Made by a program: the position numbers and the translations under genes
The notes under the pieces: generated by a model
What the model saw: the letters and a program-made list of their open reading frames with translations, nothing else
Told to the model about the DNA's origin: nothing
Database searches by the model: none
Shown here: piece by piece, positions 1 to 64,000 of the stretch
Numbering within the stretch: position 1 is the first letter of the stretch
Layout: each line of letters begins with the position of its first letter
NCBI RefSeq assembly: GCF_037081775.1
Contig: NZ_JBAMHQ010000001.1
Span: 2,046,001-2,110,000, forward strand
Source of the DNA: Haladaptatus sp. ZSTT2
GTDB lineage: Archaea > Halobacteriota > Halobacteria > Halobacteriales > Halococcaceae
DNA: 64,000 nucleotides
Direction of reading: 5' to 3'

Positions 1-44
1 GCTACACCTTAGAAACCCTCCTCGAAGAACTCGCAGAAGAGTAG
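1..44 (+). CDS. C-terminal tail of a protein cut by the window edge
   Basis: Reading from base 3, the frame gives the residues YTLETLLEELAEE and then a TAG stop at 42-44. The acidic, helical tail in high-G+C codons looks like the end of a normal haloarchaeal protein. Too little is visible to name it. The next gene follows on the same strand, so they may share an operon. Confidence 0.55.
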   Translation, partial: YTLETLLEELAEE

Positions 45-78
45 GGAAATTATGTGTCTGCCCGCCCTCCATCCGGCC

Positions 79-411
79 ATGAGCGAGGCCCTCGCAGACG
101 CCCTCGAAACCCACCTGATGAGCTTTGGCGTGTACGTCACCGACGCCACAGTCACCACAGACACCCTCACTCTCGAATACGAGACGGTCGCGCCAGGAAC
201 CGGCGTCCCCCAACAGAGCGTCGGGCAGGTCATCACCGTCTACCGCGAACACAGCGAGCGTCCACGCCGTATCGAGGCGCGCGTCACGGACACCGACGGC
301 GACCTCCGCGGGACGTGGCACGTGGAAAAAGGCTGGCTCGAAGCGTTAGACGCAGAAGACATCACGGAAGTCGGCTTCTCTACGTACGTCCTGAACACCG
401 TAGAGGACTGA
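79..411 (+). CDS. small acidic protein of unknown function
   Basis: 110 residues from ATG 79 (MSEALADALETHL). An earlier in-frame ATG at 52 would add nine residues (MCLPALHPA) that do not look native, so 79 is preferred. The protein is soluble and acidic, with no membrane segment, cysteine pair or known catalytic motif; predicted beta strands fill the middle (residues about 20-75). It is followed after two bases by another unknown gene on the same strand, and the two probably form one transcript. It resembles small haloarchaea-specific families in composition, but I do not recognise a function. Confidence 0.7.
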   Translation: MSEALADALETHLMSFGVYVTDATVTTDTLTLEYETVAPGTGVPQQSVGQVITVYREHSERPRRIEARVTDTDGDLRGTWHVEKGWLEALDAEDITEVGFSTYVLNTVED

Positions 412-413
412 CG

Positions 414-827
414 ATGGATACGGCAGCGGTTCGACGCTTCCTGCTCGACACCCACGGCGACACCATCACAGAGACGCTCCGGTGTGCGGACGCCGTGCGT
501 GCGGCGTGGGATGGCGAGACGGTGACCGACCGCGCGCAGGTGGTGAAACCGTTTCGCGCGCTCTTGGGAAAGCGCGGCCTCCTCGACCAGTATCCCACAT
601 TGCTCGCCGGAGCCGTCGAAGCCGGTGGTGAGCGCCTGCAAGCCCCGTCGGTTGCCGCCCCACCCTACGTTATCGTGACCAGTACGGGGCCAGTGTTGCG
701 TGCGACCCTCCCGGAGGGCCGACTCGTCATCCGCATCGAGGCATTCCGCGTCGCTGGCCGGTCGCCTCCTTCCTACTCTCGAACAGAAACATCGTCAGAC
801 GATGCGCTCTCCGTTGATTATAGATAA
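414..827 (+). CDS. haloarchaeal protein of unknown function
   Basis: 137 residues from ATG 414, two bases after the TGA of the preceding gene, so the pair is very likely co-transcribed and translationally coupled. The first 70 residues look helical; residues about 85-115 (PPYVIVTSTGPVLRATLPEG and on) form a beta-rich patch. The tail from about residue 118 is Ser/Thr-rich and low in complexity. No catalytic motif or membrane segment is visible. An A+T-rich spacer follows. Function not recognised. Confidence 0.7.
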   Translation: MDTAAVRRFLLDTHGDTITETLRCADAVRAAWDGETVTDRAQVVKPFRALLGKRGLLDQYPTLLAGAVEAGGERLQAPSVAAPPYVIVTSTGPVLRATLPEGRLVIRIEAFRVAGRSPPSYSRTETSSDDALSVDYR

Positions 828-927
828 ATATTGCGACTGTTCATTTCGACTGATTTTCCTGTATAGTGACCTCATAATTATAGTGGTATGCCTGTAATAG
901 CTGAATAACGGTCAGGGGAGATTATCA
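828..927 (+). promoter_or_regulatory. A+T-rich spacer holding the end of one unit and the promoter of the zinc-ribbon gene
   Basis: About 100 bases markedly richer in A+T than the flanks. It contains several TATA-like runs (around 824-835 and 874-885), and a purine-rich AGGGGAG at 914-920 sits about eight bases before the GTG start of the next small gene, a plausible ribosome binding site. Confidence 0.4.
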
Positions 928-1074
928 GTGTTTAATCGAGTAAAAACCGTGTTTACCGTCAACGACGATCCGGTCGTCTACGAGTGCCGAGAGTGTGGAA
1001 CAACCGTGGAGTCTGCGTTCAGTGAGTGTCCCTATTGTGGCCAAGCCGAAATCGCCCGGCTGGAAGTCGAGTAA
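928..1074 (+). CDS. 48-residue zinc-ribbon microprotein
   Basis: The frame starts at GTG 928 and ends at TAA 1074 and encodes 48 residues. Two zinc knuckles are evident, YECRECG at about residues 18-24 and CPYCG at about 34-38, giving a CxxC-(x11)-CxxC four-cysteine site typical of haloarchaeal one-domain zinc-finger microproteins. A GGGGAG motif lies about eight bases upstream. The flanking A+T-rich promoter and the uninterrupted cysteine pattern make it a real gene. Such proteins are thought to bind nucleic acid or protein partners; the role here is unknown. Confidence 0.8.
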   Translation: MFNRVKTVFTVNDDPVVYECRECGTTVESAFSECPYCGQAEIARLEVE

Positions 1075-1122
1075 CAGGTATCCGAACGCTTTATTCATCT
1101 GACGAGAGTTGACTGACTTGGA

Positions 1123-1899
1123 ATGGGCCCGCCAACTCCACGTGAAGCGATAACTGCCATCGAGAAGCGGCGTGGGATTGTTACCTGCCTCAAAGACGAC
1201 CCACACGATACGCGCGACCTCGTGGATGCACTCGGTGCCTCTCGCTCGACCATCTACCGGGGGACGCGCGAGCTTGAGGCGCTCAGTCTCATCAAACAGG
1301 TGGGTGGGTCGTACGTGTTGACGACGTTTGGGCGGGCCGTCGCTGAGTCCTATTTTTCGTTTTACGACGACCTCGAAAGGCTCTGTGACCTCCAGCCGTC
1401 GCTTTCTGCCCTCTCGCGCGACGTCGACATTCCGACGCACGTTCTCACGGGTGCAACCGTTGTCCATGCCACCGAACACGACCCAGACCGCCCCGTCGCG
1501 GCTTTCGAACGCACTGTCCACGACGCAGACCACCTCCTCGGATTTTCACCCATCTCGCGGTCGCGCTACATCGACCTCTTTTCTGACGAACTGCTCGCGG
1601 GAAACCTCACCGCAGACCTCCTCACTACCGACGAGGTCGTTGAGTACATGCTCAGCGAATACGATGCGTTGCTCACGGACGTGTTCACCGTCGAAGAGTT
1701 CCGCTTTTTTGCAACCACCGACCCACTCCCGTTCGAACTCATGGTCGTCGAAGCGCCGCGTGAGTTCCTCACTGTGAGCCTCTACGACGAACAAAATCAC
1801 ATGCGCGCATTCCTCACGAACGACGACCCCGAGGCTATCGCGTGGGGGCGCGCGCAGTTCGACCGCTACCGAGAAAACGCGACCCTCGTAAACGCCTAG
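1123..1899 (+). CDS. winged-helix regulator with FilR1-like C-terminal domain
   Basis: 258 residues. Residues about 8-75 form a winged helix (DLVDALGASRSTIYRGTREL is the recognition region). The remainder matches the haloarchaeal layout of a helix-turn-helix joined to a methanogenesis-regulator FilR1-type sensor domain, including the terminal stretch ending in WGRAQFDRYRENA. A TATA-like CTTTATTC at 1089-1096 is about 30 bases before the ATG, suggesting a leaderless mRNA. It probably senses a small molecule; target unknown. It converges with the peroxiredoxin gene, and the two stop codons share one CTAG. Confidence 0.85.
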   Translation: MGPPTPREAITAIEKRRGIVTCLKDDPHDTRDLVDALGASRSTIYRGTRELEALSLIKQVGGSYVLTTFGRAVAESYFSFYDDLERLCDLQPSLSALSRDVDIPTHVLTGATVVHATEHDPDRPVAAFERTVHDADHLLGFSPISRSRYIDLFSDELLAGNLTADLLTTDEVVEYMLSEYDALLTDVFTVEEFRFFATTDPLPFELMVVEAPREFLTVSLYDEQNHMRAFLTNDDPEAIAWGRAQFDRYRENATLVNA

Positions 1900-2351
1900 G
1901 TGAGCGCGGAGAGGAGTTCGTCTGCGTGTCCCTCCGGCGACACCTTTTCATACGCCTCGACGATGGTTCCCTCCGGCCCGACGATGTACGTGTTGCGAAA
2001 CACCCCATCGAACGTCTTGCCGAACATGTTCTTCTCGCCGTAGGAGTCGTAGGCGCGGGCCACCGCGCCGTCCTCGTCGCTCAGCAGTTCAATGGGGAGG
2101 TCGTATTTCTCCTCGAACTTCTTCAGGTCGGAGACCGGGTCGTCGCTGATGGCGAGCACCGCCACGTCGCGTTCCTCGTAGGCGTCCCACGCGTCCCGAA
2201 ACCCACACGCTTCGGTGGTACAGCCGGGGGTGTCCGCCCGCGGGTAGAAGTAGACCACGACGTGCTTGCCAGCGTAGTCAGCGAGCGAAACGTCGTCGCC
2301 ATCTTGGTTTTTGAGCGTGAAGTCCGGAGCGTCGTCGCCGATTTCGAGCAT
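1896..2351 (-). CDS. bcp: thiol peroxidase, Bcp/PrxQ-type peroxiredoxin
   Basis: 151 residues, full family length. It reduces hydroperoxides in the cytoplasm using thioredoxin-type donors. The peroxidatic cysteine is C44 in TPGCTTEACG, and C49, five residues on, is the resolving cysteine typical of atypical two-Cys PrxQ. The thioredoxin-fold core (VVVYFYPRADTPGC) and the conserved FRNTYIVGPEG strand are present. It stands alone on this strand, next to an MFS gene that ends 25 bases upstream of its start. Confidence 0.93.
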   Translation of the reverse strand: MLEIGDDAPDFTLKNQDGDDVSLADYAGKHVVVYFYPRADTPGCTTEACGFRDAWDAYEERDVAVLAISDDPVSDLKKFEEKYDLPIELLSDEDGAVARAYDSYGEKNMFGKTFDGVFRNTYIVGPEGTIVEAYEKVSPEGHADELLSALT

Positions 2352-2375
2352 ACCGTCGCTTCGGGTGCCACGACA

Positions 2376-3644
2376 TTATGCTGTTGGCTCCACGCCAAAG
2401 ACGAGGAAGTAGCCCGTTCCGAGGAGGCCAACCACGGTTGCACTCGTGAATGCGAGCGTTGGCGACTGGCTGTAGAGGAGCCCGCCAACCGCCGCACCGG
2501 GCACGGTGAGAGCGTTTCTGAGTAAGTAGTAGGCGCCGGTCACTCGCCCGCCTGCGCCCGTTTTCGCGGGACCAACGATGAGCGCCTTGTGCGCGGGGAG
2601 TCCGGCAAAGCGCAGCCCCGAAAAGGCGAACACAAGCGCGACGAGCGCGGCGTCTGCGGGCACCGAAATCAGGAGTATCGGGGTGAGCGCGTACACCGAA
2701 AACCCGGTCGCAACGACCGGTTTCAGTCCGCGACGGTCTGCCACCCACGCGCTCGGGAGCATCACGAGCAGGGCAACCGCCATCTCGACGGCGAGCAGGA
2801 CGCCGAAGAAGGCTTCCGGGCGCAAGAATCCGATGACGGGGAGCCTCACGCTCACCTGCAACTGGTCGACGACGACGAGGACGAAAAACACGTGGACCAT
2901 GCCGTTTGCGAACCGGACGAGCGTATCCCCGACGAGCAGCGGCCGGAGTGGTTTCGGGAGCGCCGCGAGGTCTTCACGGACCGAGGCAAGCCCGCCCCAC
3001 GCCTTGCCAATCGTGTCGCCAGTCGGGTCGTAGAGGACGCGCTGGGCAACCGTCGCAAGGACGGCGAAGCCGATGGCGACGACCAACACCGCCTGAAAGC
3101 CGTCGAGGAGACCGACCGTGGCCGCGAAAATGGCCGTTGCAATGAGCGGGCCAAGCAGGAAGCCGACGCGGCGCACCACTTCGGTGGCCGCAAAACCGCG
3201 AGCGAGGTGGGCCGCATCGACGCTCTGTTTGACGAGCGCGAACGTCGCGCCGAGGCCGAGTGAGTTCCACGCTTGGACGAGCACGAGGCCGACGAACAGC
3301 CACGCCCATGCCGGAAGCGGGCCGCCGAGGCCGGGCGCGAGAAACCAGAGTACGAAGCCACCAACTGAGAGCACGCCGAACAGCGTGAGCGCGCGGCGCG
3401 TCCCGATGCGGTCGGAAATCGCCCCGCCGGGGTAGGGATAGACGGCCGCAATGAACTGCTTGAAACTCCCGAACACGCCGATGACGCCCGCACCCGCGCC
3501 GAGCGCCTGCAAGTAGGCGGCGATGTAGCGGTCGGTCATCTGGTATGAAAGGCTGAACGCGAGCATCGCAACCGACAACACGAGCACGTCGCGTTCGAGT
3601 CCTGCAACCTCACGGAGCGTCTCACGGACGCCGTCACCTGCCAT
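2376..3644 (-). CDS. MFS transporter
   Basis: 422 residues with about twelve hydrophobic segments and the MFS loop signature after the second segment (GGAISDRIGTRRALTLFG, about residues 73-90) and its echo after the eighth (SAWVADRRGLKP). The long central cytoplasmic loop at about 210-235 is acidic. Substrate cannot be told from the sequence. The start MAGDGVRETL gives a short cytoplasmic N-terminus before segment 1. It may be co-transcribed with the small membrane protein upstream. Confidence 0.9.
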   Translation of the reverse strand: MAGDGVRETLREVAGLERDVLVLSVAMLAFSLSYQMTDRYIAAYLQALGAGAGVIGVFGSFKQFIAAVYPYPGGAISDRIGTRRALTLFGVLSVGGFVLWFLAPGLGGPLPAWAWLFVGLVLVQAWNSLGLGATFALVKQSVDAAHLARGFAATEVVRRVGFLLGPLIATAIFAATVGLLDGFQAVLVVAIGFAVLATVAQRVLYDPTGDTIGKAWGGLASVREDLAALPKPLRPLLVGDTLVRFANGMVHVFFVLVVVDQLQVSVRLPVIGFLRPEAFFGVLLAVEMAVALLVMLPSAWVADRRGLKPVVATGFSVYALTPILLISVPADAALVALVFAFSGLRFAGLPAHKALIVGPAKTGAGGRVTGAYYLLRNALTVPGAAVGGLLYSQSPTLAFTSATVVGLLGTGYFLVFGVEPTA

Positions 3645-3683
3645 ACGACAGGTCAGGCCGCAAGCACGATAGCGGTTTTCACG

Positions 3684-3821
3684 CTACTGGCGTCTCGTCT
3701 CTTCGTCGTCCGCTTCGAGCCAGATGCGGTCGAACCACGCTGCCCGCCACCGCCAGCGAAGCCACTGGTGGACGGCGAGAATGGCGAAAAACGCCCCCAC
3801 GACCAGTAGGCTCAGGTCCAT
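3684..3821 (-). CDS. 45-residue single-pass membrane protein
   Basis: The reverse strand reads ATG (3819-3821) through TAG (3684-3686), 45 residues. Residues 3-17 (LSLLVVGAFFAILAV) form one membrane segment. A Trp/Arg-rich interfacial stretch follows (HQWLRWRWRAAWFDRIW), then an acidic tail ending in EADDEETRRQ. That layout, high-G+C codons and its position 39 bases before the MFS gene on the same strand support a real microprotein, perhaps a partner of the transporter. Function unknown. Confidence 0.65.
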   Translation of the reverse strand: MDLSLLVVGAFFAILAVHQWLRWRWRAAWFDRIWLEADDEETRRQ

Positions 3822-3868
3822 GGGTGAAAGACGGGCCGGGACGTCCTAAAGCTAGCTTCTGAGACAGG

Positions 3869-5074
3869 TCAGACGCGCCGGCGGAGCAGGAACGACACCA
3901 CGAGCACCGAGAGCACGGCCGTGAGCACCGTGAATCCCGGTAGGCCGACGTTCGTGGTCGTCTGTTCTGTGGTCTCGGTCGTCATCTGTTCGGTCGTCGT
4001 CTGCGCCGTCGTCGTCTGCTCGCTGGCTTCGATACCTTCGACGGTGATTGGGTCCGATTCGAGGCCGTCGGTCGTCGCCACCAGTTCGTGGTCGCCCGCA
4101 CTTTCGATGGCCGTCACGAGCACGCCTTGCTCGTTCGTCTCGCCGACGGCTTCGCCATCGAGGGTGATGGTGGCCCCTGAGACGAGGTCGCCGTACTCGT
4201 CGGTGACTTCGAGGCGCACGTTTTCACCGACGACGATGCGGCTCTGTGCGGCTTCGACGTGGAGCGACGGTTCGCGTCTGATGTTCACGTCGTACGTCCG
4301 CGAGCGCTCGGGGATGGTCACATCGACCGTGCGTTCTGTGTAGCCGTCCTTGGTAACGGTTGCGCTGATGGCCGTGTTCACGGGAATCTGTAGGGTGGCC
4401 TCGCCGTTTCCAAGCGTCGTGACCGTCGAGCCGCCGACCGTCACGCGCGCATCCTCAATGGGGCGCGCCGGGTCGAAGTGGTCGTCTGCCACGACGAACT
4501 GGACGGTCACCGAACCGCGTTCGAGTTCGTACTCGCGGTTGATGTCGCCGGTCACCGAAAGCGGCCCGCCGCCGGTGTAGTAGCCCGCTTTGAACACGCT
4601 GATGCGGTACTCGCCGCGTTCGATGGTGTCCGTCTCGACCAGCCCGTCGCTGTCGGTGTTCGCACGGACGACCTCACGGCCGTTTTGCGACAGGATGACG
4701 CGCGCGCCCTCTACGGGGCCGTTTTCGTCTATGACGCTGATGTCAGCAGACCCTTTTTTCGCCACGTTGATGGTGACTTCCTGTTCGCTCACGTCTTCGA
4801 TGACGAATGGACGATTACGGATAAAATCGGGGTGCGACACGGTGACGGTGACGGTCTCGTCTTCGGGAACGTCGAGGAACGCTTTGCCGTTCCCGGCGGT
4901 GGTTCGTGTGGTCTCTCCCCCGTCCCACGACGCGGTGAGTTCCGCCCCGCCGACGGCGTTGCCCGAGTCATCCACGACGCTTACGGTGAGTGTCACGGTT
5001 TCTTGTGCGGCGACTGGCCCTGCGACAATTGAGAAAAGCATGACGAGGGCGACGATTAACGCACGAATTCTCAT
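3869..5074 (-). CDS. secreted surface protein with Ig-like/carboxypeptidase-regulatory repeats and PGF-CTERM anchor
   Basis: 401 residues. A Sec signal peptide spans about 1-23 (ALIVALVMLFSIVAGPVAAQ). Four or so beta-sandwich modules of the carboxypeptidase-regulatory/Ig-like kind follow, each with a G-A-x-V/I-T/E start such as VGGAELTASWDG, VEGARVILSQNG and VSGATITLDGEA. A Thr/Glu/Gln-rich linker at about 353-376 is a likely glycosylation region. The end, LPGFTVLTAVLSVLVVSFLL plus RRRV, is a PGF-CTERM sorting signal, so an archaeosortase A would cut it and attach lipid. A TATA-like GATTTATAGT lies about 27 bases upstream. Confidence 0.85.
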   Translation of the reverse strand: MRIRALIVALVMLFSIVAGPVAAQETVTLTVSVVDDSGNAVGGAELTASWDGGETTRTTAGNGKAFLDVPEDETVTVTVSHPDFIRNRPFVIEDVSEQEVTINVAKKGSADISVIDENGPVEGARVILSQNGREVVRANTDSDGLVETDTIERGEYRISVFKAGYYTGGGPLSVTGDINREYELERGSVTVQFVVADDHFDPARPIEDARVTVGGSTVTTLGNGEATLQIPVNTAISATVTKDGYTERTVDVTIPERSRTYDVNIRREPSLHVEAAQSRIVVGENVRLEVTDEYGDLVSGATITLDGEAVGETNEQGVLVTAIESAGDHELVATTDGLESDPITVEGIEASEQTTTAQTTTEQMTTETTEQTTTNVGLPGFTVLTAVLSVLVVSFLLRRRV

Positions 5075-5230
5075 AGGGTACCCTTCATGTCCGAAGACTA
5101 TAAATCTCTGTTATACTGTCGCATCCGTGTCCGATACGGGTGCAGTCGGCTGAATCTTTGCGCAAACGGAGGCTGTTGAAAATCCCATTTTCCGGCCACC
5201 TGTTTGACCGCAAAGAGGTGTCTGACGCCG

Positions 5231-6613
5231 CTATAGGTCGTCTTTTGCCGCGCGAAACAGCCCATCGAGAATCTCCGGCGTTGTCGGGTGGTACGCCCGG
5301 TCGGGAAGCGTGCGTACGTCCATCTCGTTCGCCACGACGACTTGCATCGTCTTCGCCATCACGTCCGCGTGGTAGTGCAGTCCCTGATACCCGAGGACGG
5401 TGCCATCGCGCGCGCAAACGAGTGAGGCGGTTCCTTCCGGGTGATTTTTTGTCTTGAACACGCCGTCGCTCGACGCCTCGCGGGTGACGGTGATGGGGTC
5501 GAAGCCCGCCTCGCGCGCCGATTTTTCGGTGTGGCCCACCCGAGCGTAGGGATACACGCCGAGCCCCGAGAACACGACGAGGTGGCGGTAGTTTTCGTAC
5601 GCTTCGACCGGCTCGCCCGCGCGGTCTGCGAGGATGTTTTCTGCGGCTTTGAACCCCTGTTCTTTGGCGACGTGCAACAGCGGCTCTTTGTCGTTCGCGT
5701 CGCCCACGACGTAGGTTCGCTCGTCTTCAACAGCTTGCATCGTCTCGCTCACCCACCCGCGTTCGACCGTGAGACTGGTGTTTTCGAGCCCGAGACCATC
5801 CACGTTCGGACGCCGTCCCGTGAACACGAACAGGTCGTCGGCCTCGATAATTTCCTCCTCACCGTCGCGTTCGACGGTCAGCCGAACGCCCTCGGCCGTC
5901 TGTTCGACCGACTGCTCGTGGGTGTGCGTCAGAATCTCGATGTCGAACTGGTTGCGGTAGAGATCGAGAATCCAGTCGCCGTACTCGGCTGGCGCGTCGT
6001 CGAGCGGGCGGGCGTCGTGCTCGATGACCGTAACCGAGACGCCACACTCGCTCAGATACGGCGCGAGTTCGAGGCCGATGACGCCAAAGCCCATCACGAT
6101 TCCCGAATCGGGGAGCGAGGGTGTATCGAGCACGTCGTCGCTCGTCCAAAAGTCAACCTCGTCTATCCCCTCGATATCGGGCACGTTGACGGTCGAACCA
6201 GTGGCAATTACGAGGTAGTCCGGTTCGATGGTTCTGTCACCGACTTCGACCACGCGGTCTCCGAGGAGGGTTGCGGTGTCGTGAATGAACTCGACGTTCT
6301 CTCGTTTCGCAAGCCGGTGGACGGCCTCTCGACGGTGTTTGGCGAAGTTCGAGATGTGCACGTCTTTGGTTTCGACCACTCGGTCGAGGTTCACTTCGGG
6401 GACGCCGGAAAGCCGGTCGTCGTGGCGAGCTTGAAAGCGGTGGGCAGCCGCAGACAGCACTTCCTTCGAGGGCATACAGCCACGGAGAATACAGAGGCCG
6501 CCGCCCGGCTCGCCGTCGTCTACGAGCGTGAGGTCTACAGCCTCGTCTGCGAGCGACTGGGCGACGGCGACCCCGGCGCTCCCGTACGCGCCGATGATTG
6601 CGACGTGCGTCAT
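5231..6613 (-). CDS. FAD-dependent pyridine-nucleotide disulfide oxidoreductase
   Basis: 460 residues, the length of dihydrolipoamide dehydrogenase and mercuric reductase. The redox pair is C42 and C47 or thereabouts in GGLCILRGCMPSKE. An FAD/NAD fold with GFGVIGLELAPYLSE near residue 175, YVVGDAN for FAD near 305 and a C-terminal dimerisation domain with YHPTTPEI (active-site His-Glu) are all present. The first nucleotide-binding loop reads IGAYGSAGVAVAQS, so GxGxxG is not exact. No 2-oxoacid dehydrogenase genes are nearby, so the disulfide substrate is unknown. Confidence 0.88.
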   Translation of the reverse strand: MTHVAIIGAYGSAGVAVAQSLADEAVDLTLVDDGEPGGGLCILRGCMPSKEVLSAAAHRFQARHDDRLSGVPEVNLDRVVETKDVHISNFAKHRREAVHRLAKRENVEFIHDTATLLGDRVVEVGDRTIEPDYLVIATGSTVNVPDIEGIDEVDFWTSDDVLDTPSLPDSGIVMGFGVIGLELAPYLSECGVSVTVIEHDARPLDDAPAEYGDWILDLYRNQFDIEILTHTHEQSVEQTAEGVRLTVERDGEEEIIEADDLFVFTGRRPNVDGLGLENTSLTVERGWVSETMQAVEDERTYVVGDANDKEPLLHVAKEQGFKAAENILADRAGEPVEAYENYRHLVVFSGLGVYPYARVGHTEKSAREAGFDPITVTREASSDGVFKTKNHPEGTASLVCARDGTVLGYQGLHYHADVMAKTMQVVVANEMDVRTLPDRAYHPTTPEILDGLFRAAKDDL

Positions 6614-6655
6614 GTCCTACCCGAGGCAAGCGACTCGGTTAGTCGTTTGGCCCGT

Positions 6656-8671
6656 TCACTCGGCGCGCCGACCCGCGTGCCCCGGGTAGTCGCGCTCGAA
6701 GCGCGATTCGATTTCCTCGCGCGAAAACTCGATGATGACCGGACGGCCGTGAGGGCAGGCGTAGGGATTCTCACACGCATCGAGCGCGGCGAGCAGGTCA
6801 ACCACCGACCCTTCGGTGAGCGACGTGTTGCCGGTAATCGACGGATAGCACGCCAAGTCTCCGAGGAGATGTTCGCGAACGGCATCGACCGTCTCCGCGG
6901 GGCGCTCAGCGGAGACGAACTCGGAGAGCACATCCCGGAGCAACGCCGGGTCTGCGGCCCCCGCCACCACCGCCGGAACCGCGGTCAGTTCGACCATGCG
7001 CTCTGCTTCGAGCGTCGCCTCGAACCCGAGTTCTGCAAGTGCTTCACGGTACGCTGAGAACAACTCAGCCTCGCGAGCGGTGAGTTCGAGCGCGACGGGC
7101 GTAGCGAGTTCTTGGGCGGGCACGTCGCCCAAAAACTGCTGTTTGAGACGTTCGTAGTTCACGCGCTCGTCGGCTGCATGCTGATCTACGAGCACCATCC
7201 CGTCCGGCGTCTCCGCGACGATGTAGGTATCAGAGATCTGGCCAAGCACCCGCAACGACGGCAACCGGTCGTATCCGGTTTCCTCGCTCGTCGGCTCGCC
7301 GGTCAGCGTCTGCTGTTCGGGTTGGGAGCGGAATTTTCGGCGTGGTTCCGGGTTTTTGTGTTGTGTTTTTCCCTGCGCTGTTTCCGGCGTGGGCTGTGGC
7401 TGATTCGCGACTTCCTCACTTTCGGATGGCTGCTCGGCCGACGGTCGTGACGCCGCCGCAGGCCGCGACCGTCGCCGTCGTTCGGGGCGCGAGTCAGAAT
7501 GCCGCCGAGTGCGTCTGCGGGTTGCGGGATGCGAAATAGACGTGCTCGGTTCATCGGTTGCGTCGGCCGCAGCCTCCTCTGTTGCTTCCTCACGCTCAGT
7601 CTCGGGTACGATTTCGGTCTGTTCGGGTGCTGAGCGACCGCGTGGGGCCGACGTTCTGACCAACCCTTCGCGCATGAGCACACCTTCGACGGCGTGTTTC
7701 ACCTGGTCGTGAACCGCCGCGTCGTCACCGAATCGCACCTCCATCTTTCGTGGGTGGACATTCACGTCCACGGTGTCTGCGGGAACGTCGAGAAACAGTA
7801 CCGCGAACGGGTAGCGGTCGGGGGCAATCTGCGAGCCGTAGGCTTCGACCACCGCGTTGCGGACGGGTTTCGAGGTAACGTACCGGCCGTTGACGTAGGT
7901 CGAGACGTACTCAGAACTGCTCCGGGTGGTTTCGGGGTGGCTTACGACGCCTGAGAGGTCTGCGAGTGGGCCGGGCGGCACCTGTTCGACCGCCATCATC
8001 GACGACGCCACCTCGCGGCCGTACACCGAGAGAATTGTTGCTTCGAGCGACCCTTGCCCGGTGGTCGAAAACACCTCCCGGTCGTTGTGGGTGAGCGTCA
8101 CCGCGATGTCGGGGTTGGCGAGGGCGTACTGGGTGACGACGGCGTTCACGTGGGCGAACTCCGTCCCGTCTTGTTTAAGGTACTTCTTTCGAGCGGGCGT
8201 GTTGAAAAAGAGGTCTTCGACTTCGATGGTCGTCCCGGCCGGACACCCGGCGGGCTTTACGTGCTCGACGCTCCCGCCTTCGTAGCGCAGTTCCGTGCCG
8301 GTGTCGCCACCGCGCGGTTTCGTGCGGATGGAAAGCCGCGAGACCGCGCCGATGACGTGGAGTGCCTCGCCGCGAAAGCCGAGCGTGCCGATGCCAGCTT
8401 CGAGGTCAGAAACGTCTCGAATCTTGCTCGTGGTGTGTTTTTGAATTGCCAGTTCCACGTCGTCGCGGCTCATTCCAACGCCGTCGTCGGTGATTTTGAT
8501 GCCATCTTTGCCACCGCGTTCGACGGCGACGGTGATGCGCGTGGCGTCTGCGTCGATGCTGTTTTCGACCAGTTCTTTCACCACGGACGCCGGGCGTTCG
8601 ACAACCTCGCCCGCCGCGATTCGCTCGATGGTGGTCGCGTCGAGCTGGCGGATGGCGGGCCGGTCGCTCAT
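6656..8671 (-). CDS. mutL: DNA mismatch repair protein MutL
   Basis: 671 residues from the ATG at 8671; an upstream in-frame start would add 30 residues unlike any MutL. The N-terminal GHKL ATPase has VVKELVENSIDA (Glu 36), DDGVGM (62-67) and GFRGEAL (98-104). A disordered acidic/Arg-rich linker spans about 345-465. The C-terminal domain carries the endonuclease motif DQHAADERVNYE (496-507), matching DQHA(x)2E(x)4E, and CPHGRP (639-644), so this MutL should be able to nick. Two mutS genes lie 21 and 34 kb away. Confidence 0.95.
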   Translation of the reverse strand: MSDRPAIRQLDATTIERIAAGEVVERPASVVKELVENSIDADATRITVAVERGGKDGIKITDDGVGMSRDDVELAIQKHTTSKIRDVSDLEAGIGTLGFRGEALHVIGAVSRLSIRTKPRGGDTGTELRYEGGSVEHVKPAGCPAGTTIEVEDLFFNTPARKKYLKQDGTEFAHVNAVVTQYALANPDIAVTLTHNDREVFSTTGQGSLEATILSVYGREVASSMMAVEQVPPGPLADLSGVVSHPETTRSSSEYVSTYVNGRYVTSKPVRNAVVEAYGSQIAPDRYPFAVLFLDVPADTVDVNVHPRKMEVRFGDDAAVHDQVKHAVEGVLMREGLVRTSAPRGRSAPEQTEIVPETEREEATEEAAADATDEPSTSISHPATRRRTRRHSDSRPERRRRSRPAAASRPSAEQPSESEEVANQPQPTPETAQGKTQHKNPEPRRKFRSQPEQQTLTGEPTSEETGYDRLPSLRVLGQISDTYIVAETPDGMVLVDQHAADERVNYERLKQQFLGDVPAQELATPVALELTAREAELFSAYREALAELGFEATLEAERMVELTAVPAVVAGAADPALLRDVLSEFVSAERPAETVDAVREHLLGDLACYPSITGNTSLTEGSVVDLLAALDACENPYACPHGRPVIIEFSREEIESRFERDYPGHAGRRAE

Positions 8672-8784
8672 CGTCCCTCCGGCTGTGTGGTGACTGTTCG
8701 AACGCGCCGCGTACAGAGACAGTCGGTCATTGTCCACATCGACGCGATACCACCCTATCAATCCGGTGTTGGTCGCACCGCCTC

Positions 8785-8802
8785 TGACTGAACATTCAAT
8801 CA
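8785..8802. promoter_or_regulatory. TetR-type operator, copy 1
   Basis: TGACTGAACATTCAATCA is a palindrome with eight-base arms and one mismatch. It directly precedes a TATA-like CTTTATTA (about 8804-8811) that sits about 27 bases before the ATG at 8835, so a bound repressor would block the promoter of the two-gene unit that contains the TetR gene. It matches copy 2 at 9811-9828 at 13 of 18 positions. Confidence 0.55.
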
Positions 8803-8834
8803 GCTTTATTAGATGGTGTGTCTACTCTCTTTGC

Positions 8835-9056
8835 ATGGGGCAAACTCCCTCGGTGGATGAGACCACGACCGTCCTGGTCGGCAAGAGTGGCGGCCGACTC
8901 CACCTCACGGCCGATGGCGGCCCACGCTGTGCGATGTCCGGCGACTTTTCGGAAAAGCCGCTTTCGGTCTACCCGCCTGCCCACCGCGAGTGGTGTCAGA
9001 CTTGTCTCTCACTCTGGCGCCAGTCGGGTGCGTTCGCCCATGGCGATGCCGACTGA
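8835..9056 (+). CDS. small cysteine-containing protein of unknown function
   Basis: 73 residues from ATG 8835, placed where a leaderless transcript would start given the TATA-like box near 8804-8811. An in-frame upstream ATG at 8730 would read through the promoter and is rejected. Residues RCAMSGDF near 32 and EWCQTCLSLW near 55 supply three cysteines, perhaps a metal or redox site. It lies 44 bases before the TetR gene and probably shares its transcript. Function not recognised. Confidence 0.65.
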   Translation: MGQTPSVDETTTVLVGKSGGRLHLTADGGPRCAMSGDFSEKPLSVYPPAHREWCQTCLSLWRQSGAFAHGDAD

Positions 9057-9100
9057 CGCCACGAAGAAAGAATCACTATCCACCATCGATTTCAGTAACT

Positions 9101-9706
9101 ATGACCCACACGCCACCGTTCGCTATCGACCCGGCGGACACCCGGGAGGCGATCATGCTCGCGACCTACCGCGCACTCTGTACCCACGGGTACGCAGACC
9201 TCACTATCCAGCGCATCGGTGACGAGTTCTCGAAGAGCAAGTCGCTGCTCTATCACCACTACGACAGCAAAGACGAGCTGTTGCTCGACTTTCTCTCATT
9301 CATGCTCGACAGCCTCGACGAACAGCTTCCCGTCCACGCAAACGGCGGGGCGGGCGACCACCTCCGGGCGATTGTCGAGCGCATGTTCGCACCAACTGGT
9401 GAGGACGGAGAGGGGGCGTTCTCGCGGGCGATGGTCGAACTGCGAGCGCAGGCCGCCCACGACGACGCCTACCGCGAGCACTTCACCCGAAGCGACCAGT
9501 TTTTCAGAAAACACATCGCCCACACCATTCGCTCCGGTATCGAACAAGGCGTGTTTCAAGACGTCGATGCGAACGAGACGGCCGCACTCCTCCAGACGAT
9601 GTTCATCGGCACGATGACCCAACGCGTCACCGGGGACGAAGAGGCGTTAGATGCCACGATGGCTGCGTTGAACGAGTACATCGACAGCCAACTCCTTCAA
9701 GACTAA
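9101..9706 (+). CDS. TetR/AcrR family transcriptional regulator
   Basis: 201 residues from ATG 9101 (MTHTPPFAID). The N-terminal helix-turn-helix is typical (DLTIQRIGDEF and SKSLLYHHYDSKDELLLDF, residues about 32-65). The C-terminal ligand domain is all helical, with an acidic aromatic patch around residues 100-140. Two palindromes of the same kind flank the unit at 8785-8802 and 9811-9828, which suggests autoregulation. The ligand and other targets cannot be deduced; the nearest other genes are mutL and an exported PQQ protein. Confidence 0.9.
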   Translation: MTHTPPFAIDPADTREAIMLATYRALCTHGYADLTIQRIGDEFSKSKSLLYHHYDSKDELLLDFLSFMLDSLDEQLPVHANGGAGDHLRAIVERMFAPTGEDGEGAFSRAMVELRAQAAHDDAYREHFTRSDQFFRKHIAHTIRSGIEQGVFQDVDANETAALLQTMFIGTMTQRVTGDEEALDATMAALNEYIDSQLLQD

Positions 9707-9810
9707 CCGGGCTGCTCTCACCTTTCTGCGTCAGTTGGCGGTTGCGAGTGAACTCGGCTTGCCTTCAGTTGCTTTCAGCGCTGCAGATGACGCGTGGCCA
9801 GCCCCAGTAT

Positions 9811-9828
9811 TGAATGACTGTTCATTCA
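9811..9828. promoter_or_regulatory. TetR-type palindrome, copy 2 (or terminator hairpin)
   Basis: TGAATGACTGTTCATTCA has perfect seven-base arms around CTGT. It lies 105 bases after the TetR stop, between convergent genes, and is followed by a T-rich run (about 9832-9855). Its likeness to copy 1 argues for an operator; its place and the T-rich tail argue for a transcript end. Both uses are possible. Confidence 0.45.
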
Positions 9829-9891
9829 GAATTGTTGTTTTTGTTGTTTCTTCGTCCCGGTCACGCTAGAAAAATCATCAGTGACGATGGA

Positions 9892-11388
9892 TTACTTCGT
9901 AGAGATACGAATAGTCTTCGTGAACGAATCGCCGTCGTTGTCGGTGGTACGGACGGTCACGTCTTGGTAGCCACAGTAGGAGAGGTCCATCTCGATTTTC
10001 GGCCCGCTTCTATTGAACTCGCCGTCGCCGGTGGTGTCCCATTCGAATTTCACAATCTCGCCGTTCGGGTCAACCGACCCAGAGGCGTCGAGCGTGACTG
10101 AATCGCCTTCGTCGAAGTCCGTCGAGTCGAGGTTAGGCGTGCTGTCGATTTCGATAGCATGCATGTTCTCCGCCGCGGGACCTTCGAGCACGTAGAGGTC
10201 TTTTCCACCGCGAACTGACCAGCCGATGTGGTGTTCACCGAAGTAGACGCGGTCATCGACGGGGATTGCACTGGTGGCGAACGCCTCTCGGTTCCCGACC
10301 GGCGTTTTCGAGTAGACGGTTCCGGTGGTCGCTTCGAGGACTAAGAGCAGGAGATTGTCGGGGCCACCGTTTGGATACATACCGGTGAGATAGACGGCGC
10401 CGTTCGCAACCGTCGGTTCACCGCCCTCATTGCGAGAAATCCCCTCGAACGCCCATACCTCCTCACCGGTTTCCGCATCGTAGGCAGTGATGTCTGCCTC
10501 GCGGTTTCCGAAAACGAGTCCTTCGCCGATGGCTTCGAAGTATTCGCCCGGGAGCGTCCAGCGTTCTTCGCGGTTGGCTTCGTCAAGGGCGACGAGTCCG
10601 TTGTCCGAGTTGAGGAATAGGCTTCCCTCATACACTGCGACTGTATCGATAGCACCGTACTGGTCGATGAGGGTCTGTTCGTCTCCAGTCGCCCCATCGT
10701 GCACACGCAGGCCGTCCTCCCACGGGACGTAGAGGGTGTCATTCGAGACGACCAGCGTTGTGTTGGGTTGGTATTCGGTTTCGATTTCCCACTGCACGTC
10801 ACCACTGCGCCGGTCGTAGGCGCGAAGGACGTTCGTCTCCATCTCAGTGTCGTACCCATCTACGTACAGCGTTTCGCCGTCGAGAATCGGGTCGTTGCCG
10901 AGGTAGACTGGCGCTTCCCACCTGACGCTCCCATCGGCTTTATCGAGCGCGGCGAGCGTGTCGGTTTGATGATACACGAGGTCGCCCGCGACGGCTGGCG
11001 GGCCGCGGCTGAACGTCGATTCGTAGCTCCACCGTTCCGTACCGTCGTCGGCATCGAGCGCGCGCAACTGCGTCACACCGCTATCCATGTCATCGATGAC
11101 TTCGACGACGTACACCGTGTCGTCGTCAACAATCGGTGGCGCTTCGAGACCCTGCTCATCGCCGTTCCACGTCCAAACGGTTTCTAACTCCGTGACCGGA
11201 CTGACTGCACCGTCGTTGAATCTCGTTCCCTGTGCGTTGTTTCGAGCCATCGGCCAAGTTCCAGATGTGCCGGCTTCCGCGGCTCTGACGGTTCCATTTT
11301 CAACGGTCGAAAGTCCATATCCAGAAAGCCCGATTCCGGTTGCGATTCCCGCGGCTTTGAGTACGTCGCGGCGGCTGTGATTCGACAT
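9892..11388 (-). CDS. Tat-exported PQQ-like beta-propeller protein with C-terminal PKD domain
   Basis: 498 residues from the ATG at 11388; 21 further codons upstream are open but unlikely. The start SRRDVLKAAGIATGIGLSG is a twin-arginine signal. Residues about 60-410 hold repeated PQQ/BamB-type blades (for example ALDADDGTERWSYE, AYDRRSGDVQWEIE, AYDAETGEEVWAFE). The last 90 residues form a PKD domain (VTLDASGSVDPNGEIVKFEW). It is probably an extracellular structural or binding protein. There is no lipobox and no dehydrogenase active-site pattern that I can see. Confidence 0.87.
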   Translation of the reverse strand: MSNHSRRDVLKAAGIATGIGLSGYGLSTVENGTVRAAEAGTSGTWPMARNNAQGTRFNDGAVSPVTELETVWTWNGDEQGLEAPPIVDDDTVYVVEVIDDMDSGVTQLRALDADDGTERWSYESTFSRGPPAVAGDLVYHQTDTLAALDKADGSVRWEAPVYLGNDPILDGETLYVDGYDTEMETNVLRAYDRRSGDVQWEIETEYQPNTTLVVSNDTLYVPWEDGLRVHDGATGDEQTLIDQYGAIDTVAVYEGSLFLNSDNGLVALDEANREERWTLPGEYFEAIGEGLVFGNREADITAYDAETGEEVWAFEGISRNEGGEPTVANGAVYLTGMYPNGGPDNLLLLVLEATTGTVYSKTPVGNREAFATSAIPVDDRVYFGEHHIGWSVRGGKDLYVLEGPAAENMHAIEIDSTPNLDSTDFDEGDSVTLDASGSVDPNGEIVKFEWDTTGDGEFNRSGPKIEMDLSYCGYQDVTVRTTDNDGDSFTKTIRISTK

Positions 11389-11591
11389 TGGAGGGTTCCT
11401 CGAAATCGAATTCAGAATAGCCGGGTAACAGTCTTGTGGCCTCGCTAACACTATGCGTGCTGGTAGTTCTTCGCGGTCGAACTGGGAAAACCGTGTGAAC
11501 TAATACCAACTTCGCCCATCGTATCGTCGGTATCGACTGTGTTCTGTGCTACTGTGTGACATTCATCATGATTGTCAATCCCTTGGCCAAA

Positions 11592-11606
11592 ATTGCTATA
11601 AGCAAT
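11592..11606. promoter_or_regulatory. palindrome over the TATA box of the symporter gene
   Basis: ATTGCT-ATA-AGCAAT, a perfect six-base inverted repeat, contains the likely TATA element (CTATAA) about 30 bases before ATG 11629. A repressor binding here would exclude TBP. Confidence 0.4.
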
Positions 11607-11628
11607 ATTTGCCGAGTAGCAGGCAGCA

Positions 11629-12936
11629 ATGGCAGAACGAGAGCAATGGAAGTCACGACTCGGATTCATTCTCGCGGCCGTCGGCAGCGCGGTCGGGCTT
11701 GGGAACATCTGGCGATTCCCCTACGAGGCGGCCGCAAACGGCGGCGCGGCCTTCCTCCTCGTAGACATCATCGCCATCCTCGCTATCGGCCTTCCGGCGA
11801 TGCTGGTCGAGTTCTCCATCGGTCGCCGGGCGCGCAAGAACGTGGTCGACGCCTACGGCTTGGACGGCCACCGGGCGTGGAAACTCGCGGGCGCACTCGC
11901 CCTGTTCACCGGTTTCTGGATTTTATCGTACTACTCGGTCGTCGGCGGCTGGGTGATTCGCTATCTGGTCGGGAGCCTCACGGGTGCGTACTTCACAGAT
12001 CCATCGGGCTACTTCGGTGCGGTGGCAGCAGGCTACGACGCACTCGCCTTCGCCGGACTGTTTCTCGCCATCGTCATCGGCATCGTCGCGCTCGGCGTCG
12101 AACGCGGCATCGAACTCGGGAATCGCGTCATGGTTCCATCCGTCGTGTTGATGATGGTCGGGCTTGCAATTTGGGCGGCCACCCTCCCCGGCGCGGGTGC
12201 GGGCTACGAATTCTTCCTCCAGCCCGACTTTGGCCACCTCGCGGCGAACTGGCAGTCTATCGTTCCTGCGGCGGTCGGTGAAGTGCTGTTCACCCTCTCG
12301 CTCGGGATGGGTGCGATGATCACCTACTCGTCGTACATTGACGGCGACGAGAGCCTCGTTACCGACGGCCTCGCCATCGTCACGGTGAACACCTTCATCG
12401 GCGTCCTCGCCGGGCTCGTCGTGTTCCCGCTTCTGTTCGCGCAGGGCATCGACCCCGGCGACCCCGGTCCCGGCGCGATTTTCATCAGCGTCGCCACCGC
12501 GTTCGAATCGCTGCCTGCAGGCAACCTGCTCGGCGCACTGTTCTACGCCGTCGTGCTCATCGCGGCCATCTCTTCTGCCATCAGCTTGCTCGAAGTCGTC
12601 GTCTCCTACTTCGTGGACAACTACGACGTAGACCGGCGGGTGTTGTCTGCGGGACTCGGGTTTGCGAGCTTCCTCATTGGCATCCCAACGGCGCTTAACA
12701 CGGGCACGCTCGGCACCTACGACAGCATCGCCAGCTCCGTGCTCCTCCCACTCGGCGTGTTCCTCGCCACCCTCTACGTTGGTTGGGTGTACGGCCGCGA
12801 GGCCATCGTCGAACTCAGCCGCGGCACGAAAGAGCGCCTTCCCGTCCTCTGGCTCTGGCACGTCAGAATCAGCCTGCTCGCCGCCGTCCTCATGACGCTC
12901 GTGTTGAGTTTCACCGAGTTCTTCGGCAGCCTGTAG
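11629..12936 (+). CDS. sodium-dependent transporter, neurotransmitter:sodium symporter family
   Basis: 435 residues and about eleven membrane segments. The family hallmark GFILAAVGSAVGLGNIWRFP (residues 11-30) forms the unwound helix 1 that binds Na+ and substrate, and EFSIGRRARK follows helix 2. Bacterial and archaeal members import amino acids or amines with sodium, fitting a salt-loving cell. It stands alone, divergent from the PQQ protein, and ends three bases from the convergent flavoprotein gene. Substrate is unknown. Confidence 0.92.
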   Translation: MAEREQWKSRLGFILAAVGSAVGLGNIWRFPYEAAANGGAAFLLVDIIAILAIGLPAMLVEFSIGRRARKNVVDAYGLDGHRAWKLAGALALFTGFWILSYYSVVGGWVIRYLVGSLTGAYFTDPSGYFGAVAAGYDALAFAGLFLAIVIGIVALGVERGIELGNRVMVPSVVLMMVGLAIWAATLPGAGAGYEFFLQPDFGHLAANWQSIVPAAVGEVLFTLSLGMGAMITYSSYIDGDESLVTDGLAIVTVNTFIGVLAGLVVFPLLFAQGIDPGDPGPGAIFISVATAFESLPAGNLLGALFYAVVLIAAISSAISLLEVVVSYFVDNYDVDRRVLSAGLGFASFLIGIPTALNTGTLGTYDSIASSVLLPLGVFLATLYVGWVYGREAIVELSRGTKERLPVLWLWHVRISLLAAVLMTLVLSFTEFFGSL

Positions 12937-12939
12937 CGG

Positions 12940-14349
12940 TCACGTTCGAGGCGGGATATTCTGATTCAGGTGGAACACGTTGTCTGGGTCCCACGTTGTC
13001 TTCACGTCGACCAGTCGGTCGTAAGTGTCTGCGCCGTAGGCGGCGCGCACCTGCGTTTCGTCATCGCGTTCGCTGATGAAGTTGACGTAGACGCCGCCGG
13101 TCGCGTGAGGTTCGAGGGCAAGAGAGAGCGACCGCGCCCAGTCCATCTGCGCCTCGTCCGTTTCGGGGTCGTTCCACCGCGATTGGATGTTCACCACCCA
13201 CGCCGCCTCGCGGTGTGGATACGACGTCGCATCGGCAGGCACGTCAGCCACGGCACCGCCGAGCGTGAGCAGTCCGATGGTGCTCTCGGGGGTCGAAATG
13301 CGCGCTGCGTGCGCACAGATGCTGTCGATGGCTTCCTCCGTGAGTTCCTCGAAGTAGTGTGACTGCCAGTAGTTACGCACGCCCGGCAGGCCAGCGGCGT
13401 CGAACAGCGACTGGAACACGGTGTACGGTCGCGGCGCAACCGCGTCGACGATTGGGTCGCCAATCGCCCGCAACGGGGCGAGTGCGGCTTCCCCCGTATC
13501 GGGATCGCCCACGTAAATCGGCGTGACGGCCAACACCGGCTTGCCGTGCCACGCAAGCGGCAAGAAGGGTGCCGGTGGCGCGTTTCGCAGGCCGACCAGA
13601 CACGACACCTCGTCGGGGGCGTCCGCCATGAACGCCACCACGTCGCGCACCACTGCAGGGGCGTCTTTCAGGTCGTACATTATCGGCCCACAGAGCACCG
13701 GCCCGGCGAGTTTGTGGAGGCTGAACTCGAACGAGGTCACGACGCCGAAGTTGCCCCCACCCCCGCGAATCGCCCAGAACAGAGCTGGGTTCTCGGTTTC
13801 GCTCGCGTGGACGAGTTCGCCAGTGGCCGTCACGAGGTCAACCGATCGCAGATTGTCTACGGTGAGCCCCCACTTTCGCGAAAGGTAGCCAAAACCGCCC
13901 CCGAGCGTGAGTCCAGCGACACCCGTAGTCGAGATGAACCCGAGGGGGGTTACCAGCCCGTAGGCTTGCGCTTCGACGTCGAAGTCGTGGAGCACCGCGC
14001 CGGGTTCGACGCGCGCAGTTTTCGCCACGGGGTCGATTCTGACCGACTGCATCTCAGCGCAGTCGAGTACCAGTCCCCCGTCGCACACCGCACTCCCCGA
14101 GACGTTGTGCCCGCCGCCTTTGACGGCGATTTCGAGGTCGTACTCGCGCGCGAAGCGAACCCCCTGCATCACGTCGTTTGCGCCGCGGGCTCTGAGAATA
14201 ATCGCTGGATAGCAGTCTATTAGCCCGTTCCATATCCGGCGGGCATCGTCGTACCCGGTCTCCCCGGGCAGGAGAACACCTCCCCTGACGAGTCCTCGTA
14301 ACTCATCTACGGCCTCCAGTGGAAACGGCTGCCGCTCTGTAAGTGCCAT
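12940..14349 (-). CDS. FAD-linked oxidoreductase, berberine-bridge-enzyme type
   Basis: 469 residues from the ATG at 14349 (MALTERQPFPLEAVDEL); an upstream extension of 57 codons is rejected. The PCMH FAD domain shows IAVKGGGHNVSGSAVCDGG near 90-108, whose His in GGGHN is the usual covalent FAD attachment. GLTLGGGFGYLSRKWGLTVDNL follows, where the second, cysteinyl link of bicovalent members is missing (TTGVAG). The C-terminal BBE tail YNDPDNVFHLNQNIP-like end (WDPDNVFHLNQNIPP) is intact. It oxidises an unknown alcohol or sugar. Confidence 0.9.
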   Translation of the reverse strand: MALTERQPFPLEAVDELRGLVRGGVLLPGETGYDDARRIWNGLIDCYPAIILRARGANDVMQGVRFAREYDLEIAVKGGGHNVSGSAVCDGGLVLDCAEMQSVRIDPVAKTARVEPGAVLHDFDVEAQAYGLVTPLGFISTTGVAGLTLGGGFGYLSRKWGLTVDNLRSVDLVTATGELVHASETENPALFWAIRGGGGNFGVVTSFEFSLHKLAGPVLCGPIMYDLKDAPAVVRDVVAFMADAPDEVSCLVGLRNAPPAPFLPLAWHGKPVLAVTPIYVGDPDTGEAALAPLRAIGDPIVDAVAPRPYTVFQSLFDAAGLPGVRNYWQSHYFEELTEEAIDSICAHAARISTPESTIGLLTLGGAVADVPADATSYPHREAAWVVNIQSRWNDPETDEAQMDWARSLSLALEPHATGGVYVNFISERDDETQVRAAYGADTYDRLVDVKTTWDPDNVFHLNQNIPPRT

Positions 14350-14455
14350 GCTATCACCCCTACTGACTACGCGAGGGAAGAGAATGAAATAGTATGCAAA
14401 CTGATATTTTGGCGGACTGTCCGCCGTCGCTGAATAGTCGAGACGCGATCCCGGC

Positions 14456-15310
14456 TCAGTTCGGATTCGTGTCTGCCGATTTCGAACGCGCTCCGGCGTC
14501 AGCAGCGTCCCACGAGCCATACGAGGGAGAGTGTGGGTCGATGTCTGCGATGAGGTGCATGGTGGCGAAATTCAGCCCAAGTCCCACGGGTGAGAGGATT
14601 AGGACGCCGAAGATGATGCCACCGAGTCCGAGGTTGACGACGAACGCTGAAATGAACGCGGAGGCGAGGAGCGACAACGCGACGAACCCCAGCGTGTACC
14701 GCCAGAATGCGCCGCCGTCGAGCGCGAGTCCGTACGCTCCTTTGGCGGCAGAGATGATGTCCGTCTCCCGGAGCACGACGAGATAGGGCGTCGCGTAGAA
14801 GAGGTAGGTGAGGGCGAAAAAGATGGGGATGAAGAGCACAAAGAAGAGTGTGAGCGACGAACTGAGCGGTTGCCCATCGAATACGAGGAGCGGCGCGATG
14901 AGAACCATTGGAAGCAGTGTGTAGACGAGAAATTGGACGAAGTACCGCCGGACGTTTGCGAAAAAGTCGTACGCTCCTGTTTCGAGCGCGTCTGCGAGAC
15001 TACCGAAGTATCCGGCTGTCAAGGCGGCTTGTATCACGATGTAGCCAGGCAACACGAGGGCCATGGGGCTAACCGTCGGCGCTATCGAATCGACGGTAAG
15101 TCCTTGCGTGGGGCCTTCGACGAACGTCCAGAGGGTGATGACGCCCGAGGGGAAACTGACTCTGAAACTGACGTGCATGCCGTGATGCGCAACGATTTGC
15201 TGAATCTTCTCTATCTCCATCAACGCCATAGTGAGCGGGACGAGCGCCAACAAGAGGTGTTTCTGTGCACGTCCCAAGCCAGCCATGACACGGGTTCCAA
15301 AGGAGGGCAT
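14456..15310 (-). CDS. multi-pass membrane protein of unknown function
   Basis: 284 residues from ATG 15310; a GTG eight codons upstream is possible. An AATATTTAAC-type TATA box at about 15336-15346 favours a start near 15310. Six or so hydrophobic segments are visible (around 15-30, 85-105, 135-160, 165-190, 215-245, 250-270). The overall look is that of the haloarchaeal membrane proteins with a glycerophosphodiester-phosphodiesterase-type membrane domain, but no catalytic motif is seen. Neighbours give no functional clue. Confidence 0.7.
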   Translation of the reverse strand: MPSFGTRVMAGLGRAQKHLLLALVPLTMALMEIEKIQQIVAHHGMHVSFRVSFPSGVITLWTFVEGPTQGLTVDSIAPTVSPMALVLPGYIVIQAALTAGYFGSLADALETGAYDFFANVRRYFVQFLVYTLLPMVLIAPLLVFDGQPLSSSLTLFFVLFIPIFFALTYLFYATPYLVVLRETDIISAAKGAYGLALDGGAFWRYTLGFVALSLLASAFISAFVVNLGLGGIIFGVLILSPVGLGLNFATMHLIADIDPHSPSYGSWDAADAGARSKSADTNPN

Positions 15311-15377
15311 CGCTCCTGCTGTTCCCGCCGACACTTGTTAAATATTTGTCTTTAAATTGCACGCTGACCGCGCTCGC

Positions 15378-16646
15378 CTACTCCACGAGCGCCGATTCGA
15401 CGACTTCGAGCGGATGGCGAATCTCGTAGCCAGAACCGTGGCCCATCTGCATCGCACAGGTCGGACACTCGGTGAGGCCGGTTTCCCCCGGTGCGTCGTC
15501 CATGTGCTCGAACATCTCCTCGCCGATCTTCATTGACGTATCGTAATTTTCCTCCTTCCAGCCGTAGGTTCCGGAGATGCCGGAACACGAATCGCCAACG
15601 TCCGTGACGGAGACGCCGTCTAAGTCTGCAAACAGGTTCACCGCCTGCCCGTCTAAGCCCTGATTGCGGGCGTGACACGGCGCGTGATAGGCGAGGTCGG
15701 GAAAGTCCGGTTTCGACCCCTTCAGGTCACCTTCCACGTCTTCGTAGATGCGGAGGTATTCGAGCGCCTCGTAGGTGTGGGCGGCGACTTCAGCGGTTCC
15801 CTCGAAGCTGAACAACTCAGGGTACTCTTGGCGCAGCGCCATCGAACACGACGTACACGAACAGACGATGTCGTAGCCCGCAGACACGAGGTCGTGGAAG
15901 GTTTCGACGTTGAACTTCGCCGCCCGCCGGGCGTCGTCGAGCATCCCGTTTGCAAACATCGGCGTCCCCGAACACCGCTGGTCGGGGACGGCGACTTCGT
16001 AGCCGTAGTGTTCGAACACGCGGACGAGCGCCTTCGCCACCTCCGGGGTGTTGTAGTTCGCGTAATCGCCGTGGAAGTAGGCGACGCGCTTTTCGTCTGA
16101 CTGAATCTTTGCACCGCCTCGCTCCTCAAACCAGTCCACGAACGTCTCGGTCGCAAATTCGGGGAACTCACGCTCTGCGGTGATGCCGAGGAATTTCTCG
16201 TTTAGCTGTTGAACCACCGAATTGCCCATGACGAAGTTGGTGAGTCGCGGGACTTTCGAGCCAACGCGAGCGAGCGTCCCGTAGTTTGCGAGGATGCGAT
16301 TGCGCCAGTATTCGCGGCTTAACATCGACATCTCCTCTGTGACGTACTCGCCGCGAGCGGTGTTGTGCATCTGCGAGAGGGGCACTTCGGAGGGACACGC
16401 CCCGTCACAGCGCATACAGTTCGAGCACTTCATCACCGATTCGTCAACGCTCACGTCGTCTTTGCGTTTGAGCCGCCACTGCTCTGGCCCCTGAAATTTC
16501 GGGCCGGGGAAGTCGTCGTCAACTTCTGCGACCGGACACGAGGTGTCGCAGGTCGAGCACTTATAGCAACTGTCCGCCCCGGGCCGGAGGTCCATCTCCT
16601 CCGCCTCGGGAAACACGTCGATGGGGAACTTTTCTGAATCACTCAT
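15378..16646 (-). CDS. glpC: anaerobic glycerol-3-phosphate dehydrogenase subunit C
   Basis: 422 residues from the ATG at 16646, which overlaps the glpB stop as ATGA. This is the iron-sulfur electron-transfer subunit that docks the GlpAB dehydrogenase to the membrane quinone pool. Two [4Fe-4S] motifs are C27-C30-C33-C37 and C74-C77-C80-C84, each closed by Pro. Two CCG-type cysteine domains follow (CSCTSCSMALRQEYPELF and the PCHARNQG/CSGISGTYG region), as in heterodisulfide-reductase-like proteins. Third gene of the glpABC operon. Confidence 0.95.
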   Translation of the reverse strand: MSDSEKFPIDVFPEAEEMDLRPGADSCYKCSTCDTSCPVAEVDDDFPGPKFQGPEQWRLKRKDDVSVDESVMKCSNCMRCDGACPSEVPLSQMHNTARGEYVTEEMSMLSREYWRNRILANYGTLARVGSKVPRLTNFVMGNSVVQQLNEKFLGITAEREFPEFATETFVDWFEERGGAKIQSDEKRVAYFHGDYANYNTPEVAKALVRVFEHYGYEVAVPDQRCSGTPMFANGMLDDARRAAKFNVETFHDLVSAGYDIVCSCTSCSMALRQEYPELFSFEGTAEVAAHTYEALEYLRIYEDVEGDLKGSKPDFPDLAYHAPCHARNQGLDGQAVNLFADLDGVSVTDVGDSCSGISGTYGWKEENYDTSMKIGEEMFEHMDDAPGETGLTECPTCAMQMGHGSGYEIRHPLEVVESALVE

Positions 16647-17884
16647 AGGTCTGCTCCTGCGCCGCGTCCGGCAGCCCAACCGGTCGCAAGCGAGCTGCCG
16701 CTGCCTGATTTCTCCACTGCAAAGTCCGCACCGCCGAGGACGCCCCCGGCCGCACGGAGATTCTCGTACGCCACCGCACCCGTCTCGTCGCAGGGCTGCA
16801 GTTCCGTATCCACGTCCACGCCAAACCGAGCGAAGGCGTGGTTGCCAAACGCTTCGTCTTCGAACCAATCGTAGCGGTCTTCGGGCTGCGAGATGGGTAA
16901 CGAAAACACCGGTTCGCGCACGCCTGCACGCGAGGAAGTGAGTCCCTTCCCGACGAGGCCGCCCGTCGCCAGCACGAACTCCTCAGCGTAGTAGGGAATG
17001 TGCTGGTGGGTGCGCTCGACTTCGACGTGGTCGATGTACCCTTCGGCTGCTTCGAACCCAACTACAGGGTTACCCGTTTCGACGGCGACTCCCGCCTCGC
17101 GAAGGGCGTCGAACAGCGCGGCTTCGAGGCGAATGCCGGGCAACGAGGGCGGGCCGCCGGGCACTTCGAACACGTCCACACCGAGTTCATCTGCGAGTTC
17201 CTCGCGCACGCGTTGGGGATGGTCGTGGCCGAGCACCGCCGGGAAGCCAACTCGTTCTGCGTCGCCGACGTGGGGTTCGATGGCCTTGACAAGTTGGCCG
17301 CGAATGCCCGTCTCGTCGGTGTCGAGCACTTTCGCGTAGCGCGTCACCTTCGCGTCGGCTCGAAGCATCGGGAAGCGGGCGGTGATGCCACGAACCGAAA
17401 AGGGGACGCCCGCGTTTTCAAGGTGGGCGGCAGCGAGTGGCGCGCCGAAATCGGTGAGCGTCTCGAAGCCGACGAGGAGCATTTCGCTGGTGTCGCTCGC
17501 AAGCCCCGGGGCCACGCTGTTCGGGTATCGTGCGGTCGGTTTCACCGTCCCGCCGGTGGTCGGGACGAGCGCGTTTTTCTCGGTGTGGTCGCCCGCGTAC
17601 AGGTCGCCCGTCACCTCGTCGAACAGCGCCAGCCCCTCTCTGAGTGCCCTCTCGCCAACGCGCTCGTAGGGGTGGCCCTCCGGCAAGTCATCGAGCGCGG
17701 CAAAGGGGTCTGCGAGCAGGTCGCCGTCGTGATAGCCAAGTATGTCAATAAGGCCCGACGCGTGGCGGAGCGTCGATTCTTTGTGCGAGACGAGGCGCAC
17801 CGATGCGCCCTCGCGGGCGGCGGCCAGCGCGGATGTCGCTCCGGCGAGGCCGCCGCCGATGACGAGGACGTCGCTTTCTATCAC
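16643..17884 (-). CDS. glpB: anaerobic glycerol-3-phosphate dehydrogenase subunit B
   Basis: 413 residues starting at GTG 17884, which overlaps the glpA stop (GTGA). N-terminal Rossmann FAD motif [20 protein letters not shown]. The protein pairs with GlpA and is thought to carry FMN, passing electrons to GlpC. The end ([14 protein letters not shown]) is the usual FAD-contact helix. Its coupling by four-base overlaps on both sides shows a single operon. Confidence 0.93.
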
Positions 17885-19530
17885 GGCTTGCCCCCGTCGA
17901 AGGCGTCCCAGTTTGGTGTCCCTGTTTTCGCCGGGTCGCCGTCGCGGTTCAGCGTCGCCGCGTGGAGCGCGTGGTTCAGCGCGGCCTGCGAAAGCTGTTC
18001 GCCCCAGAGCGCATGTCGTTCGCCCTTCCAGCGCTCTTGATACAGCTCATCGAGTGCGCCGCGGGCGACTTCCTCGTCGTGGTCGGGGTGCAGTTCGCTC
18101 GCCAGTCGGTGACAGCAAAACCCGCCCTGACAGTTGCCCATCGACGCCCGCGTGCGGATGCGGAGGGCGTTCAGGTCAGTGCCCACCGCAGAGAGTGCGT
18201 CTTGCACCTCGGCTCGGGTGACGGCCTCACACTCACAGAGCACGGGATTCGGCACGTCGGTTGAGAGCACGTCGTCGGCCCGCGACCCGAGGCGTTGGAC
18301 CGACCGGCGGCCAACCGGCGAGCGAAGCCCGAACTCGTCCATGTAGTCGCGGAGCACGGAGAAATCCTCGCTTCCGGGGAGGGGCACGTCCGCCGTCTCA
18401 CAGGCGGCGCGGACGCCGAGTTTCTCACAGACGTGGTCGGTGATGGACTCGGCCATCATCCGGTAGGTCGTGAACTTCCCGCCGACGATGCTCGTCATGC
18501 CGGGCAGGCCGTCGCGCTCTGCGTGGTCTAAGAGGAAGAAATCGCGCGTGATATCGGTCGGGTCGTCGCTCCCGACTTCCGGCGGTTCGTACAACGGGCG
18601 AACGCCCCAAAACGAGCGAATCGTCCGCGCCTCGCCGAGAATCGGGACGAGTTTGGTTAGTTCGTCGATGACCAAATCGACCTCCCATTGCTCTTCAGGA
18701 TAGTCTTCGGGGTCGCTCACTTCCTCGTCAGTGGTGCCGAGAATGCACGTCGTCTCGTGAGGCACGACGATGTCCGCGTCGCCCTTTGGCCGACAGCGAT
18801 TGACGACTGTGTCCACTTGCCGGACGTTCATGATGGTCATGACGCCCTTCGAGGGGCGGACTTCAATGTCCACGCCCGCCATGTCGCCAAGCCGACCGGC
18901 CCACGCGCCCGTGGCGTTCACGACGTGGTCTGCGTAGATGGTCTCGGTTTTTTTCGCTGAACTGCGCTCGTGACGGATTTTCGCGCCGACGACCTCACCG
19001 GCTTCGACCACCAGGTCGGTGACCGGGGCGTGGGTGAGGACGCGCCCGCCGTGTTGCTCTGCGCTCGCGGCGTTTGCGACGCACAGCCGGAAGGGGTCAA
19101 CCGCCCCATCAGGAACCCAAATCGCCTTCTCTATGTCGGGCGCGAGATACGGTTCGACCTCGCGGGCTTCCTCGGCCGTGAGCACCTCTGCGGGGATGTC
19201 ACAGGCCCGACACCCGGCGAGCTTTTCTTGAAAGTACGCTTCTGTGTCCTCTGGCCGTTTCACGAACAGCCCACCCGTCTCCTCGACGCAGTGGGCGGCG
19301 ATGTCGCGGAGGACGCGGTTTTCCTCGATACACTCGCGGGCGGATTTCTGGTCTGAGACGGCGTAGCGCCCGCCGCTGTGGAGCAAGCCGTGCATCCGGC
19401 CGGTCGTGCCGTGGGTCAAGTTGCCCTGTTCTACGAGGGTGACATCGACCCCGCGCATGGCGAGGTCGCGCGCGATGCCACAGCCCGTCGAACCACCGCC
19501 GATAACGAGAACCGCAGTTTGTGACTCCAT
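17881..19530 (-). CDS. glpA: anaerobic glycerol-3-phosphate dehydrogenase subunit A
   Basis: 549 residues from ATG 19530 ([18 protein letters not shown]); an ATG four codons earlier is possible. It oxidises sn-glycerol 3-phosphate to dihydroxyacetone phosphate. Features: FAD-binding [17 protein letters not shown] near the start; [15 protein letters not shown] as in GlpA/GlpD; and a C-terminal BFD-like [2Fe-2S] domain with CECE near residue 425 and CQGGFCC near 465. First gene of glpABC, divergent from glpK across 209 bases that hold a strong palindrome. Confidence 0.95.
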
Positions 19531-19647
19531 CCAATGGTACACCTGTCGAGTGAGATGACTTCAGGTTTTTCGCCGTTCTGGTGGGATGTGCGCCGATTCG
19601 TATCGGCCAGCTGTCACTCGCCCCGAAGATTTATCGCCAGTTCGTGA

Positions 19648-19669
19648 CCAGCCTATGGCAATAGGCTGG
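19648..19669. promoter_or_regulatory. palindrome between glpA and glpK
   Basis: CCAGCCTAT (19648-19656), spacer GGCA, then ATAGGCTGG (19661-19669): perfect nine-base arms. An outer pair GTGACC (19644-19649) and GGTCAC (19676-19681) encloses it. It lies 118 bases from the glpA start and 71 from glpK, centrally placed to control both. The regulator is unknown; the TrmB motif of other haloarchaea was not seen. Confidence 0.6.
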
Positions 19670-19739
19670 CCAATGGGTCACTATTGTTCAGTCACAATCG
19701 GCGGCGAAATTCCTCAACTCGTCGTCTCCCCCTCTACCA

Positions 19740-21281
19740 ATGACAGCACACACCTACGTCGGTGCAATCGACCAAGGAACGACCGGCACGCGATTCATGG
19801 TCTTTGACCACGCCGGACAGGTCGTCTCGAACGCCTACGAGACCCACGAACAGCACTACCCGAATCCCGGCTGGGTCGAACACGACCCGGTCGAAATCTG
19901 GGAGAACACCAAACTCGTCGTCTCACGAGCGCTCCGTGAGGCCGACATCGAACCCACCCAACTCGCCGCCCTCGGCATCACGAATCAGCGTGAAACGACG
20001 GTCATCTGGGACGCAGAAACCGGCACGCCGGTACACAACGCGCTGGTTTGGCAAGACCGCCGGACGACCGACCGCGTCGAACGCCTCGAAGCCGACGAGA
20101 AAGTCGAGTGGATTCGTGAGAAAACCGGCCTCGAAGCCGACGCCTACTTCTCTGCGACGAAAGCCGAGTGGCTGCTCGACAACGCAGACCCCATCAAGAT
20201 TCAGCGCACCCGCCCCGAGGACGTGCGCGACCGCGCCGAAGCGGGCGAACTCCGCATGGGTACGATGGATACGTGGCTCATCTACAAACTCACCGGCCAG
20301 CACGTTACCGACGTGACAAACGCCTCGCGGACGATGCTCTACAACATCCGGGATTTGACGTGGGACGCAGAACTCCTCGCGGAGTTCGACATCCCGCGCA
20401 GTCTCCTCCCCGACGTGCGCCCCTCCAGCGACGACGAGTATTATGGGTACACCGATGCGGAGGGCTTCCTCGGCGCGGAAATCCCGGTCGCGGGTGCGCT
20501 TGGCGACCAGCAAGCCGCCCTGTTCGGCCAGACGTGTTTCGATGAGGGCGACGCGAAGAACACCTACGGAACGGGGTCGTTCTTCCTCATGAACACCGGC
20601 GAGGAGGCCGTGAAAAGTGACCACGGTCTGCTCACGACGATTGGCTTTCAGCGTGCGGGTGAACCCGTCCAGTACGCCCTCGAAGGCTCAATCTTCATCA
20701 CCGGCGCGGCAATCGAGTGGCTAGAAGACGTCGAACTCATCGCAGACCCCGCCCAAACCGCAGAACTCGCCCGGTCGGTCGATTCCACCGACGATGTGTA
20801 CGTCGTCCCTGCGTTCACCGGCCTCGGTGCGCCCCACTGGGACGGCCGCGCGCGCGGAACCATCGTCGGCATCACCCGCGGGACGAAGCGCGAACACCTC
20901 GTGCGCGCCACCCTCGAATCCATCGCCTACCAGACCCGCGACGTGGCCGAAGCGATGGAGAGCGATTCCGGCATCGAGATGAACTACCTCCGCGTCGATG
21001 GCGGGGCGGTGAAGAACAACTTCCTCTGCCAACTCCAGTCCGACATCATCCAGACGGACATCGTTCGTCCCGAGGTTGACGAAACCACCGCACTTGGGGC
21101 GGCCTACGCCGCCGGACTCGCCGTTGGCTACTGGGAGACGGTAGACGAACTCAGGGACAACTGGCACGTAGACCGCGAATTCACCCCGGAGATGGCAACG
21201 GCGGACGCCGACAAGAAATACGACCGCTGGCACGACGCCGTCGAACGCTCGCTTGACTGGGCGCGGGACGGAGGTAGCTAG
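19740..21281 (+). CDS. glpK: glycerol kinase
   Basis: 513 residues, FGGY family, full length. It phosphorylates glycerol with ATP to feed GlpABC. The N-terminal phosphate loop is AIDQGTTGTRFMVFD (about 8-22); WQDRRTTD near 102, GTGSFFLMNTGEE near 280 and the C-terminal GGAVKNNFLCQLQSDIIQ near 420 are all diagnostic. Divergent from glpABC and directly followed (stop TAG then ATG) by a membrane protein gene. Confidence 0.97.
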   Translation: MTAHTYVGAIDQGTTGTRFMVFDHAGQVVSNAYETHEQHYPNPGWVEHDPVEIWENTKLVVSRALREADIEPTQLAALGITNQRETTVIWDAETGTPVHNALVWQDRRTTDRVERLEADEKVEWIREKTGLEADAYFSATKAEWLLDNADPIKIQRTRPEDVRDRAEAGELRMGTMDTWLIYKLTGQHVTDVTNASRTMLYNIRDLTWDAELLAEFDIPRSLLPDVRPSSDDEYYGYTDAEGFLGAEIPVAGALGDQQAALFGQTCFDEGDAKNTYGTGSFFLMNTGEEAVKSDHGLLTTIGFQRAGEPVQYALEGSIFITGAAIEWLEDVELIADPAQTAELARSVDSTDDVYVVPAFTGLGAPHWDGRARGTIVGITRGTKREHLVRATLESIAYQTRDVAEAMESDSGIEMNYLRVDGGAVKNNFLCQLQSDIIQTDIVRPEVDETTALGAAYAAGLAVGYWETVDELRDNWHVDREFTPEMATADADKKYDRWHDAVERSLDWARDGGS

Positions 21282-22385
21282 ATGGCGGTCGAACTGCTCG
21301 GCAACTCACTCGAAGCGTGGCTCGTCCTCGCCATCGCCGCGTTCGCGGGCGGCGCGTTCGGCGCGGCGCTCGGTGCGCTCCCGGCATTCATCTTCACCGG
21401 CTTCATGGTCATGGTCGGCGAGGCCGCGAACATTCTCAAGGCCGAACTCGGCGCGGCGGGCGTCGCCTCGGCCGATGCCATCAACGTGGGCATCACTGGG
21501 TCGATTGCCTTCGGCCCGGTGTTCGGTCCACACATCTCGTTTGCGGGCGGGGCAGCAGCCGCCGCCTACGCTGCGCGGAAAGGCTACATGGACACCGGGT
21601 TCGACTACTTCGAGGCGAAAAACATCGCCCACGCGCTCGGGACGAAACCCGACGTGCTCGTCGTCGGTGGCGCGTTCGGCATCTTGGGAATGGTCATCCG
21701 CCAGCTCTCGGGTGGCCTCGGCCTCCCGTGGGACCCCATCGCCATGGGCGTCGTCCTTTCGGCGATTTTCCACCGCCTCGTCCTCGGCTTCCCAGTCATC
21801 GGAGACGCCCGCGGCAGGGGGCTCCTCGACATGTCGCCGTTCGAGCGCGAGGAGATGCGCCAGACCGCAGAGGGCGGCAAAGTCATCGCTGACGGCGGCC
21901 AGCCGGTCGCAGAGGGCGGCGCGACGAGACGCTTTAAAGTCGAACCATGGCTCCCCCACCAGTACGAGTGGACGAACGTGGCGATGATTGGCCTCGTCGT
22001 GGGCATTCTAGCTGCCTACACCGCGGTCAAAACGGGGAGTTTCTTCCTCGCTTTCGGCATCAGCGCGGCGTCGCTCGTTTTCCTCGCCCTCGGTATCGAA
22101 CAGATTCCCGTGACTCACCACATCGCGCTTCCGGCGAGTACGGCCGCGCTGGTCATCGTCCCCGAGACTGCTGCGACGGTGCCAATCCTGCCTGCGCTCG
22201 CGATTGGCGCGCTGTTCGGCGTAAGCGGCGCGCTCACGGGCGAAGTCATCCAGCGTGTCTTCTACGCGCACGCAGACACGCACTTCGACCCGCCCGCGGC
22301 CGCCATCGTCGTCAACTCGTTTGCCATCGCAGTGCTCGCCTTTGTGGGTGTGTTCCCGCAGTTCGGGTGGATTCCCCACCCGTAG
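21282..22385 (+). CDS. predicted membrane protein of the glpK operon (GlpX-like, putative glycerol uptake)
   Basis: 367 residues with eight or more hydrophobic segments and a central charged loop (residues about 180-220). Its ATG follows the glpK stop without a gap, so the two are co-translated. Haloferax volcanii has a similarly placed membrane gene called glpX after glpK, proposed as a glycerol facilitator; this assignment is by context and composition, not by a motif. It has no aquaporin NPA boxes. Do not confuse with bacterial fructose bisphosphatase GlpX. Confidence 0.7.
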   Translation: MAVELLGNSLEAWLVLAIAAFAGGAFGAALGALPAFIFTGFMVMVGEAANILKAELGAAGVASADAINVGITGSIAFGPVFGPHISFAGGAAAAAYAARKGYMDTGFDYFEAKNIAHALGTKPDVLVVGGAFGILGMVIRQLSGGLGLPWDPIAMGVVLSAIFHRLVLGFPVIGDARGRGLLDMSPFEREEMRQTAEGGKVIADGGQPVAEGGATRRFKVEPWLPHQYEWTNVAMIGLVVGILAAYTAVKTGSFFLAFGISAASLVFLALGIEQIPVTHHIALPASTAALVIVPETAATVPILPALAIGALFGVSGALTGEVIQRVFYAHADTHFDPPAAAIVVNSFAIAVLAFVGVFPQFGWIPHP

Positions 22386-22401
22386 CGACGAGACACCGTT
22401 T

Positions 22402-23913
22402 CTAGTTGCGCGACTCTGTCCCGAACGTTTCTCGCAGTGACACTCGATTGATTTTACCCGTCACCGTTTTCGGAATCTCGTCGACGAACTCGATTCGCTG
22501 GGGCACTTCGTGTTCTTCGAGATTCGACAGGCAGGTTTCTCTCACATCTTCACGGGTCACGTCGTCGCTCGACCGGGTGATGATCGCAGTCACGACGGCC
22601 CCTCGAAGGTCGTCTCGGGCGTCGATGATGGCCGCTCCCGACACGCCCTCGATGTCGTAGAGGACGTCTTCGATTTCGCGCGGGTAGATGTTCGCACACC
22701 CCGTCGTGAACATGTCTTCGCGTCGGTCCACGATGAACAGGTGGCCGTCGTCGTCGAGCCAGCCGATGTCTCCAGAGCGCAGCCACCGCGTGCCGTCGCG
22801 TTCGACGAAGGATTTCCGGTCGTTTTGCGGGCGCTCGTAGCCCGGTGTCACGGTGTCGCCGGCCCATAGCAACTCGCCGCGCTCTCCCTGCGCGACGCGC
22901 TCGCCGGTTTCCAAATCCTCGATGCGTAGCGAAACGACTTCACGCGTCGGCGGACCGACGCTTCCGGCCTTTCGCTCGTGGGGGTCTGGTCGGTTGAACG
23001 CGGCCAGTGGCGTCGTTTCGGTCATGCCGTAGCCTTCGAGGACGGCGCAGTCGAGCACCGACTCAGCCTCGTTGAATCGACCTCTCGGGAGGGGTGCCCC
23101 GCCGACGCCGACGAGTTCGAGCGATGAGCTGTCGTAGTGGTCGAGGCGCGGGTCGTCGATGAGGTCGATGAGCATGCTCGGGGTCAGGAAGGTGTAGGTC
23201 ACTCGGGCGTTTTCGATGGTGGCGAGGACGCGCTCTGTGTCGAATTCAGACAGAAGGTGGTTCGTCGCCTCAGCGAGGAGGAGTGGCGTCGTCGTGACGT
23301 TGAGGCCGGTCACATGGAAGCACTGACACACGGTGAGGCCGACGGTCTGGCGCGTCAAGCCGAGTGCGTTGGTGATGCCGTGGGCGTTTGCGAGGATGTT
23401 CCCGTGGGTGTGGTGGACGCCTTTTGGTTGGCCGGTCGTCCCCGAGGTGTAGAACACCTCCGCGAGTTCGTCGTTTCGCCGTGGATGAACCGCGTATTCG
23501 GTCTCCGCCGCTTCGAGCAGGTCGGGAAACGCGTGTCCAACGCTTCCATCGACGGAAATCGGCGTGGCCACGGATGTTGCGACTTCTGTGAACGATTCGT
23601 CGGTAACGAACACCGATACGTCGCTCACGTCGAGGATGTGGCGAATCTTTGAGGGAGGAAACCGGGTGTTGATGGGGACGGGAATCGCGCCGCACTTCAT
23701 CGCGCCGAGATGCGCGGTCAGCAGCTCAAGGCTGTTTTGCAGGCAGATGGCAACGCGCTCACCGGGGGAGACGCCGAGTGTTTCGAAGGCGTTCGCAGCC
23801 GCGCCCGTCCGGTCTGCCAGCGTCGCGTAGGTGAGGAGCGACTCCGTATCGCTCACCGCCGGTTTGACCGGGGCGTTCCCAGCGGCGCGGTCAACGACGT
23901 TTGCGAAGTTCAT
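22402..23913 (-). CDS. AMP-forming acyl-CoA synthetase
   Basis: 503 residues from ATG 23913 (MNFANVVDRAAG); GTG at 23952 would add 13. It activates a carboxylic acid with ATP and CoA. The AMP-binding loop is YTSGTTGQPKGVHHTH (near 155), then GYGMTETTPLAAFN (near 300), the hinge motif SGDIGWLDDDGHLFIVDRRE (near 390) and the terminal catalytic lysine in KTVTGKINR (near 488). Substrate is likely a medium, long or aromatic acid, undetermined. An IclR-type operator lies about 130 bases upstream at 24044-24062. Confidence 0.92.
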   Translation of the reverse strand: MNFANVVDRAAGNAPVKPAVSDTESLLTYATLADRTGAAANAFETLGVSPGERVAICLQNSLELLTAHLGAMKCGAIPVPINTRFPPSKIRHILDVSDVSVFVTDESFTEVATSVATPISVDGSVGHAFPDLLEAAETEYAVHPRRNDELAEVFYTSGTTGQPKGVHHTHGNILANAHGITNALGLTRQTVGLTVCQCFHVTGLNVTTTPLLLAEATNHLLSEFDTERVLATIENARVTYTFLTPSMLIDLIDDPRLDHYDSSSLELVGVGGAPLPRGRFNEAESVLDCAVLEGYGMTETTPLAAFNRPDPHERKAGSVGPPTREVVSLRIEDLETGERVAQGERGELLWAGDTVTPGYERPQNDRKSFVERDGTRWLRSGDIGWLDDDGHLFIVDRREDMFTTGCANIYPREIEDVLYDIEGVSGAAIIDARDDLRGAVVTAIITRSSDDVTREDVRETCLSNLEEHEVPQRIEFVDEIPKTVTGKINRVSLRETFGTESRN

Positions 23914-24043
23914 GCGCGACGATTCGTTTCGTTGCCCATCTGTGTTTCCCACGATTGTTTGTTATCAACAACGAGACACAACGGGGTCGCCGCGGTGGCT
24001 GACTGCTGAACCGGTCGCCTCGCCGACGCTCGCCGTCACCAAC

Positions 24044-24062
24044 TGTCCCATAATGTGGGACA
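24044..24062. promoter_or_regulatory. IclR-type operator, copy 1
   Basis: TGTCCCATAATGTGGGACA: seven-base perfect arms (TGTCCCA/TGGGACA) around TAATG. It lies seven bases beyond the 3' end of the IclR gene and upstream of the acyl-CoA synthetase promoter. It is identical at 17 of 19 positions to copy 2 in front of the IclR gene. Confidence 0.75.
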
Positions 24063-24068
24063 CGAGGA

Positions 24069-24845
24069 TCAGTCAGAGAGTGTAGCAAAGACGATGTCCT
24101 CGCGGATGCTCTCCGCTTTCTCACGGACGATGGTTGCGAGGTCGCCGTCCAGTTCAGACCGCAGGTCGCTCGCGGGGCCGTAGGCGGCGATTGCGCCGTA
24201 CACCTGTTCGTCGGTGGCGACGGGAGCCGCGACGCCGACGATGCCCTGAATCATCTCGCCGGTATCGACCGCATAGCCCCTCTCACGGATGGTCGTTAAC
24301 TCAGCTGTGAGGGTTTCTTCGGTCGTGAGCGTCCGGTCTGTGCGTGCTGGCAGTCCGTGGTGGGCTACGATTTCGTGCACTCTCTTTGCTGTGAATTGGG
24401 CGAGAATCGCTTTCCCCGGGGCATTCGTGTGGAGGTGTTCGTGCGTCGGATAGACGTGTCGAGACGAGGGTGGGAGCCTCTCGTAGTCCCAGCGGGTTGC
24501 GAGCAAGATTGCTCCTCGGCCGTTTTCCTCGATGACGAGTTGACTGTAGGTGTTCGTCTGGTCTGCGAGCGATTTTGCCGCCTGGCGCCCGTGTAAGAAC
24601 AGGTCGTTGCTGTTGCGCGACTCCCGGCCGAGACGGAGAAACTGTGTACTAAGCTGGTAGCTACCGCCGCGTTTTACGAGGTAGCCAAGTGCTTCTAGCG
24701 TCCGAAGGTGGTTGTGGACGGTGCTTTTCGGGAGCGAGAGTGCGTTGGCTAGTTCAGTTGTCCCGGCGATTTCTCGCTCTCGAATCTCATCGACGATTGC
24801 GTACGAGCGCTTCACCGAGTTGATGGGTACGGCCGGGTCGTCCAT
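24069..24845 (-). CDS. IclR family transcriptional regulator
   Basis: 258 residues. N-terminal winged helix, residues about 9-70, with recognition helix LPKSTVHNHLRTLEALGYL. The C-terminal IclR effector domain has HTNAPGKAILAQF near 138 and the closing GAIAAYGPASDL near 220. IclR proteins sense small organic acids or aromatics and commonly regulate themselves. Here matching operators flank the gene, so control of itself, of the acyl-CoA synthetase downstream and perhaps of the divergent GMC dehydrogenase pair is likely. Confidence 0.92.
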   Translation of the reverse strand: MDDPAVPINSVKRSYAIVDEIREREIAGTTELANALSLPKSTVHNHLRTLEALGYLVKRGGSYQLSTQFLRLGRESRNSNDLFLHGRQAAKSLADQTNTYSQLVIEENGRGAILLATRWDYERLPPSSRHVYPTHEHLHTNAPGKAILAQFTAKRVHEIVAHHGLPARTDRTLTTEETLTAELTTIRERGYAVDTGEMIQGIVGVAAPVATDEQVYGAIAAYGPASDLRSELDGDLATIVREKAESIREDIVFATLSD

Positions 24846-25186
24846 GTCACTGTGTCACAGTGTGTGCACTTAGTTCTGTTCGATAATGTGGGACAAACGT
24901 GGTTCGACAGACCCGCGGAACCCTCTCGAAAGCGCGTTCTTACCAGAAAATACGCATTTACTTCTGCGAGATATTCTCACCATCACTTGTTGGCTAATTT
25001 GCCAATAATTGGTGTTTGAAGGGCTATTTGGCCGTGTTACCCATTGGGCCGATCCCACCTACTAGCTCAAATTTATAATTTACCAGTCAATACCAAGATT
25101 TATTTAACCACCCCAATATTGGCTGATACGGGATACGCCAGCAGTTGGCAGCCGGTTGTTGGTATTGCCCTCGTACAGTGACAACC
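24846..25186. promoter_or_regulatory. 341-base intergenic region rich in inverted repeats
   Basis: Divergent region between the IclR gene and the GMC pair, much richer in A+T than the genes. It holds CACTGTGTCACAGTG (24848-24862), IclR operator copy 2 (24877-24895), TTGGC/GCCAA (24990-25005), CCAATAATTGG (25002-25012), CCAATATTGG (25113-25122), and a nine-base inverted pair CAATACCAA (25088-25096) with TTGGTATTG (25159-25167). TATA-like runs are at about 25070-25080 and 25098-25106. No gene is visible. Confidence 0.6.
24877..24895. promoter_or_regulatory. IclR-type operator, copy 2
   Basis: TGTTCGATAATGTGGGACA, with the right half TGGGACA and spacer TAATG identical to copy 1 and two changes in the left half. 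Its ATTAT core, read on the minus strand, could be the TATA element of the IclR gene, so binding would repress the regulator. Confidence 0.72.
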
Positions 25187-26308
25187 ATGACCAAAAAACG
25201 CTCTATGACGCGCAGAGGCGTCATGAAAGGCATCGGCGGTATCGCCGCACTTTCGATGTCGAACGCGACACTTGCAGATGCACAGGCCGCACTGACCGAC
25301 CCACTTCCCAGTGACCCCCACACGGCAGACACCTATCGGTCAATCGTGGACGCAATCATTCCCCGAACCCCCGAGCTTGAAGCCGAACTCGGCCCGGAAC
25401 ACGTCCCGGGCGGGCTGGACGCAGAGTTGGAGAAGTTCCTCATCTGGGACTTCAACCACTTCCAGGAGATTCGCTCTGAGATGGTCACCGAGAACCTCGA
25501 CGGTTCCGGCGTCGGGATGCCCCGCGCCATGTTCGAGTTCACCCTCGACACCGGTGGCCTCGGCTCGGACTTAGACGCACTCCTCGACCTCGCTGACCTC
25601 TCGTTGCTCGACTTACTCGACCGCGGCCTCGACGCCGACGCCCTCGAAGACTTCCTCACCTTCGGCGCGCTCGATAGCATTGACGTTTCGTTTGCCGACC
25701 TCGATACGGAGCGTGAGGGCGTCGCTGCGTTCGACCTGACCGTCGAATCTGATGGTGAAGTGTACCACCAAGTGCTCCAGAACTACCCCTACGCGCCGGT
25801 GTTCACCCTCGCGTTCGACCTCGTTGCGGCGGAGTTTCTCGCAACCGGAAAGAATCACGAACCGCCTGCCCCCAACGACAAATTCCCCGCTGGCGGGACG
25901 TTCACGCAACTCGCGCCGAAAGACCGACTGCGCTGTCTGTGGACCATCGTCGATGGCGGCGTCCTCGACGCGCTCGACGACCTCCTCTCGCCCATGATCC
26001 CAGACGTTGGCATCCTGAAGTTCGTCGTGATGGCGGTGAACGGCCTCCATGGGTTTGGCTACTACACCGAGTGGTCTGGTTACGGCAGCACGAAAACGGC
26101 CACACCGAACGACCGTGAGATGGAGGTGCCCGCAGGCGAGGTACAGAGCAGACAACAGACCGACTACCCCGGCCCCGCACCCGGCTACGCCGCAAACTGG
26201 CGACACGCGGTGCCCGGCGGGTTCAAAGACCCGAAAGCGAAGAATCTGAACTTACCCGACGACCTCGCTGGCGATGACGTCATCGACGGTCTCGGAGGTG
26301 GAAACTAA
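25187..26308 (+). CDS. Tat-exported small subunit of a GMC dehydrogenase (gluconate 2-dehydrogenase subunit 3 type)
   Basis: 373 residues from ATG 25187; an upstream in-frame ATG at 25145 lies before the signal peptide and is rejected. The start TRRGVMKGIGGIAALS is a twin-arginine signal; the family is the chaperone-like small subunit that rides out with the FAD subunit. Residues about 50-75 (DTYRSIVDAIIPRTPELE) match the family's opening. Longer than bacterial relatives (about 170-250). Its TAA overlaps the ATG of the GMC subunit by one base. Confidence 0.8.
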   Translation: MTKKRSMTRRGVMKGIGGIAALSMSNATLADAQAALTDPLPSDPHTADTYRSIVDAIIPRTPELEAELGPEHVPGGLDAELEKFLIWDFNHFQEIRSEMVTENLDGSGVGMPRAMFEFTLDTGGLGSDLDALLDLADLSLLDLLDRGLDADALEDFLTFGALDSIDVSFADLDTEREGVAAFDLTVESDGEVYHQVLQNYPYAPVFTLAFDLVAAEFLATGKNHEPPAPNDKFPAGGTFTQLAPKDRLRCLWTIVDGGVLDALDDLLSPMIPDVGILKFVVMAVNGLHGFGYYTEWSGYGSTKTATPNDREMEVPAGEVQSRQQTDYPGPAPGYAANWRHAVPGGFKDPKAKNLNLPDDLAGDDVIDGLGGGN

Positions 26309-28062
26309 TGAACGACCCAGACGTTATCGTCATCGGCGCAGGAGCCGACGGCCCGGCAGCGGCGTGGAAACTCGCAACCGACCACGGCTTAGACGTGCTC
26401 ATCCTCGAAGCCGGCGCGTGGCACGGCAACAAAAACTGGCCACAGCCACACGCCGACGCGGGCGGGACCGTGAGCACCGACCCCGCTGACTTAGACGGGA
26501 AACTCTTAGACGAGCAGTTCACCCACCGCGAAGCCGACGCGAACGACCCGACGTGGGGCTATCTCAGAGTTGGCCCCGCAGACCACTCCCGGGCCCCGTG
26601 GTTCCGCAACCTCCACCAGAACGCGTTCATCTGGCAGATTAGCGCCGTCGGCGGCACGTCGCTGCACTACTTCGCAAACCATCCACGGGCCTACCCCTAC
26701 GCCATCGACACCCAAGACCACTGGCCCATCTCCTACGAGGAACTCGTCCCCTATTACCAGCTCAACGAGGAGATGACGAGCACTCAGCAGGCACCCATGA
26801 CGGGCAAAGAAGAGGTCTTCATCGAAGGCGCAACCAACGCGGGCTACCCGCTCATCGACACGAAAAACGTCACCGAAACCGGGTGGCGGCCACAGGCGAA
26901 CGCCGTCGAAGTGCCGGGTCGCGAAACCTCGAACGGCCAACCGCTCGACGCCGACTACGAAGGGTCGTTCAGTTACGACGACGGCTTCCGCGGCGACACG
27001 CTCGTTGGCGACCATTTCCAAGGCTCCTCGACGCCGGTTGACGCGCCCGTCCGCGACAAGGCCCGCAAATCGAGCAACGTGAGCTACGTGCCTCCTGCAC
27101 TGGACACGAACAACGACCCCACGATGGGTAACGTCGCCATCCGGCCAAACGCCTACGTCACCAACATTGAGACGACGGGCGGGCCGGGCAGCATCGAAGC
27201 AAGCGGCGTCACCTTCCGGGATAGCTGGTCGGGCCAGACACAGACCGTGGAAGCCGATACCGTCGTCCTCGCGGGCGGTTGTATCGAGTCGCCACGCCTT
27301 TACCTCAACTCCGGGCTGCCGGACGACGGCTGGGTTGGCAAGGGCCTCACCACCCACTGGTTCGACTGGGTCGTCGGCGTCTACGACGACGAAACCGTCG
27401 CGGAGATCAACCCCGAGGGCGAGCACATGGACCCCTACGTCGGCCAGAACTCTGCCGTCCGCTTCGACAAGCCGGGCGTCGGCGGGATGGAAGACATCGG
27501 GATGTCCCCCGGTCTCGTCTCCTACGCCGACTACCTGTTCAGCCAGGCCGGCTACAGCTTCGACACCCCAGTTGACCCCGACGAACCGTGGGACACCCGC
27601 GGCTACGTCGTCGGCGAGGAACTGAAACGTCGGATGTCGGATTACCGCCAGACGAAGGCGCTGCTCATCCTCACCGACGACCTGCCGCGCCAGGACAACG
27701 GCGTTTCGCTCGACAACACCTTCTCGGACGAACACGGGGCCGTGCCAAAGGTCAAGTGGTCGCCTCACCCTGACGACGACGCCAAACGCGACGAACTCTG
27801 TCGCATCGCCGCGCGCATCCACAAGGAAGCCGGCGCCGAGCACGTCCACCGGTGTGACTGGCCGCCGTTGCTCCTCCACATGCAGTCGTCGATGCGGATG
27901 GGCAAGGTGCTCGACTCGAACGCCGAGGCGAAGAACGTAGACCGCCTGTTCGTCGCAGACCACTCCGCGCTCGCGAACGGGCTTGGCGGCCCGAACCCGA
28001 CGAACACGGGTCAGGCGCTCGCCCTGCGGACGGCCGACAAAATCGCTAGCCTCTATTTCTAA
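26308..28062 (+). CDS. GMC family FAD dehydrogenase, catalytic subunit
   Basis: 584 residues. N-terminal FAD motif VIVIGAGADGPAAAWKLA; GMC signature region WQISAVGGTSLHYFANHPR near 108 and GGCIESPRLYLNSG near 325. C-terminal catalytic and FAD region MQSSMRMGK near 530 and ADHSALANGLGGPNPTNTGQ near 550. It lacks its own signal and should be exported with its Tat-carrying partner, as gluconate or sorbitol dehydrogenases are. No cytochrome c gene follows, so the electron acceptor differs (a halocyanin or membrane carrier elsewhere). Substrate unknown. Confidence 0.88.
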   Translation: MNDPDVIVIGAGADGPAAAWKLATDHGLDVLILEAGAWHGNKNWPQPHADAGGTVSTDPADLDGKLLDEQFTHREADANDPTWGYLRVGPADHSRAPWFRNLHQNAFIWQISAVGGTSLHYFANHPRAYPYAIDTQDHWPISYEELVPYYQLNEEMTSTQQAPMTGKEEVFIEGATNAGYPLIDTKNVTETGWRPQANAVEVPGRETSNGQPLDADYEGSFSYDDGFRGDTLVGDHFQGSSTPVDAPVRDKARKSSNVSYVPPALDTNNDPTMGNVAIRPNAYVTNIETTGGPGSIEASGVTFRDSWSGQTQTVEADTVVLAGGCIESPRLYLNSGLPDDGWVGKGLTTHWFDWVVGVYDDETVAEINPEGEHMDPYVGQNSAVRFDKPGVGGMEDIGMSPGLVSYADYLFSQAGYSFDTPVDPDEPWDTRGYVVGEELKRRMSDYRQTKALLILTDDLPRQDNGVSLDNTFSDEHGAVPKVKWSPHPDDDAKRDELCRIAARIHKEAGAEHVHRCDWPPLLLHMQSSMRMGKVLDSNAEAKNVDRLFVADHSALANGLGGPNPTNTGQALALRTADKIASLYF

Positions 28063-28146
28063 GTTCCACCCTCACTCCCTTTTCCCAACCCCCTCCCTTC
28101 CCCACACCCTCACTTATCTTCCCGGCCTCCCACACTTCTTCCCACC
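28063..28146 (+). terminator. pyrimidine tract between convergent genes
   Basis: 84 bases, about four fifths C or T on the + strand with only three G, containing runs such as CCCTTTTCCC and ACTTCTTCCC. It lies directly after the GMC stop and before the mutS stop. Its T-rich clusters would end the GMC transcript. No coding potential seen. Confidence 0.4.
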
Positions 28147-30774
28147 CTACTCGCCTAACCGCGACTGCCACCGCTCGACCAACCCCATCAATTCGACCGG
28201 GGAAATCTCGTTGACGTTCGTTCCGCGCAACTCTTCGAGCACCGCCTCGGTCGCCCGGTCGCGCGGCGCTGGCTCGGTTTCAGGCGCTTGTTCTGGTTCC
28301 GACTCGTCGCGCAACTGTCCCGACCCCAAATCAAACACGACCTGTTTCGTCCCGCCTGCGCCGCCGCGCACGTCGATTGCCTTGTCCTTTCGCAACCGGT
28401 CGAGCACGTCGTCTGCGCGGGTCACGACCGGGCGCGGGACGCCTGCTAACTCTGCGACGTGCACCCCATACGAGCGGTCTGCCGGGCCGTCTCGAATCGT
28501 CCGAAGGAAGGTCACGTCGCCGTCGCGTTCGTCTGCGCCCATGTGGACATTGTGCACCGTCGGCAGGCGACCGGCGAGGCTCGTGAGTTCGTGATAGTGC
28601 GTGGCGAACAGCGTCTTCGCCCGTATCTCGTTCACGAGATACTCCGTCGCGGCCCACGCAATCGAGATGCCGTCGTAGGTTGCGGTACCCCGGCCCACCT
28701 CGTCTAAGATGACGAGCGAATCCTCGGAGGCGGAGTGGAGAATGTTCGCCAGCTCCTGCATCTCGACCATGAACGTAGACCGGCCTTGGGCCAACTCGTC
28801 GAGCGCGCCGACGCGGGTGAAGATACCATCGACGAGGCCGATTCGCGCCGCCTTCGCCGGGACGAAACTGCCCACTTGTGCGAGCAAGACGATGAGCGCG
28901 ACTTGGCGCATATACGTCGATTTCCCGCTCATGTTCGGCCCGGTCACGATAAGGAACGCGTGGTCGTCATCCAGGCTTGCGTCGTTCGGGACGAACTCGG
29001 TGGTCTGTTCGACCACGGGGTGACGGCCTGCCTCGATTTCGACTGCCCCACTCTCGGCTAACTCCGGGCGCACCCATCGGTACTTCGCGGCGTGGGCGGC
29101 GAAACTGGCGAGCACGTCGAGTTTCGCGAGCGTACGCCCCACGTCCTGCAACAGCGGCGCTTCGCTGGCGACCTCGGCGCGAAGTTCCTGAAACAGTTCG
29201 TACTCCAACTCGCCGCGCTGTTCTTCGACTTGCAGAATGTCGCGTTCTTTCTCCTCAAGCTCGGGAATCGTGTATCGTTTCGAGTTCTTGAGCGTCTTTA
29301 TCTCGCGGTACTCCTCGGGAACCTTCTCGACTTGTGACTTGCCGACCTGAATGTAGTAGCCGTCCGTCCGATTGCGGTCTACCTGCAGGTGTGAGATACC
29401 GTACTTCGACTTCTCGCGGCTTGCTACGCTCTCTATCCAGTCGAGGGCGTCGTCGTGTCGGGTGATGAGTTCGTCTAACTCCTCGTCGTAGCCGTAACGA
29501 AACAGGCCGCCTTGGGTTACGGTCGCGGGCGGGTCGTCTGCGAGCGCGTCTTCGAGGCGGTCGTGGAGTCGCGCGGCGGCCGCCCGGTCTGGCTCGCCGA
29601 CGATGTCTGAAAGGGGTGCGTCGCTGAGAATCGGGTCGGCGGAAATCGCGCGCTCTACGTCCGGAAGCAACGCGAGTGTGTCTCGAATTTGGAGTAGCTG
29701 ATTCGCGCCAGCACTGCCGGAGGCCGCGCGACTCGCCAGCCGTTCGACGTCGTATGCGTCACCGAGAATTTCCCTAAGTTCTTCGCGCGCGAGAGCGGCA
29801 TCTGCGAGCGCGGCGATACACTGCTGGCGAGTTTCTAACACTTGCGTCGAGCGACGCGGGCGCTGGAGCCACGCCTTGAGCAGGCGGCCGCCGGGACTCG
29901 TCACCGTGTGGTCAACCGTCTCGAACAGCGACTGGCCGCCGAGGCCCATCGTCTCTGCGAGTTCGAGGTTGCGTTGGGTCGTCGCGTCGAGTTCGACGTG
30001 GTCGTCCGCGTGATACGGGTGCAAGCGCGTCATCGACTGGAGGACGCCCACGCCGGAGGCTTCGACATACGAAAGGACGGCCCCGGCGGCCTGAATCCCG
30101 GCTGTTGCCTCTGCGAGACCGACGCTTGCGAGTGCTTCGTCGCCGAACTGCTCTGAGACGGTGTGGCGGGCACGACCCGGTGCGAAGGCGTCTGCGGCGT
30201 GCAGCGAGAGCGAGGCGTCGGTTCGAGAGCGCAGCGAATCGAGGAACGATTCGTTGCCGCGAATCGTCGGACCGGGCAGGATTTCTGCGGGCGCAAAGCG
30301 GTAGAGTTCAGTGAGGGCGGCGGCTTCATCCTTGACTTCCGTGGCGTGGAACTGGCCGGTGGTCACGTCGGCAAAGGCGAGGCCGAACCTCTCGTCACCT
30401 TGGACGACGGCGGCGAGGTACTGGGCGTCTGCGGAGGTGGTTTCGAGGAGCGTGCCGGGGGTGACGACGCGGACGATTTCGCGGGCGAGTCCACCGTCTG
30501 CGGTGTCGTACTGGTCTGCGACGGCGACGCGGTAGCCGCGTTCGACGAGTGCCTTGAGGTACGGGGTGAGTTCTTTGAGCGGGACGCCTGCCATCGGATA
30601 CGACGACCCGTGGCTCGATTTCTGCGAGACTTTCAAGTCGAGTTCGTCGCCGACGAGTTCGGCGTCGTCTGCGAAAAACTCGTAGAAGTCGCCACACTGC
30701 ATCGCCAGAATATCGGCATCCGTAGACTCCTTGAGCGAGAGAAATTCGCCAACGATGCCCGTCGCCTCAGTCAT
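28147..30774 (-). CDS. mutS: DNA mismatch repair protein MutS (first copy)
   Basis: 875 residues from ATG 30774; a GTTTTACCC box about 28 bases before it supports a leaderless start there, and a longer upstream frame is rejected. Mismatch-reading motif CGDFYEFF near residue 32 (Phe-x-Glu). Walker [14 protein letters not shown], Walker [17 protein letters not shown] and the ATHYHEL switch near the end mark the ABC ATPase. A long linker and helix-turn-helix end follow. It is one of two MutS1-like genes in the window. Confidence 0.95.
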   Translation of the reverse strand: MTEATGIVGEFLSLKESTDADILAMQCGDFYEFFADDAELVGDELDLKVSQKSSHGSSYPMAGVPLKELTPYLKALVERGYRVAVADQYDTADGGLAREIVRVVTPGTLLETTSADAQYLAAVVQGDERFGLAFADVTTGQFHATEVKDEAAALTELYRFAPAEILPGPTIRGNESFLDSLRSRTDASLSLHAADAFAPGRARHTVSEQFGDEALASVGLAEATAGIQAAGAVLSYVEASGVGVLQSMTRLHPYHADDHVELDATTQRNLELAETMGLGGQSLFETVDHTVTSPGGRLLKAWLQRPRRSTQVLETRQQCIAALADAALAREELREILGDAYDVERLASRAASGSAGANQLLQIRDTLALLPDVERAISADPILSDAPLSDIVGEPDRAAAARLHDRLEDALADDPPATVTQGGLFRYGYDEELDELITRHDDALDWIESVASREKSKYGISHLQVDRNRTDGYYIQVGKSQVEKVPEEYREIKTLKNSKRYTIPELEEKERDILQVEEQRGELEYELFQELRAEVASEAPLLQDVGRTLAKLDVLASFAAHAAKYRWVRPELAESGAVEIEAGRHPVVEQTTEFVPNDASLDDDHAFLIVTGPNMSGKSTYMRQVALIVLLAQVGSFVPAKAARIGLVDGIFTRVGALDELAQGRSTFMVEMQELANILHSASEDSLVILDEVGRGTATYDGISIAWAATEYLVNEIRAKTLFATHYHELTSLAGRLPTVHNVHMGADERDGDVTFLRTIRDGPADRSYGVHVAELAGVPRPVVTRADDVLDRLRKDKAIDVRGGAGGTKQVVFDLGSGQLRDESEPEQAPETEPAPRDRATEAVLEELRGTNVNEISPVELMGLVERWQSRLGE

Positions 30775-31130
30775 ACCTTGCACTCTCTGCGAAACAGGGT
30801 AAAACGCTGTGGGTTCGTCCGGACACCGCGTTTCGGGGAGTCGTCTCCCTGCCACAATAGCTCTCTGTAGGGTTCATAGCGAGTTATTTGCCCCCGATGA
30901 CACAATGTGCAGATGGCGTACGACACAGACAGGCATCAGCAATTCAGCCCACACGAACCAGTCAATCCAGGTGGCAGTTACTGTCAACCACCGGTTGCAG
31001 CCATACCGTTCGAAGACCGTGTCGAACCGTTCGATACCGTAAAACCGGCCGTCCAAATCGTCCATCCAACCGCACCGCGGGCTGCGTACGCCATCTTTCT
31101 CTCCTTTCGATACCACAACCACACCAACAC
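30775..31130. promoter_or_regulatory. 356-base divergent region, mutS and arsC-like promoters
   Basis: Contains the mutS promoter at its left end and a TTTCGATA box about 25 bases before the ArsC-like start. In between, a minus-strand frame at 30874-31122 (82 residues, GTG start) and a plus-strand frame from ATG 30907 are open, but neither has a recognisable motif and they exclude each other. Two GTTCGA-type elements near 31007-31035 repeat. I would not annotate a gene here. Confidence 0.4.
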
Positions 31131-31553
31131 ATGCGTTCTACAAACTCCACAAAAATCGCCTTCGTCTGCGTCCAGAACGCCGGGCGAAGTCAGATGGCGT
31201 TTGCCTTCGAAGAACGCGAACGCACCCGCCGAAACGCAACCCACATCACCCTACTCACCGGCGGGACGAACCCCGCCGTCCACGTCCACGAGACCGTGGC
31301 GCAGGTAATGGCCGAAGTTGGCCTCGACATCGCAGACCGCGACCCACGGGAAGTCACGCCCGACGACCTCGCGGAGTACGACTACGTCATCACGATGGGC
31401 TGTGCTGCAAACGACGTGTGTCCTTTCGGCTGGGGCGGTGAGAGCCGCGACTGGGCGTTGGACGACCCACACGGAAAATTGCCAGAAGAAGTTCGAGAGA
31501 TTAGAGACGAAATCGAGCGGCGAGTTGGCGAGTTGTTTGACGAACTCGCCTAA
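31131..31553 (+). CDS. low-molecular-weight phosphatase / thioredoxin-coupled arsenate reductase-like protein
   Basis: 140 residues from ATG 31131. The phosphate loop CVQNAGRS (C13, R19) opens the protein; the acid loop DDPHGK (about 111-116) follows; C91 and C97 in TMGCAANDVCP mimic the shuttle cysteines of pI258-type ArsC. So it may reduce arsenate with thioredoxin rather than act as a tyrosine phosphatase. No arsR, arsA or arsB/acr3 gene adjoins it. Convergent with thiDN; stop codons overlap. Confidence 0.82.
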   Translation: MRSTNSTKIAFVCVQNAGRSQMAFAFEERERTRRNATHITLLTGGTNPAVHVHETVAQVMAEVGLDIADRDPREVTPDDLAEYDYVITMGCAANDVCPFGWGGESRDWALDDPHGKLPEEVREIRDEIERRVGELFDELA

Positions 31554-32908
31554 TCGAGCGCCGTGAGCAGGTCAAGCGCCCGCGCCGCGAGCGTATCTGC
31601 ATCCTCCGCGACGAGTTTCACGATTGGCTCCTTACCGACTTCTCCCCTATCAATGACCGCGACGGGCGTCTCGCCATCCCCACTAAAGGCACGGCGTGCG
31701 CCCCACCCCATCGTGTTACCTTCTTCTGCTTTCACGTCGTCTGGCTCCTCGCCGCGGTCGAACTCTGCGAGCGACCAGCCCAATTCGTTCAGCGCGGCTT
31801 CCACGTCGTCATCGAAGCGGCAGTTCACCGCGAATCGAAGTTGTGGGACGGCTTCGCGGGCGCCGAGCAGGAAGCGCGCGACGTGGCTCGACGCGCCGAA
31901 TCGGACGCCTCGATTCGGTTTCACGCCCGAAAGCGTACGAGTGATGCGCCCTTCGACGGCCGCTGTTTCAGACACTGCTTCCGCGTACGGTGTCGCGCCG
32001 ACCACGTTCATGCCGATTTCGGGTACGAGCGCGCGCACGTCTGCTTCGACGAACTGCTGAACGATGCCCTCGACCGCCTCCGCGGTCTCCTCGCGGGCGG
32101 CTTTGTTTCTGAGGCCGACAAGGTGGTGGACCGCGCCTGGTCCCTTACCCACATCCAGCGGATAGCGCACCGCGCGCGTCATGAATGAAATGCCCGCGCC
32201 GACGGCGTCAGTGAGCGCGTCGCCGTGCGCGAGGCGGGCGGCAATCGCGCTCGACAAGGTGCAGCCGGAGCCGTGGGTGGCGTCCGTTTCAACGCGCTGG
32301 TGGGTGAAACGCGCCACCTCGTCGGCTACGAGTACGTCCACGACTTTCTTGCCGGAGACGTGGCCGCCTTTGACGAGCGCGGCGTCCGCGCCCATTTCGA
32401 CCAACTGTTCACCAGCGGCGATGGCGTCTTCGGTCGTCTCAATCTCAATGCCGGTCAGAACGGTCGCTTCATCCGCGTTCGGCGTGACGAGCGTGGCCTT
32501 CGCAATCAGTTCCTGGTAGGCGGCTTCGCCTTCTCGCTCGAACAGGCGGTCACCCGAGGTGGCGACCATCACGGGGTCAACCACAAGCGGTGCGTCGAGG
32601 TCAGCCACACGCTCGGTGACGGCCGCGACGACATCGGCGCTGGCGAGCATGCCGGTTTTCACCGCGCGCACGTCGAAATCCGAGACGACGGCGTCGTACT
32701 GCGACTCGATTTCCGCGACGGGCAGGGTGAACGCGGCGGTCACGCCTTGGGTGTTCTGGGAGGTCACGCTCGTCACGACGCTCGTGGCGAACGCGCCGTG
32801 GGCCTCCATCGTCTTGATATCGGCCTGAATGCCCGCGCCACCGCCCGAATCGCTCCCGGCGATGGTCAGGCACACGGGCGGCGCAACGGGGGCTGGCGTT
32901 CGGGTCAT
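31550..32908 (-). CDS. thiD: fused HMP-phosphate kinase ThiD and thiamine-phosphate synthase ThiN
   Basis: 452 residues. Residues about 1-265 are ThiD: AGSDSGGGAGIQADIKTM at 17-34, DPVMVATSGDRLF near 111 and the terminal THGSGCTLSSAIAARLA near 212 with its ribokinase-type Gly-Cys anion hole. Residues about 275-450 are ThiN, the archaeal replacement of ThiE (VPEIGMNVVGATPYA, GVRFGASSHVARFLL). It makes HMP-PP and couples it to the thiazole phosphate. Its ATG overlaps the stop of the AIR-synthase-like gene upstream (ATGA). Confidence 0.93.
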   Translation of the reverse strand: MTRTPAPVAPPVCLTIAGSDSGGGAGIQADIKTMEAHGAFATSVVTSVTSQNTQGVTAAFTLPVAEIESQYDAVVSDFDVRAVKTGMLASADVVAAVTERVADLDAPLVVDPVMVATSGDRLFEREGEAAYQELIAKATLVTPNADEATVLTGIEIETTEDAIAAGEQLVEMGADAALVKGGHVSGKKVVDVLVADEVARFTHQRVETDATHGSGCTLSSAIAARLAHGDALTDAVGAGISFMTRAVRYPLDVGKGPGAVHHLVGLRNKAAREETAEAVEGIVQQFVEADVRALVPEIGMNVVGATPYAEAVSETAAVEGRITRTLSGVKPNRGVRFGASSHVARFLLGAREAVPQLRFAVNCRFDDDVEAALNELGWSLAEFDRGEEPDDVKAEEGNTMGWGARRAFSGDGETPVAVIDRGEVGKEPIVKLVAEDADTLAARALDLLTALD

Positions 32909-33933
32909 TGCAGGTCTGCAAGCTTGCCCATGTTCTCCTCAAACGCACCCCAGAATGGGTCGATTCCGGGGTGGTCGGTCGGCTCGCCATCAACGACGAG
33001 GCCGGAGCCAGAGACCACTTCCCCGACCTCTGCGGCCGGAATGCCTTCTGCGTCAAGCGCGGCGAGCACGTCATCGACGCCCTCCGGCGAGACGGTGGCC
33101 AGAAGCGTTCCCTCGCTGATGGCGTGCCACATCTCGATGTCGAAGAAGTCGCAGGTCTCCCTGACGCCCGGCAGGACGGGCACGGCGTCAGTTTCGAGTT
33201 CGATGCCGACGCCAGCGGAGCGCGCGACTTCGTAGAGCCCGCCGTAGATGCCACATTCGGTGGCGTCGTGCATCGCGGTGACCGGCCCTGCGGCCGCCGC
33301 GACGAGCGCGTCCTGTACCGGACTCATGTCGTAGAAGCGGTCTTTTGCGGCAGAAAGCGCCTCGGCGTCCATTTCACCCTCCATCAGCGGTTCGAACTGA
33401 ATCGAAAGCAGGCCGGTCGCCTCGACTGCGGGTCCTTTCGTGATGATGACTTTGTCACCGACCTGCGCGCCGTTCGGTTTCACGAGGTCGTCGAACTCGC
33501 CGACGGCGATGGCCGTCGCGCCGCCGACCATCGGGTAGTTACAGCCAGCATAGCGGGCAGTGTGACCCGTCACGACGCTCACGCCGAGTTCCTTCGCCTC
33601 GGCGTCGAACGTCTCCCAGATGGTGGCGAACTCCTCGTCGGTGATTTCAGGTGGGAGATTGAAGTCAATCGAGAGGTGCGTCGGCGTCATGCCCGAGACC
33701 GCCACGTCGCTCATCAGGATGTGAAACGCGAACCACGCCGCGCGCTCGAAGCCAAGCGAGGGCATGATGAACACGGGGTCGGTCGCAAGCGCCACCGCTT
33801 TCCCACCCACGTCAATGACGCCGAAGTCGACGCCGTGTTGCGGTGAGAGTATCTCATCCTCCCGGTCTGCACCCAAGTTCGGGTAGATGTACTCGTCGAA
33901 AAAGTCGCCGTCAATTTTCCCCAAGTCTGCCAT
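32905..33933 (-). CDS. AIR-synthase-related (PurM/HypE/ThiL superfamily) protein, copy B
   Basis: 342 residues. ATP-grasp-like PurM fold: N-terminal ATP site with VALATDPVFIMPSLGFERAA (about 48-67), DVAVSGMTPTHLSIDFNLP, then VTGHTARYAGCNYPM, and in the C-terminal half AMHDATECGIYGGLYEVARS. It differs from standard ThiL, HypE and SelD, so the reaction is open; coupling to thiDN by ATGA overlap points to thiamine metabolism or salvage. A close paralogue sits immediately upstream. The palindrome at 33947-33962 precedes it. Confidence 0.82.
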   Translation of the reverse strand: MADLGKIDGDFFDEYIYPNLGADREDEILSPQHGVDFGVIDVGGKAVALATDPVFIMPSLGFERAAWFAFHILMSDVAVSGMTPTHLSIDFNLPPEITDEEFATIWETFDAEAKELGVSVVTGHTARYAGCNYPMVGGATAIAVGEFDDLVKPNGAQVGDKVIITKGPAVEATGLLSIQFEPLMEGEMDAEALSAAKDRFYDMSPVQDALVAAAAGPVTAMHDATECGIYGGLYEVARSAGVGIELETDAVPVLPGVRETCDFFDIEMWHAISEGTLLATVSPEGVDDVLAALDAEGIPAAEVGEVVSGSGLVVDGEPTDHPGIDPFWGAFEENMGKLADLQ

Positions 33934-33946
33934 AGTGGGGATTACA

Positions 33947-33962
33947 ACTAATTACTATTAGT
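33947..33962. promoter_or_regulatory. palindromic operator candidate of the AIRS-thiDN unit
   Basis: ACTAAT-TACT-ATTAGT, perfect six-base arms, 14 bases before the ATG at 33933, in an A+T-rich patch that must also serve as promoter. A thiamine-responsive repressor is an obvious candidate binder; unproven. Confidence 0.45.
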
Positions 33963-33981
33963 CAGTAATGGTCTGGTGGAA

Positions 33982-34992
33982 TTACGTCTTCTCTGCGTAC
34001 TCGGCGTACACCGCCCACGACGGGTCAACTGCAGGGTGTTCGATGCGCTCGCCCGCCGCGAACACGCCCTCACCCTCGCTCACTTCACCCACGTCTGCGA
34101 CGCGGATGCCTTCGGCTTCGAGGGCGGTGATGACTGCATTTGCGGCTGACGGCTTGGCGGTCATCAACAACGTCCCACAGCTGGTCGAAGCCCACGGGTT
34201 CATGTCGAGGTAGTCGCAGACGGCTTCCACGCCGGGGAGCATCGGCACAGCGTCGGGGTCGAAGTCGATGCGGACGCCCGCCCCGCGCGCGAGTTCGACC
34301 AATCCGCCGTGGACACCGCCCTCGGTGGCGTCGTGCATCGCGGTGACGCCGCCCGTGGCTCCGGCGATGAGCGCATCTTTGACCACGGTCGTATCCGCCA
34401 TGCGTGACCGGGCCTGTTCGAGCACGTCATCGGGGAGGGTCATCTGGTCGCCAAACAGCGTCGTGAGCAGGCCAACCGCCTCCGCAGCCGGGCCTTTCGT
34501 GATGAGCAGGCGGTCGCCGGGGCGTGCGCCGTCGGGTCGAATCAGGTCGTCGTGGTCGCCGACGCCGAGCACCGTCGCCGCGCCGACCCACGGGAACTCG
34601 ATGCCCGCATACCGGGCGGTATGGCCGGTGACGACGCTCACGCCGAGCTCTTTGGCTTCTGCGTCGATGGTTTCCCAGATGGTCGCGAACTGTTCGTCGG
34701 TAATCTCCGGCGGGAGGGAAAACGAGATGGCGAGATGTGTGGGTGGAATTCCAGACACCGCAACGTCTGCGAGGACGATGTGGAGGGCGAAACGAGCGGC
34801 CTGCTCGAAGCCGAGTTGCGGGAGAATCGAGACGGGGTCGGTGGCGATGACGACGGCCTTCTCGCCCACGGAGAGTACGCCGAAGTCAATGCCGTGTTTC
34901 GGGCCGAGGGCCACGTCCTCGCGCGGCGCGCCCAGATGCGGGTAGATGTGGGCGTCGAAAAACGCGCGGTCTACCTTGCCGAGGTCGGTCAT
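33982..34992 (-). CDS. AIR-synthase-related protein, copy A
   Basis: 336 residues from ATG 34992 (MTDLGKVDRAFFDAH), matching the start of copy B; 34 further open codons upstream are rejected. Clearly a tandem paralogue: the segment PPEITDEQFATIWETIDAEA and the next AKELGVSVVTGHTARYAG differ from copy B at only a few positions. It has AMHDATEGGVHGGLVELARG where copy B has ATECG. Read in the same direction with a 48-base gap before copy B, where that copy has its own promoter-like patch. Reaction unknown. Confidence 0.8.
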   Translation of the reverse strand: MTDLGKVDRAFFDAHIYPHLGAPREDVALGPKHGIDFGVLSVGEKAVVIATDPVSILPQLGFEQAARFALHIVLADVAVSGIPPTHLAISFSLPPEITDEQFATIWETIDAEAKELGVSVVTGHTARYAGIEFPWVGAATVLGVGDHDDLIRPDGARPGDRLLITKGPAAEAVGLLTTLFGDQMTLPDDVLEQARSRMADTTVVKDALIAGATGGVTAMHDATEGGVHGGLVELARGAGVRIDFDPDAVPMLPGVEAVCDYLDMNPWASTSCGTLLMTAKPSAANAVITALEAEGIRVADVGEVSEGEGVFAAGERIEHPAVDPSWAVYAEYAEKT

Positions 34993-35131
34993 ATGCGCAC
35001 TTGGAGGCTGGTGAGTAAAAGGCGTCCTCCTGTGATCGCGTCGGAAAATCGATACACCTAACCCGTTCACTGGGTGGATACATGTATATGTCACGACATA
35101 CCATGTCTCGACTCGGTCTGGTGGTTTACAG

Positions 35132-36121
35132 ATGAGCGCTCTCGGTGCAATCCGTCGAATCAGTGGCCTCGCAAGCGACTACTTCGTCCTCTGGGTGCTC
35201 CTCTTTTCGGGTGTCGCGCTCGCAGAACCGTCGCTGTTTACGTGGATTGCGAGTCGTGGCCTCATCGCCCCCGGACTTGGCCTCATCATGCTCGGCATGG
35301 GCCTCACCTTGCGTCCGGTTGACTTCCGCAGACTCGCCGAAGAGCCGCGCGACGTTGCCATCGGCGCGCTCGCCCAGTGGATTGTGATGCCGCTTGCGGC
35401 CTACGCACTGACCATCGCCCTCTCACTGCCTCCAGAGCTTGCCATCGGCGTCATCCTCGTCGGCGCGGCCCCCGGCGGCACGGCGTCCAACGTGATGGCC
35501 TATCTCGGAAAAGGCGACGTTGCCCTTTCGGTCGCTATCACGACGGTGACGACACTCGCCGCGCCGCTCATCATGCCTGCGTGGGTCGTCCTCCTCGCGG
35601 GCGAATCGCTCGACGTGACGTTTATGAGTCTGTTTACGAGCATCGTCCAAATCGTCTTCATCCCCGTCGTCCTCGGGTTCGCGCTGCGCTACATTTTGGA
35701 TGAGAAGGCTCCCGAGGTCGCAGAAGCCGGACTCGACATCTTCCCGCTCGTGAGCGTCGCCACCATCGTCGCCATCGTCGCGGCCGTCGTCGGCCTGAAC
35801 GTCGAGAACATTCTGACTGCTGGCGCGGCCGTCCTCGTCGCCGTCGTCGCCCACAACGCCATCGGCCTCGGCGCGGGCTACGGCGTTGGCCGCCTCGCGG
35901 GCATGGACGAAGACCGGGTGCGCACCTGTACGTTCGAAGTCGGCCTCCAGAACAGCGGGCTGGCCGTCGCGCTCGCCACGGCGTTTTTCAGCCCGACCGC
36001 CGCGCTCGTCCCGGCGCTGTTCAGCGTCTGGCACAACGTCACCGGCCCAGCGCTCGCGAGCTACTTCTCGCGCGGGGAGTCGGACGTGGAGGCAGCTCGA
36101 ACGCACGCCATGAGCGAGTAA
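35132..36121 (+). CDS. BASS family (bile acid:sodium symporter-like) transporter
   Basis: 329 residues, about ten membrane segments. The core motif VGAAPGGTASNVMAYLGKGD (about 112-131) and the second crossover EVGLQNSGLAVALATAFFSP (about 270-289) are the sodium-binding helix breaks of this family. Members move organic anions such as pantoate or other vitamin precursors, and the arsenite exporter Acr3 is a distant cousin but differs in these motifs. Divergent from the AIR-synthase gene, so a thiamine or cofactor-precursor substrate is conceivable. Confidence 0.85.
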   Translation: MSALGAIRRISGLASDYFVLWVLLFSGVALAEPSLFTWIASRGLIAPGLGLIMLGMGLTLRPVDFRRLAEEPRDVAIGALAQWIVMPLAAYALTIALSLPPELAIGVILVGAAPGGTASNVMAYLGKGDVALSVAITTVTTLAAPLIMPAWVVLLAGESLDVTFMSLFTSIVQIVFIPVVLGFALRYILDEKAPEVAEAGLDIFPLVSVATIVAIVAAVVGLNVENILTAGAAVLVAVVAHNAIGLGAGYGVGRLAGMDEDRVRTCTFEVGLQNSGLAVALATAFFSPTAALVPALFSVWHNVTGPALASYFSRGESDVEAARTHAMSE

Positions 36122-36272
36122 CCTCCCCGTTCTCCCAGGGTGTGGGCTGATTTTTACGCACTGCAGTTTCGAATCCGAGATTTGCAGGCACCAATCCCGT
36201 CGTATCGAAGGGGTAAGTCTATTGAAATATCCGCGCGTATCTTCTCTTGTAGACCATACACTGGTGATTCCT

Positions 36273-36647
36273 ATGACCACAACATCTTCACAACGACAAC
36301 TGCTCTGGGTGGCGCTCGTCATTCTCGCCGCGTTTCTCATCCTTCCGGCCCTCCTCATGGGCTTTGGACTGATGGGCTATGGCCCCATGATGGGCGGCGT
36401 CTGGGGTGGCGGCTTTGGCATGAACAGCGGAACGGTTCCCGGTTTGATGGTGGCCGCTGGCTTCCTGATGCAGCTCCTGTTCTTCGTCGCCATCCTCGCC
36501 GGCGGCTACCTGCTCGTGCGGGCGGTGACCGGGACGCAGGGAAGCGACCGTGCCCTCGATGAACTCAGACTTGCCTACGCACGGGGCGACCTGACCGATG
36601 AGGAGTACGACGAGCGAAAACGGCGGCTCGAAACAGATCGCCCCTAA
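36273..36647 (+). CDS. small membrane protein with C-terminal SHOCT domain
   Basis: 124 residues from ATG 36273; an upstream start at 36222 is less likely. Two membrane segments (about 9-33 and 55-85) are separated by a Gly/Met-rich loop (GLMGYGPMMGGVWGGGFGMN). The last 35 residues are a SHOCT domain (ALDELRLAYARGDLTDEEYD ERKRRLE). SHOCT parts usually drive oligomerisation or membrane attachment. It precedes the YHS permease by 106 bases; the Met-rich loop could bind a soft metal. Confidence 0.8.
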   Translation: MTTTSSQRQLLWVALVILAAFLILPALLMGFGLMGYGPMMGGVWGGGFGMNSGTVPGLMVAAGFLMQLLFFVAILAGGYLLVRAVTGTQGSDRALDELRLAYARGDLTDEEYDERKRRLETDRP

Positions 36648-36753
36648 GCCAACTCACGGGTTTAGAACCTAGCATACATCTCCCCTTCTAATTTATTTTC
36701 GAAGCCACAACCGCATTAGGGTAGTCTCCCCAACATATGGATACACCGCTACC

Positions 36754-38079
36754 ATGGACCGCTGGGAATACGCCCTCTTGACCGCAATCGCACTGGCCGT
36801 GGTGGGAATCGGTGTCGTCACCACGAACCAACCCTTGGACACGTTCTTCATAGAAAGCGCGACCACAGCCGCGACGACGACGGTGGCCATGGCGTGGATT
36901 ACGTGGTGGGCGCTCGTCATCGGCTTCGCCATCGCAGGTGGCGTCGAGGCGTGGGTCAACTCTGACGACATTGCAGACCTGCTCGCCGGACACGGTGCCC
37001 GCGAAATCGGCGCTGGTGCCTTTTTCGGCTTCGTCTCCTCGTCGTGCTCCTACAGCGCCATTGCGACCGCGAAAAACCTGTTTAAGAAAGGCGCTTCTGC
37101 GGCCGCCGCGCTCGGAGCGTTCATGTTCGCCTCCACCAATCTCGTCATCGAAATCGGTGCCGTCATCTGGATTCTCCTCGGCTGGGAGTTTCTGGTCGCA
37201 GACTTCCTCGGCGGCTTCCTCCTCATCGGCCTCATGGCGGCCGCGTTCGTCTATTTCGTCCCAGACGAGGTCATCGAAACGGCGCGCGAGAACGCACAGC
37301 AAGACGGCGAGCCGACAGCCGAAGACCCGGTCTGTGGCATGGAGGTCAACCCGGAGGAGACGGAGTACAGCGTAACCCACGACGGGACGACCTACTACTT
37401 CTGCTCGCAGTCGTGTAAGGAGAGCTTCGACCCCGCAGAAGCGAACACGACCATTCGAGAGCAAGCCACGTCGCTCGCGGGGTGGAAAGCCCTCGCCGAC
37501 AAGCAGTGGAAAGAGTGGGGCATGCTCTGGAACGAGATTGCGATTGGCTTCATCTTCGCCGGCCTCATCGCCGGGTTCATCCCCCAGAGCGTCTGGACGA
37601 GCATCTTCTCCGGCGGCGCGAACGGCGCCCCCGTATTCATCGTCTGGACGGCCGCGCTCGGAGCCATCGTCGGCGTCGCAACGTTCGTCTGCTCGGTCGG
37701 GAACGTCCCCTTCGGCACCGTCCTCTGGACGAACGGTCTGCCGTTCGGGTCGGTGCTCTCGTACATCTACGCAGACCTCATCGTCCCGCCCATCATGGAC
37801 GCCTACCGCGAGTACTACGGCACCAAATTCGCCGCGATTCTCTCGGGGCTCATCTTCCTCACCTCGGTGGTCGTGGGTGTCGTCATCCACTTCCTGTTCC
37901 TCGGACTCGGCATCATCCCCGACCCACAGAGTGCGCAGGTCGCAGAGGTGAAAATCGAGATGAACTACAAGCTGGTGTTGAACGTGCTCGCCACGGCGTT
38001 CTTCATCGTGTTGTACTGGCTGCACAGCCGCGACTCGGTCGGGAGCGACAGCCAAGAGATGGCCCACACCGCTGATTAA
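36754..38079 (+). CDS. permease with an inserted YHS metal-binding domain
   Basis: 441 residues. Two four-helix permease halves of the DUF318/ArsP-like family (SSSCSYSAIATAKNLFKKGA near 92-110; FVCSVGNVPFGTVLWTNGLP near 305-325) flank a soluble YHS/TRASH domain at about 187-225, with DPVCGMEV and YFCSQSCKESF supplying the cysteines. YHS domains bind heavy metals such as copper or mercury. Pairs of Cys in both membrane halves suggest a metal path. Likely a metal or organometal efflux pump; the metal is unknown. Confidence 0.87.
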   Translation: MDRWEYALLTAIALAVVGIGVVTTNQPLDTFFIESATTAATTTVAMAWITWWALVIGFAIAGGVEAWVNSDDIADLLAGHGAREIGAGAFFGFVSSSCSYSAIATAKNLFKKGASAAAALGAFMFASTNLVIEIGAVIWILLGWEFLVADFLGGFLLIGLMAAAFVYFVPDEVIETARENAQQDGEPTAEDPVCGMEVNPEETEYSVTHDGTTYYFCSQSCKESFDPAEANTTIREQATSLAGWKALADKQWKEWGMLWNEIAIGFIFAGLIAGFIPQSVWTSIFSGGANGAPVFIVWTAALGAIVGVATFVCSVGNVPFGTVLWTNGLPFGSVLSYIYADLIVPPIMDAYREYYGTKFAAILSGLIFLTSVVVGVVIHFLFLGLGIIPDPQSAQVAEVKIEMNYKLVLNVLATAFFIVLYWLHSRDSVGSDSQEMAHTAD

Positions 38080-38157
38080 CCCTGCACAACTCATTCCACT
38101 GAGACAGCGCACAGTCGGGCAAGCCTCTTTTGCGTGCCTCCCTAGACCACGAACACG

Positions 38158-38787
38158 ATGAGCCAGCAACAAGGAGAATCCATCACCGTCTTTTCGGACT
38201 ACGTCTGTCCGTTCTGTTATCTCGGCCGCCACTCGCTCAGCCAGTATCAAGACTCGCGTGAGGAACCGCTCGATATCGACTGGCACCCGTTCGACTTGCG
38301 CAGCCAAAAGCGCAATCCAGACGGCACCATCGACTTCTCTGTCGATGACGGCAAGGACGAGGACTACTACGCACAGGCGAAAGAGAACGTCCGCCGACTC
38401 CAGGAAAAATACGACGTTGAGATGACCCTTGACCTCGCGACGGACATCGACTCGCTGCCCGCGCAGCTAGCCTCGTTCTACGTCAAACAGGAGTATCCAG
38501 ACCTGTGGCTCGGCTTCGACGAAGCCATCTTCACCGCACTCTGGGAGGAGGGCAAGGACATTGGCGACCGCGACGTGCTCCTGTCGCTCGCAGCAGACGC
38601 GGGAATCGACCCGGAGGAACTCGAACTCGCCTTTGAGGACGAGACGCTGCGCGAGCAGGTGTTTGCGAAATTCTCAGAAGCTCACGAATACGGCGTCACG
38701 GGCGTGCCAACGTTCGCCTACGACGGGTACGCCGCCCGCGGTGCGGTGCCCCCAGAGCAGTTAGACCGCCTCGTCGAAGGCGTCTGA
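38158..38787 (+). CDS. DsbA/FrnE family thiol oxidoreductase
   Basis: 209 residues. A thioredoxin fold with active-site CPFC at about 18-21 (DYVCPFCYLGRH) and the cis-Pro loop GVTGVPTFAYDGY near 180-192. The helical insertion of about 95 residues between them is typical of FrnE/polyketide-type DsbA proteins. It has no signal peptide and works in the cytoplasm. Downstream of the metal permease on the same strand, so it may deal with thiol damage by metals. Confidence 0.9.
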   Translation: MSQQQGESITVFSDYVCPFCYLGRHSLSQYQDSREEPLDIDWHPFDLRSQKRNPDGTIDFSVDDGKDEDYYAQAKENVRRLQEKYDVEMTLDLATDIDSLPAQLASFYVKQEYPDLWLGFDEAIFTALWEEGKDIGDRDVLLSLAADAGIDPEELELAFEDETLREQVFAKFSEAHEYGVTGVPTFAYDGYAARGAVPPEQLDRLVEGV

Positions 38788-38829
38788 ATCGGCATCTGCA
38801 CTTATCGCCTCCCCACGCCTACAGCAGTC

Positions 38830-39453
38830 GTGAACCGAACGGCGAAACTCGCGGCGGCGTCTGCAGTCTGCGCACTCACGCTCTGGGCAGCGTGGGGCAT
38901 CTACAGCAAGCGGTCGGCTGACCGCGTCACGTATACCGTACAGCGAACCGTCGATGGCGTCGAACTCCGCTCCTATCCCGAAGTCATCCTCGCAGAGACC
39001 AGAGCACCGAACGAAACCATCGCGTTTCGTCGGCTGTTCGAATACATCTCCGGCGAGAATCAGGGCGCGGCGAAACTCTCGATGACCACGCCGGTGAGAA
39101 CCCACACCAGCGCCCTCTCGATGACCACGCCACCGCGTGCTGCAACCGACGAGGAGTTAGTGACGATGGGGTTCTACCTGCCCCGTGAATACACGCCTGC
39201 GGCCGTGCCAAAGCCGACGAATCCAACCGTTTCGTTGGTGGTCGAAGTGCCGCGAAGCCTTGCAGTCCGCTCGTTTTCGTTGTACGCGACCGAGAAACGG
39301 ACGGCCCGCGAAAAGCGCGCACTGCTCGAAACGCTCGCCGCCCACGAAGTCGAGGTTCGCGGCGAACCGTTCTTGCTCCAGTACAACGACCCGTGGACGC
39401 CGCCGTTCATGCGGACGAACGAGGTTGCCGTCGAAATCGCGCCGCAAGACTAG
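38830..39453 (+). CDS. SOUL-type heme-binding protein, membrane anchored
   Basis: 207 residues from GTG 38830. One N-terminal membrane segment (about 7-23, LAAASAVCALTLWAAWG). The SOUL fold starts with YTVQRTVDGVELRSYPEVIL and includes the characteristic KLSMTTPVRT and SMTTPPR (about 81-98), then FYLPREYTP. Family members bind heme or other tetrapyrroles outside or inside the cell; heme ligation cannot be assigned. It follows the DsbA-like gene by 42 bases. Confidence 0.9.
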   Translation: MNRTAKLAAASAVCALTLWAAWGIYSKRSADRVTYTVQRTVDGVELRSYPEVILAETRAPNETIAFRRLFEYISGENQGAAKLSMTTPVRTHTSALSMTTPPRAATDEELVTMGFYLPREYTPAAVPKPTNPTVSLVVEVPRSLAVRSFSLYATEKRTAREKRALLETLAAHEVEVRGEPFLLQYNDPWTPPFMRTNEVAVEIAPQD

Positions 39454-39548
39454 CTCGGCTTTTTTCTCTCTCACCTCTCGCCGGGCACCGACGTGTGTCG
39501 GTCGTGCATAGTCCGTACGACTTTGGCCCCTCGCCGCAAACTCCGCGT
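39454..39548 (+). terminator. T-rich stop region and inverted repeat after the SOUL gene
   Basis: GGCTTTTTTCTCTCTC starts five bases after the stop, a typical archaeal T-rich terminator. ACCGAC-GTGT-GTCGGT at 39487-39502 is a perfect inverted repeat about 47 bases before the peptidase start. Confidence 0.45.
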
Positions 39549-40649
39549 ATGAACGTTTTCGAGCGACGCACACGCGCCTGTCAGGACGCACTCGCTGCCG
39601 CGGACGCGGACGCCCTCATCTGTTTTCCCGCCGAGAACATGTACTACCTCTCCGGATTTCACGCCGAACCGATGGAGCGCCACCTCTTTTTCATTCTCGC
39701 GCGCGAGGGCGACCCCATCTTCATCGCCCCGGAGCTGTATGAAGGCCAGATTCGAGATGCCTCGTGGGTCGAAGACGTGAGAACGTGGGCGGACGGCGAC
39801 GACCCGCGAAAGCTCGTCGAAAACGTCCTCATCGATCTCGACATCGTCGCCGGAGACCTCCTCGTCGACGACCAGCTGTGGGCACGCTTCACCCAAGACC
39901 TCCGCAGGGCGGCTCCCGGCGCGACGTTCGGCCTCGCAAGCACGGTTCTCGCACCGCTCAGAATGCGAAAAGACGCGGCAGAACTCGACGCGATGCGCCA
40001 CGCCGGGCAAATCGCTGATACGGTGAGCGAACAGGTTCGAGAACTGGGCGACGACGCCCTCGGCATGACCGAAGCCGAACTCGCCCGCCACATCGAGAAT
40101 CTGTGTATCGACGCCGGCGGCGACGCGCTCTCGTTCGACGTTATCGTCGGGTCGGGACCGAACGGGGCGAAGCCACACCACCGCCACGGCGACCGAAAAA
40201 TCGAATCTGGCGACCCCGTCGTCCTCGACTTCGGCGTGTTCGCAGCCCACTATCCGAGCGACCAGACGCGAACCGTCGTGTTCGCAGGCGAGCCACCCGA
40301 AGGCTTCGAAGCCGCCTTTTCCGCGGTCAAAGCCGCCCAAGAAGCCGCCGTCGAAGCGGTCGAACCCGGCGTCACCGCGGCGTCAATCGACCGCGTTGCC
40401 CGCGACATCATCACCGAGGCTGGCTACGGCGAGCAGTTCATCCACCGAACGGGCCATGGGGTCGGCCTCAACGTCCACGAAGACCCGTACATCGTCTCCG
40501 GAAACGAGACGGAACTGGAGCCGGGCATGGTGTTCAGCGTCGAACCGGGCGTGTATCTCGACGGCGAGTTCGGCATCCGCATCGAAGACCTCGTGGTCGT
40601 CACCGAAGACGGCCACGAACGGCTGAACCATTCTCCACGCGAGTTCTAA
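39549..40649 (+). CDS. M24 family Xaa-Pro aminopeptidase
   Basis: 366 residues from ATG 39549; a longer frame from 39393 runs into the preceding gene. A creatinase-like N-domain spans about 1-125. The metallopeptidase domain has the five metal ligands: Asp in VVLDFGVF, Asp in [11 protein letters not shown], His in [14 protein letters not shown], Glu in SVEPGVY and Glu in IRIEDLVVV. It removes N-terminal residues before proline from peptides in the cytoplasm. Fourteen bases after its stop the next reading frame opens, toward mutS. Confidence 0.93.
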
Positions 40650-40689
40650 GCCGAGAGCCTTTTTGACACACGGGACGACTCGTTCGTAT

Positions 40690-43233
40690 ATGGATGGGGC
40701 GCTTGGGCCACCCGAACAGATGGCCGCAAACGAAGACGAGCTGACGCCGATGATGGCGCAATATTTCGAGCTAACGGGTCAGTACGACGACTGTCTTCTC
40801 CTGTTCCAAGTCGGCGACTTCTACGAAGCCTTCTGTGACGCCGCGGAGACCATCTCACGGCTGCTCGACATCACCCTCACTGCCCGCGAAGACAGCACCG
40901 GCCGGTATCCGATGGCCGGCGTGCCAATCGACAACGCGGCCTCCTACGTCGTAAAACTGCTCGACGCGGGCTTTCGCGTCGCCATCGCAGACCAGGTCCA
41001 AGACCCTTCAGAAACCTCCGGCATCGTTGACCGCGCGGTCACGCGCATCATCACGCCGGGAACCCTCACCGAAGACGAATTGCTGCGAACCGACGACAAC
41101 AACTACGTCGCCTGTCTGACGGCGGGTTACGGGCTCGCACTCCTCGACGTTTCGACCGGCGAGTTCCTCGCCACGAGCGCGCGGTCGCTCGAAGCCATCC
41201 GCGACGAACTCGGCCGCTTTTCGCCCGCAGAGGCCATCGTCGGCCCCGGCGTCGACGAAGCCCTGTTCGACGCAAACTGCATGGTGACGCCGGTTTCTGA
41301 CGATATTTTCGAGACCGACGCCGCCCGCGAACGAGTCTCCGAATACTTTGGCCCGCCAGACGCCCTGCTCGCCGGAAGCGCCGAGATTCAGGCGTGTGGC
41401 GCGTTGCTCGCCTACGCCGAATACACTCGCGGCGGCGAAGACGGCCATCTCGATTACCTCAACCACCTCACGCGCTACGACCCGCGCGAGTACCTCCTGC
41501 TCGACCCCGTTGCCCTGCGCAGCCTCGAACTGTTCGAACCGCGCGCCGTCCACGCCGCGCGCGACGCGACCCTCGTCGGCATTCTCGACGAAACCGCCTG
41601 TGCGCTCGGCAGTCGCAAGCTGAAGGCGTGGCTCCGCCGCCCGCTGGTTGACGAAGAACGCATCGAAGCCAGATTGGACGCGGTGGCTGAATTGACGACG
41701 GCGCTCCAGACGCGAGAAGCTGCCCACGACCACCTCCGCGACGTGTACGACATCGAGCGGCTCATCGGAAGAATCGCCCGTGGTCGCGCGAACGCCCGCG
41801 ACCTTCGCTCGCTCAAACAGACCCTCGACGTGGTTCCCCACCTGCGCGACCTCTTGCGTGACTGCGAGACAGACAAACTCGGGTCGCTCCGAGACGGCCT
41901 CGACGACCTGCCCGAGATTCGCAATCTCGTAGAGCGAGCCATCCGCGAAGACCCGCCGGTCGAGATCACCGAAGGGCGCGTCATCAAACCCGGCTACGAC
42001 GACGATTTAGACGACCTCAGAGACACTGAACACTCGGGCAAAGAGTGGATACGCGCTCTCGAAGCGAAAGAGCGCGAGCGCACCGGCATTGGCTCGCTCA
42101 AAGTCGGCTTCAATCAGGTACACGGCTACTACATTGAGGTGACGAATCCGAACCTCGAAAAGGTGCCAGAGAACTACCAGCGTCGTCAGACGCTCAAAAA
42201 CTCAGAGCGCTTCTACACGCCCGACCTGAAAGCGCGCGAAGACGAGATTCTCCGCGCCGAACAGCGCGCAGACGAACTTGAACACGAACTGTTCCGCGAG
42301 ATTCGCACCGACATCGCCACCGAATCGGCGCGGATTCAGGCGGTTGCGGACACGCTTGCCACTCTCGACGTGCTCGTCTCGCTCGCGGACGTGGCGGCGA
42401 AACACGGCTACACGCGCCCCGACCTCGGGAGTGATGGGATTCACATCGAGGGCGGTCGCCACCCGGTTGTCGAGCGAACCAAGCCGTCGTTCGTCCCGAA
42501 CGACACGCACCTCGATAGCGAGAACCGATTCGCCATCCTCACCGGCCCGAACATGAGCGGGAAATCGACGTACATGCGCCAGGTCGCGCTCATCACCATC
42601 CTCACGCAAATCGGGAGTTTCGTCCCCGCCGCGGGTGCTGAAATCGAACTCACAGACCGCATCTTCACGCGCGTCGGGGCGTCTGACGACATCGCGGGCG
42701 GTCGTTCGACGTTCATGGTCGAGATGACCGAAGTCGCAGATATTCTCCGCGAAGCGACCGACTCCTCGCTCGTCCTCCTAGACGAGGTGGGCCGCGGGAC
42801 GAGTACGACCGACGGCCTCGCCATCGCGCAGGCGGTAACGGAGCATCTCCACGACGAACTCGGTGCGCGAACGCTGTTCGCCACCCACCATCACGACCTG
42901 ACGGCGCTCGCTGCGGACTTTTCGGGCGTGCACAACCTCCACTTCGAGGCCACCCAAACGGACGGCGACGTCGAGTTCCAGCACAACCTCTCGCCGGGGG
43001 CGGCGACGGCTTCGTATGGCGTCGAGGTAGCAACCGCGGCGGGGCTACCCGACTCGGTTGTCGAACGCTCACGAGAACTCCTCGATGCTGCGTCAGCGCA
43101 CGCGCACCCGGAGTCATCTGTAGCCGACGCAGACGACCGCCTCGAAGCCCTGCTCAGAGACGTTGACCTCGCAAACACGACGCCGCTTGAGGCGATGACC
43201 GTCCTCCACAATCTCAAAAACGAGCTCGACTGA
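40690..43233 (+). CDS. mutS: DNA mismatch repair protein MutS (second copy)
   Basis: 847 residues from ATG 40690; a TTG nine codons upstream is possible. [10 protein letters not shown] near residue 40 gives the Phe-x-Glu mismatch reader. Walker [14 protein letters not shown] (near 618), Walker [17 protein letters not shown] and THHHDLTAL mark the ATPase. It is paralogous, not identical, to the copy at 28147. Its TGA is followed without a gap by the TAG of nucS on the other strand, putting two mismatch systems tail to tail. Confidence 0.95.
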
Positions 43234-43971
43234 CTACTCGGGTTCGAGGGCAACGAATTCGAGTCCGTTCTCGTCGAGTAAGTCGCGCGCCCGGTCGGTC
43301 ACCGACGGGGCGACGAGAATCCCGCGAATCGTCGCGTCTGTATGTAGGTCGCGTCTGAGTGCATCGACGTAGCGCGCCAACTGGCCAACCGCATCCGGGC
43401 CGACGCGCCGCCGCTTTAGCTCTACCACGACGGTCGTGCCGTCTGCTGCTCTCCCAAAAATGTCCACCGCGCCTGCTGGCGTCTCTCGTTCTGTGGCGAG
43501 CGGTTGGAAGCCCGGTTCGATGAGCGACGGGTCATCAAGGATGCGCTGTTTCAAGTCGGCTTCCGTGCCCGAAACATCGAGGTCGCTTTCGTCGCTGAGG
43601 CTGAACGCGGACAGTTGCTCGACGGCTTCGAAGGTGACACAGAGTTCTTCTGCGGGCGTCGTGCGGAGGCTTCGAATCTGTAGCGAGTCATCACAGACGC
43701 TCGGTTCGTGCGTACAGCCCGGTGGCTGCCAGTTGACCGGCTTTTGGCCTGTTGCGGTGTGGACGAGCAACGAGCCGTCGGGTTTGAGCATGACGTGGCG
43801 GTCGCCGGGACCGAGATAGCTCGACGCGCGACCGTCGTACTCGACCGTACACCGACCGAAGACGGTCAACAACTCGCCGCGCTCGATGGCGGCGCGGAGG
43901 AAATCGCGGGCCGCGGTCGCGGTCGGGGCGGTGAGCGTGCGGGGGGTGGTATCCTCGTCTGTCGTCGTCAC
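43234..43971 (-). CDS. nucS: mismatch-specific endonuclease NucS/EndoMS
   Basis: 245 residues from GTG 43971. The minus strand has TTTTTATGC about 26 bases before that GTG, so a leaderless start is likely, and the 29-codon extension to 44058 is rejected. The N-terminal beta domain binds DNA and dimerises. The RecB-like nuclease core is GAVDIFGRAADG (D170) and VVVELKRRRVG (E184, K186) with QLARYVDALR following (Q197). It cuts both strands at G-T, T-T and G-G mismatches, normally with PCNA. Confidence 0.93.
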   Translation of the reverse strand: MTTTDEDTTPRTLTAPTATAARDFLRAAIERGELLTVFGRCTVEYDGRASSYLGPGDRHVMLKPDGSLLVHTATGQKPVNWQPPGCTHEPSVCDDSLQIRSLRTTPAEELCVTFEAVEQLSAFSLSDESDLDVSGTEADLKQRILDDPSLIEPGFQPLATERETPAGAVDIFGRAADGTTVVVELKRRRVGPDAVGQLARYVDALRRDLHTDATIRGILVAPSVTDRARDLLDENGLEFVALEPE

Positions 43972-44015
43972 TGCGGGTGATTTGCGCGCCGTAGCATAAA
44001 AATCGCCTGTTGCGA

Positions 44016-44522
44016 TCACGCTCGTTTCTGTGGAAAGATACAGTTCTCGCCGAACCACTCGGGGAGCGCAGCCTCGAAGAAGGTCTGGCTGGTTTCTGCG
44101 GTGAACTCACACTCCTCACTGTGGGCGCACAGACAGGCTTTCGCGCCGTCGACCCAGCCTTCGACGTAGCCCACGTCAACGGGTTCGCCGTCTCGAAAGA
44201 CGACGGGGATGAGCGCGCCGTTTCCGACCACTTCGTCGCCGGTTTCGAGGCCGAACCAGACGGGAAGGTAGGCGGTCACCTTGAAATCGGGGCTGACGAG
44301 GTAGCACGCTTCGTGCGCGAGGAAATCGAGATACTCGGTGAGGATGTCTGCGAGCGAGAGCCCCGTTTCGCGCGGGGCGGGTTCGACTGCCTCTTGGGGG
44401 CCAAAGGGCGTCGCTTCTGTAATCGCTTCGACCAGTCGAAAGCCGAGGGCACCCCATTGGGAGTAGTGGAGGGTGTAGGTGCCATCTGGCTGTTCGTAGG
44501 CGACGAGGGCGCGGTGTCCCAC
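44016..44522 (-). CDS. haloarchaeal protein of unknown function (DUF6735-like)
   Basis: 168 residues starting MGHRALVAYEQPDGTYTLHY, a beginning I associate with the haloarchaeal DUF6735 family. The fold looks mixed alpha/beta; residues about 125-145 (DGAKACLCAHSEECEF) carry three cysteines. No signal or membrane segment. The nucS promoter lies within its 3' end, 44 bases upstream of nucS. Function unknown. Confidence 0.78.
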   Translation of the reverse strand: MGHRALVAYEQPDGTYTLHYSQWGALGFRLVEAITEATPFGPQEAVEPAPRETGLSLADILTEYLDFLAHEACYLVSPDFKVTAYLPVWFGLETGDEVVGNGALIPVVFRDGEPVDVGYVEGWVDGAKACLCAHSEECEFTAETSQTFFEAALPEWFGENCIFPQKRA

Positions 44523-44624
44523 GAGCTACCACCTCGCGTTCTGGGGTGGCTGTTGGACGGTACGTGCGGGGGGCTGGACGGAGACCATTGCATGGCCTGC
44601 TGGCCCTGGATTCCGATAAAAAAT

Positions 44625-44969
44625 TTAGGCCGCGTCGATGAACTCGAGTATCTGTTCTGCGCCCTGAAACCCCTCTGCGAGACGGCCCACCACTTCGCCG
44701 TCTTTGAACAGCAGGAGGGTTGGCACGCTTCTCACGTTGTACTGTTCGACCAGTTGGATGTCGGTGATTGGATTGATGAGCGCGACGACGGCGTCGCCCG
44801 CGCGGTGGACGGTCCCGAGCACCGGCTCGATGCTCTGACAGAGCGTACAGCCCTTGGTGTAGAAATCAACGAGCACGAGGTCGTGTGCGGCGACGAGCGC
44901 GTCGAGGTCTGCTGCGCGTTCGAGGTGGACGGGACGGGGCGGTTTCTCGGTGGGAACGTCTGTCGTCAC
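44625..44969 (-). CDS. thioredoxin
   Basis: 114 residues with active-site CTLC (about 41-44, in VDFYTKGCTLCQSIEP) and the cis-proline loop RSVPTLLLFKDGE near 80-92. The usual CGPC is replaced by CTLC, which should raise or lower its redox potential. Acts as a cytoplasmic disulfide reductant. A TTTTTT run just past the stop (44614-44624, minus strand sense) is a likely terminator. It follows the HxlR gene by 58 bases. Confidence 0.9.
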   Translation of the reverse strand: MTTDVPTEKPPRPVHLERAADLDALVAAHDLVLVDFYTKGCTLCQSIEPVLGTVHRAGDAVVALINPITDIQLVEQYNVRSVPTLLLFKDGEVVGRLAEGFQGAEQILEFIDAA

Positions 44970-45027
44970 TGGCAGGGTTTCGGGCTGGCGCTATTTAGGG
45001 AATCTGGTGGGTCGAACTGTGGCACCA

Positions 45028-45387
45028 TCAGTCGTCGGCCGGTTCGATAATCGAGGTGTCGAGCCACTCGTTTGCCCAGCGTTCGATTTCCTCGAACACG
45101 GGAAACAGCGACGCGCCCTTCTCGGTCAGGCTGTAGTAGGTCGCCACAGGCGCGTCCTCTTCGAGTCGGCGGTTTACGAAGCCGGTCTCTTGGAGGTCAT
45201 CTAAGACACGAGAGAGGGTGCGCGAACTCGCATCGGTCGAGCGTTTGAGTTCGTTGAACCGCTTTTCGCCCTCTTGGAGGTCGTGGAGCACGATGAGTCG
45301 CCACTGGGAGCCAATCTGTTGGAGGGAGTCGATGACGACACACGCGTCCTCCGAATACTTCTCTTCGTCTGCGTCGTGACTTTGCAT
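45028..45387 (-). CDS. HxlR family winged-helix regulator
   Basis: 119 residues from ATG 45387 (MQSHDADEEKYSEDACVV); an ATG ten codons upstream at 45417 is the alternative. Central winged helix: IGSQWRLIVLHDLQEGEKRF, then RSTDASSRTLSRVLDDLQETGFV as recognition helix and wing. HxlR proteins often sense oxidants or aldehydes through a cysteine; here C at DACVVIDS near residue 15 could do so, and the thioredoxin gene directly follows on the same strand. Confidence 0.88.
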   Translation of the reverse strand: MQSHDADEEKYSEDACVVIDSLQQIGSQWRLIVLHDLQEGEKRFNELKRSTDASSRTLSRVLDDLQETGFVNRRLEEDAPVATYYSLTEKGASLFPVFEEIERWANEWLDTSIIEPADD

Positions 45388-45488
45388 GTCGGTCTCTACG
45401 CTGTTCTGTGCACCCAACCACTATAGAGATTCGGATTAGAACCAGGTTGCAAAATGAAACTGAATGCGTTCGGCTGGTTGCGCCGCGA

Positions 45489-46457
45489 TTAGGCTGTCGC
45501 GGCGTCCTGGTCTATTTTCAGAAGTTCGCGGTAGCGGTTGCGGATGGTGACTTCGCTGATGTCTGCGACCTCGCTCACTTCTGCCTGCGTAATCTCGGCG
45601 TTCGTGAGCAGGCCAGCGGCGTAAATCGACGCCGCGGCGAGGCCGACCGGCGACTTGCCGCTCAGAATCCCTTCATGCTTTGCGGTTTCGAGCAGTTGGC
45701 GGGCGCGCCGTTCGGTTTCGTCGCTCACGTCTAAGCCGGAGGCAAAGCGGCCGACGTAGCTGACGGGGTCTGGCGGCGCAATCTGCAAGTCGAGTTCGCG
45801 GACGATGTAGCGGTAGGCGCGCTGGAACTCCATCTCATCGACGCGCGTGACGGCGGCCACTTCGTCTACGGTTCGTGGATTGCCCGCCTGTCGGGCGGCG
45901 GCGTGGAGCGACCCGGTCGCCATGCCTTCGATGGACCGACCGGGGAGCAGGTCTTCTTCGAGGGCGCGTCGATAGATGACCGACGCCGTCTCGCGGATGG
46001 CTTTCGGGAGGCCAAGCGCACTCGCCATGCGGTCGATTTCACCGAGGGCTTGCCGGAGGTTGCGGTCGCGGGCGTTGCGGGTTTTCGTCCGGCGGTCCCA
46101 CATCCGCAGGCGGCCGAGCTGCTTTCGCTTTCGCGCGCTCAGCGTGTTCCCGCGGGCGTCACGGTCTTGCCAATCGATGGTGGTCGAAAGCCCCTTGTCG
46201 TGCATCATCTTCGTCATCGGCGCACCGACGCGGGACTTCTGGTTGCGCTCTGCCGAGTCGAACGCGCGCCACTCCGGGCCGCGGTCGAGTTCCGCTTCCT
46301 CGACGACGAGACCACACGACTCACAGTGGCGTTCGCCGTGTTCGTGGTCAGTCTTGAGCAGACTTCCACACTCGGGACAGGTCACCTCTGTTTCCGTACT
46401 GCGAGGTGGCGTGCGCTTCGTCTGTTCTGACTGATTGTATGAGGTTACTTGTTGCAC
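45489..46457 (-). CDS. tfb: transcription initiation factor TFB
   Basis: 322 residues from GTG 46457. N-terminal zinc ribbon with CPECG near 27 and CESCG near 45, B-reader/linker region GAPMTKMMHDKGLSTTIDW (about 78-96), then two cyclin-like core repeats (about 125-210 and 220-310). It recruits RNA polymerase to TATA-bound TBP. Haloarchaea have many TFBs that rewire gene sets. A TTGGT(N4)ACCAA repeat lies 76 bases upstream, also found before the divergent regulator. Confidence 0.95.
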   Translation of the reverse strand: MQQVTSYNQSEQTKRTPPRSTETEVTCPECGSLLKTDHEHGERHCESCGLVVEEAELDRGPEWRAFDSAERNQKSRVGAPMTKMMHDKGLSTTIDWQDRDARGNTLSARKRKQLGRLRMWDRRTKTRNARDRNLRQALGEIDRMASALGLPKAIRETASVIYRRALEEDLLPGRSIEGMATGSLHAAARQAGNPRTVDEVAAVTRVDEMEFQRAYRYIVRELDLQIAPPDPVSYVGRFASGLDVSDETERRARQLLETAKHEGILSGKSPVGLAAASIYAAGLLTNAEITQAEVSEVADISEVTIRNRYRELLKIDQDAATA

Positions 46458-46532
46458 GGGAATGAGGGATTGGAGGTTGGTGGGCGTGTCAATACATGCA
46501 TTGCTCAGGACTGTTTCGGGTTATATCCTCGC

Positions 46533-46546
46533 TTGGTATACACCAA
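46533..46546. promoter_or_regulatory. inverted repeat TTGGT-N4-ACCAA, copy 1 (tfb side)
   Basis: TTGGTATACACCAA, 76 bases upstream of the tfb start. Same half-sites, spacing and flanking A as copy 2 before the HTH-10 gene. The shared element between two divergent regulators suggests one factor, plausibly the HTH-10 protein itself, binds both. Confidence 0.6.
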
Positions 46547-46675
46547 ATAACATCGATGACACCTGCTTACCGTGACGTGACTACCATTTCAAATTCTGCG
46601 TTTCTACGGCAACTACAGCCGAAATTCGCGTGATATGCGAACGTACGATGATTCCGGCACCGATACGCTCTTAGG

Positions 46676-46689
46676 TTGGTGTGTACCAA
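46676..46689. promoter_or_regulatory. inverted repeat TTGGT-N4-ACCAA, copy 2 (HTH-10 side)
   Basis: TTGGTGTGTACCAA ends nine bases before ATG 46699, so it would overlap the start of transcription of a leaderless or short-leader mRNA: a good place for autorepression. Confidence 0.6.
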
Positions 46690-46698
46690 AGATAGTCA

Positions 46699-47418
46699 AT
46701 GAGAGAGTTCGTCTTCAGCCTCACCTACGAACCGGGGGCCGACCCCGTCGCTGACGTGTTTATGGAGTATCCGGCCGCCCTCGCAAAATCCCTCGACTGT
46801 GCGGTTGCCGGAAACAACATGTGGCGACTCGACCGCATCACCGGGCCGGAAGCGGCGGTGTCGAAACTCACCGACTTGCTCACCGACGCCTCTCGGTGCA
46901 ACGAGTGTCTGAACGACCCGACGTGTGATTCCTACCGCGAACACGAACTGCTCGCCGCCGACACGACGAGCGCCACCATCTACACCTACCGCCAAGGGAT
47001 AGAAGAGTGTCGCACCCTGCCGACGCTCGCCCACGAACACCTCGGCCCGGGCCTGCTCTACGAAACCCAACGCCGCGGCGACTCCTACGAGTGGCGCATC
47101 CTCATGCGCTCTGACGGGAGTGTCGGCGAACTGTACGACGCCGTGCAAGCCGAACTCTCTGATGGCGTCAACGTGAACCTCTCACACCTCTCGAATCCGA
47201 CTCACTGGACTGATGAGGCCATCACCGCCTGCGAACTCCCGTTCGAACAGCGCCAAGTGCTCGAACTCGCCGTCGCAAACGGCTACTACGAAACTCCTCG
47301 CAAGACGACACTCTCAGAACTCGCAGACGAAATCGACGTGCCCCAATCGACCCTGCAGTATCGCCTCCAGCGCGCCGAATCGTGGCTGGCAACCGGCTTC
47401 GTAAACGAGTGTCTCTAA
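46699..47418 (+). CDS. bacterio-opsin-activator type HTH-10 regulator
   Basis: 239 residues. The C-terminal HTH-10 domain (about 170-235) is clear: LPFEQRQVLELAVANGYYETPRKTTLSELADEIDVPQSTLQYRLQRAE in outline. The N-terminal half carries cysteines in DASRCNECLNDPTCDSY (about 63-79) with four-Cys spacing that could bind zinc, an Fe-S cluster or sense oxidants. Divergent from tfb, with a shared repeat before both. Confidence 0.88.
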   Translation: MREFVFSLTYEPGADPVADVFMEYPAALAKSLDCAVAGNNMWRLDRITGPEAAVSKLTDLLTDASRCNECLNDPTCDSYREHELLAADTTSATIYTYRQGIEECRTLPTLAHEHLGPGLLYETQRRGDSYEWRILMRSDGSVGELYDAVQAELSDGVNVNLSHLSNPTHWTDEAITACELPFEQRQVLELAVANGYYETPRKTTLSELADEIDVPQSTLQYRLQRAESWLATGFVNECL

Positions 47419-47466
47419 CTGGGTGACGGTTATCGTTGCTCACCGCCTACGTCTCTGTGACAAATC

Positions 47467-47925
47467 ATGAGCGATGCACTTCCCGACATTGGCCAGGGGC
47501 TTCACATGACCCGCCCGGAGATCGTCGAGTTCCTCTACGCCCAGGGCGTCGGGACCCTCTCGTTTGCCACTGGCGGGCGTGCCTACGCCATTCCCGTCTC
47601 ATTCGCGTTCGACGGCACCGACCGCCTGTTTTTCGAACTCATCCAGTTCGGTGACGCGAGCAAGAAACTCACCTTCGCAGACGCCACCGAGGAGGCGTGT
47701 TTCGTCACCTTCGCCATTGACTCACCAGAGCGGTGGCAAAGCGTCATCGCAACCGGGCCGCTCGACCACGTCGAAGACGGCGAGTACGGCGACATGGACG
47801 CGCTCATGGACGACAACGCGTGGTACCCCAGTCTGTTTCCGGAGAGCGACGAGGTGACGACGATTCGTCGGGCCGTGCTCAGAATCGCGGACGTGACGGG
47901 ACGGAGAGGCCCCGACGCTGGGTAA
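47467..47925 (+). CDS. pyridoxamine 5'-phosphate oxidase-like flavin-binding protein
   Basis: 152 residues with the split-barrel FMN fold: an opening helix MTRPEIVEFLYAQGVGTLSFA, AYAIPVSFAFDG, a strand ELIQFGDASKKLTF (phosphate-binding region) and ACFVTFAID. Haloarchaea encode many such proteins; they bind FMN, F420 or heme and most functions are unknown. It precedes kynU by 35 bases on the same strand and could be co-transcribed. Confidence 0.85.
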   Translation: MSDALPDIGQGLHMTRPEIVEFLYAQGVGTLSFATGGRAYAIPVSFAFDGTDRLFFELIQFGDASKKLTFADATEEACFVTFAIDSPERWQSVIATGPLDHVEDGEYGDMDALMDDNAWYPSLFPESDEVTTIRRAVLRIADVTGRRGPDAG

Positions 47926-47960
47926 TCAAACGCTTTCTCACAGCAGGCCGTGGGTCGCGT

Positions 47961-49226
47961 ATGGACACCTCGCTTTCTGCCGCCCGCGAACGCGATGCGG
48001 CCGACGACCTCGCCCACCTGCGCGAGCGGTTTCACACGCGCGAAGACGAGTGGTACATGGACGGCAATTCACTCGGCCTCGCCTCCACTGACGCAGAACG
48101 CACCCTCTCTATGGCAGTCGATGAGTGGCGTGACCTCGCCATCCGCGGCTGGACGGACGCAGACCCAGACTGGTTTCACTACGGCGAGCAGTTGGGCGCA
48201 CGCCTCGCCTCGCTCGTCGGCGCATCGCCCGACGAAGTCGTCGTCGCCAATTCCACGACGGTCAACATCCACACGCTTATCGGCACCTTTCTTGCAGACA
48301 ATCAGGGCACCGTCGTCGTAAACGACCTCGACTTCCCGACCGACCACTACGCCATCCAGTCACAACTCCGCGCGCACGGACTCGACCCCGACGACCAGCT
48401 CAGGGTGGTCGAAAGCCGCGACGGGCGCACCATCGACGAAGCCGACATCGAGGCGGCCATCGACGACGACACAGCCATCGTGTTCATGCCCTCGGTCCTG
48501 TATCGCAGCGGCCAGTTGCTCGACGTAGAACGCATCACGCAGGCGGCCCACGACCACGACGCGCTCGCCGGATTCGACCTCGCCCACTCGGTCGGCGCAC
48601 TCACCCACGACCTATCGAAATGGGACGTGGACTTCGCTGTCTGGTGTTCCTACAAGTACCTGAACGCCGGACCGGGGGCTATCGCGGGCCTCTACGTTAA
48701 CGCTCGGCACTTTGGCACGACGCCCGCGCTCGCCGGCTGGTGGGGCCACGACAAGGCAACGCAGTTCGAGATGCGCCACGAGTTTACGCCCGCAGCTTCG
48801 GCGGGTGCGTGGCAAATCGGCACCATCCCGATTCTTTCTGCTGCCCCGCTCTCTGGCGCGCTCGACATTTTCGAGGAAACCACAATCGAGGCGGTCAGAG
48901 AAAAATCGCTCGCACTCACTGACTTCCTCGTTGCGCTGGCCGACGCGGAACTGGTGTCGCGTGGATTTACGGTCGGCACGCCCCGCGACCACGCCCGCCG
49001 CGGCGGGCACATCGCGCTCGAACACGACGAGGCTTACCGTATTTCGCTCGCGCTCAAAGCGCGCGGCGTCATCGTCGATTTCAGGCCGCCGAACGTCGTC
49101 AGGGTGTGTCCGGCCCCGCTCTATTCGACGTTCGAAGACGTGTGGCACGTCGTGGACGTGCTCGCGGAAATCGTAGACGACGTTGCATATGCAAGGTTCA
49201 AACCGCGACAGGGCGGCGTCACCTGA
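47961..49226 (+). CDS. kynU: kynureninase
   Basis: 421 residues from ATG 47961; an open frame upstream overlaps the preceding gene. A PLP class V fold with opening FHTREDEWYMDGNSLGL typical of kynureninase, DFPTDHYAIQSQLRAHGL, GFDLAHSVGAL and the PLP lysine in WCSYKYLNAGPGAIAGLYV (about 220-238). It splits kynurenine to anthranilate and alanine. No tryptophan dioxygenase or formamidase gene is here; instead an amino-acid permease and a binding protein follow, so imported kynurenine could be the substrate. Confidence 0.9.
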   Translation: MDTSLSAARERDAADDLAHLRERFHTREDEWYMDGNSLGLASTDAERTLSMAVDEWRDLAIRGWTDADPDWFHYGEQLGARLASLVGASPDEVVVANSTTVNIHTLIGTFLADNQGTVVVNDLDFPTDHYAIQSQLRAHGLDPDDQLRVVESRDGRTIDEADIEAAIDDDTAIVFMPSVLYRSGQLLDVERITQAAHDHDALAGFDLAHSVGALTHDLSKWDVDFAVWCSYKYLNAGPGAIAGLYVNARHFGTTPALAGWWGHDKATQFEMRHEFTPAASAGAWQIGTIPILSAAPLSGALDIFEETTIEAVREKSLALTDFLVALADAELVSRGFTVGTPRDHARRGGHIALEHDEAYRISLALKARGVIVDFRPPNVVRVCPAPLYSTFEDVWHVVDVLAEIVDDVAYARFKPRQGGVT

Positions 49227-49330
49227 AGCGTTGGCCATAGCCATTAATGGAGTCCCAATCGTCCTGCCCGACACACGGACGGTGGGGAATCGGTTGACGA
49301 CCGATGAGCGGTTGCAGACGAACACAGAAA

Positions 49331-50638
49331 ATGGGACAGCTTTCACTCAAAGAAGCGGTCGCGATGGCGCTCGGCGGGATGATCGGCGGCGGAATTTACT
49401 CAGCGTTCGGTATCGTCGTCGCCATCTCCGGAGACGTGGCGTGGCTCGCGTGGCTCACCGCGGGTATCGTCGCCATGTGCGCAGGGTACAGCTACGTCAA
49501 ACTGAACGGCCTCGTGGACGACCACGGGGGCGCACCGACCTACATCGAGGAGCTGGTGGGCAACTCGACGCTCGCCGGCATGACCGGGTGGACCCTCCTG
49601 TTCGGGTACGTCGGGTCGATGGCGCTCTACGCCTACGCCTTCTCCTCGTTTTTCTCGGAACTTATCGGCCGACTCCACCTGTCTGGGATTCCCGTGGCGA
49701 ACGCCGTCTCGGTGCTCCTCATTGGCGTGTTCGTCGGCCTCAACCTCATCGGCGCGTCCGAGACGGGGAAAGCAGAGGACGTTCTCACCTTCATCAAGGT
49801 GGTCGTCATCGGCATCTTCGGCCTCTGGGGGGTGTACCACGCCTTTCACGTCCAGAAACTCACCTTCGGTCTCTCCTCGATGTCGATTCGAGACCCCATC
49901 CTCGGCGCGGCGATGTCGTTCGTTGCGTTCCAAGGGTGGCAACTCCTCCTGTACGACCAGGACAAGTTCGAGAAGCCAAAAGCGAACATCAAGAAGGCCA
50001 TCTACATCTCGATTCCCGTGGCGACGGCGCTCTATATCCTCGTCGCGCTGACGACGGTGAGCCTGCTCAAAATTTCGACCATCGCCGTCTCGCCCGAGGT
50101 ATCGCTGCTGTACGCCGGCCTCCAGTTCATGGGGACCATCGGTGCGCTCATCATCGGCATCTCCGCGCTGTTCTCGACGGCGAGTGCGGTCAACGCCACC
50201 CTGTTTTCGAGCGCGCTGTTCTCCCGGAATCTCATCGACCGGGGCCTCTTGCCCGAGAAGATAGGCGGGAGTGGCGACGGTGAGATTCCAAAGCGCATCG
50301 TGGTCATCCTCGGCGTGCTGTCGGCCGGGTTCGCCGTGATGGGAAGTCTCAAGTCCATCACCTCCTTCGCCTCGCTGGCCTTCATCGCGGTGTTCGGCGG
50401 GATGAGCTACCTTGCGTTCGCCAAGCGCGACCAGCTAGACCTCCTCACGCCGATACCCATAGTTGGACTCGTGGGCACAGTGGCGTTCTTCCCGCTGTTG
50501 CTCTACGACCTCTATCTCAACAGTCCGGGGATGTTCGTCACCGTCCTCCTCATCGGGGTGGCGGTCATCGGCGTCGAACTGCTGTACTTCGAGCGAGAAC
50601 CAATCGAAGACGTGCTGCCGTGGCTGTCGGGTGAGTAA
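49331..50638 (+). CDS. APC superfamily amino-acid permease
   Basis: 435 residues from ATG 49331 (MGQLSLKEAVAMALGGMIGG GIY); twelve hydrophobic segments. The first unwound helix GGMIGGGIYSAFGIVV is the substrate-site signature of the family. Helix 6 and the loop FVAFQGWQLLLYDQDKFEKP look like the eukaryote-like amino-acid permease branch. It lies 104 bases after kynU and two bases before the binding-protein gene. Tryptophan, kynurenine or a related amino acid is the likely cargo by context. Confidence 0.87.
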   Translation: MGQLSLKEAVAMALGGMIGGGIYSAFGIVVAISGDVAWLAWLTAGIVAMCAGYSYVKLNGLVDDHGGAPTYIEELVGNSTLAGMTGWTLLFGYVGSMALYAYAFSSFFSELIGRLHLSGIPVANAVSVLLIGVFVGLNLIGASETGKAEDVLTFIKVVVIGIFGLWGVYHAFHVQKLTFGLSSMSIRDPILGAAMSFVAFQGWQLLLYDQDKFEKPKANIKKAIYISIPVATALYILVALTTVSLLKISTIAVSPEVSLLYAGLQFMGTIGALIIGISALFSTASAVNATLFSSALFSRNLIDRGLLPEKIGGSGDGEIPKRIVVILGVLSAGFAVMGSLKSITSFASLAFIAVFGGMSYLAFAKRDQLDLLTPIPIVGLVGTVAFFPLLLYDLYLNSPGMFVTVLLIGVAVIGVELLYFEREPIEDVLPWLSGE

Positions 50639-50640
50639 TC

Positions 50641-52215
50641 ATGTCTGAAAACAGTGTTCTCAGCAGACGTACCGTCCTCAAAGGAGTCGGCAGCCTCGCG
50701 GGCGTTTCGGCGCTCGCAGGCTGTTCGAGCGTGCTCGGAACTGACGCAAACGCGTCCATCCGGTATGCACAGGCGCTCGCACCGAAGTCACTCGACCCGG
50801 TTCGGCTTGCAGACCCGTGGTCTGCGTCCGTGGCGACGAACGTGTTCGAGGGCTTGTATCGCTACGACCACGACATGAACCTCGTCCCGGAACTCGCGGC
50901 GGGGACGCCAATGGTCGAAGGGGAGGATAAGATCCACGTTGTGAAACTCACCGACGGGGCGACATTCCAGGACGGCACCGCGGTCACCGCCGAGGACGTG
51001 GCCTACTCGTATCGCGCCGTCCGCGAGGAGGAGCGCCCCGGTATGTGGCAGGTGCGGCCCATCGACCACATCGAGGTCCGCGACGAGCAGACGGTGGCGT
51101 TCCACCTCAAGAACCCCTACCCGGCGATGGACCACGCTCTGACTCGTGGAATCGTGCCCAAGGCGGTGCGCGAGTCGAACCCCGAAAAGTTCGCGCACGA
51201 GAAACCGGTTGGCTCCGGCCCCTACGAGGTGGAGACGGCCAAACCCGGCGAGCACGTCTCGCTCACCCACTGGACGGAGTATTGGGGCGAGACAAACCCG
51301 TCACTTGAACACGCGCGATTCGTCCAGAACCACTCGGACCTCGCCCGGACGACGAGTCTGAAGACGGGGCAAAACGACATCGTAGAGCGCGTCAATCCGC
51401 GGCTCTGGAGCGTGACACAAAACCTCTCGAACGCGGACACGGTTCTACAGGAAGGCTACCTCGCCCACTACATCGGCTTCAACTGCAACGAGGGGCCGAC
51501 GGCTGACCCGAAGGTTCGCAAGGCAATCGACTCCCTCGTGGACCTCGACACGGTGACCGAGACCTTCGTCGGCCCGGTCGGCCGTCGTCAGTACGGCCTG
51601 CTCCCACCGCAACTGGCCGCCGAGTGGGACCTGCCGGTCGAGGAGTGGCAGTCGATTCCGCGCGCGAAGAACAAGGAGAAGGCAAAACAGCTGTTGAAGG
51701 AGGCAGACGTGGGCAACTGGGCACCGACGATTGCCGTACCGAAACACGACCTGTTGCGGGAGAAAATCGCCGAAGAACTCGCCCACGGCCTTGCCGAAAT
51801 CGGGTTTTACCGCGCTCGCACCGAGAAGTACCCGTGGAAGCAGTTCCGCGAGAAAATCGTCTCGGGGAGTCCCAGTGAGTACAACATCTTCGTGGACGCG
51901 TGGGCGGGCGGCCCGGATCCGGACACCTACCTCTACCCGCTGTTCCACGAGAACGCAGAGGGGCGAACCAACGGGACGTTCTACCAGAACGAGGACGTGA
52001 TGAACGTCCTGCGCGACGCCCGCCGCACGACGGACGACGAAACGCGCCGCGACCTGTACGAGTCGGCCACGCGCACCCTCCTCACAGAGCGGGTGGCGTT
52101 GCCGGCGTTCACGCTCGACAACTCCTTTGGAGTCTCGTCGGGAATCGAGGGTTTCGGCCCGCACCCATTCCCCGGGGAGAATCCTCGGCTCGAAACCATC
52201 GAATCGACCGAGTGA
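50641..52215 (+). CDS. family 5 substrate-binding lipoprotein without its ABC transporter
   Basis: 524 residues. Twin-arginine signal with lipobox: SRRTVLKGVGSLAGVSALAGC, lipid cysteine at residue 28. The extracellular part is a peptide/nickel-type family 5 solute-binding fold (ALAPKSLDPVRL, FQDGTAVTAEDVAYSYR, VGSGPYEVE, AWAGGPDPDTYLYPLF near 415). Family members normally serve DppBCDF-like importers, none of which is here. The gene is two bases after the APC permease, so it may deliver ligand to that permease or to an importer elsewhere. Confidence 0.9.
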   Translation: MSENSVLSRRTVLKGVGSLAGVSALAGCSSVLGTDANASIRYAQALAPKSLDPVRLADPWSASVATNVFEGLYRYDHDMNLVPELAAGTPMVEGEDKIHVVKLTDGATFQDGTAVTAEDVAYSYRAVREEERPGMWQVRPIDHIEVRDEQTVAFHLKNPYPAMDHALTRGIVPKAVRESNPEKFAHEKPVGSGPYEVETAKPGEHVSLTHWTEYWGETNPSLEHARFVQNHSDLARTTSLKTGQNDIVERVNPRLWSVTQNLSNADTVLQEGYLAHYIGFNCNEGPTADPKVRKAIDSLVDLDTVTETFVGPVGRRQYGLLPPQLAAEWDLPVEEWQSIPRAKNKEKAKQLLKEADVGNWAPTIAVPKHDLLREKIAEELAHGLAEIGFYRARTEKYPWKQFREKIVSGSPSEYNIFVDAWAGGPDPDTYLYPLFHENAEGRTNGTFYQNEDVMNVLRDARRTTDDETRRDLYESATRTLLTERVALPAFTLDNSFGVSSGIEGFGPHPFPGENPRLETIESTE

Positions 52216-52303
52216 GCGTGCGTGGGCGAGTGACGTTGGGATCACCGAGTGGCTCCGCCGTCTGCGAAGGTATTTTCGTACCCATTTCGTAGATGGTAGC
52301 AAC

Positions 52304-53278
52304 GTGACCTCAGATTTCGAACCGACGGGAGGCATTCACCACGTCACGGCTCTCGCGAGCGACCCGCAGCGAAACGTCGACTTCTATACCGAGACGCTTG
52401 GGCTGCGTCTCGTAAAGCAGAGTGTGAATCAAGACGAAGTTCACACTTATCACCTGTTCTACGGTGATGGCATCGGCTCTACTGGTACCTCAATGACCTT
52501 CTTCCCTATCGAACACGCCCGACAGGGGCGCGTTGGAAGTGGCCAAGTGCAGACGGTGGCGTTCCTCATCGACCCAGACGCAGTCGAGTTCTGGGTCGAG
52601 CGCTTTTCGGCCCTCGGCGTCGATTACGCAGCCCCCGAAACACGCGGCGACGAGACGGTCATTCCGCTTCGCGACCCCGACGGCCTGCAACTCGAACTCG
52701 TCGCCCACCCCGACGCGCCAGCGGGCAACCCGTGGGAACACAGCCCGGTTCCCGACGCCCACCAGATTCGTGGCTTTTTCGGCGTGACGCTCGCGCTCCA
52801 CACCGCCGGGCCGACGGCCGACTTACTCGAAGCGATGGGCTATGCGCGCGTAGGCGACATCGACGCAGCGCGCACGCGATTCCGGGCAGACGGCGACCTC
52901 GGTTTCGTCGTTGACATCATCGCAAATGAAGAACGCGGCCGTGGCGCCCCCGGCGCGGGCACCGTCCACCACGTCGCCTTTCGCGTCCCTGACGACGACA
53001 CCCACGAACAGTGGCGACAGGCACTCATCGCGCGCAATCTCAACGTCACGGACGTTATCGACCGCAAGTGGTTCCACTCGATTTACTTCCGCGAACCCGG
53101 CGGCGTCCTGTTCGAGATTGCGACCGAAAACCCCGGCTACACCGTAGACGAAGAACTTGCGGCCCTCGGCACGCACCTCGTCCTCCCCGAGTGGCTCGAA
53201 GGCCGCCGCAGCGAAATCGAGTCGAAACTCACCCCCCTCGACATCTCCCGTCCGGCAACGATGGAGGCAGACCAATGA
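52304..53278 (+). CDS. ring-cleaving dioxygenase, MhqO-like
   Basis: 324 residues from GTG 52304; a GGTATTTTCG box about 30 bases upstream supports this start. Two vicinal-oxygen-chelate (glyoxalase-like) modules: GGIHHVTALASDPQRNVDFY at the start (metal His) and GTVHHVAFRVPDDDTH near 218, with FREPGGVLFEIATENPG supplying the second-metal-side Glu. It probably opens quinone or hydroquinone rings. Overlaps the hydrolase gene by ATGA, as in the Bacillus mhqO/mhqD type arrangement. Confidence 0.87.
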   Translation: MTSDFEPTGGIHHVTALASDPQRNVDFYTETLGLRLVKQSVNQDEVHTYHLFYGDGIGSTGTSMTFFPIEHARQGRVGSGQVQTVAFLIDPDAVEFWVERFSALGVDYAAPETRGDETVIPLRDPDGLQLELVAHPDAPAGNPWEHSPVPDAHQIRGFFGVTLALHTAGPTADLLEAMGYARVGDIDAARTRFRADGDLGFVVDIIANEERGRGAPGAGTVHHVAFRVPDDDTHEQWRQALIARNLNVTDVIDRKWFHSIYFREPGGVLFEIATENPGYTVDEELAALGTHLVLPEWLEGRRSEIESKLTPLDISRPATMEADQ

Positions 53279-53925
53279 GCGAAACTGACACCCACCCACA
53301 CCAAGGCCAGCCAGTATCGACTGCAGGAACACCACTCGAAGAGGCAGACGCCGCCGTCATCTTACTCCACGGCCGCGGAGCCATGGCGACAGGCATCCTC
53401 GAACTCGGCGGCCAACTCGCCATCGATAACGTGGCCTATCTCGCGCCACAGGCCGCGAACAACACGTGGTATCCCTATTCGTTCATGAACCACATCTCGA
53501 CCAACGAGCCACACCTCACCTCTGCGCTCCAACTCGTCGATGAGTTGCTCACAGAGATTGCAGACGCTGGCATCCCACCGGAGAAAACGATGCTCATTGG
53601 TTTCTCACAGGGGGGGTGTCTCGCCTGTGAATACATGGCTCGCAACCCCAAACGCTACGGCGGACTGGCTGGCCTGAGCGCGGGCCTCATTGGGCCACGC
53701 GGCACGCCGTGGGACTACGAAGGTGACCTCGAAGGCACGCCCGTGTTCCTCGGGTGCAGCGACTCAGACCCACACATCCCACTCGACCGCGTCGAAGAGA
53801 CGACGAAAATCCTCACCGACCTCGGCGCAGAGGTAGACGAACGCATCTACAGAAGCATGGGTCACACCGTAAACGAAGACGAAATCGACGCCGTCCGCGA
53901 ACTCGTTGCGAGCCTCGTCGCGTAA
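53275..53925 (+). CDS. alpha/beta hydrolase, MhqD/carboxylesterase type
   Basis: 216 residues from ATG 53275 in the ATGA overlap. Oxyanion region AVILLHGRGAMATGI near 27; nucleophile Ser in MLIGFSQGGCLACEY (near 115); Asp in LGCSDSDPHIPL (near 163) and His in RSMGHTVNEDE (near 194) complete the triad. Family members are esterases or phospholipases that act with the ring-cleaving dioxygenase on quinone-derived products. Ends at the base before the convergent ABC ATPase stop. Confidence 0.9.
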   Translation: MSETDTHPHQGQPVSTAGTPLEEADAAVILLHGRGAMATGILELGGQLAIDNVAYLAPQAANNTWYPYSFMNHISTNEPHLTSALQLVDELLTEIADAGIPPEKTMLIGFSQGGCLACEYMARNPKRYGGLAGLSAGLIGPRGTPWDYEGDLEGTPVFLGCSDSDPHIPLDRVEETTKILTDLGAEVDERIYRSMGHTVNEDEIDAVRELVASLVA

Positions 53926-54786
53926 CTACTTTTCGAGCGCCCGATGGGGCGCGATGTGCGGGCCGGTTTCGCTCGCCGCATCGACGTCCGCATCGACGTG
54001 AAACACGTCTGCGAGCAGTTCGTTGGTCACGACTTCGCGGGGCGGTCCCCAGTCGTAGAGCGCGCCGTCTTTCATCGCAATCAGGTTGTCCGCAAAGCGT
54101 GCAGCCATCCCGATGTCGTGGAGCACGACGGCGATGGTCACGTCGCGTTCGGCTTTGAGCGTCCGGATGACCTCCATCACGCGCAACTGGTGGTGTAAGT
54201 CGAGGTACGTCGTCGGCTCGTCTAACAACAATACGTCCGTGTCTTGGGCGAGCACCATGGCAATCCACGCGAGCTGTTTTTGCCCGCCGCTCAGACTCCC
54301 CAACTCCTCGTCTCGAATCTCCGTGACGCCCGCGAGGTCGATGGCGCGTTCGACCGCCTCGTGGTCGATTTCAGTGACGGTCTCGAAAAAGCCCCGATGC
54401 GGATACCGGCCGTGATACACGAGGTCTTCGACGGTCAGGCTGCCGGGCGAATCGTGTTCTTGCGAGAGCAAGCCGAGCTTTTTGGCCAGTTCCTTCGAGC
54501 CGAGTGAGTGAACGTCCGCGCCGTCTATGAGGATGTGGCCGCGGTCGAGCGAGAGCTGTTTTGCCATCCCCTTCAACAGCGTGCTCTTTCCGGAGCCGTT
54601 CGGGCCGACGAGCGCCGTCACCTCGCCTGCGGGGATGACGACTTTTTCGCACTCGACAATTGGGTGTTTCGTCGTCGGGTAGCCAATGGCGAGGGCTTCG
54701 CCCACGAGGTCGCTCGCGGGCGTCGTCGCCTCCTCGCTTTCTTCGTACACCACGCCACCGTCTGTGTTCGCGTGTTCGTTCGCCAT
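53926..54786 (-). CDS. ABC transporter ATPase of iron-siderophore/cobalamin type
   Basis: 286 residues. Walker A GPNGSGKSTLLKG (about 60-72), Q-loop GLLSQEHDSPG, signature LGSLSGGQKQLAWIAMVLAQ (about 163-182), Walker B VLLLDEPTTYLDL and the switch His in VVLHDIGMA. The length and motifs fit FecE/BtuD-like ATPases. A 30-residue acidic extension precedes the domain. Its ATG shares a base with the permease stop (TGATG), so they are coupled. Confidence 0.92.
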   Translation of the reverse strand: MANEHANTDGGVVYEESEEATTPASDLVGEALAIGYPTTKHPIVECEKVVIPAGEVTALVGPNGSGKSTLLKGMAKQLSLDRGHILIDGADVHSLGSKELAKKLGLLSQEHDSPGSLTVEDLVYHGRYPHRGFFETVTEIDHEAVERAIDLAGVTEIRDEELGSLSGGQKQLAWIAMVLAQDTDVLLLDEPTTYLDLHHQLRVMEVIRTLKAERDVTIAVVLHDIGMAARFADNLIAMKDGALYDWGPPREVVTNELLADVFHVDADVDAASETGPHIAPHRALEK

Positions 54787-55946
54787 CAGATTTCACCCAG
54801 TTGTTGCTTTTTGCGCATCAGGTAGAGGAAGTACGGCCCACCGACGAGGCCGGTGACGATGCCGACCGGAATCTGCACGGGATTGAGCGCGAGGCGCGCG
54901 CCGATGTCGGCGCTCACCATCAGCGCCGGGCCGATGAAGATGCAGCCAACGATGAGCCGTTTGTAATCGCTCCCGACGAGGTTGCGCACCATGTGCGGGA
55001 CGATGAGGCCAACGAAGCCGACGATTCCGGCCGCCGCGATGCTCGCAGACGCCGCGAGAATTGCAATCCCCGAGAGGGCAAAGCGAACCTTCTCGACGGA
55101 CATGCCGAGTGACTTTGCGGTTTTCTCACCGAGCAACAGCACGTTCAACTGCCGGGAGGCGATGAACGCAAGGCCCATCGAGACAATCGTCCACGGGAGT
55201 ATCATTCGGACTTGTTCCCAGTCAACGCCCGTGAGCGACCCCGTCGTCCACGCGATGGCCGTCTGGACGACGCCGATGTCGTCTGCGAAGAAAAAGAGCG
55301 CCGTCTGGAGCGAGCCGAAAATCGTCGAGACGATGACGCCCGCGAGCACGAGGCGCACCGGACTCGTTCCGTTTTTCCACGCAATCGCGTAGACGATGAA
55401 GAACGCTACTGCGCCACCCACGGAGGCGATGAGCGGCAAGAACGCAGACAGCCCCGAGAACACGACGAGCGTCAGCAGAATCGAGAGGCCCGCCCCGGAA
55501 CTCACGCCGAGGATGAAGGGGCTCGCAAGCTCGTTTCGCGTCACGGCTTGGAAGATGGCTCCCGAGACGGCGAGGTTCATCCCGACGAAGGCGGCGACGA
55601 GCACGCGCGGGAGGCGGATGTTCCAGACGATAATCGTCTCGTTCGAGAGGTCGATTGGCGCGGTCGACAGTCCGAGCGTACCGAGGACGGTTTTCATCAG
55701 GTCTTCACCGAGGAGGAACTGGAAGAGCACCTGCGGGTTCGTCCAGACGAGCGGGTCGAAAAACGCATCCCACGTCTGGGTGACGGTCATCGAGTACGAC
55801 CCGAAGCTCATCTGAATCAGCCCGGCGGCGACGACGATGGCCGTACTCCCGAGCATGACGATGAGCAGTTCGCTCGTGACCCACCCGACGCGGCTCTCTC
55901 GGTTGCTACTTGCCCGGTTCGGTTGTGTCGGATTCTCGCTTTTCAT
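54786..55946 (-). CDS. FecCD-type permease of an iron-chelate importer
   Basis: 386 residues, about ten membrane segments. RLPRVLVAAFVGMNLAVSGAIFQ (around 110-132) and the typical coupling loop GIVGFVGLIVPHMVRNLVGSDYKRL near 310-335 identify the BtuC/FecD family. No binding-protein gene is adjacent; one must exist elsewhere. A strong DtxR-like iron box lies 150 bases upstream at 56096-56111. Single permease gene, so it would act as a homodimer. Confidence 0.93.
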   Translation of the reverse strand: MKSENPTQPNRASSNRESRVGWVTSELLIVMLGSTAIVVAAGLIQMSFGSYSMTVTQTWDAFFDPLVWTNPQVLFQFLLGEDLMKTVLGTLGLSTAPIDLSNETIIVWNIRLPRVLVAAFVGMNLAVSGAIFQAVTRNELASPFILGVSSGAGLSILLTLVVFSGLSAFLPLIASVGGAVAFFIVYAIAWKNGTSPVRLVLAGVIVSTIFGSLQTALFFFADDIGVVQTAIAWTTGSLTGVDWEQVRMILPWTIVSMGLAFIASRQLNVLLLGEKTAKSLGMSVEKVRFALSGIAILAASASIAAAGIVGFVGLIVPHMVRNLVGSDYKRLIVGCIFIGPALMVSADIGARLALNPVQIPVGIVTGLVGGPYFLYLMRKKQQLGEI

Positions 55947-56091
55947 GAGTCGAAATGTAGGATGGCGGGGCTGGCAGCGTCTGCGGCGCTGGCGACACCT
56001 TCTGGGTCGAAATCGAGTTTCGACCCCAACTACCGACCCCCGCGTTCAGTGAGGCGTGACCGCCACGGCTGCGACCACGCCTGTCGTCCAT
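55906..56091 (-). CDS. possible leader ORF behind the iron box
   Basis: The minus strand reads ATG (56089-56091) for 61 codons and ends 41 bases inside the permease gene in another frame. The ATG is about 27 bases from the middle of a TATA-like TTTTTAC (near 56118) and four bases past the iron box, exactly where a leaderless mRNA should begin. The peptide is basic and has no known motif (MDDRRGRSRGGHASLNAG at its start). It may be a coupling leader or simply an untranslated leader; low confidence as protein. Confidence 0.3.
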   Translation of the reverse strand: MDDRRGRSRGGHASLNAGVGSWGRNSISTQKVSPAPQTLPAPPSYISTHEKRESDTTEPGK

Positions 56092-56095
56092 GGAG

Positions 56096-56111
56096 TTTAG
56101 GCGTGCCTAAA
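56096..56111. promoter_or_regulatory. iron box (DtxR/SirR/Idr-type operator)
   Basis: TTTAGGCGTGCCTAAA, perfect seven-base arms around GT, matches the TTAGGnnnnCCTAA type box bound by the iron regulators Idr1/Idr2 of haloarchaea. It sits between a TATA-like TTTTTAC and the inferred transcript start, so iron-loaded repressor would shut off the importer. Confidence 0.8.
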
Positions 56112-56142
56112 TGAGTAAAAACGTTCCTATTTTTCGGCTGCC

Positions 56143-56691
56143 CTAAACTCCGTTCGCACGGACGGCTCTGCCCGCATACCAGAAGATGGTACCGTGGATG
56201 AGCAACACCACCCCCAGCAGGCCGAAGTTCCAGATGACGGCGTCGTAGTAGATGGCATCGACGATGACTGGCGTGTCGGTGAACGGGAGAAACGGTTTCA
56301 CGGGCGGGGCGATGTCCGGCGCAGAGAAGATGTCCGCGACGAGGTGGCTTGACGCTCCGGTGAAGAACGCGAGCGCCGAGAAGGTAAACACCTGTCCGGT
56401 CGCTGGTTGCCCGCCAAGGTAGCGGTCGATGCGTGTCCGCAGGCGGGGAGCGACGACGGTCGCCGCTAGCGCGCCCAACACCAGCGCGAGCGTCGCCGCG
56501 AACGCGACGGTGTGGGTGATGCCGTGGTGTTCGACCGGAAACACGGCTCTGAGAAAGAGGTCAGAATCGGGCAGCAACGCGGTCGGAGCCGCGAGCGCGA
56601 GAAAGAGCAGACTCTCTTTTCGACCGAATTTGAGCCAGACGGGCACGGAGAGAGCAAGCGCAAAGCCGACGTGTCCGGCGAGGTCTACCAT
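56143..56691 (-). CDS. membrane-bound metal-dependent hydrolase, YdjM/DUF457-like
   Basis: 182 residues with four to five membrane segments. His/Asp cluster residues near the membrane faces: LAGHVGFALAL (His 7), LLPDSDLFLRAV (two Asp), VEHHGITHTVAF and GASSHLVADIF (about 110-120), the pattern of the YdjM family that includes LexA-regulated bacterial members. Substrate unknown; phosphatase or lipid-related action is only suspected. Same strand as the importer, with the iron-box promoter between them. Confidence 0.85.
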   Translation of the reverse strand: MVDLAGHVGFALALSVPVWLKFGRKESLLFLALAAPTALLPDSDLFLRAVFPVEHHGITHTVAFAATLALVLGALAATVVAPRLRTRIDRYLGGQPATGQVFTFSALAFFTGASSHLVADIFSAPDIAPPVKPFLPFTDTPVIVDAIYYDAVIWNFGLLGVVLLIHGTIFWYAGRAVRANGV

Positions 56692-56751
56692 GCCCCGCCA
56701 GATGGCCCACGGTTAGTTAACGGTGCGGGCCGACTCAACCCACCCGCGGGT

Positions 56752-57906
56752 CTATGATTCGCTCGTGAGTAACTCGCGCACCGCGCGGTCTAATACGTCG
56801 TAGCCCGCCTCGATTTCTGCGAGTTTGATGTACTCGTTGAACGAGTGGGCCCGCGAGAGGTCGCCCGGCCCCCACGTGATCGCCTCCATTTCTGCGTCGT
56901 TGACGAAGTTTCGCACGTCGGTCGAAGCCTGAATCCCCCACGGTTCGGGGGCGACGCCGCCCACGTTTTGAGAGTGCTTGCGGAACACCTCTGCGAGTGG
57001 GCTGTCCACGTCGATTTCCGCGGCCTCGTAGGTACGAATCCGTTCCCACGACACATCAAGGTCGTACTCTTTGGCGAACGCGGTCACAATGTCGTCGACT
57101 TCTGCGTCCACGCCTTCGACCGCTTCGCCCGGCAGGATGCGGCGGTCGATTGTGATGACGGCGCGTTCGGGGACGACGTTCTCTTTGGTTCCAGCTTCGA
57201 ACTTCGTCACCGTCGCGTAGGCTTTTTCGACGAGCGGGTCGGTTCGGGTGCGGAGTTCTGCGTCGTACGCCTCGATGGCGTCGAGCAGGGGGCGTGCGTG
57301 CATAATCGCGTTCGACCCTTGGTCTGGCCGACTGGCGTGTGAGGGTGCGCCTTCGACGGCGATCTCGTACCACGCGAGGCCCTTCTCGCTCGTCGCGGTG
57401 CGCATCTTCGTGGGTTCGAGGACGACGCCGTAGTCGCCGTCGTAGCCTGCTTCGAGCAGGGCTTTCGTGCCGGGTTCGCCCGTCTCCTCGCCAATCGCGG
57501 CGTGGACGACGACCGACCCGGGCAGGTCGCCGGATTCGAACTCGGGGGCGAGGTCGCGCGCGAGCAGCATGCCGATGGCGACCTGCGCTTTCATGTCCAC
57601 GCTGCCGCGGCCGTAGAGGTTCCCGTCGTCGATTTCAGCGCCGTAGGCGTCGTAGTCCCACTGGGCTGGGTCGCCTGCAGGCACCACGTCGATGTGCCCG
57701 TTCAAGACGATGGTTGGGTCGCCGTCCCCGACGCGGGCGGCGACCTGTGGGCGGTCTGGGTACGGCTCTTCGACCAGCCACGAGTCGATACCCTGCTCCG
57801 AGAACCAGTCGTGGATGTACTCGGCGGCGGCGGCTTCGTTTCCGGGTGGATTCTCGGTTTCGATGCGAACGAGGTCTTGGATGAGTTCGGTGAGTTCGTC
57901 AGTCAT
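56752..57906 (-). CDS. M20 family metallopeptidase (ArgE/DapE type)
   Basis: 384 residues. Metal ligands: His in LNGHIDVVPAG (near 70), Asp in GRGSVDMKAQV (near 100), Glu pair in AAIGEETGEPG (near 138) and Glu in VVLEPTKM, with a C-terminal His in SRAHSFNEYIKL. A dimerisation lid spans about 180-290. Members hydrolyse acyl-amino acids or dipeptides such as beta-alanyl peptides. Its start overlaps the Lrp gene by eight bases, in the aminotransferase operon. Confidence 0.9.
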   Translation of the reverse strand: MTDELTELIQDLVRIETENPPGNEAAAAEYIHDWFSEQGIDSWLVEEPYPDRPQVAARVGDGDPTIVLNGHIDVVPAGDPAQWDYDAYGAEIDDGNLYGRGSVDMKAQVAIGMLLARDLAPEFESGDLPGSVVVHAAIGEETGEPGTKALLEAGYDGDYGVVLEPTKMRTATSEKGLAWYEIAVEGAPSHASRPDQGSNAIMHARPLLDAIEAYDAELRTRTDPLVEKAYATVTKFEAGTKENVVPERAVITIDRRILPGEAVEGVDAEVDDIVTAFAKEYDLDVSWERIRTYEAAEIDVDSPLAEVFRKHSQNVGGVAPEPWGIQASTDVRNFVNDAEMEAITWGPGDLSRAHSFNEYIKLAEIEAGYDVLDRAVRELLTSES

Positions 57907-58417
57907 TGTCTACGGAGAGCAACGCGTCTGCCTGCGCCTCAGAGAGGTTGAGCAGGCGACTGCCTGTAACGGGGAGTTCTTTCATCACGTAGTGTGAGGA
58001 TGTCTCATCGACGCCGTCTACGGCGACGATGTCGTCTACGAGGTCGTTCATCTGCTCGCGCGAAGCGACGCGGGCGATGACGATGAAATCTACGTCGCCC
58101 ATGGTGTAGTAGACGTGCTGGACGCCGCCAATTTCGGTGAGCCGTGAGCCAATCTCGTCTGCGTAGCCGCGCTCGTGGGTCACCGACACCTCGGTGATCA
58201 TCACCGTCGAAAGCCCGAGCGCGTGGGGGTCGATGTCCGCGGTGACACCCGAAATCACGCCCTTTTCTTTGAGCTTCGAGAGCCGGTAGTGGACGGCGGA
58301 TTTCGACAGGCCGAGTTCGTCTGCGAGCGTCTCTAAGCTCACGTCGAAGTCACGCTCGACCGCAGAGAGCAACGCGAAGTCGGTCTCGTCGAGCGTCACG
58401 GCGACGCCTTCCATCAC
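57899..58417 (-). CDS. Lrp/AsnC family transcriptional regulator
   Basis: 172 residues. A winged helix (about 8-65: LLSAVERDFDVSLETLADEL, SKSAVHYRLSKLKEKGVI) joined to a RAM ligand domain (STVMITEVSV..., YYTMGDVDFIVIARV near 105). It overlaps the aminotransferase upstream (ATGA) and the peptidase downstream (eight bases), an unusual internal place for a regulator. It probably senses an amino acid handled by the pathway and controls the divergent promoter at 59761-59919. Confidence 0.92.
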   Translation of the reverse strand: MMEGVAVTLDETDFALLSAVERDFDVSLETLADELGLSKSAVHYRLSKLKEKGVISGVTADIDPHALGLSTVMITEVSVTHERGYADEIGSRLTEIGGVQHVYYTMGDVDFIVIARVASREQMNDLVDDIVAVDGVDETSSHYVMKELPVTGSRLLNLSEAQADALLSVDND

Positions 58418-59760
58418 TCCTCCATCGCCGCGTCCGAGACTTCGAGGGCAGTGTCGAGGGCGGCGACCGCCTCGTCGATTTCGTCTTCGGTGATGGTGAG
58501 CGGCGGCGCGATGATGAGCGTGTTAATCATGTTTGCGACGTAGACGCCTTGTTCGCTCGCGGCCCCAGAGACTTCGTCAACGACCGTCTTCCCGGTCGAA
58601 ATCTTGTCGACACGCTGGCCAAACGGCACGCGACCTTCCGTACTCTTGGTGAGTTCGAGGCCGCGGAACAGGCCGACGCCGCGTGATTCGCCCACACTCG
58701 GGTGTTTCTCAGCGAGTTCGTCGAGTTTCGCGCCGAGGTACTCACCGCGTTCTTTGGCCTGCTCGATGAGGCCGTCGCGCTGGTAGGTTTCGACGGCGGC
58801 GAGGCCCGCGGCCACGGCGACCGGGTGGCCCGAGTAGGTGTGGCCGTGGCAGAACATGTTGTCCTCGAAGTGGGCGGCGATTTCGTCGGTGACGATAGTC
58901 GCCCCGAGCGGTGCGTACGCGCCAGTCAGCCCTTTCGCCATCGTCATGATGTCCGGCGTCACGTCGAACAGGTCACAGCCGAACCACTCGCCGGTGCGGC
59001 CAAACCCGGCCATCACTTCGTCCACGATGAGCAGCGCGCCGTGGTCGTGGGCGATTTCTTTCAGGCGCGGCAGATACTCGTCTGGCGGGACGAGAATCCC
59101 GTTCGAGCCAACGATTGGTTCGACCAGAATCGCGGCGACGGTGTCGCCTTCGAGCATCAGCATCTCGTCGATGTATTCGAGGCTCTCCATCGGTTCGAGC
59201 GTCGAGCCATAGGCGTAGGGGTCGGGCGCTTTGATGGTGCCGGGGATACCGGGTTCTGCCATCAGCCGCCGTGGGTCGCCCGTGACGCTAATTGAGCCGT
59301 AGGTCGAGCCGTGGTACGACCGGTAACGCGAGACGATTTTCTGCTTGCCCGTGACGAAGCGGGCGATTTTGATGGCCGCTTCGATGGCTTCGGTGCCGCT
59401 CGTAGAGAAGAACGTCTTAGAGAGGTTCCCGGGGGTGACCTCCGCTAACTTCTCGCCGAGTTTCGCGCGGGCTTCGGTGGTGTAGCCCGGCGCGACGTAC
59501 GCCGCGGTCTTCGCCTGCTCTGCCATTGCCTCTGCAACGGCGTCCGCCGAGTGGCCGAGGTTCGAGCACATGAGTTGGCCAGAAAGGTCGAGGTACGACT
59601 TCCCGTCCGCCGTCTCGATGCGGTTGCCAGACGCGCCGACGACCTGTGTCGGCTTGACTTCTGACTGATACGACCACGTGCCGAAGACGTGTTTTTTGTC
59701 CAGTTGTTCGAGTTCGTTCATCCCAGTTTCAGCCTCGTCGCTCGTCATGTGGCTTGACAT
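58414..59760 (-). CDS. class III (omega-amino acid) PLP aminotransferase
   Basis: 448 residues. PLP lysine in IMTMAKGLTGAYAPLGA (near 275), Asp in LLIVDEVMAGFGRTG (near 245) and the phosphate-cup STSGTEAIEAAIK (near 118). It resembles beta-alanine/omega-amino acid:pyruvate transaminases. Product from beta-alanine would be malonate semialdehyde, the substrate of the divergent MmsA. The first residues MSSHMTSDEAE offer alternate starts a few codons in. First gene of a three-gene coupled operon. Confidence 0.9.
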   Translation of the reverse strand: MSSHMTSDEAETGMNELEQLDKKHVFGTWSYQSEVKPTQVVGASGNRIETADGKSYLDLSGQLMCSNLGHSADAVAEAMAEQAKTAAYVAPGYTTEARAKLGEKLAEVTPGNLSKTFFSTSGTEAIEAAIKIARFVTGKQKIVSRYRSYHGSTYGSISVTGDPRRLMAEPGIPGTIKAPDPYAYGSTLEPMESLEYIDEMLMLEGDTVAAILVEPIVGSNGILVPPDEYLPRLKEIAHDHGALLIVDEVMAGFGRTGEWFGCDLFDVTPDIMTMAKGLTGAYAPLGATIVTDEIAAHFEDNMFCHGHTYSGHPVAVAAGLAAVETYQRDGLIEQAKERGEYLGAKLDELAEKHPSVGESRGVGLFRGLELTKSTEGRVPFGQRVDKISTGKTVVDEVSGAASEQGVYVANMINTLIIAPPLTITEDEIDEAVAALDTALEVSDAAMEE

Positions 59761-59919
59761 CGACTCTCATGTGTGGTTAATCTTTTGCTCATCAGTCGAA
59801 TCAGACAACTGTTTCGTGTAGTTTGCCAAAACAATTGAACAACGTTCGAAGAAATAGAGATTCAACTAGACATATGACCGACCAAGATTTATGGTTGTGG
59901 CTGAGAACCGTTCACGCAC
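59761..59919. promoter_or_regulatory. divergent promoter between aminotransferase and mmsA
   Basis: 159 A+T-rich bases. GATTTATGG at about 59886-59894 is 26-30 bases before the mmsA ATG, so leaderless. TTGAAC-AAC-GTTCGAA at 59835-59850 is an imperfect palindrome suited to a dimeric regulator such as the Lrp protein. No gene seen. Confidence 0.45.
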
Positions 59920-61398
59920 ATGGTTTCACTTGACGCCCTCTCACAGACGGGAGAGGTACGCAACTACGTCGGTGGGAACTGGACCGCAGTCGAGAGCGAT
60001 GACGGGCAGGCCGTCATCAACCCCGCGACGGGAGAAGAACTCGCCTACGTGCCGTTTACCGGAACCGACCAACTAGACGAAGCAATCGCCACCGGACAGG
60101 AAGCGTTCGAGACGTGGCGAAACACCCCGGTTGTCGAGCGGATTCAGCCCCTCTTTCGGCTGAAGGCGCTGCTCGACGAACACCAAGAAGAACTCGCAGA
60201 AATTCTCGTCCAGGAACACGGCAAGACGTTCAACGAAGCGATGGGCGAACTGCGCCGCGGCATCGAGAACGTCGAGGTCTCCTGTGGCATCCCGACGATG
60301 ATGCAGGCGGGCTTCCTCGAAAACGCGGCCCCCGGCATCGACGAAGCCGCCGTCCGCCAGCCACTCGGCGTCTTCACCGCCATCACGCCGTTTAACTTCC
60401 CCGGCATGATTCCACTCTGGTTCCTGCCGTACGCAGTCGCGACGGGCAACTCGTTCATCCTCAAGCCGTCCGAACAGGACCCACTCGTCGCCCAGCGCAT
60501 CTTCGAACTGATCGACGAAGCGGGCTTCCCCGACGGCGTTGTCCAGCTCGTGAACGGTGGGAAAGACACCGTGAACGCGCTCATCCAGCACGAGGGCATC
60601 GCGGGCGTCTCCTTCGTCGGCAGCACGCCGGTCGCACGCCACGTGTACAAAGAATCGGCCGCCACCGGAAAGCGCGTCCAGGCGCAGGGCGGGGCGAAAA
60701 ACCACATCATCGTCGCCGAATCCGCAGACCTCCGCCACGCCGCAGAGCAGACAGTCTCCTCTGCGTGTGCGTGTGCAGGCGAGCGCTGTCTCGCAAACGA
60801 CGTGGTGCTCGTCCACGAGTCGGTGTACGACGAGTTCGCAGACCTCGTCGTCGAACTCGCAGACCAGCAGGTGGTCGGCTACGGGCTGGACGAAGGCACG
60901 GACATCGGCGCGATGATTTCTGCACCCCACGCAGAGCGCGTCCGCGGCCACATCCAGAGCGGCGTCGACGAAGGCGCGACGCTCCTGCGCGACGGCCGCG
61001 ACGTCGAAGTCGAGGGCTACGACGGCGAGTTCATCGGCCCGACCATCTTCGGTGACGTGACCCCCGACATGACCATCGCGCGCGAGGAGATTTTCGGCCC
61101 CGTGTTCGGGCTCGTCCGCGTGAGCGACATGACCGAAGCCATCGACATACTCAACCAGAGCGAGTTCGGGAACGCCGCGAGCCTGTTCACCCGCGAGGGC
61201 GCAGACGCCCGGCGCTTCCGCAACGAAGCGCAAGCGGGTAACCTTGGCGTGAACGTCGGAACGAGCGCGCCGATGGCCTTCTTCCACTTCGGTGGCCGCA
61301 AGGCCTCCGCATTTGGCGACCTCCACGCACAGGGCGAGGACATGATTCAGTTCTACACGGACAAGACCATCTTCATCGAGCGCTGGCCGGACGCCTAA
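59920..61398 (+). CDS. mmsA: CoA-acylating methylmalonate-semialdehyde dehydrogenase
   Basis: 492 residues. ALDH fold with MMSDH-specific signatures: AITPFNFPGMIPLWFLPYA (near 155-175), SFVGSTPVARHVYK and the catalytic Cys in CACAGERCLANDVVLV (near 285). It turns malonate or methylmalonate semialdehyde, NAD+ and CoA into acetyl- or propionyl-CoA, CO2 and NADH. Divergent from the class III aminotransferase, which would produce that semialdehyde from beta-alanine or beta-aminoisobutyrate. Confidence 0.93.
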   Translation: MVSLDALSQTGEVRNYVGGNWTAVESDDGQAVINPATGEELAYVPFTGTDQLDEAIATGQEAFETWRNTPVVERIQPLFRLKALLDEHQEELAEILVQEHGKTFNEAMGELRRGIENVEVSCGIPTMMQAGFLENAAPGIDEAAVRQPLGVFTAITPFNFPGMIPLWFLPYAVATGNSFILKPSEQDPLVAQRIFELIDEAGFPDGVVQLVNGGKDTVNALIQHEGIAGVSFVGSTPVARHVYKESAATGKRVQAQGGAKNHIIVAESADLRHAAEQTVSSACACAGERCLANDVVLVHESVYDEFADLVVELADQQVVGYGLDEGTDIGAMISAPHAERVRGHIQSGVDEGATLLRDGRDVEVEGYDGEFIGPTIFGDVTPDMTIAREEIFGPVFGLVRVSDMTEAIDILNQSEFGNAASLFTREGADARRFRNEAQAGNLGVNVGTSAPMAFFHFGGRKASAFGDLHAQGEDMIQFYTDKTIFIERWPDA

Positions 61399-61465
61399 CT
61401 CTCGTCTAAAACTCTCACTGTCTTTTTCTGCTGATCAAACGTGTCTGAGCAAACGCACGCAGATT

Positions 61466-61489
61466 TATGGTATGATGTGGCGTACCATA
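61466..61489. repeat. inverted repeat with ten-base loop
   Basis: TATGGTA (61466-61472) and TACCATA (61483-61489), perfect seven-base arms, at the left side of the structured segment. Confidence 0.5.
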
Positions 61490-61635
61490 TGTTGTATCGG
61501 GAACCGCAAGGATACACCGAACGATCTGTTCCAGAAAATCTGATTTCAGAAAGTACGGAAGAGGTTAGGGGCAACAACTGAGTCTCTGTGAAAGGAGAAC
61601 GAAGTCAACGCTCCGAAGGAGAACCGAAATAACCC

Positions 61636-61665
61636 ACAAACGTTGCCTTCCGGAAGGCGCGTTGT
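61636..61665 (+). ncRNA. predicted stable hairpin
   Basis: ACAA(A)CG at 61636-61642 pairs with CGTTGT at 61660-61665, and GCCTT pairs with AAGGC around a CCGG loop; about eleven base pairs with small bulges. Whether it is transcribed is unknown. Confidence 0.35.
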
Positions 61666-61819
61666 GAAGGCCATGTAACGGATGGGGCGTAAGCATCATT
61701 CGTGAAACTGGGAAACCAGAAGAGCCGTAGAGGGGTATGGAAAACGTTTCCCGTTCGGGTCCTAATTGCGGCTCTCGGTTGCTATCTCTCCCCTTGAGTT
61801 TTATCTCTGGAATCCACAC

Positions 61820-62467
61820 TCACGTTTCGCTCGCTGCTAAATACTCGGTCAGCAACGACGGAAAATCCCGCCCTTTCAGATACCTGAGTCCAAACCCTTC
61901 TGCCCAGTGGATGATGCCCGTATCTTCGGTTACGACACCTGCTTCGAGTTCTCGGGCGAGGATGAGCAAGTCGAAGTCCTCGCGCGAATCGAGGATGCCC
62001 CGGCGCAGCGTCGAACGGTACTCTGAACGAAGGTCTGAGATGACTTTGTCGACTTCACTGAGCTGATCTCCAGTGTCAGAATCCCGCGACTCCTCGGCTT
62101 TTCGCACGGCTTTTTCAGAAACGCGCAGCCCTCTGTCTACACGATTGCTCATCTCTTCGATGAACTCGTAGACGATTTCTGCGGGAATCATCACCGTATA
62201 CCGGTCGGGATTTTTCTTGATGAGCCACGTGTTGAGCTTCGAGAGCACCTCCTCTGAGACCCCTCTGTCTTTGAGCATCCGCGAGAGTTCCTCGTAGACA
62301 GACGGTGGGATGTAACACGAGATGTGGAGTTTGAGCTTCGCTTCGGCAATGAGGTCTAACAGGCGGTCGACCGCCTGTTCTACATCTTCGTCGTCGTCGC
62401 GTATCTCCTCGGTGATGAACGTAGACGTGTCGAGCACGAAGCGTTGTTTCAACGGATAGTCCGCCAT
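61820..62467 (-). CDS. RNA-free ribonuclease P homologue (HARP, PIN-like)
   Basis: 215 residues from ATG 62467; an ATG seven codons upstream is the alternative. Formerly called RNA ligase partner protein. The family is typified by Aquifex Aq_880, which removes 5' leaders from tRNA precursors. Metal-binding aspartates D13 (VLDTS), D160, D164, D166 ([12 protein letters not shown]) and D182 (TEDTG) have the same spacing as D138/142/144/160 in Aq_880. The helical insert at about 90-150 is present. Haloarchaea also have RNA-based RNase P, so its role may be secondary. Confidence 0.88.
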
Positions 62468-62557
62468 CACCACCAGTTTGTCTCGCATGGCAATAGATAC
62501 CAGTGCTCTGGGCCACCCAACACGTTATTGGGCGTCGGCAGAGTAGTTGTGTATAAC

Positions 62558-63652
62558 ATGTCCAATATTGCGCCCTCGGAAGTCAGCGCACGACTCCGCG
62601 ACGGGGACGGCAGCCTCCACGTCCTCGACATTCGAAACCGTGACGAGTACGAAGAGTGGCACATCGAAGGGAGCCATAACATCCCCGTGTACAACTCGCT
62701 GAGCGCCGGGCAAACCCAAGCACTGCGAACTCGCTTGAACGAGATACCCGACGACGCAGAAATCGCGACCGTCTGTATCGCTGGTATCGTCTCCCAGAAG
62801 GCTGCTGCAGTCTTGCGCGATGAGGGTTACGACGCGAAGTCGATGGAGGGCGGCATGCGTGGCTGGGGAACCGTGTACGAACCCTACGACACCGGCGTTA
62901 CCGGACTCACCCAAATCGTCCGCCCGGGGACGGGTTGTCTCTCCTACGTGTTTGCGGACGACGGCGAGGCGCTCGTCGTAGACCCCGCGCTGCACGCCGA
63001 GATTTACCAGCAGTTCGCAGACAACAACAACCTCGACATCGTCGGCGTCCTCGACACTCACGCCCACGCAGACCACATCAGCAGTGGCCCCCGTTTCAGC
63101 GAGTATCTCGACGTACCCTACTACCTCTCTGCGACGGACGCCCACGACCTTTCGGGATACACCCCCGTCGAAGAAGGCGACACCATCGCCGTTGGCAGTA
63201 CCGACCTCGAAGTTTGGGAGACGCCGGGCCACACCCGCGGCAGCGTCGTGCTCCGCCTTGACGGGGCCATCCTCGCAGGCGACACCCTCTTCGTCCGGAG
63301 CGTTGGCCGCCCCGACTTAGAAGGCGGCACAGCCGAGGCAACAGAAGGGGCGAACCTCCTGTTCGACAGCCTCGACCGACTCGACTCGCTCTCCGACGAC
63401 ACGATGGTGTATCCGGGGCACTTCAGCAACGAGACCATCCGCCCCGTCGCAGACACCATCGCCGCGATTCGCGCGCGAAACGATCTGTTCGGTGTCGCGG
63501 ACAAATCCGACTTCGTCGAGACCATCCTCGCAGACCTGCCCGACACGCCGAACAACTACAACCAGATTAAGGCCATCAACACGGGCAAAGAGCCGCTCAC
63601 CCAGCAAGCCGCAGACTTAGAACTCGGCCCGAACAACTGCGCGTCGAACTAA
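62558..63652 (+). CDS. rhodanese-MBL fusion, persulfide dioxygenase-like
   Basis: 364 residues from ATG 62558. Residues about 1-105 form a rhodanese domain (VLDIRNRDEYEEWHIEGSHN) with Cys in TVCIAGIVSQ as active-site candidate. Residues about 120-330 form a metallo-beta-lactamase domain with THAHADHISSG, ETPGHTRGSV, AGDTLFVRSVGRPDLEG and PGHFS, the pattern of ETHE1-like persulfide dioxygenases. It would oxidise glutathione- or other low-molecular-weight persulfides to sulfite. Its stop is directly followed by an MFS start. Confidence 0.87.
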   Translation: MSNIAPSEVSARLRDGDGSLHVLDIRNRDEYEEWHIEGSHNIPVYNSLSAGQTQALRTRLNEIPDDAEIATVCIAGIVSQKAAAVLRDEGYDAKSMEGGMRGWGTVYEPYDTGVTGLTQIVRPGTGCLSYVFADDGEALVVDPALHAEIYQQFADNNNLDIVGVLDTHAHADHISSGPRFSEYLDVPYYLSATDAHDLSGYTPVEEGDTIAVGSTDLEVWETPGHTRGSVVLRLDGAILAGDTLFVRSVGRPDLEGGTAEATEGANLLFDSLDRLDSLSDDTMVYPGHFSNETIRPVADTIAAIRARNDLFGVADKSDFVETILADLPDTPNNYNQIKAINTGKEPLTQQAADLELGPNNCASN

Positions 63653-64000
63653 ATGGCGCTCGTCCACGGAATCCGAGAAAATCGAGGACAGTTCGCCCTC
63701 CAGTTGCTGACGGTGTTCGCCGTTGGCCTCACGATTGGCGCAGAACGGAACGTCGTTCCCCTCATCGGCCGTGACGTGTTCGGGGTCGAATCGCTCGCCA
63801 TCATCGGCTCGTTCGTCGTCAGCTTCGGCTTCGTCAAAGCACTCCTCAACCTCTACGGTGGGAAGTGGTCTGAGACCTACGGCCGTCGCCCGATTCTCAT
63901 CGCCGGATGGGTGGTCGCCCTCCCCATCCCGTTCATCCTCATCTACGCCCCGAGCTGGTGGTGGATTACGCTCGGAAACGTCCTCCTCGGCGTCAATCAG
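63653..64000 (+). CDS. MFS transporter, N-terminal part (cut by window edge)
   Basis: 116 residues from ATG 63653, directly after the TAA of the rhodanese-MBL gene, running off the window. Three hydrophobic segments and the MFS loop LNLYGGKWSETYGRRPILIAG are visible. Coupled to the sulfur gene, so it may export sulfite or thiosulfate, or import a sulfur compound; that is inference from position only. Confidence 0.8.
   Translation, partial: MALVHGIRENRGQFALQLLTVFAVGLTIGAERNVVPLIGRDVFGVESLAIIGSFVVSFGFVKALLNLYGGKWSETYGRRPILIAGWVVALPIPFILIYAPSWWWITLGNVLLGVNQ

Follow-up and report, generated by a model that had tools for sequence, protein, structure and literature searches.

The locus lies in a 64-kb stretch of DNA (hereinafter the window) and consists of two divergent genes separated by a 241-bp intergenic region. 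The minus-strand gene (45489 to 46457), the proposed target, is tfb and encodes a transcription factor B with a zinc ribbon (PF08271, 54.3 bits) and TFIIB repeats (PF00382, 135 bits in two stretches); the plus-strand gene (46699 to 47418) encodes a 239-aa regulator combining an HVO_2928_N domain (PF24281) with an HTH_10 domain (PF04967). These Pfam domains agree with the gene identities given in an earlier, sequence-only reading of the window, which had also pointed to two copies of the inverted repeat TTGGT-N4-ACCAA between the genes. Read directly from the sequence, the repeats are located exactly where that reading placed them: putative operator A, upstream of tfb, at 46533 to 46546 (TTGGTATACACCAA), and putative operator B at 46676 to 46689 (TTGGTGTGTACCAA), that is, positions -23 to -10 relative to the HTH-10 gene start, with nine bases (46690 to 46698) between the repeat and the ATG at 46699; neither is assigned a strand. 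On the other side of tfb, adjoining it, are a thioredoxin gene and a gene for an HxlR regulator (44625 to 45417 together). The HxlR gene (45028 to 45417) lies 71 bp past the end of tfb, and its product shows weak similarity to the redox regulators RrpA and RrpB. The genome encodes 7 full TFBs including the one in the window, plus one with a single repeat.

The two exact copies of the repeat in the window compare with 0.03 expected, and none of 100 shuffles yielded two. A scan of the entire genome (3,230,757 bases; 3.23 Mb) revealed only these two exact sites, both of them in the intergenic region shared by tfb and the HTH-10 gene. Given three exact copies of the reversed control pattern in the same genome, a single exact copy would be unremarkable, whereas a pair within one 241-bp intergenic region is remarkable. 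With one mismatch allowed, the genome contains 48 matches versus 63 for the reversed control; a wider regulon defined by such relaxed sites was rejected, there being no excess over the control among the matches listed. Judged by these scans, the set of sites of the HTH-10 protein itself looks tiny, namely two.

In the HTH-10 regulator, HVO_2928_N spans residues 3-170 and the full profile (223.2 bits against a cut-off of 27), and HTH_10 spans residues 184-231 (56.5 bits against a curated cut-off of 23.1), with the recognition helix PQSTLQYRLQRAE; a Pfam scan at E 0.1 detected neither a GAF nor a PAS domain. The protein is the only match to PF24281 in the genome, and its sequence gives 15 matches in this genome. 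The locus can be described as one candidate regulator of the HVO_2928_N family with two sites and two flanking genes, in a genome that also carries other HTH_10 proteins. The structure model (mean pLDDT 87, from 36 sequences) consists of two beta-alpha-beta-beta-alpha-beta units followed by the HTH. In this model, Cys67, Cys70 and Cys76 are located in a long loop leading to the final strand of the first unit; Cys104 is in the second unit, between its first strand and first helix; the four cysteines could form a single ligand site. All of 16 tfb-linked proteins have C67 and C104, and at least 90% have C70 and C76; in a wider set of 36 proteins, C67 alone stays at or above 90%. The suggestion that this regulator might be a cysteine sensor appears reasonable in the light of this conservation. 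Relatives with solved structures found by sequence were weak matches, the best of them to the HTH part, and a Foldseek search with the model gave mostly unconvincing matches. VIA-align retrieved Ta1207 (Z 11.1, 146 aligned residues, 3.6 A, residues 1-168), numerous folds of the ferredoxin-like type near Z 7-8 and, for the HTH part, sigma region 4 structures near Z 8; these structural matches yield no function.

Both repeats are present in all three genomes of the genus that were compared (the window genome, G001 and G002), with the starts of operators A and B 143-145 bp apart, and variants of the repeat occur at homologous loci in other genera; G002 carries a third exact copy elsewhere in its genome. 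The sequence-only reading had named a lack of the repeat at homologous loci of relatives as grounds for refuting its proposal, and the proposal withstood this check. Genus-level footprinting was discarded as support: 13 of 14 and 10 of 14 positions are conserved in the two sites versus 56% on average, which is hardly above the flanks. Other relatives came from an alignment-based search, which yielded 49 named loci; a single-protein search of the genome contigs gave no relative. The divergent arrangement of tfb and the HTH-10 gene is shared by two sister genera within the family (L006-L010), where TTGGC-N4-GCCAA occupies the position of operator A at three of the five loci (L007-L009), the sites at L006 and L010 being degenerate. 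Beside the tfb-linked gene, L010 contains another HTH-10 match that is incomplete and interrupted by a stop (G005:C101:6881-7396). TCGGT or TTGGT...ACCGA occurs near positions -150 and -22 in Halocatena and YIM A00010, and related sites were identified in Halorubellus, Haladaptatus pallidirubidus, Halomarina, Halogranum, Haloarcula, Haloferax and the QS and QH MAGs. One of the two divergent Haladaptatus loci listed by name has a variant repeat, and the Halomarina locus with a PQST helix has an asymmetric site (TTGGCTATAACCAA) that falls outside the palindrome rule given below. In Haloarcula, the two genes are in tandem and a palindrome is usually found ahead of each; in Haloferax (L221, L223, L226), palindromes are located before the HTH-10 gene, after it and before tfb. 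At one of these Haloferax loci, a gene for a SUI1/YciH-like translation initiation factor (L221:3841-4173) is inserted between the HTH-10 gene and tfb, with a palindrome just ahead of it (L221:3823).

We counted palindromes around 41 distinct HTH-10 proteins with tfb within 1.5 kb, a set that includes many close relatives and does not amount to 41 independent cases. Of the 41 loci, 38 have a palindrome in the 420 bp preceding the tfb match, 29 have one within 90 bp upstream of the HTH-10 gene (the other 12 having none there) and 27 have both; chance expectations per locus, from shuffles of the sequence upstream of the HTH gene, are 0.082 for 420 bp and 0.016 for 90 bp. At divergent loci, the 420 bp scanned ahead of tfb may extend as far as the HTH-side site, which is what the tfb-side match at L006 is, and the match at L010 is doubtful, so that 36 (tfb side, without L006 and L010) and 26 (both sides, without L006) are the safer counts. 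Three loci (L070, L074 and L210) lack a tfb-side palindrome within the scanned 420 bp. The recurrence of palindromes at tfb-linked loci holds across the differing gene orders. The HTH-10/tfb pair is also found on records titled plasmid (L191, Halomarina halobia; L196, Haladaptatus pallidirubidus) and, given these records, the module may move. The HTH-linked TFBs are not supported as a single clade: in a quick tree with many weak branches, 5 of the 6 other TFBs of the window genome fall among them.

The two repeats differ in their placement relative to the predicted promoters, the TATA elements of which were judged by eye. On the tfb strand, operator A ends 7 bp ahead of the tfb TATA core (TATAAC on the minus strand, 46520 to 46525), whereas operator B immediately follows the weak TATA-like box predicted for the HTH-10 gene on the plus strand (46668 to 46675, CTCTTAGG), the ACCGATACGCTCTT of which is common to all three species of the genus. 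Across 12 loci, 11 of them tfb-linked, in which TATA-like boxes were likewise judged by eye, the arrangement of palindrome, 7 bp and TATA-like box on the tfb strand was observed at 8 of the 11 tfb-linked loci (the window, G002, L188, L190-L193 and L195); the spacing is 9 bp at L189, and L196 and L199 deviate from the arrangement. For the HTH-10 gene, read on its own strand, 11 of the 12 loci have a TATA-like box with a palindrome, or a degenerate version of one, directly behind it at about -22 to -25, the exception being L199. Leaderless transcripts account for 72% of the protein-coding transcripts of Haloferax volcanii, according to excerpts of PMC4983044, so that transcription of the HTH-10 gene likely starts near its ATG and operator B would occupy the initiation region. 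The rule quoted in the available part of PMC4287449 places activators upstream of the preinitiation complex and repressors downstream of it. By this rule, the placement of operator A is activator-like and that of operator B is repressor-like, which suggests that tfb is activated and the regulator is self-limited.

Alternatively, the HTH-10 protein could act on both sites with the same sign, repressing or activating both genes, for example by looping across the 143 bp. Both sites are exact matches at a nearly constant distance within the genus, as such a reading would have it, and in Haloarcula the HTH-side operator lies at -56 to -59, upstream of the TATA box, a position that fits activation of both genes. 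At the divergent loci, however, the sites are placed differently relative to the two TATA-like boxes, the spacing varies in other genera and 143 bp does not correspond to an integral number of turns of the DNA helix (10.5 bp each); we consider the same sign at both genes unlikely in the window. The Haloarcula positions, together with an HTH-side operator at -50 in Haloferax, imply that autorepression is not general, and in Haloarcula both genes may be activated.

The HVO_2928_N/HTH_10 family is present in 149 of the 194 sampled genomes of the order, and many of its members are linked to genes other than tfb. A P1B ATPase match was detected by tblastn within 600 bp of 66 of the 163 family genes taken from whole-genome loci; at L028, L034-L037 and about 60 other loci, an HVO_2928_N/HTH_10 paralogue is followed by a heavy-metal P1B ATPase, often with a palindrome from a few to some tens of bases past the regulator stop codon. 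The four ATPases that were checked pass the heavy-metal and cadmium-subfamily cut-offs, and the copper-subfamily cut-off narrowly; against transporter models, their scores are higher for zinc/cadmium/mercury/lead types than for copper but fall short of the cut-off of the exact zinc exporter models. At L036, the regulator frame is disrupted before the HTH part (there is an undetermined base inside, perhaps an assembly fault), and an exact palindrome still precedes the ATPase gene. Given that the paralogues adjoin heavy-metal ATPases and that the cysteines are conserved, a soft metal or a thiol is a plausible signal for the tfb branch. For Halobacterium and Haloferax mediterranei, the parts available of papers on metal regulation reported no HTH-10 regulator.

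The 163 genes and the 49 named loci comprise 196 distinct proteins, or 193 after removal of three without a recognizable helix (L036, L106 and L219). A palindrome of the form [TC][TC]GG-X-N4-X'-CC[AG][AG], no more than 300 bp upstream or 200 bp downstream, accompanies 92 of the 193 family genes compared to 2.95 expected from Markov shuffles; the other 101 have no palindrome matching this rule in the scanned range. These include all 20 genes with the helix PRSTVQ, and members with the PRSTVQYRL helix (L053-L059, L061-L063 and others) must rely on another kind of site or on one lying farther away. When helices are classified by the residue before ST and the residue two after T, the half-site base X follows the class closely: X is C for R/Q and R/S (32 of 33), A for R/T, R/N and R/A (35 of 35) and for N/Q (7 of 7), and T for Q/Q, G/S, G/A and L/Q (12 of 12, including the two L/Q sites, at -224 and -225, which are weak evidence); T/Q is mixed (G, A and T once each), and V/R and K/R have T once each. 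Palindromes far from gene ends or poorly matching, namely the L/Q pair and those at L085, L200 and L024, may be due to chance, and R/Q is over-represented because the named set was gathered with the pattern [RQ]STLQYRL. At the same tfb locus, PQST in the window genus and Halocatena goes with T, and PRST or ARST in the sister genera with C. Arginine generally prefers guanine, and glutamine adenine. A tree built from the N-terminal 172 residues requires 10 changes of X and 12 of the helix class. Well-supported branches provide two independent pairs, which puts significance out of reach; these two nearly always agree (1.9-2.0 of 2 over random pairings). All branches together provide 2 to 7 pairs. 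When tabulated, the association is strong; when tested with correction for phylogeny, it is weak. The assumption of the sequence-only reading that the HTH-10 protein acts on the repeats is backed by this pattern, which does not reach significance once phylogeny is corrected for.

These family data bear on the possibility that the palindromes are operators of another regulator, such as the HxlR protein, with the HTH-10 gene merely a target. The proximity of the HxlR gene to tfb and its redox-regulator similarity would be compatible with this scenario; nevertheless, the palindromes recur beside HTH-10 paralogues at metal ATPases in loci without a tfb match and the half-site base follows the HTH-10 recognition helix, which makes another regulator improbable. 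It is hardly credible that the repeats are chance occurrences or RNA hairpins: single exact copies do occur in these genomes, as the reversed control and the third copy in G002 illustrate, but not two in one intergenic region with recurrence across families and with palindromes at 92 of 193 family genes against 3 expected, and operator B, abutting a TATA-like box, is probably at least partly outside the transcript.

Both repeats are very probably operators of the adjacent HTH-10 protein, and the proposal that tfb is wired to a dedicated HTH-10 regulator is supported by the two unique sites, their recurrence at related loci and the helix/half-site pattern. We propose, with a probability of about 0.7, that this sensor-regulator operates two operators, activating tfb and limiting its own synthesis, such that a cysteine-sensed signal sets the level of one TFB. 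Under this scheme, the protein would bind as a dimer, as the two-fold symmetry of the repeats suggests; on operator A, a short distance ahead of the tfb TATA box, the dimer would activate tfb, and on operator B, beside its own TATA-like box, it would restrain its own production. The signal, most likely soft metal or thiol stress, would be perceived by the N-terminal tandem ferredoxin-like domain through the cysteine cluster and would change the activity of the protein. The outcome would be a short-range two-gene switch that sets the level of a single alternative TFB. What the sequence itself shows are the sites, their uniqueness and recurrence, the helix/half-site pattern and the placement relative to TATA-like boxes; binding, dimerization, the sign at each promoter, the nature of the signal and any influence of this TFB on other genes are inferred.

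A TFB gene under the control of a stress regulator is already known, namely tfbB under RosR in Halobacterium salinarum. According to the accessible sections of PMC4287449, RosR resembles the proposed scheme in that it acts directly on a TFB gene as well as on its own, recognizes a palindrome and, by way of the TFB, reaches further. It differs in being bound at 252 loci, compared with the two exact sites of the HTH-10 regulator. Furthermore, the HTH-10 regulator, unlike RosR, is encoded beside tfb, and the pair recurs in other genera. RosR is not known to be an HTH-10 protein. Bat resembles the HTH-10 regulator in that it ends in an HTH motif, with a UAS 5' to bop (excerpts of PMC1447603). Unlike the HTH-10 regulator, which has HVO_2928_N instead, Bat contains GAF and PAS domains. 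The HTH of Bat is assigned to HTH_10. NarO and DmsR are described, in the available portion of PMC11218638, as short regulators grouped with the bacterio-opsin activators and lacking PAS and GAF. The HTH-10 regulator matches this description, which alone is too weak for membership; NarO and DmsR control denitrification and DMSO respiration, not a TFB. TFB-RF1 of Pyrococcus furiosus is, as far as the available excerpt goes, also an archaeal activator that works through TFB, but it recruits TFB to a target promoter and does not control a tfb gene. TFB paralogues are a recognized layer of haloarchaeal control (PMC4230888, in part). HVO_2928 appears once in PMC8303175, among listed antisense transcripts, and the HTH-10 passages available from PMC4983044 and PMC9976938 do not mention TFB; among the matches listed from the open-access literature, we found no report of the HTH-10/tfb pairing or of its operator.

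More generally, the HVO_2928_N/HTH_10 proteins could be sensors of thiols or metals that act locally and whose DNA recognition follows a legible code: in the helix P-x-S-T-L-y-Y, the residues preceding ST and following L would set X of TTGG-X-N4-X'-CCAA. An alternative TFB would be under the command of one branch of the family, in a portable, self-limiting module, and heavy-metal exporters under that of sister branches; we regard this generalization as having even odds.

To our knowledge, the switch has been established for few haloarchaeal TFBs. Haloarchaea have many TFBs (7 in this genome), and a dedicated regulator with two operators that recurs together with a TFB in several families represents a simple, testable case. 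The reach of the switch over many promoters, as envisaged in the sequence-only reading, hinges on what the TFB in the window transcribes. From the helix/half-site pattern, operators could be predicted throughout a family that over three quarters of the sampled genomes contain; among the matches listed from the open-access literature, none of these operators was found described. The HTH-10/tfb module, if true, would resemble the pairing of a sensor gene with an alternative sigma factor.

Follow-up and report, generated by a model that had tools for sequence, protein, structure and literature searches.

What, if anything, is encoded in the 421-base gap (positions 61399-61819) that lies between an upstream gene, matched by profile to methylmalonate-semialdehyde dehydrogenase, and a downstream minus-strand HARP gene in Haladaptatus sp. 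ZSTT2? The gap was analysed as part of a window of 64,000 nucleotides, to which all coordinates refer. An earlier note had described it as A+T-richer than its flanks and without a conserved ORF, and had offered two readings, a non-coding RNA or the remnant end of an IS200/IS605-type element. Both descriptions were borne out, with a G+C of 0.45-0.54 in the segment compared to 0.61-0.68 in the upstream dehydrogenase gene (200-base windows) and with homologues of 275-297 nt or longer that carry frame-breaking indels. A small ORF of 30 codons (61490-61582) was rejected as a coding candidate, as it lies inside the RNA and its reading frame is not kept among homologues. On comparative evidence the segment is the gene of a predicted structured non-coding RNA of ~290 nt on the plus strand (window ~61492-61788), neither spacer nor the end of a mobile element, and the first of the two readings stands, with conservation over 45 genera, massive compensatory change and a predicted transcript.

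Blastn with the segment found the conserved copies that the earlier note had suggested looking for: 61 of the 392 Halobacteriales genomes have a homologue, and so do two Halorussus plasmids, in both of which it is intergenic and adjoins a gene that is annotated as 'RNA ligase partner protein'. Alignment of 30 copies (MAFFT) defined an RNA of ~290 nt with about 50 invariant columns, and a covariance model (R1; 295 positions) built from this alignment matched 114/392 Halobacteriales genomes in 45 of 95 genera, most at E < 1e-20 and as a rule with one copy per genome, as in the source genome itself, where the segment sequence occurs once. A sensitive recheck brought the total to 114-116 of the 392. 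R1 also matched three genomes outside Halobacteriales, and a separate search with an exact pattern through ~85,000 prokaryote species hit 20 loci, which by name come without exception from haloarchaea or close relatives. Two tandem copies were observed in G201 (L108:3001-3298 and 3445-3742, minus strand), and a second, more divergent copy is present elsewhere in G265, G295, G306 and G372. Divergent homologues (L177 in G400, L178 in G409; G+C 33-39%) occur in a low-G+C family outside Halobacteriales, both near a gene which we take to be a TrkA-type potassium channel. In family f5 the RNA of L101, L104, L121, L133 and other loci has two genes in its vicinity, one for tRNA-Leu(CAA) and one whose start is presumably CetZ/FtsZ-like; ORF clustering around distant RNA copies gave mostly antisense ORFs, and the tRNA-Leu context in f5 was the only such context used. 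A phage or defence origin was considered and rejected, with no match to the RNA in viral contigs and no defence family matched by PADLOC.

The case for a conserved structure is comparative. In an alignment of 101 sequences fitted to R1, 94.4% of pair cells were standard, falling to 31-48% in controls with slid partners, and all five pairing measures beat 500 of 500 shuffles. The earlier note had held that decayed spacer would show no compensatory changes in homologous loci; here, both sides had changed in 59 of the 64 pairs. Because this alignment was fitted to the model, all column pairs were also ranked by corrected mutual information, and nearly all of the top 25 in this unguided ranking were model pairs or extensions of the P6 hairpin. 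Compensatory changes were already present in 42/64 pairs of the MAFFT alignment, which was not model-fitted. The folding energy of the single sequence was unremarkable (z = -1.5; 8/100 shuffles equally good) and was set aside as evidence. Long-range pairs that would break the nesting, as in a pseudoknot, had no convincing covariation in the mutual-information ranking.

In the predicted fold a long closing stem joins the RNA ends around a branched interior with several hairpins, two of them with GNRA-like loops. The R1 match spans 61492-61788 (plus strand, as are all elements below), and the RNA is likely to start at 61491, give or take a few bases. The closing stem P1 pairs 61499-61523 with 61751-61776 over ~17 or more pairs, comprising helices 1-3 plus a covarying extension (61499-61504/61771-61776). 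It is followed by the variable hairpin P2 (61524-61565; helix 4, both-side changes in 8/8 pairs) and by the P3 arm (61569-61613), in which three short helices (helices 5-7) are separated by conserved internal loops. The 5' strand of P4 (61618-61621; helix 8) has its partner at ~61748-61751, and that of P5 (61629-61635; helix 9, both-side changes in 7/7 pairs) at 61732-61738. The P6 hairpin (61640-61662; helix 10) has covarying pairs at 61640-61648/61655-61662 and precedes a near-invariant motif, GAAGRCCAA-GTA (61666-61677), that was recognised by its invariant columns and includes one strand of P7 (61669-61671/61724-61726; helix 11). Two further hairpins are P8 (61678-61703; helix 12), with a GNRA-like GUAA loop at 61689-61692, and P9 (61708-61719; helix 13), here CUGG-GAAA-CCAG with a GAAA loop. 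The alignment shows P9 extended by ~60-90 nt in some genera; in one genus (L025, L026, L031, L034, L036) the extension consists of further stems, the core being unchanged. Of four stems proposed earlier, two are thus recovered with covariation support: the one at 61636-61665 is P6 (~61640-61650/61653-61662) and the one at 61708-61719, with its GNRA loop, is P9. The other two fell away. The palindrome at 61466-61489 spans the promoter, lies before the RNA starts and is missing from homologues, and the pairing of 61721-61727 with 61769-61775 is contradicted by the pairing of 61769-61775 with the 5' strand near 61500-61506 and of 61724-61726 with 61669-61671.

The comparison of 101 loci also revealed a probable BRE/TATA promoter (61457-61468, plus strand), A-rich at -35 to -31 and with TTTAT at -28 to -24 relative to model position 1. 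This fixed distance in 101 loci places the RNA start near 61491, and the RNA is predicted to have an archaeal promoter of its own. Beyond P1 the same 101 loci are enriched in T, which marks a pyrimidine/T-rich 3' end (61779-61806, plus strand) that is a probable terminator, and the limits of the element are accordingly better set at ~61456, at the BRE/TATA, to 61806.

The RNA belongs to no known family among those searched. The covariance search against Rfam 15 that had been proposed earlier was run and matched no known family within the window at gathering score, nor did ARAGORN, so that tRNA, tmRNA and SRP RNA are without a match in window or segment. A relaxed Rfam search of the segment (E up to 5) returned only chance-level matches and no RNase P model, and seven homologous loci gave no RNase P RNA match at E up to 10. 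The canonical rnpB of the genome lies elsewhere (G000:C1:1871250-1871566; E 8e-56) and R1 has no match at that locus, which agrees with the earlier failure to place the segment as rnpB, SRP RNA or tRNA. The new RNA resembles RNase P RNA (RF00373 and the bacterial classes) in size, in its long end-closing stem, in its many invariant unpaired bases and in being linked to an enzyme that has RNase P activity; unlike it, the new RNA matches no RNase P model even at relaxed E-values. The near-invariant AAGGCCAA-GTA motif is reminiscent of a stretch that we take to be conserved in the RNase P RNA of bacteria, a kinship that no model match supports, and a cryptic rnpB, to which both AAGGCCAA and the closing stem had pointed, was rejected given the Rfam result and the separate rnpB. 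No guide-RNA family of Rfam (C/D, H/ACA) scored above cut-off in the window, the segment or the seven homologous loci. Hairpins beside a low-G+C gap had suggested that the segment is decayed spacer or else the omega RNA at the end of an IS200/IS605 element, and omega RNAs, likewise structured intergenic RNAs in haloarchaea, are known in archaea (PMC12558985). Unlike these, the new RNA is single-copy, no transposase, tnpA or tnpB gene lies beside it in the window (its neighbours are the methylmalonate-semialdehyde dehydrogenase and HARP genes), and its structure is kept over families; covariation throughout and single copies already refute this reading, to which we attach next to no probability. 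A literature search of open-access papers found no description of a HARP-linked RNA, and the transcript could already stand under an sRNA number in subscription literature or unpublished transcript lists. By these searches the ~290-nt RNA forms a class of salt-loving archaea that is strongly conserved, missing from Rfam 15 and apparently not described before.

The downstream gene (61820-62488, minus strand) is convergent with the RNA at a distance of ~30 bp and encodes HARP, a protein-only RNase P homologue or 'RNA ligase partner protein', so that its earlier description as RNase P-like was correct. The protein matched TIGR03875 (E 3e-78; 261.9 bits, cut-off 95.3), NF003341 (above cut-off) and PF08745 (PIN_5; 264.6 bits, cut-off 27), and its nearest solved structures are of RNA-free RNase P (7e8j_A; E 8.6e-40, residues 15-214). 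The homology covers the whole domain, including the conserved acidic residues, which have a catalytic role. Farther along (62558-63652, plus strand), a protein with a rhodanese plus a metallo-beta-lactamase fold is encoded, for which all NCBIfam models were below cut-off. A harp deletion in H. volcanii grows normally (PMC10941002).

The RNA class is linked to HARP by location and distribution. HARP was found in 162/392 Halobacteriales genomes, and in 106 of the 114 RNA-positive compared to 56 of the 278 RNA-negative genomes (both 106, RNA only 8, HARP only 56, neither 222; Fisher 1.4e-43, a test that ignores shared descent). RNA and HARP genes are separated by 19-170 bp in f1, f17, f5 (g40, g86), f4 (g88) and f13, the family of the source genome and Halorussus with its family being among these, and in two orientations, divergent and convergent. 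Such adjacency, seen in five or more families and in either orientation, indicates that the arrangement arose or was kept more than once. HARP is also present in all three RNA-bearing genomes outside Halobacteriales, which is supportive but weak since HARP already occurs in 72/177 genomes of the outside-order sample; HARP-bearing Archaeoglobus/Methanosarcina-type genomes had no RNA match near HARP. Most of the eight RNA-positive genomes without detected HARP are incomplete assemblies or weak matches. G237 (99% complete, 123 bits; L156) and G049 (99%, 89 bits; L163) are exceptions, with RNA and neither HARP nor ligase detected, which suggests that their copies, apparently intact or shortened, are relics or are used independently of HARP. 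These few RNA-only genomes, the separation of RNA and HARP by hundreds of kb in many genomes and the conserved tRNA-Leu neighbourhood in f5 would suit a non-coding RNA with a job of its own that shares the fate of HARP only through descent, co-mobilisation or common ecology. We consider this improbable in view of the repeated adjacency, the near absence of the RNA where HARP is missing and the lack of a match in viral contigs. About 50 HARP genomes have no detectable RNA, and some of these may hold diverged copies.

A second pattern involves the Rnl3 ligase (TIGR01209), which was detected in 116 of the 392 genomes, always with HARP and usually encoded adjacent to it, reproducing the association already reported by Seshadri and Gopalan (PMC12153264). 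When 40 of the RNA-negative HARP genomes were searched again at higher sensitivity (sixteen others stayed at standard sensitivity), one full (G173) and one truncated (G184) RNA copy were recovered. The HARP genomes then comprised 63 that have both RNA and ligase, 53 that have the ligase alone, 45 that have the RNA alone and a single one with neither, G382, an 85%-complete assembly with a HARP match of E 4.9e-27 compared to a typical ~1e-70. With RNA labels shuffled within families, 4.5 such genomes were expected compared to the one seen (p = 0.008), this permutation being the only tree-aware test among the genome-wide tests. Of 15 genera with ligase-less HARP genomes, 14 have the RNA in those genomes, and in the remaining one the genome concerned is incomplete; the source genome has RNA and HARP without ligase, and G400 has both without a full ligase. 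Haloferax volcanii, included as a control, has HARP and lacks the ligase, and a copy of the RNA is predicted for it, given that 45 of 46 Halobacteriales genomes of this kind carry one. RNA, HARP and ligase all lie within ~2.2 kb in G087 (f6) and G029 (f13). If diverged RNAs were missed, the link to HARP would be stronger and the RNA-or-ligase rule weaker. The text of PMC12153264, unlike the present data, names no RNA partner gene, and the new RNA is present in almost every HARP genome of the order that lacks the ligase.

The reading that we favour, at a probability of about 0.6, is that the RNA is a dedicated ligand of HARP for which Rnl3 is able to stand in. A ~290-nt RNA would be made from its own promoter and its two ends would pair into the closing stem; HARP, an oligomeric PIN-domain RNase encoded alongside, would bind it as a dedicated ligand; the RNA could act as a specific substrate, a scaffold or a decoy, occupying or steering the HARP nuclease; and Rnl3 could replace it. 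Binding by HARP, and the role of RNA and ligase as partial substitutes, are what we infer from comparative genomics. Speaking against it are the RNA-positive genomes without detected HARP, above all G237 and G049, the HARP genomes without detectable RNA, the lack of a match near HARP in Archaeoglobus/Methanosarcina-type genomes and the normal growth of the H. volcanii harp deletion. A related but distinct possibility, which we regard as less likely, is that the RNA is a substrate, trimmed by HARP at the base of the closing stem and circularised by Rnl3 where present, with HARP serving other RNAs in ligase-only species. Seshadri and Gopalan proposed such trimming and circularisation for C/D-box RNAs, Rnl3 is known to circularise RNAs (PMC9014305, PMC12153264), and the paired ends and the clustering of the three genes in two lineages suit such a pathway. 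Ligase handling may be common to both kinds of RNA, although a C/D-box sRNA is a short two-box RNA, compared to the ~290-nt multi-branched RNA here. The 45 genomes with RNA and HARP but without ligase are at odds with this pathway. So is the predicted start, which falls at the edge of the closing stem; a precursor would have hardly any leader to lose, and this mildly favours a binding partner or regulator over a precursor that is processed.

The same distribution would also fit a toxin-antitoxin-like arrangement, in which HARP cleaves tRNA or other RNA, the RNA occupies it as a decoy and Rnl3 repairs the cuts, either sufficing as antidote. Practically every HARP genome has RNA or ligase, the ligase always comes with HARP, and HARP has been placed in a VapC-like PIN group with many toxins among its members (PMC10941002). 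The same review judged an RNA-degrading role unlikely, HARP complements RNase P mutants through specific cleavage (PMC12153264), a ligase deletion in T. kodakarensis is cited in that paper as being without a growth defect, and PADLOC gave no match; we regard an antidote role as unlikely.

With HARP as the partner of a dedicated RNA, the ligase-less HARP genomes noted in PMC12153264 would be accounted for, and a large structured RNA class is added beyond Rfam 15. The RNA, which follows HARP from genome to genome and occurs in those that lack the ligase, is a concrete candidate ligand and a testable lead to the role of HARP in archaea. At roughly even odds, HARP in salt-loving archaea may be the protein half of a ribonucleoprotein or of an RNA-controlled system, in which the RNA would be obligatory unless Rnl3 is present, the whole forming one module with interchangeable partners.
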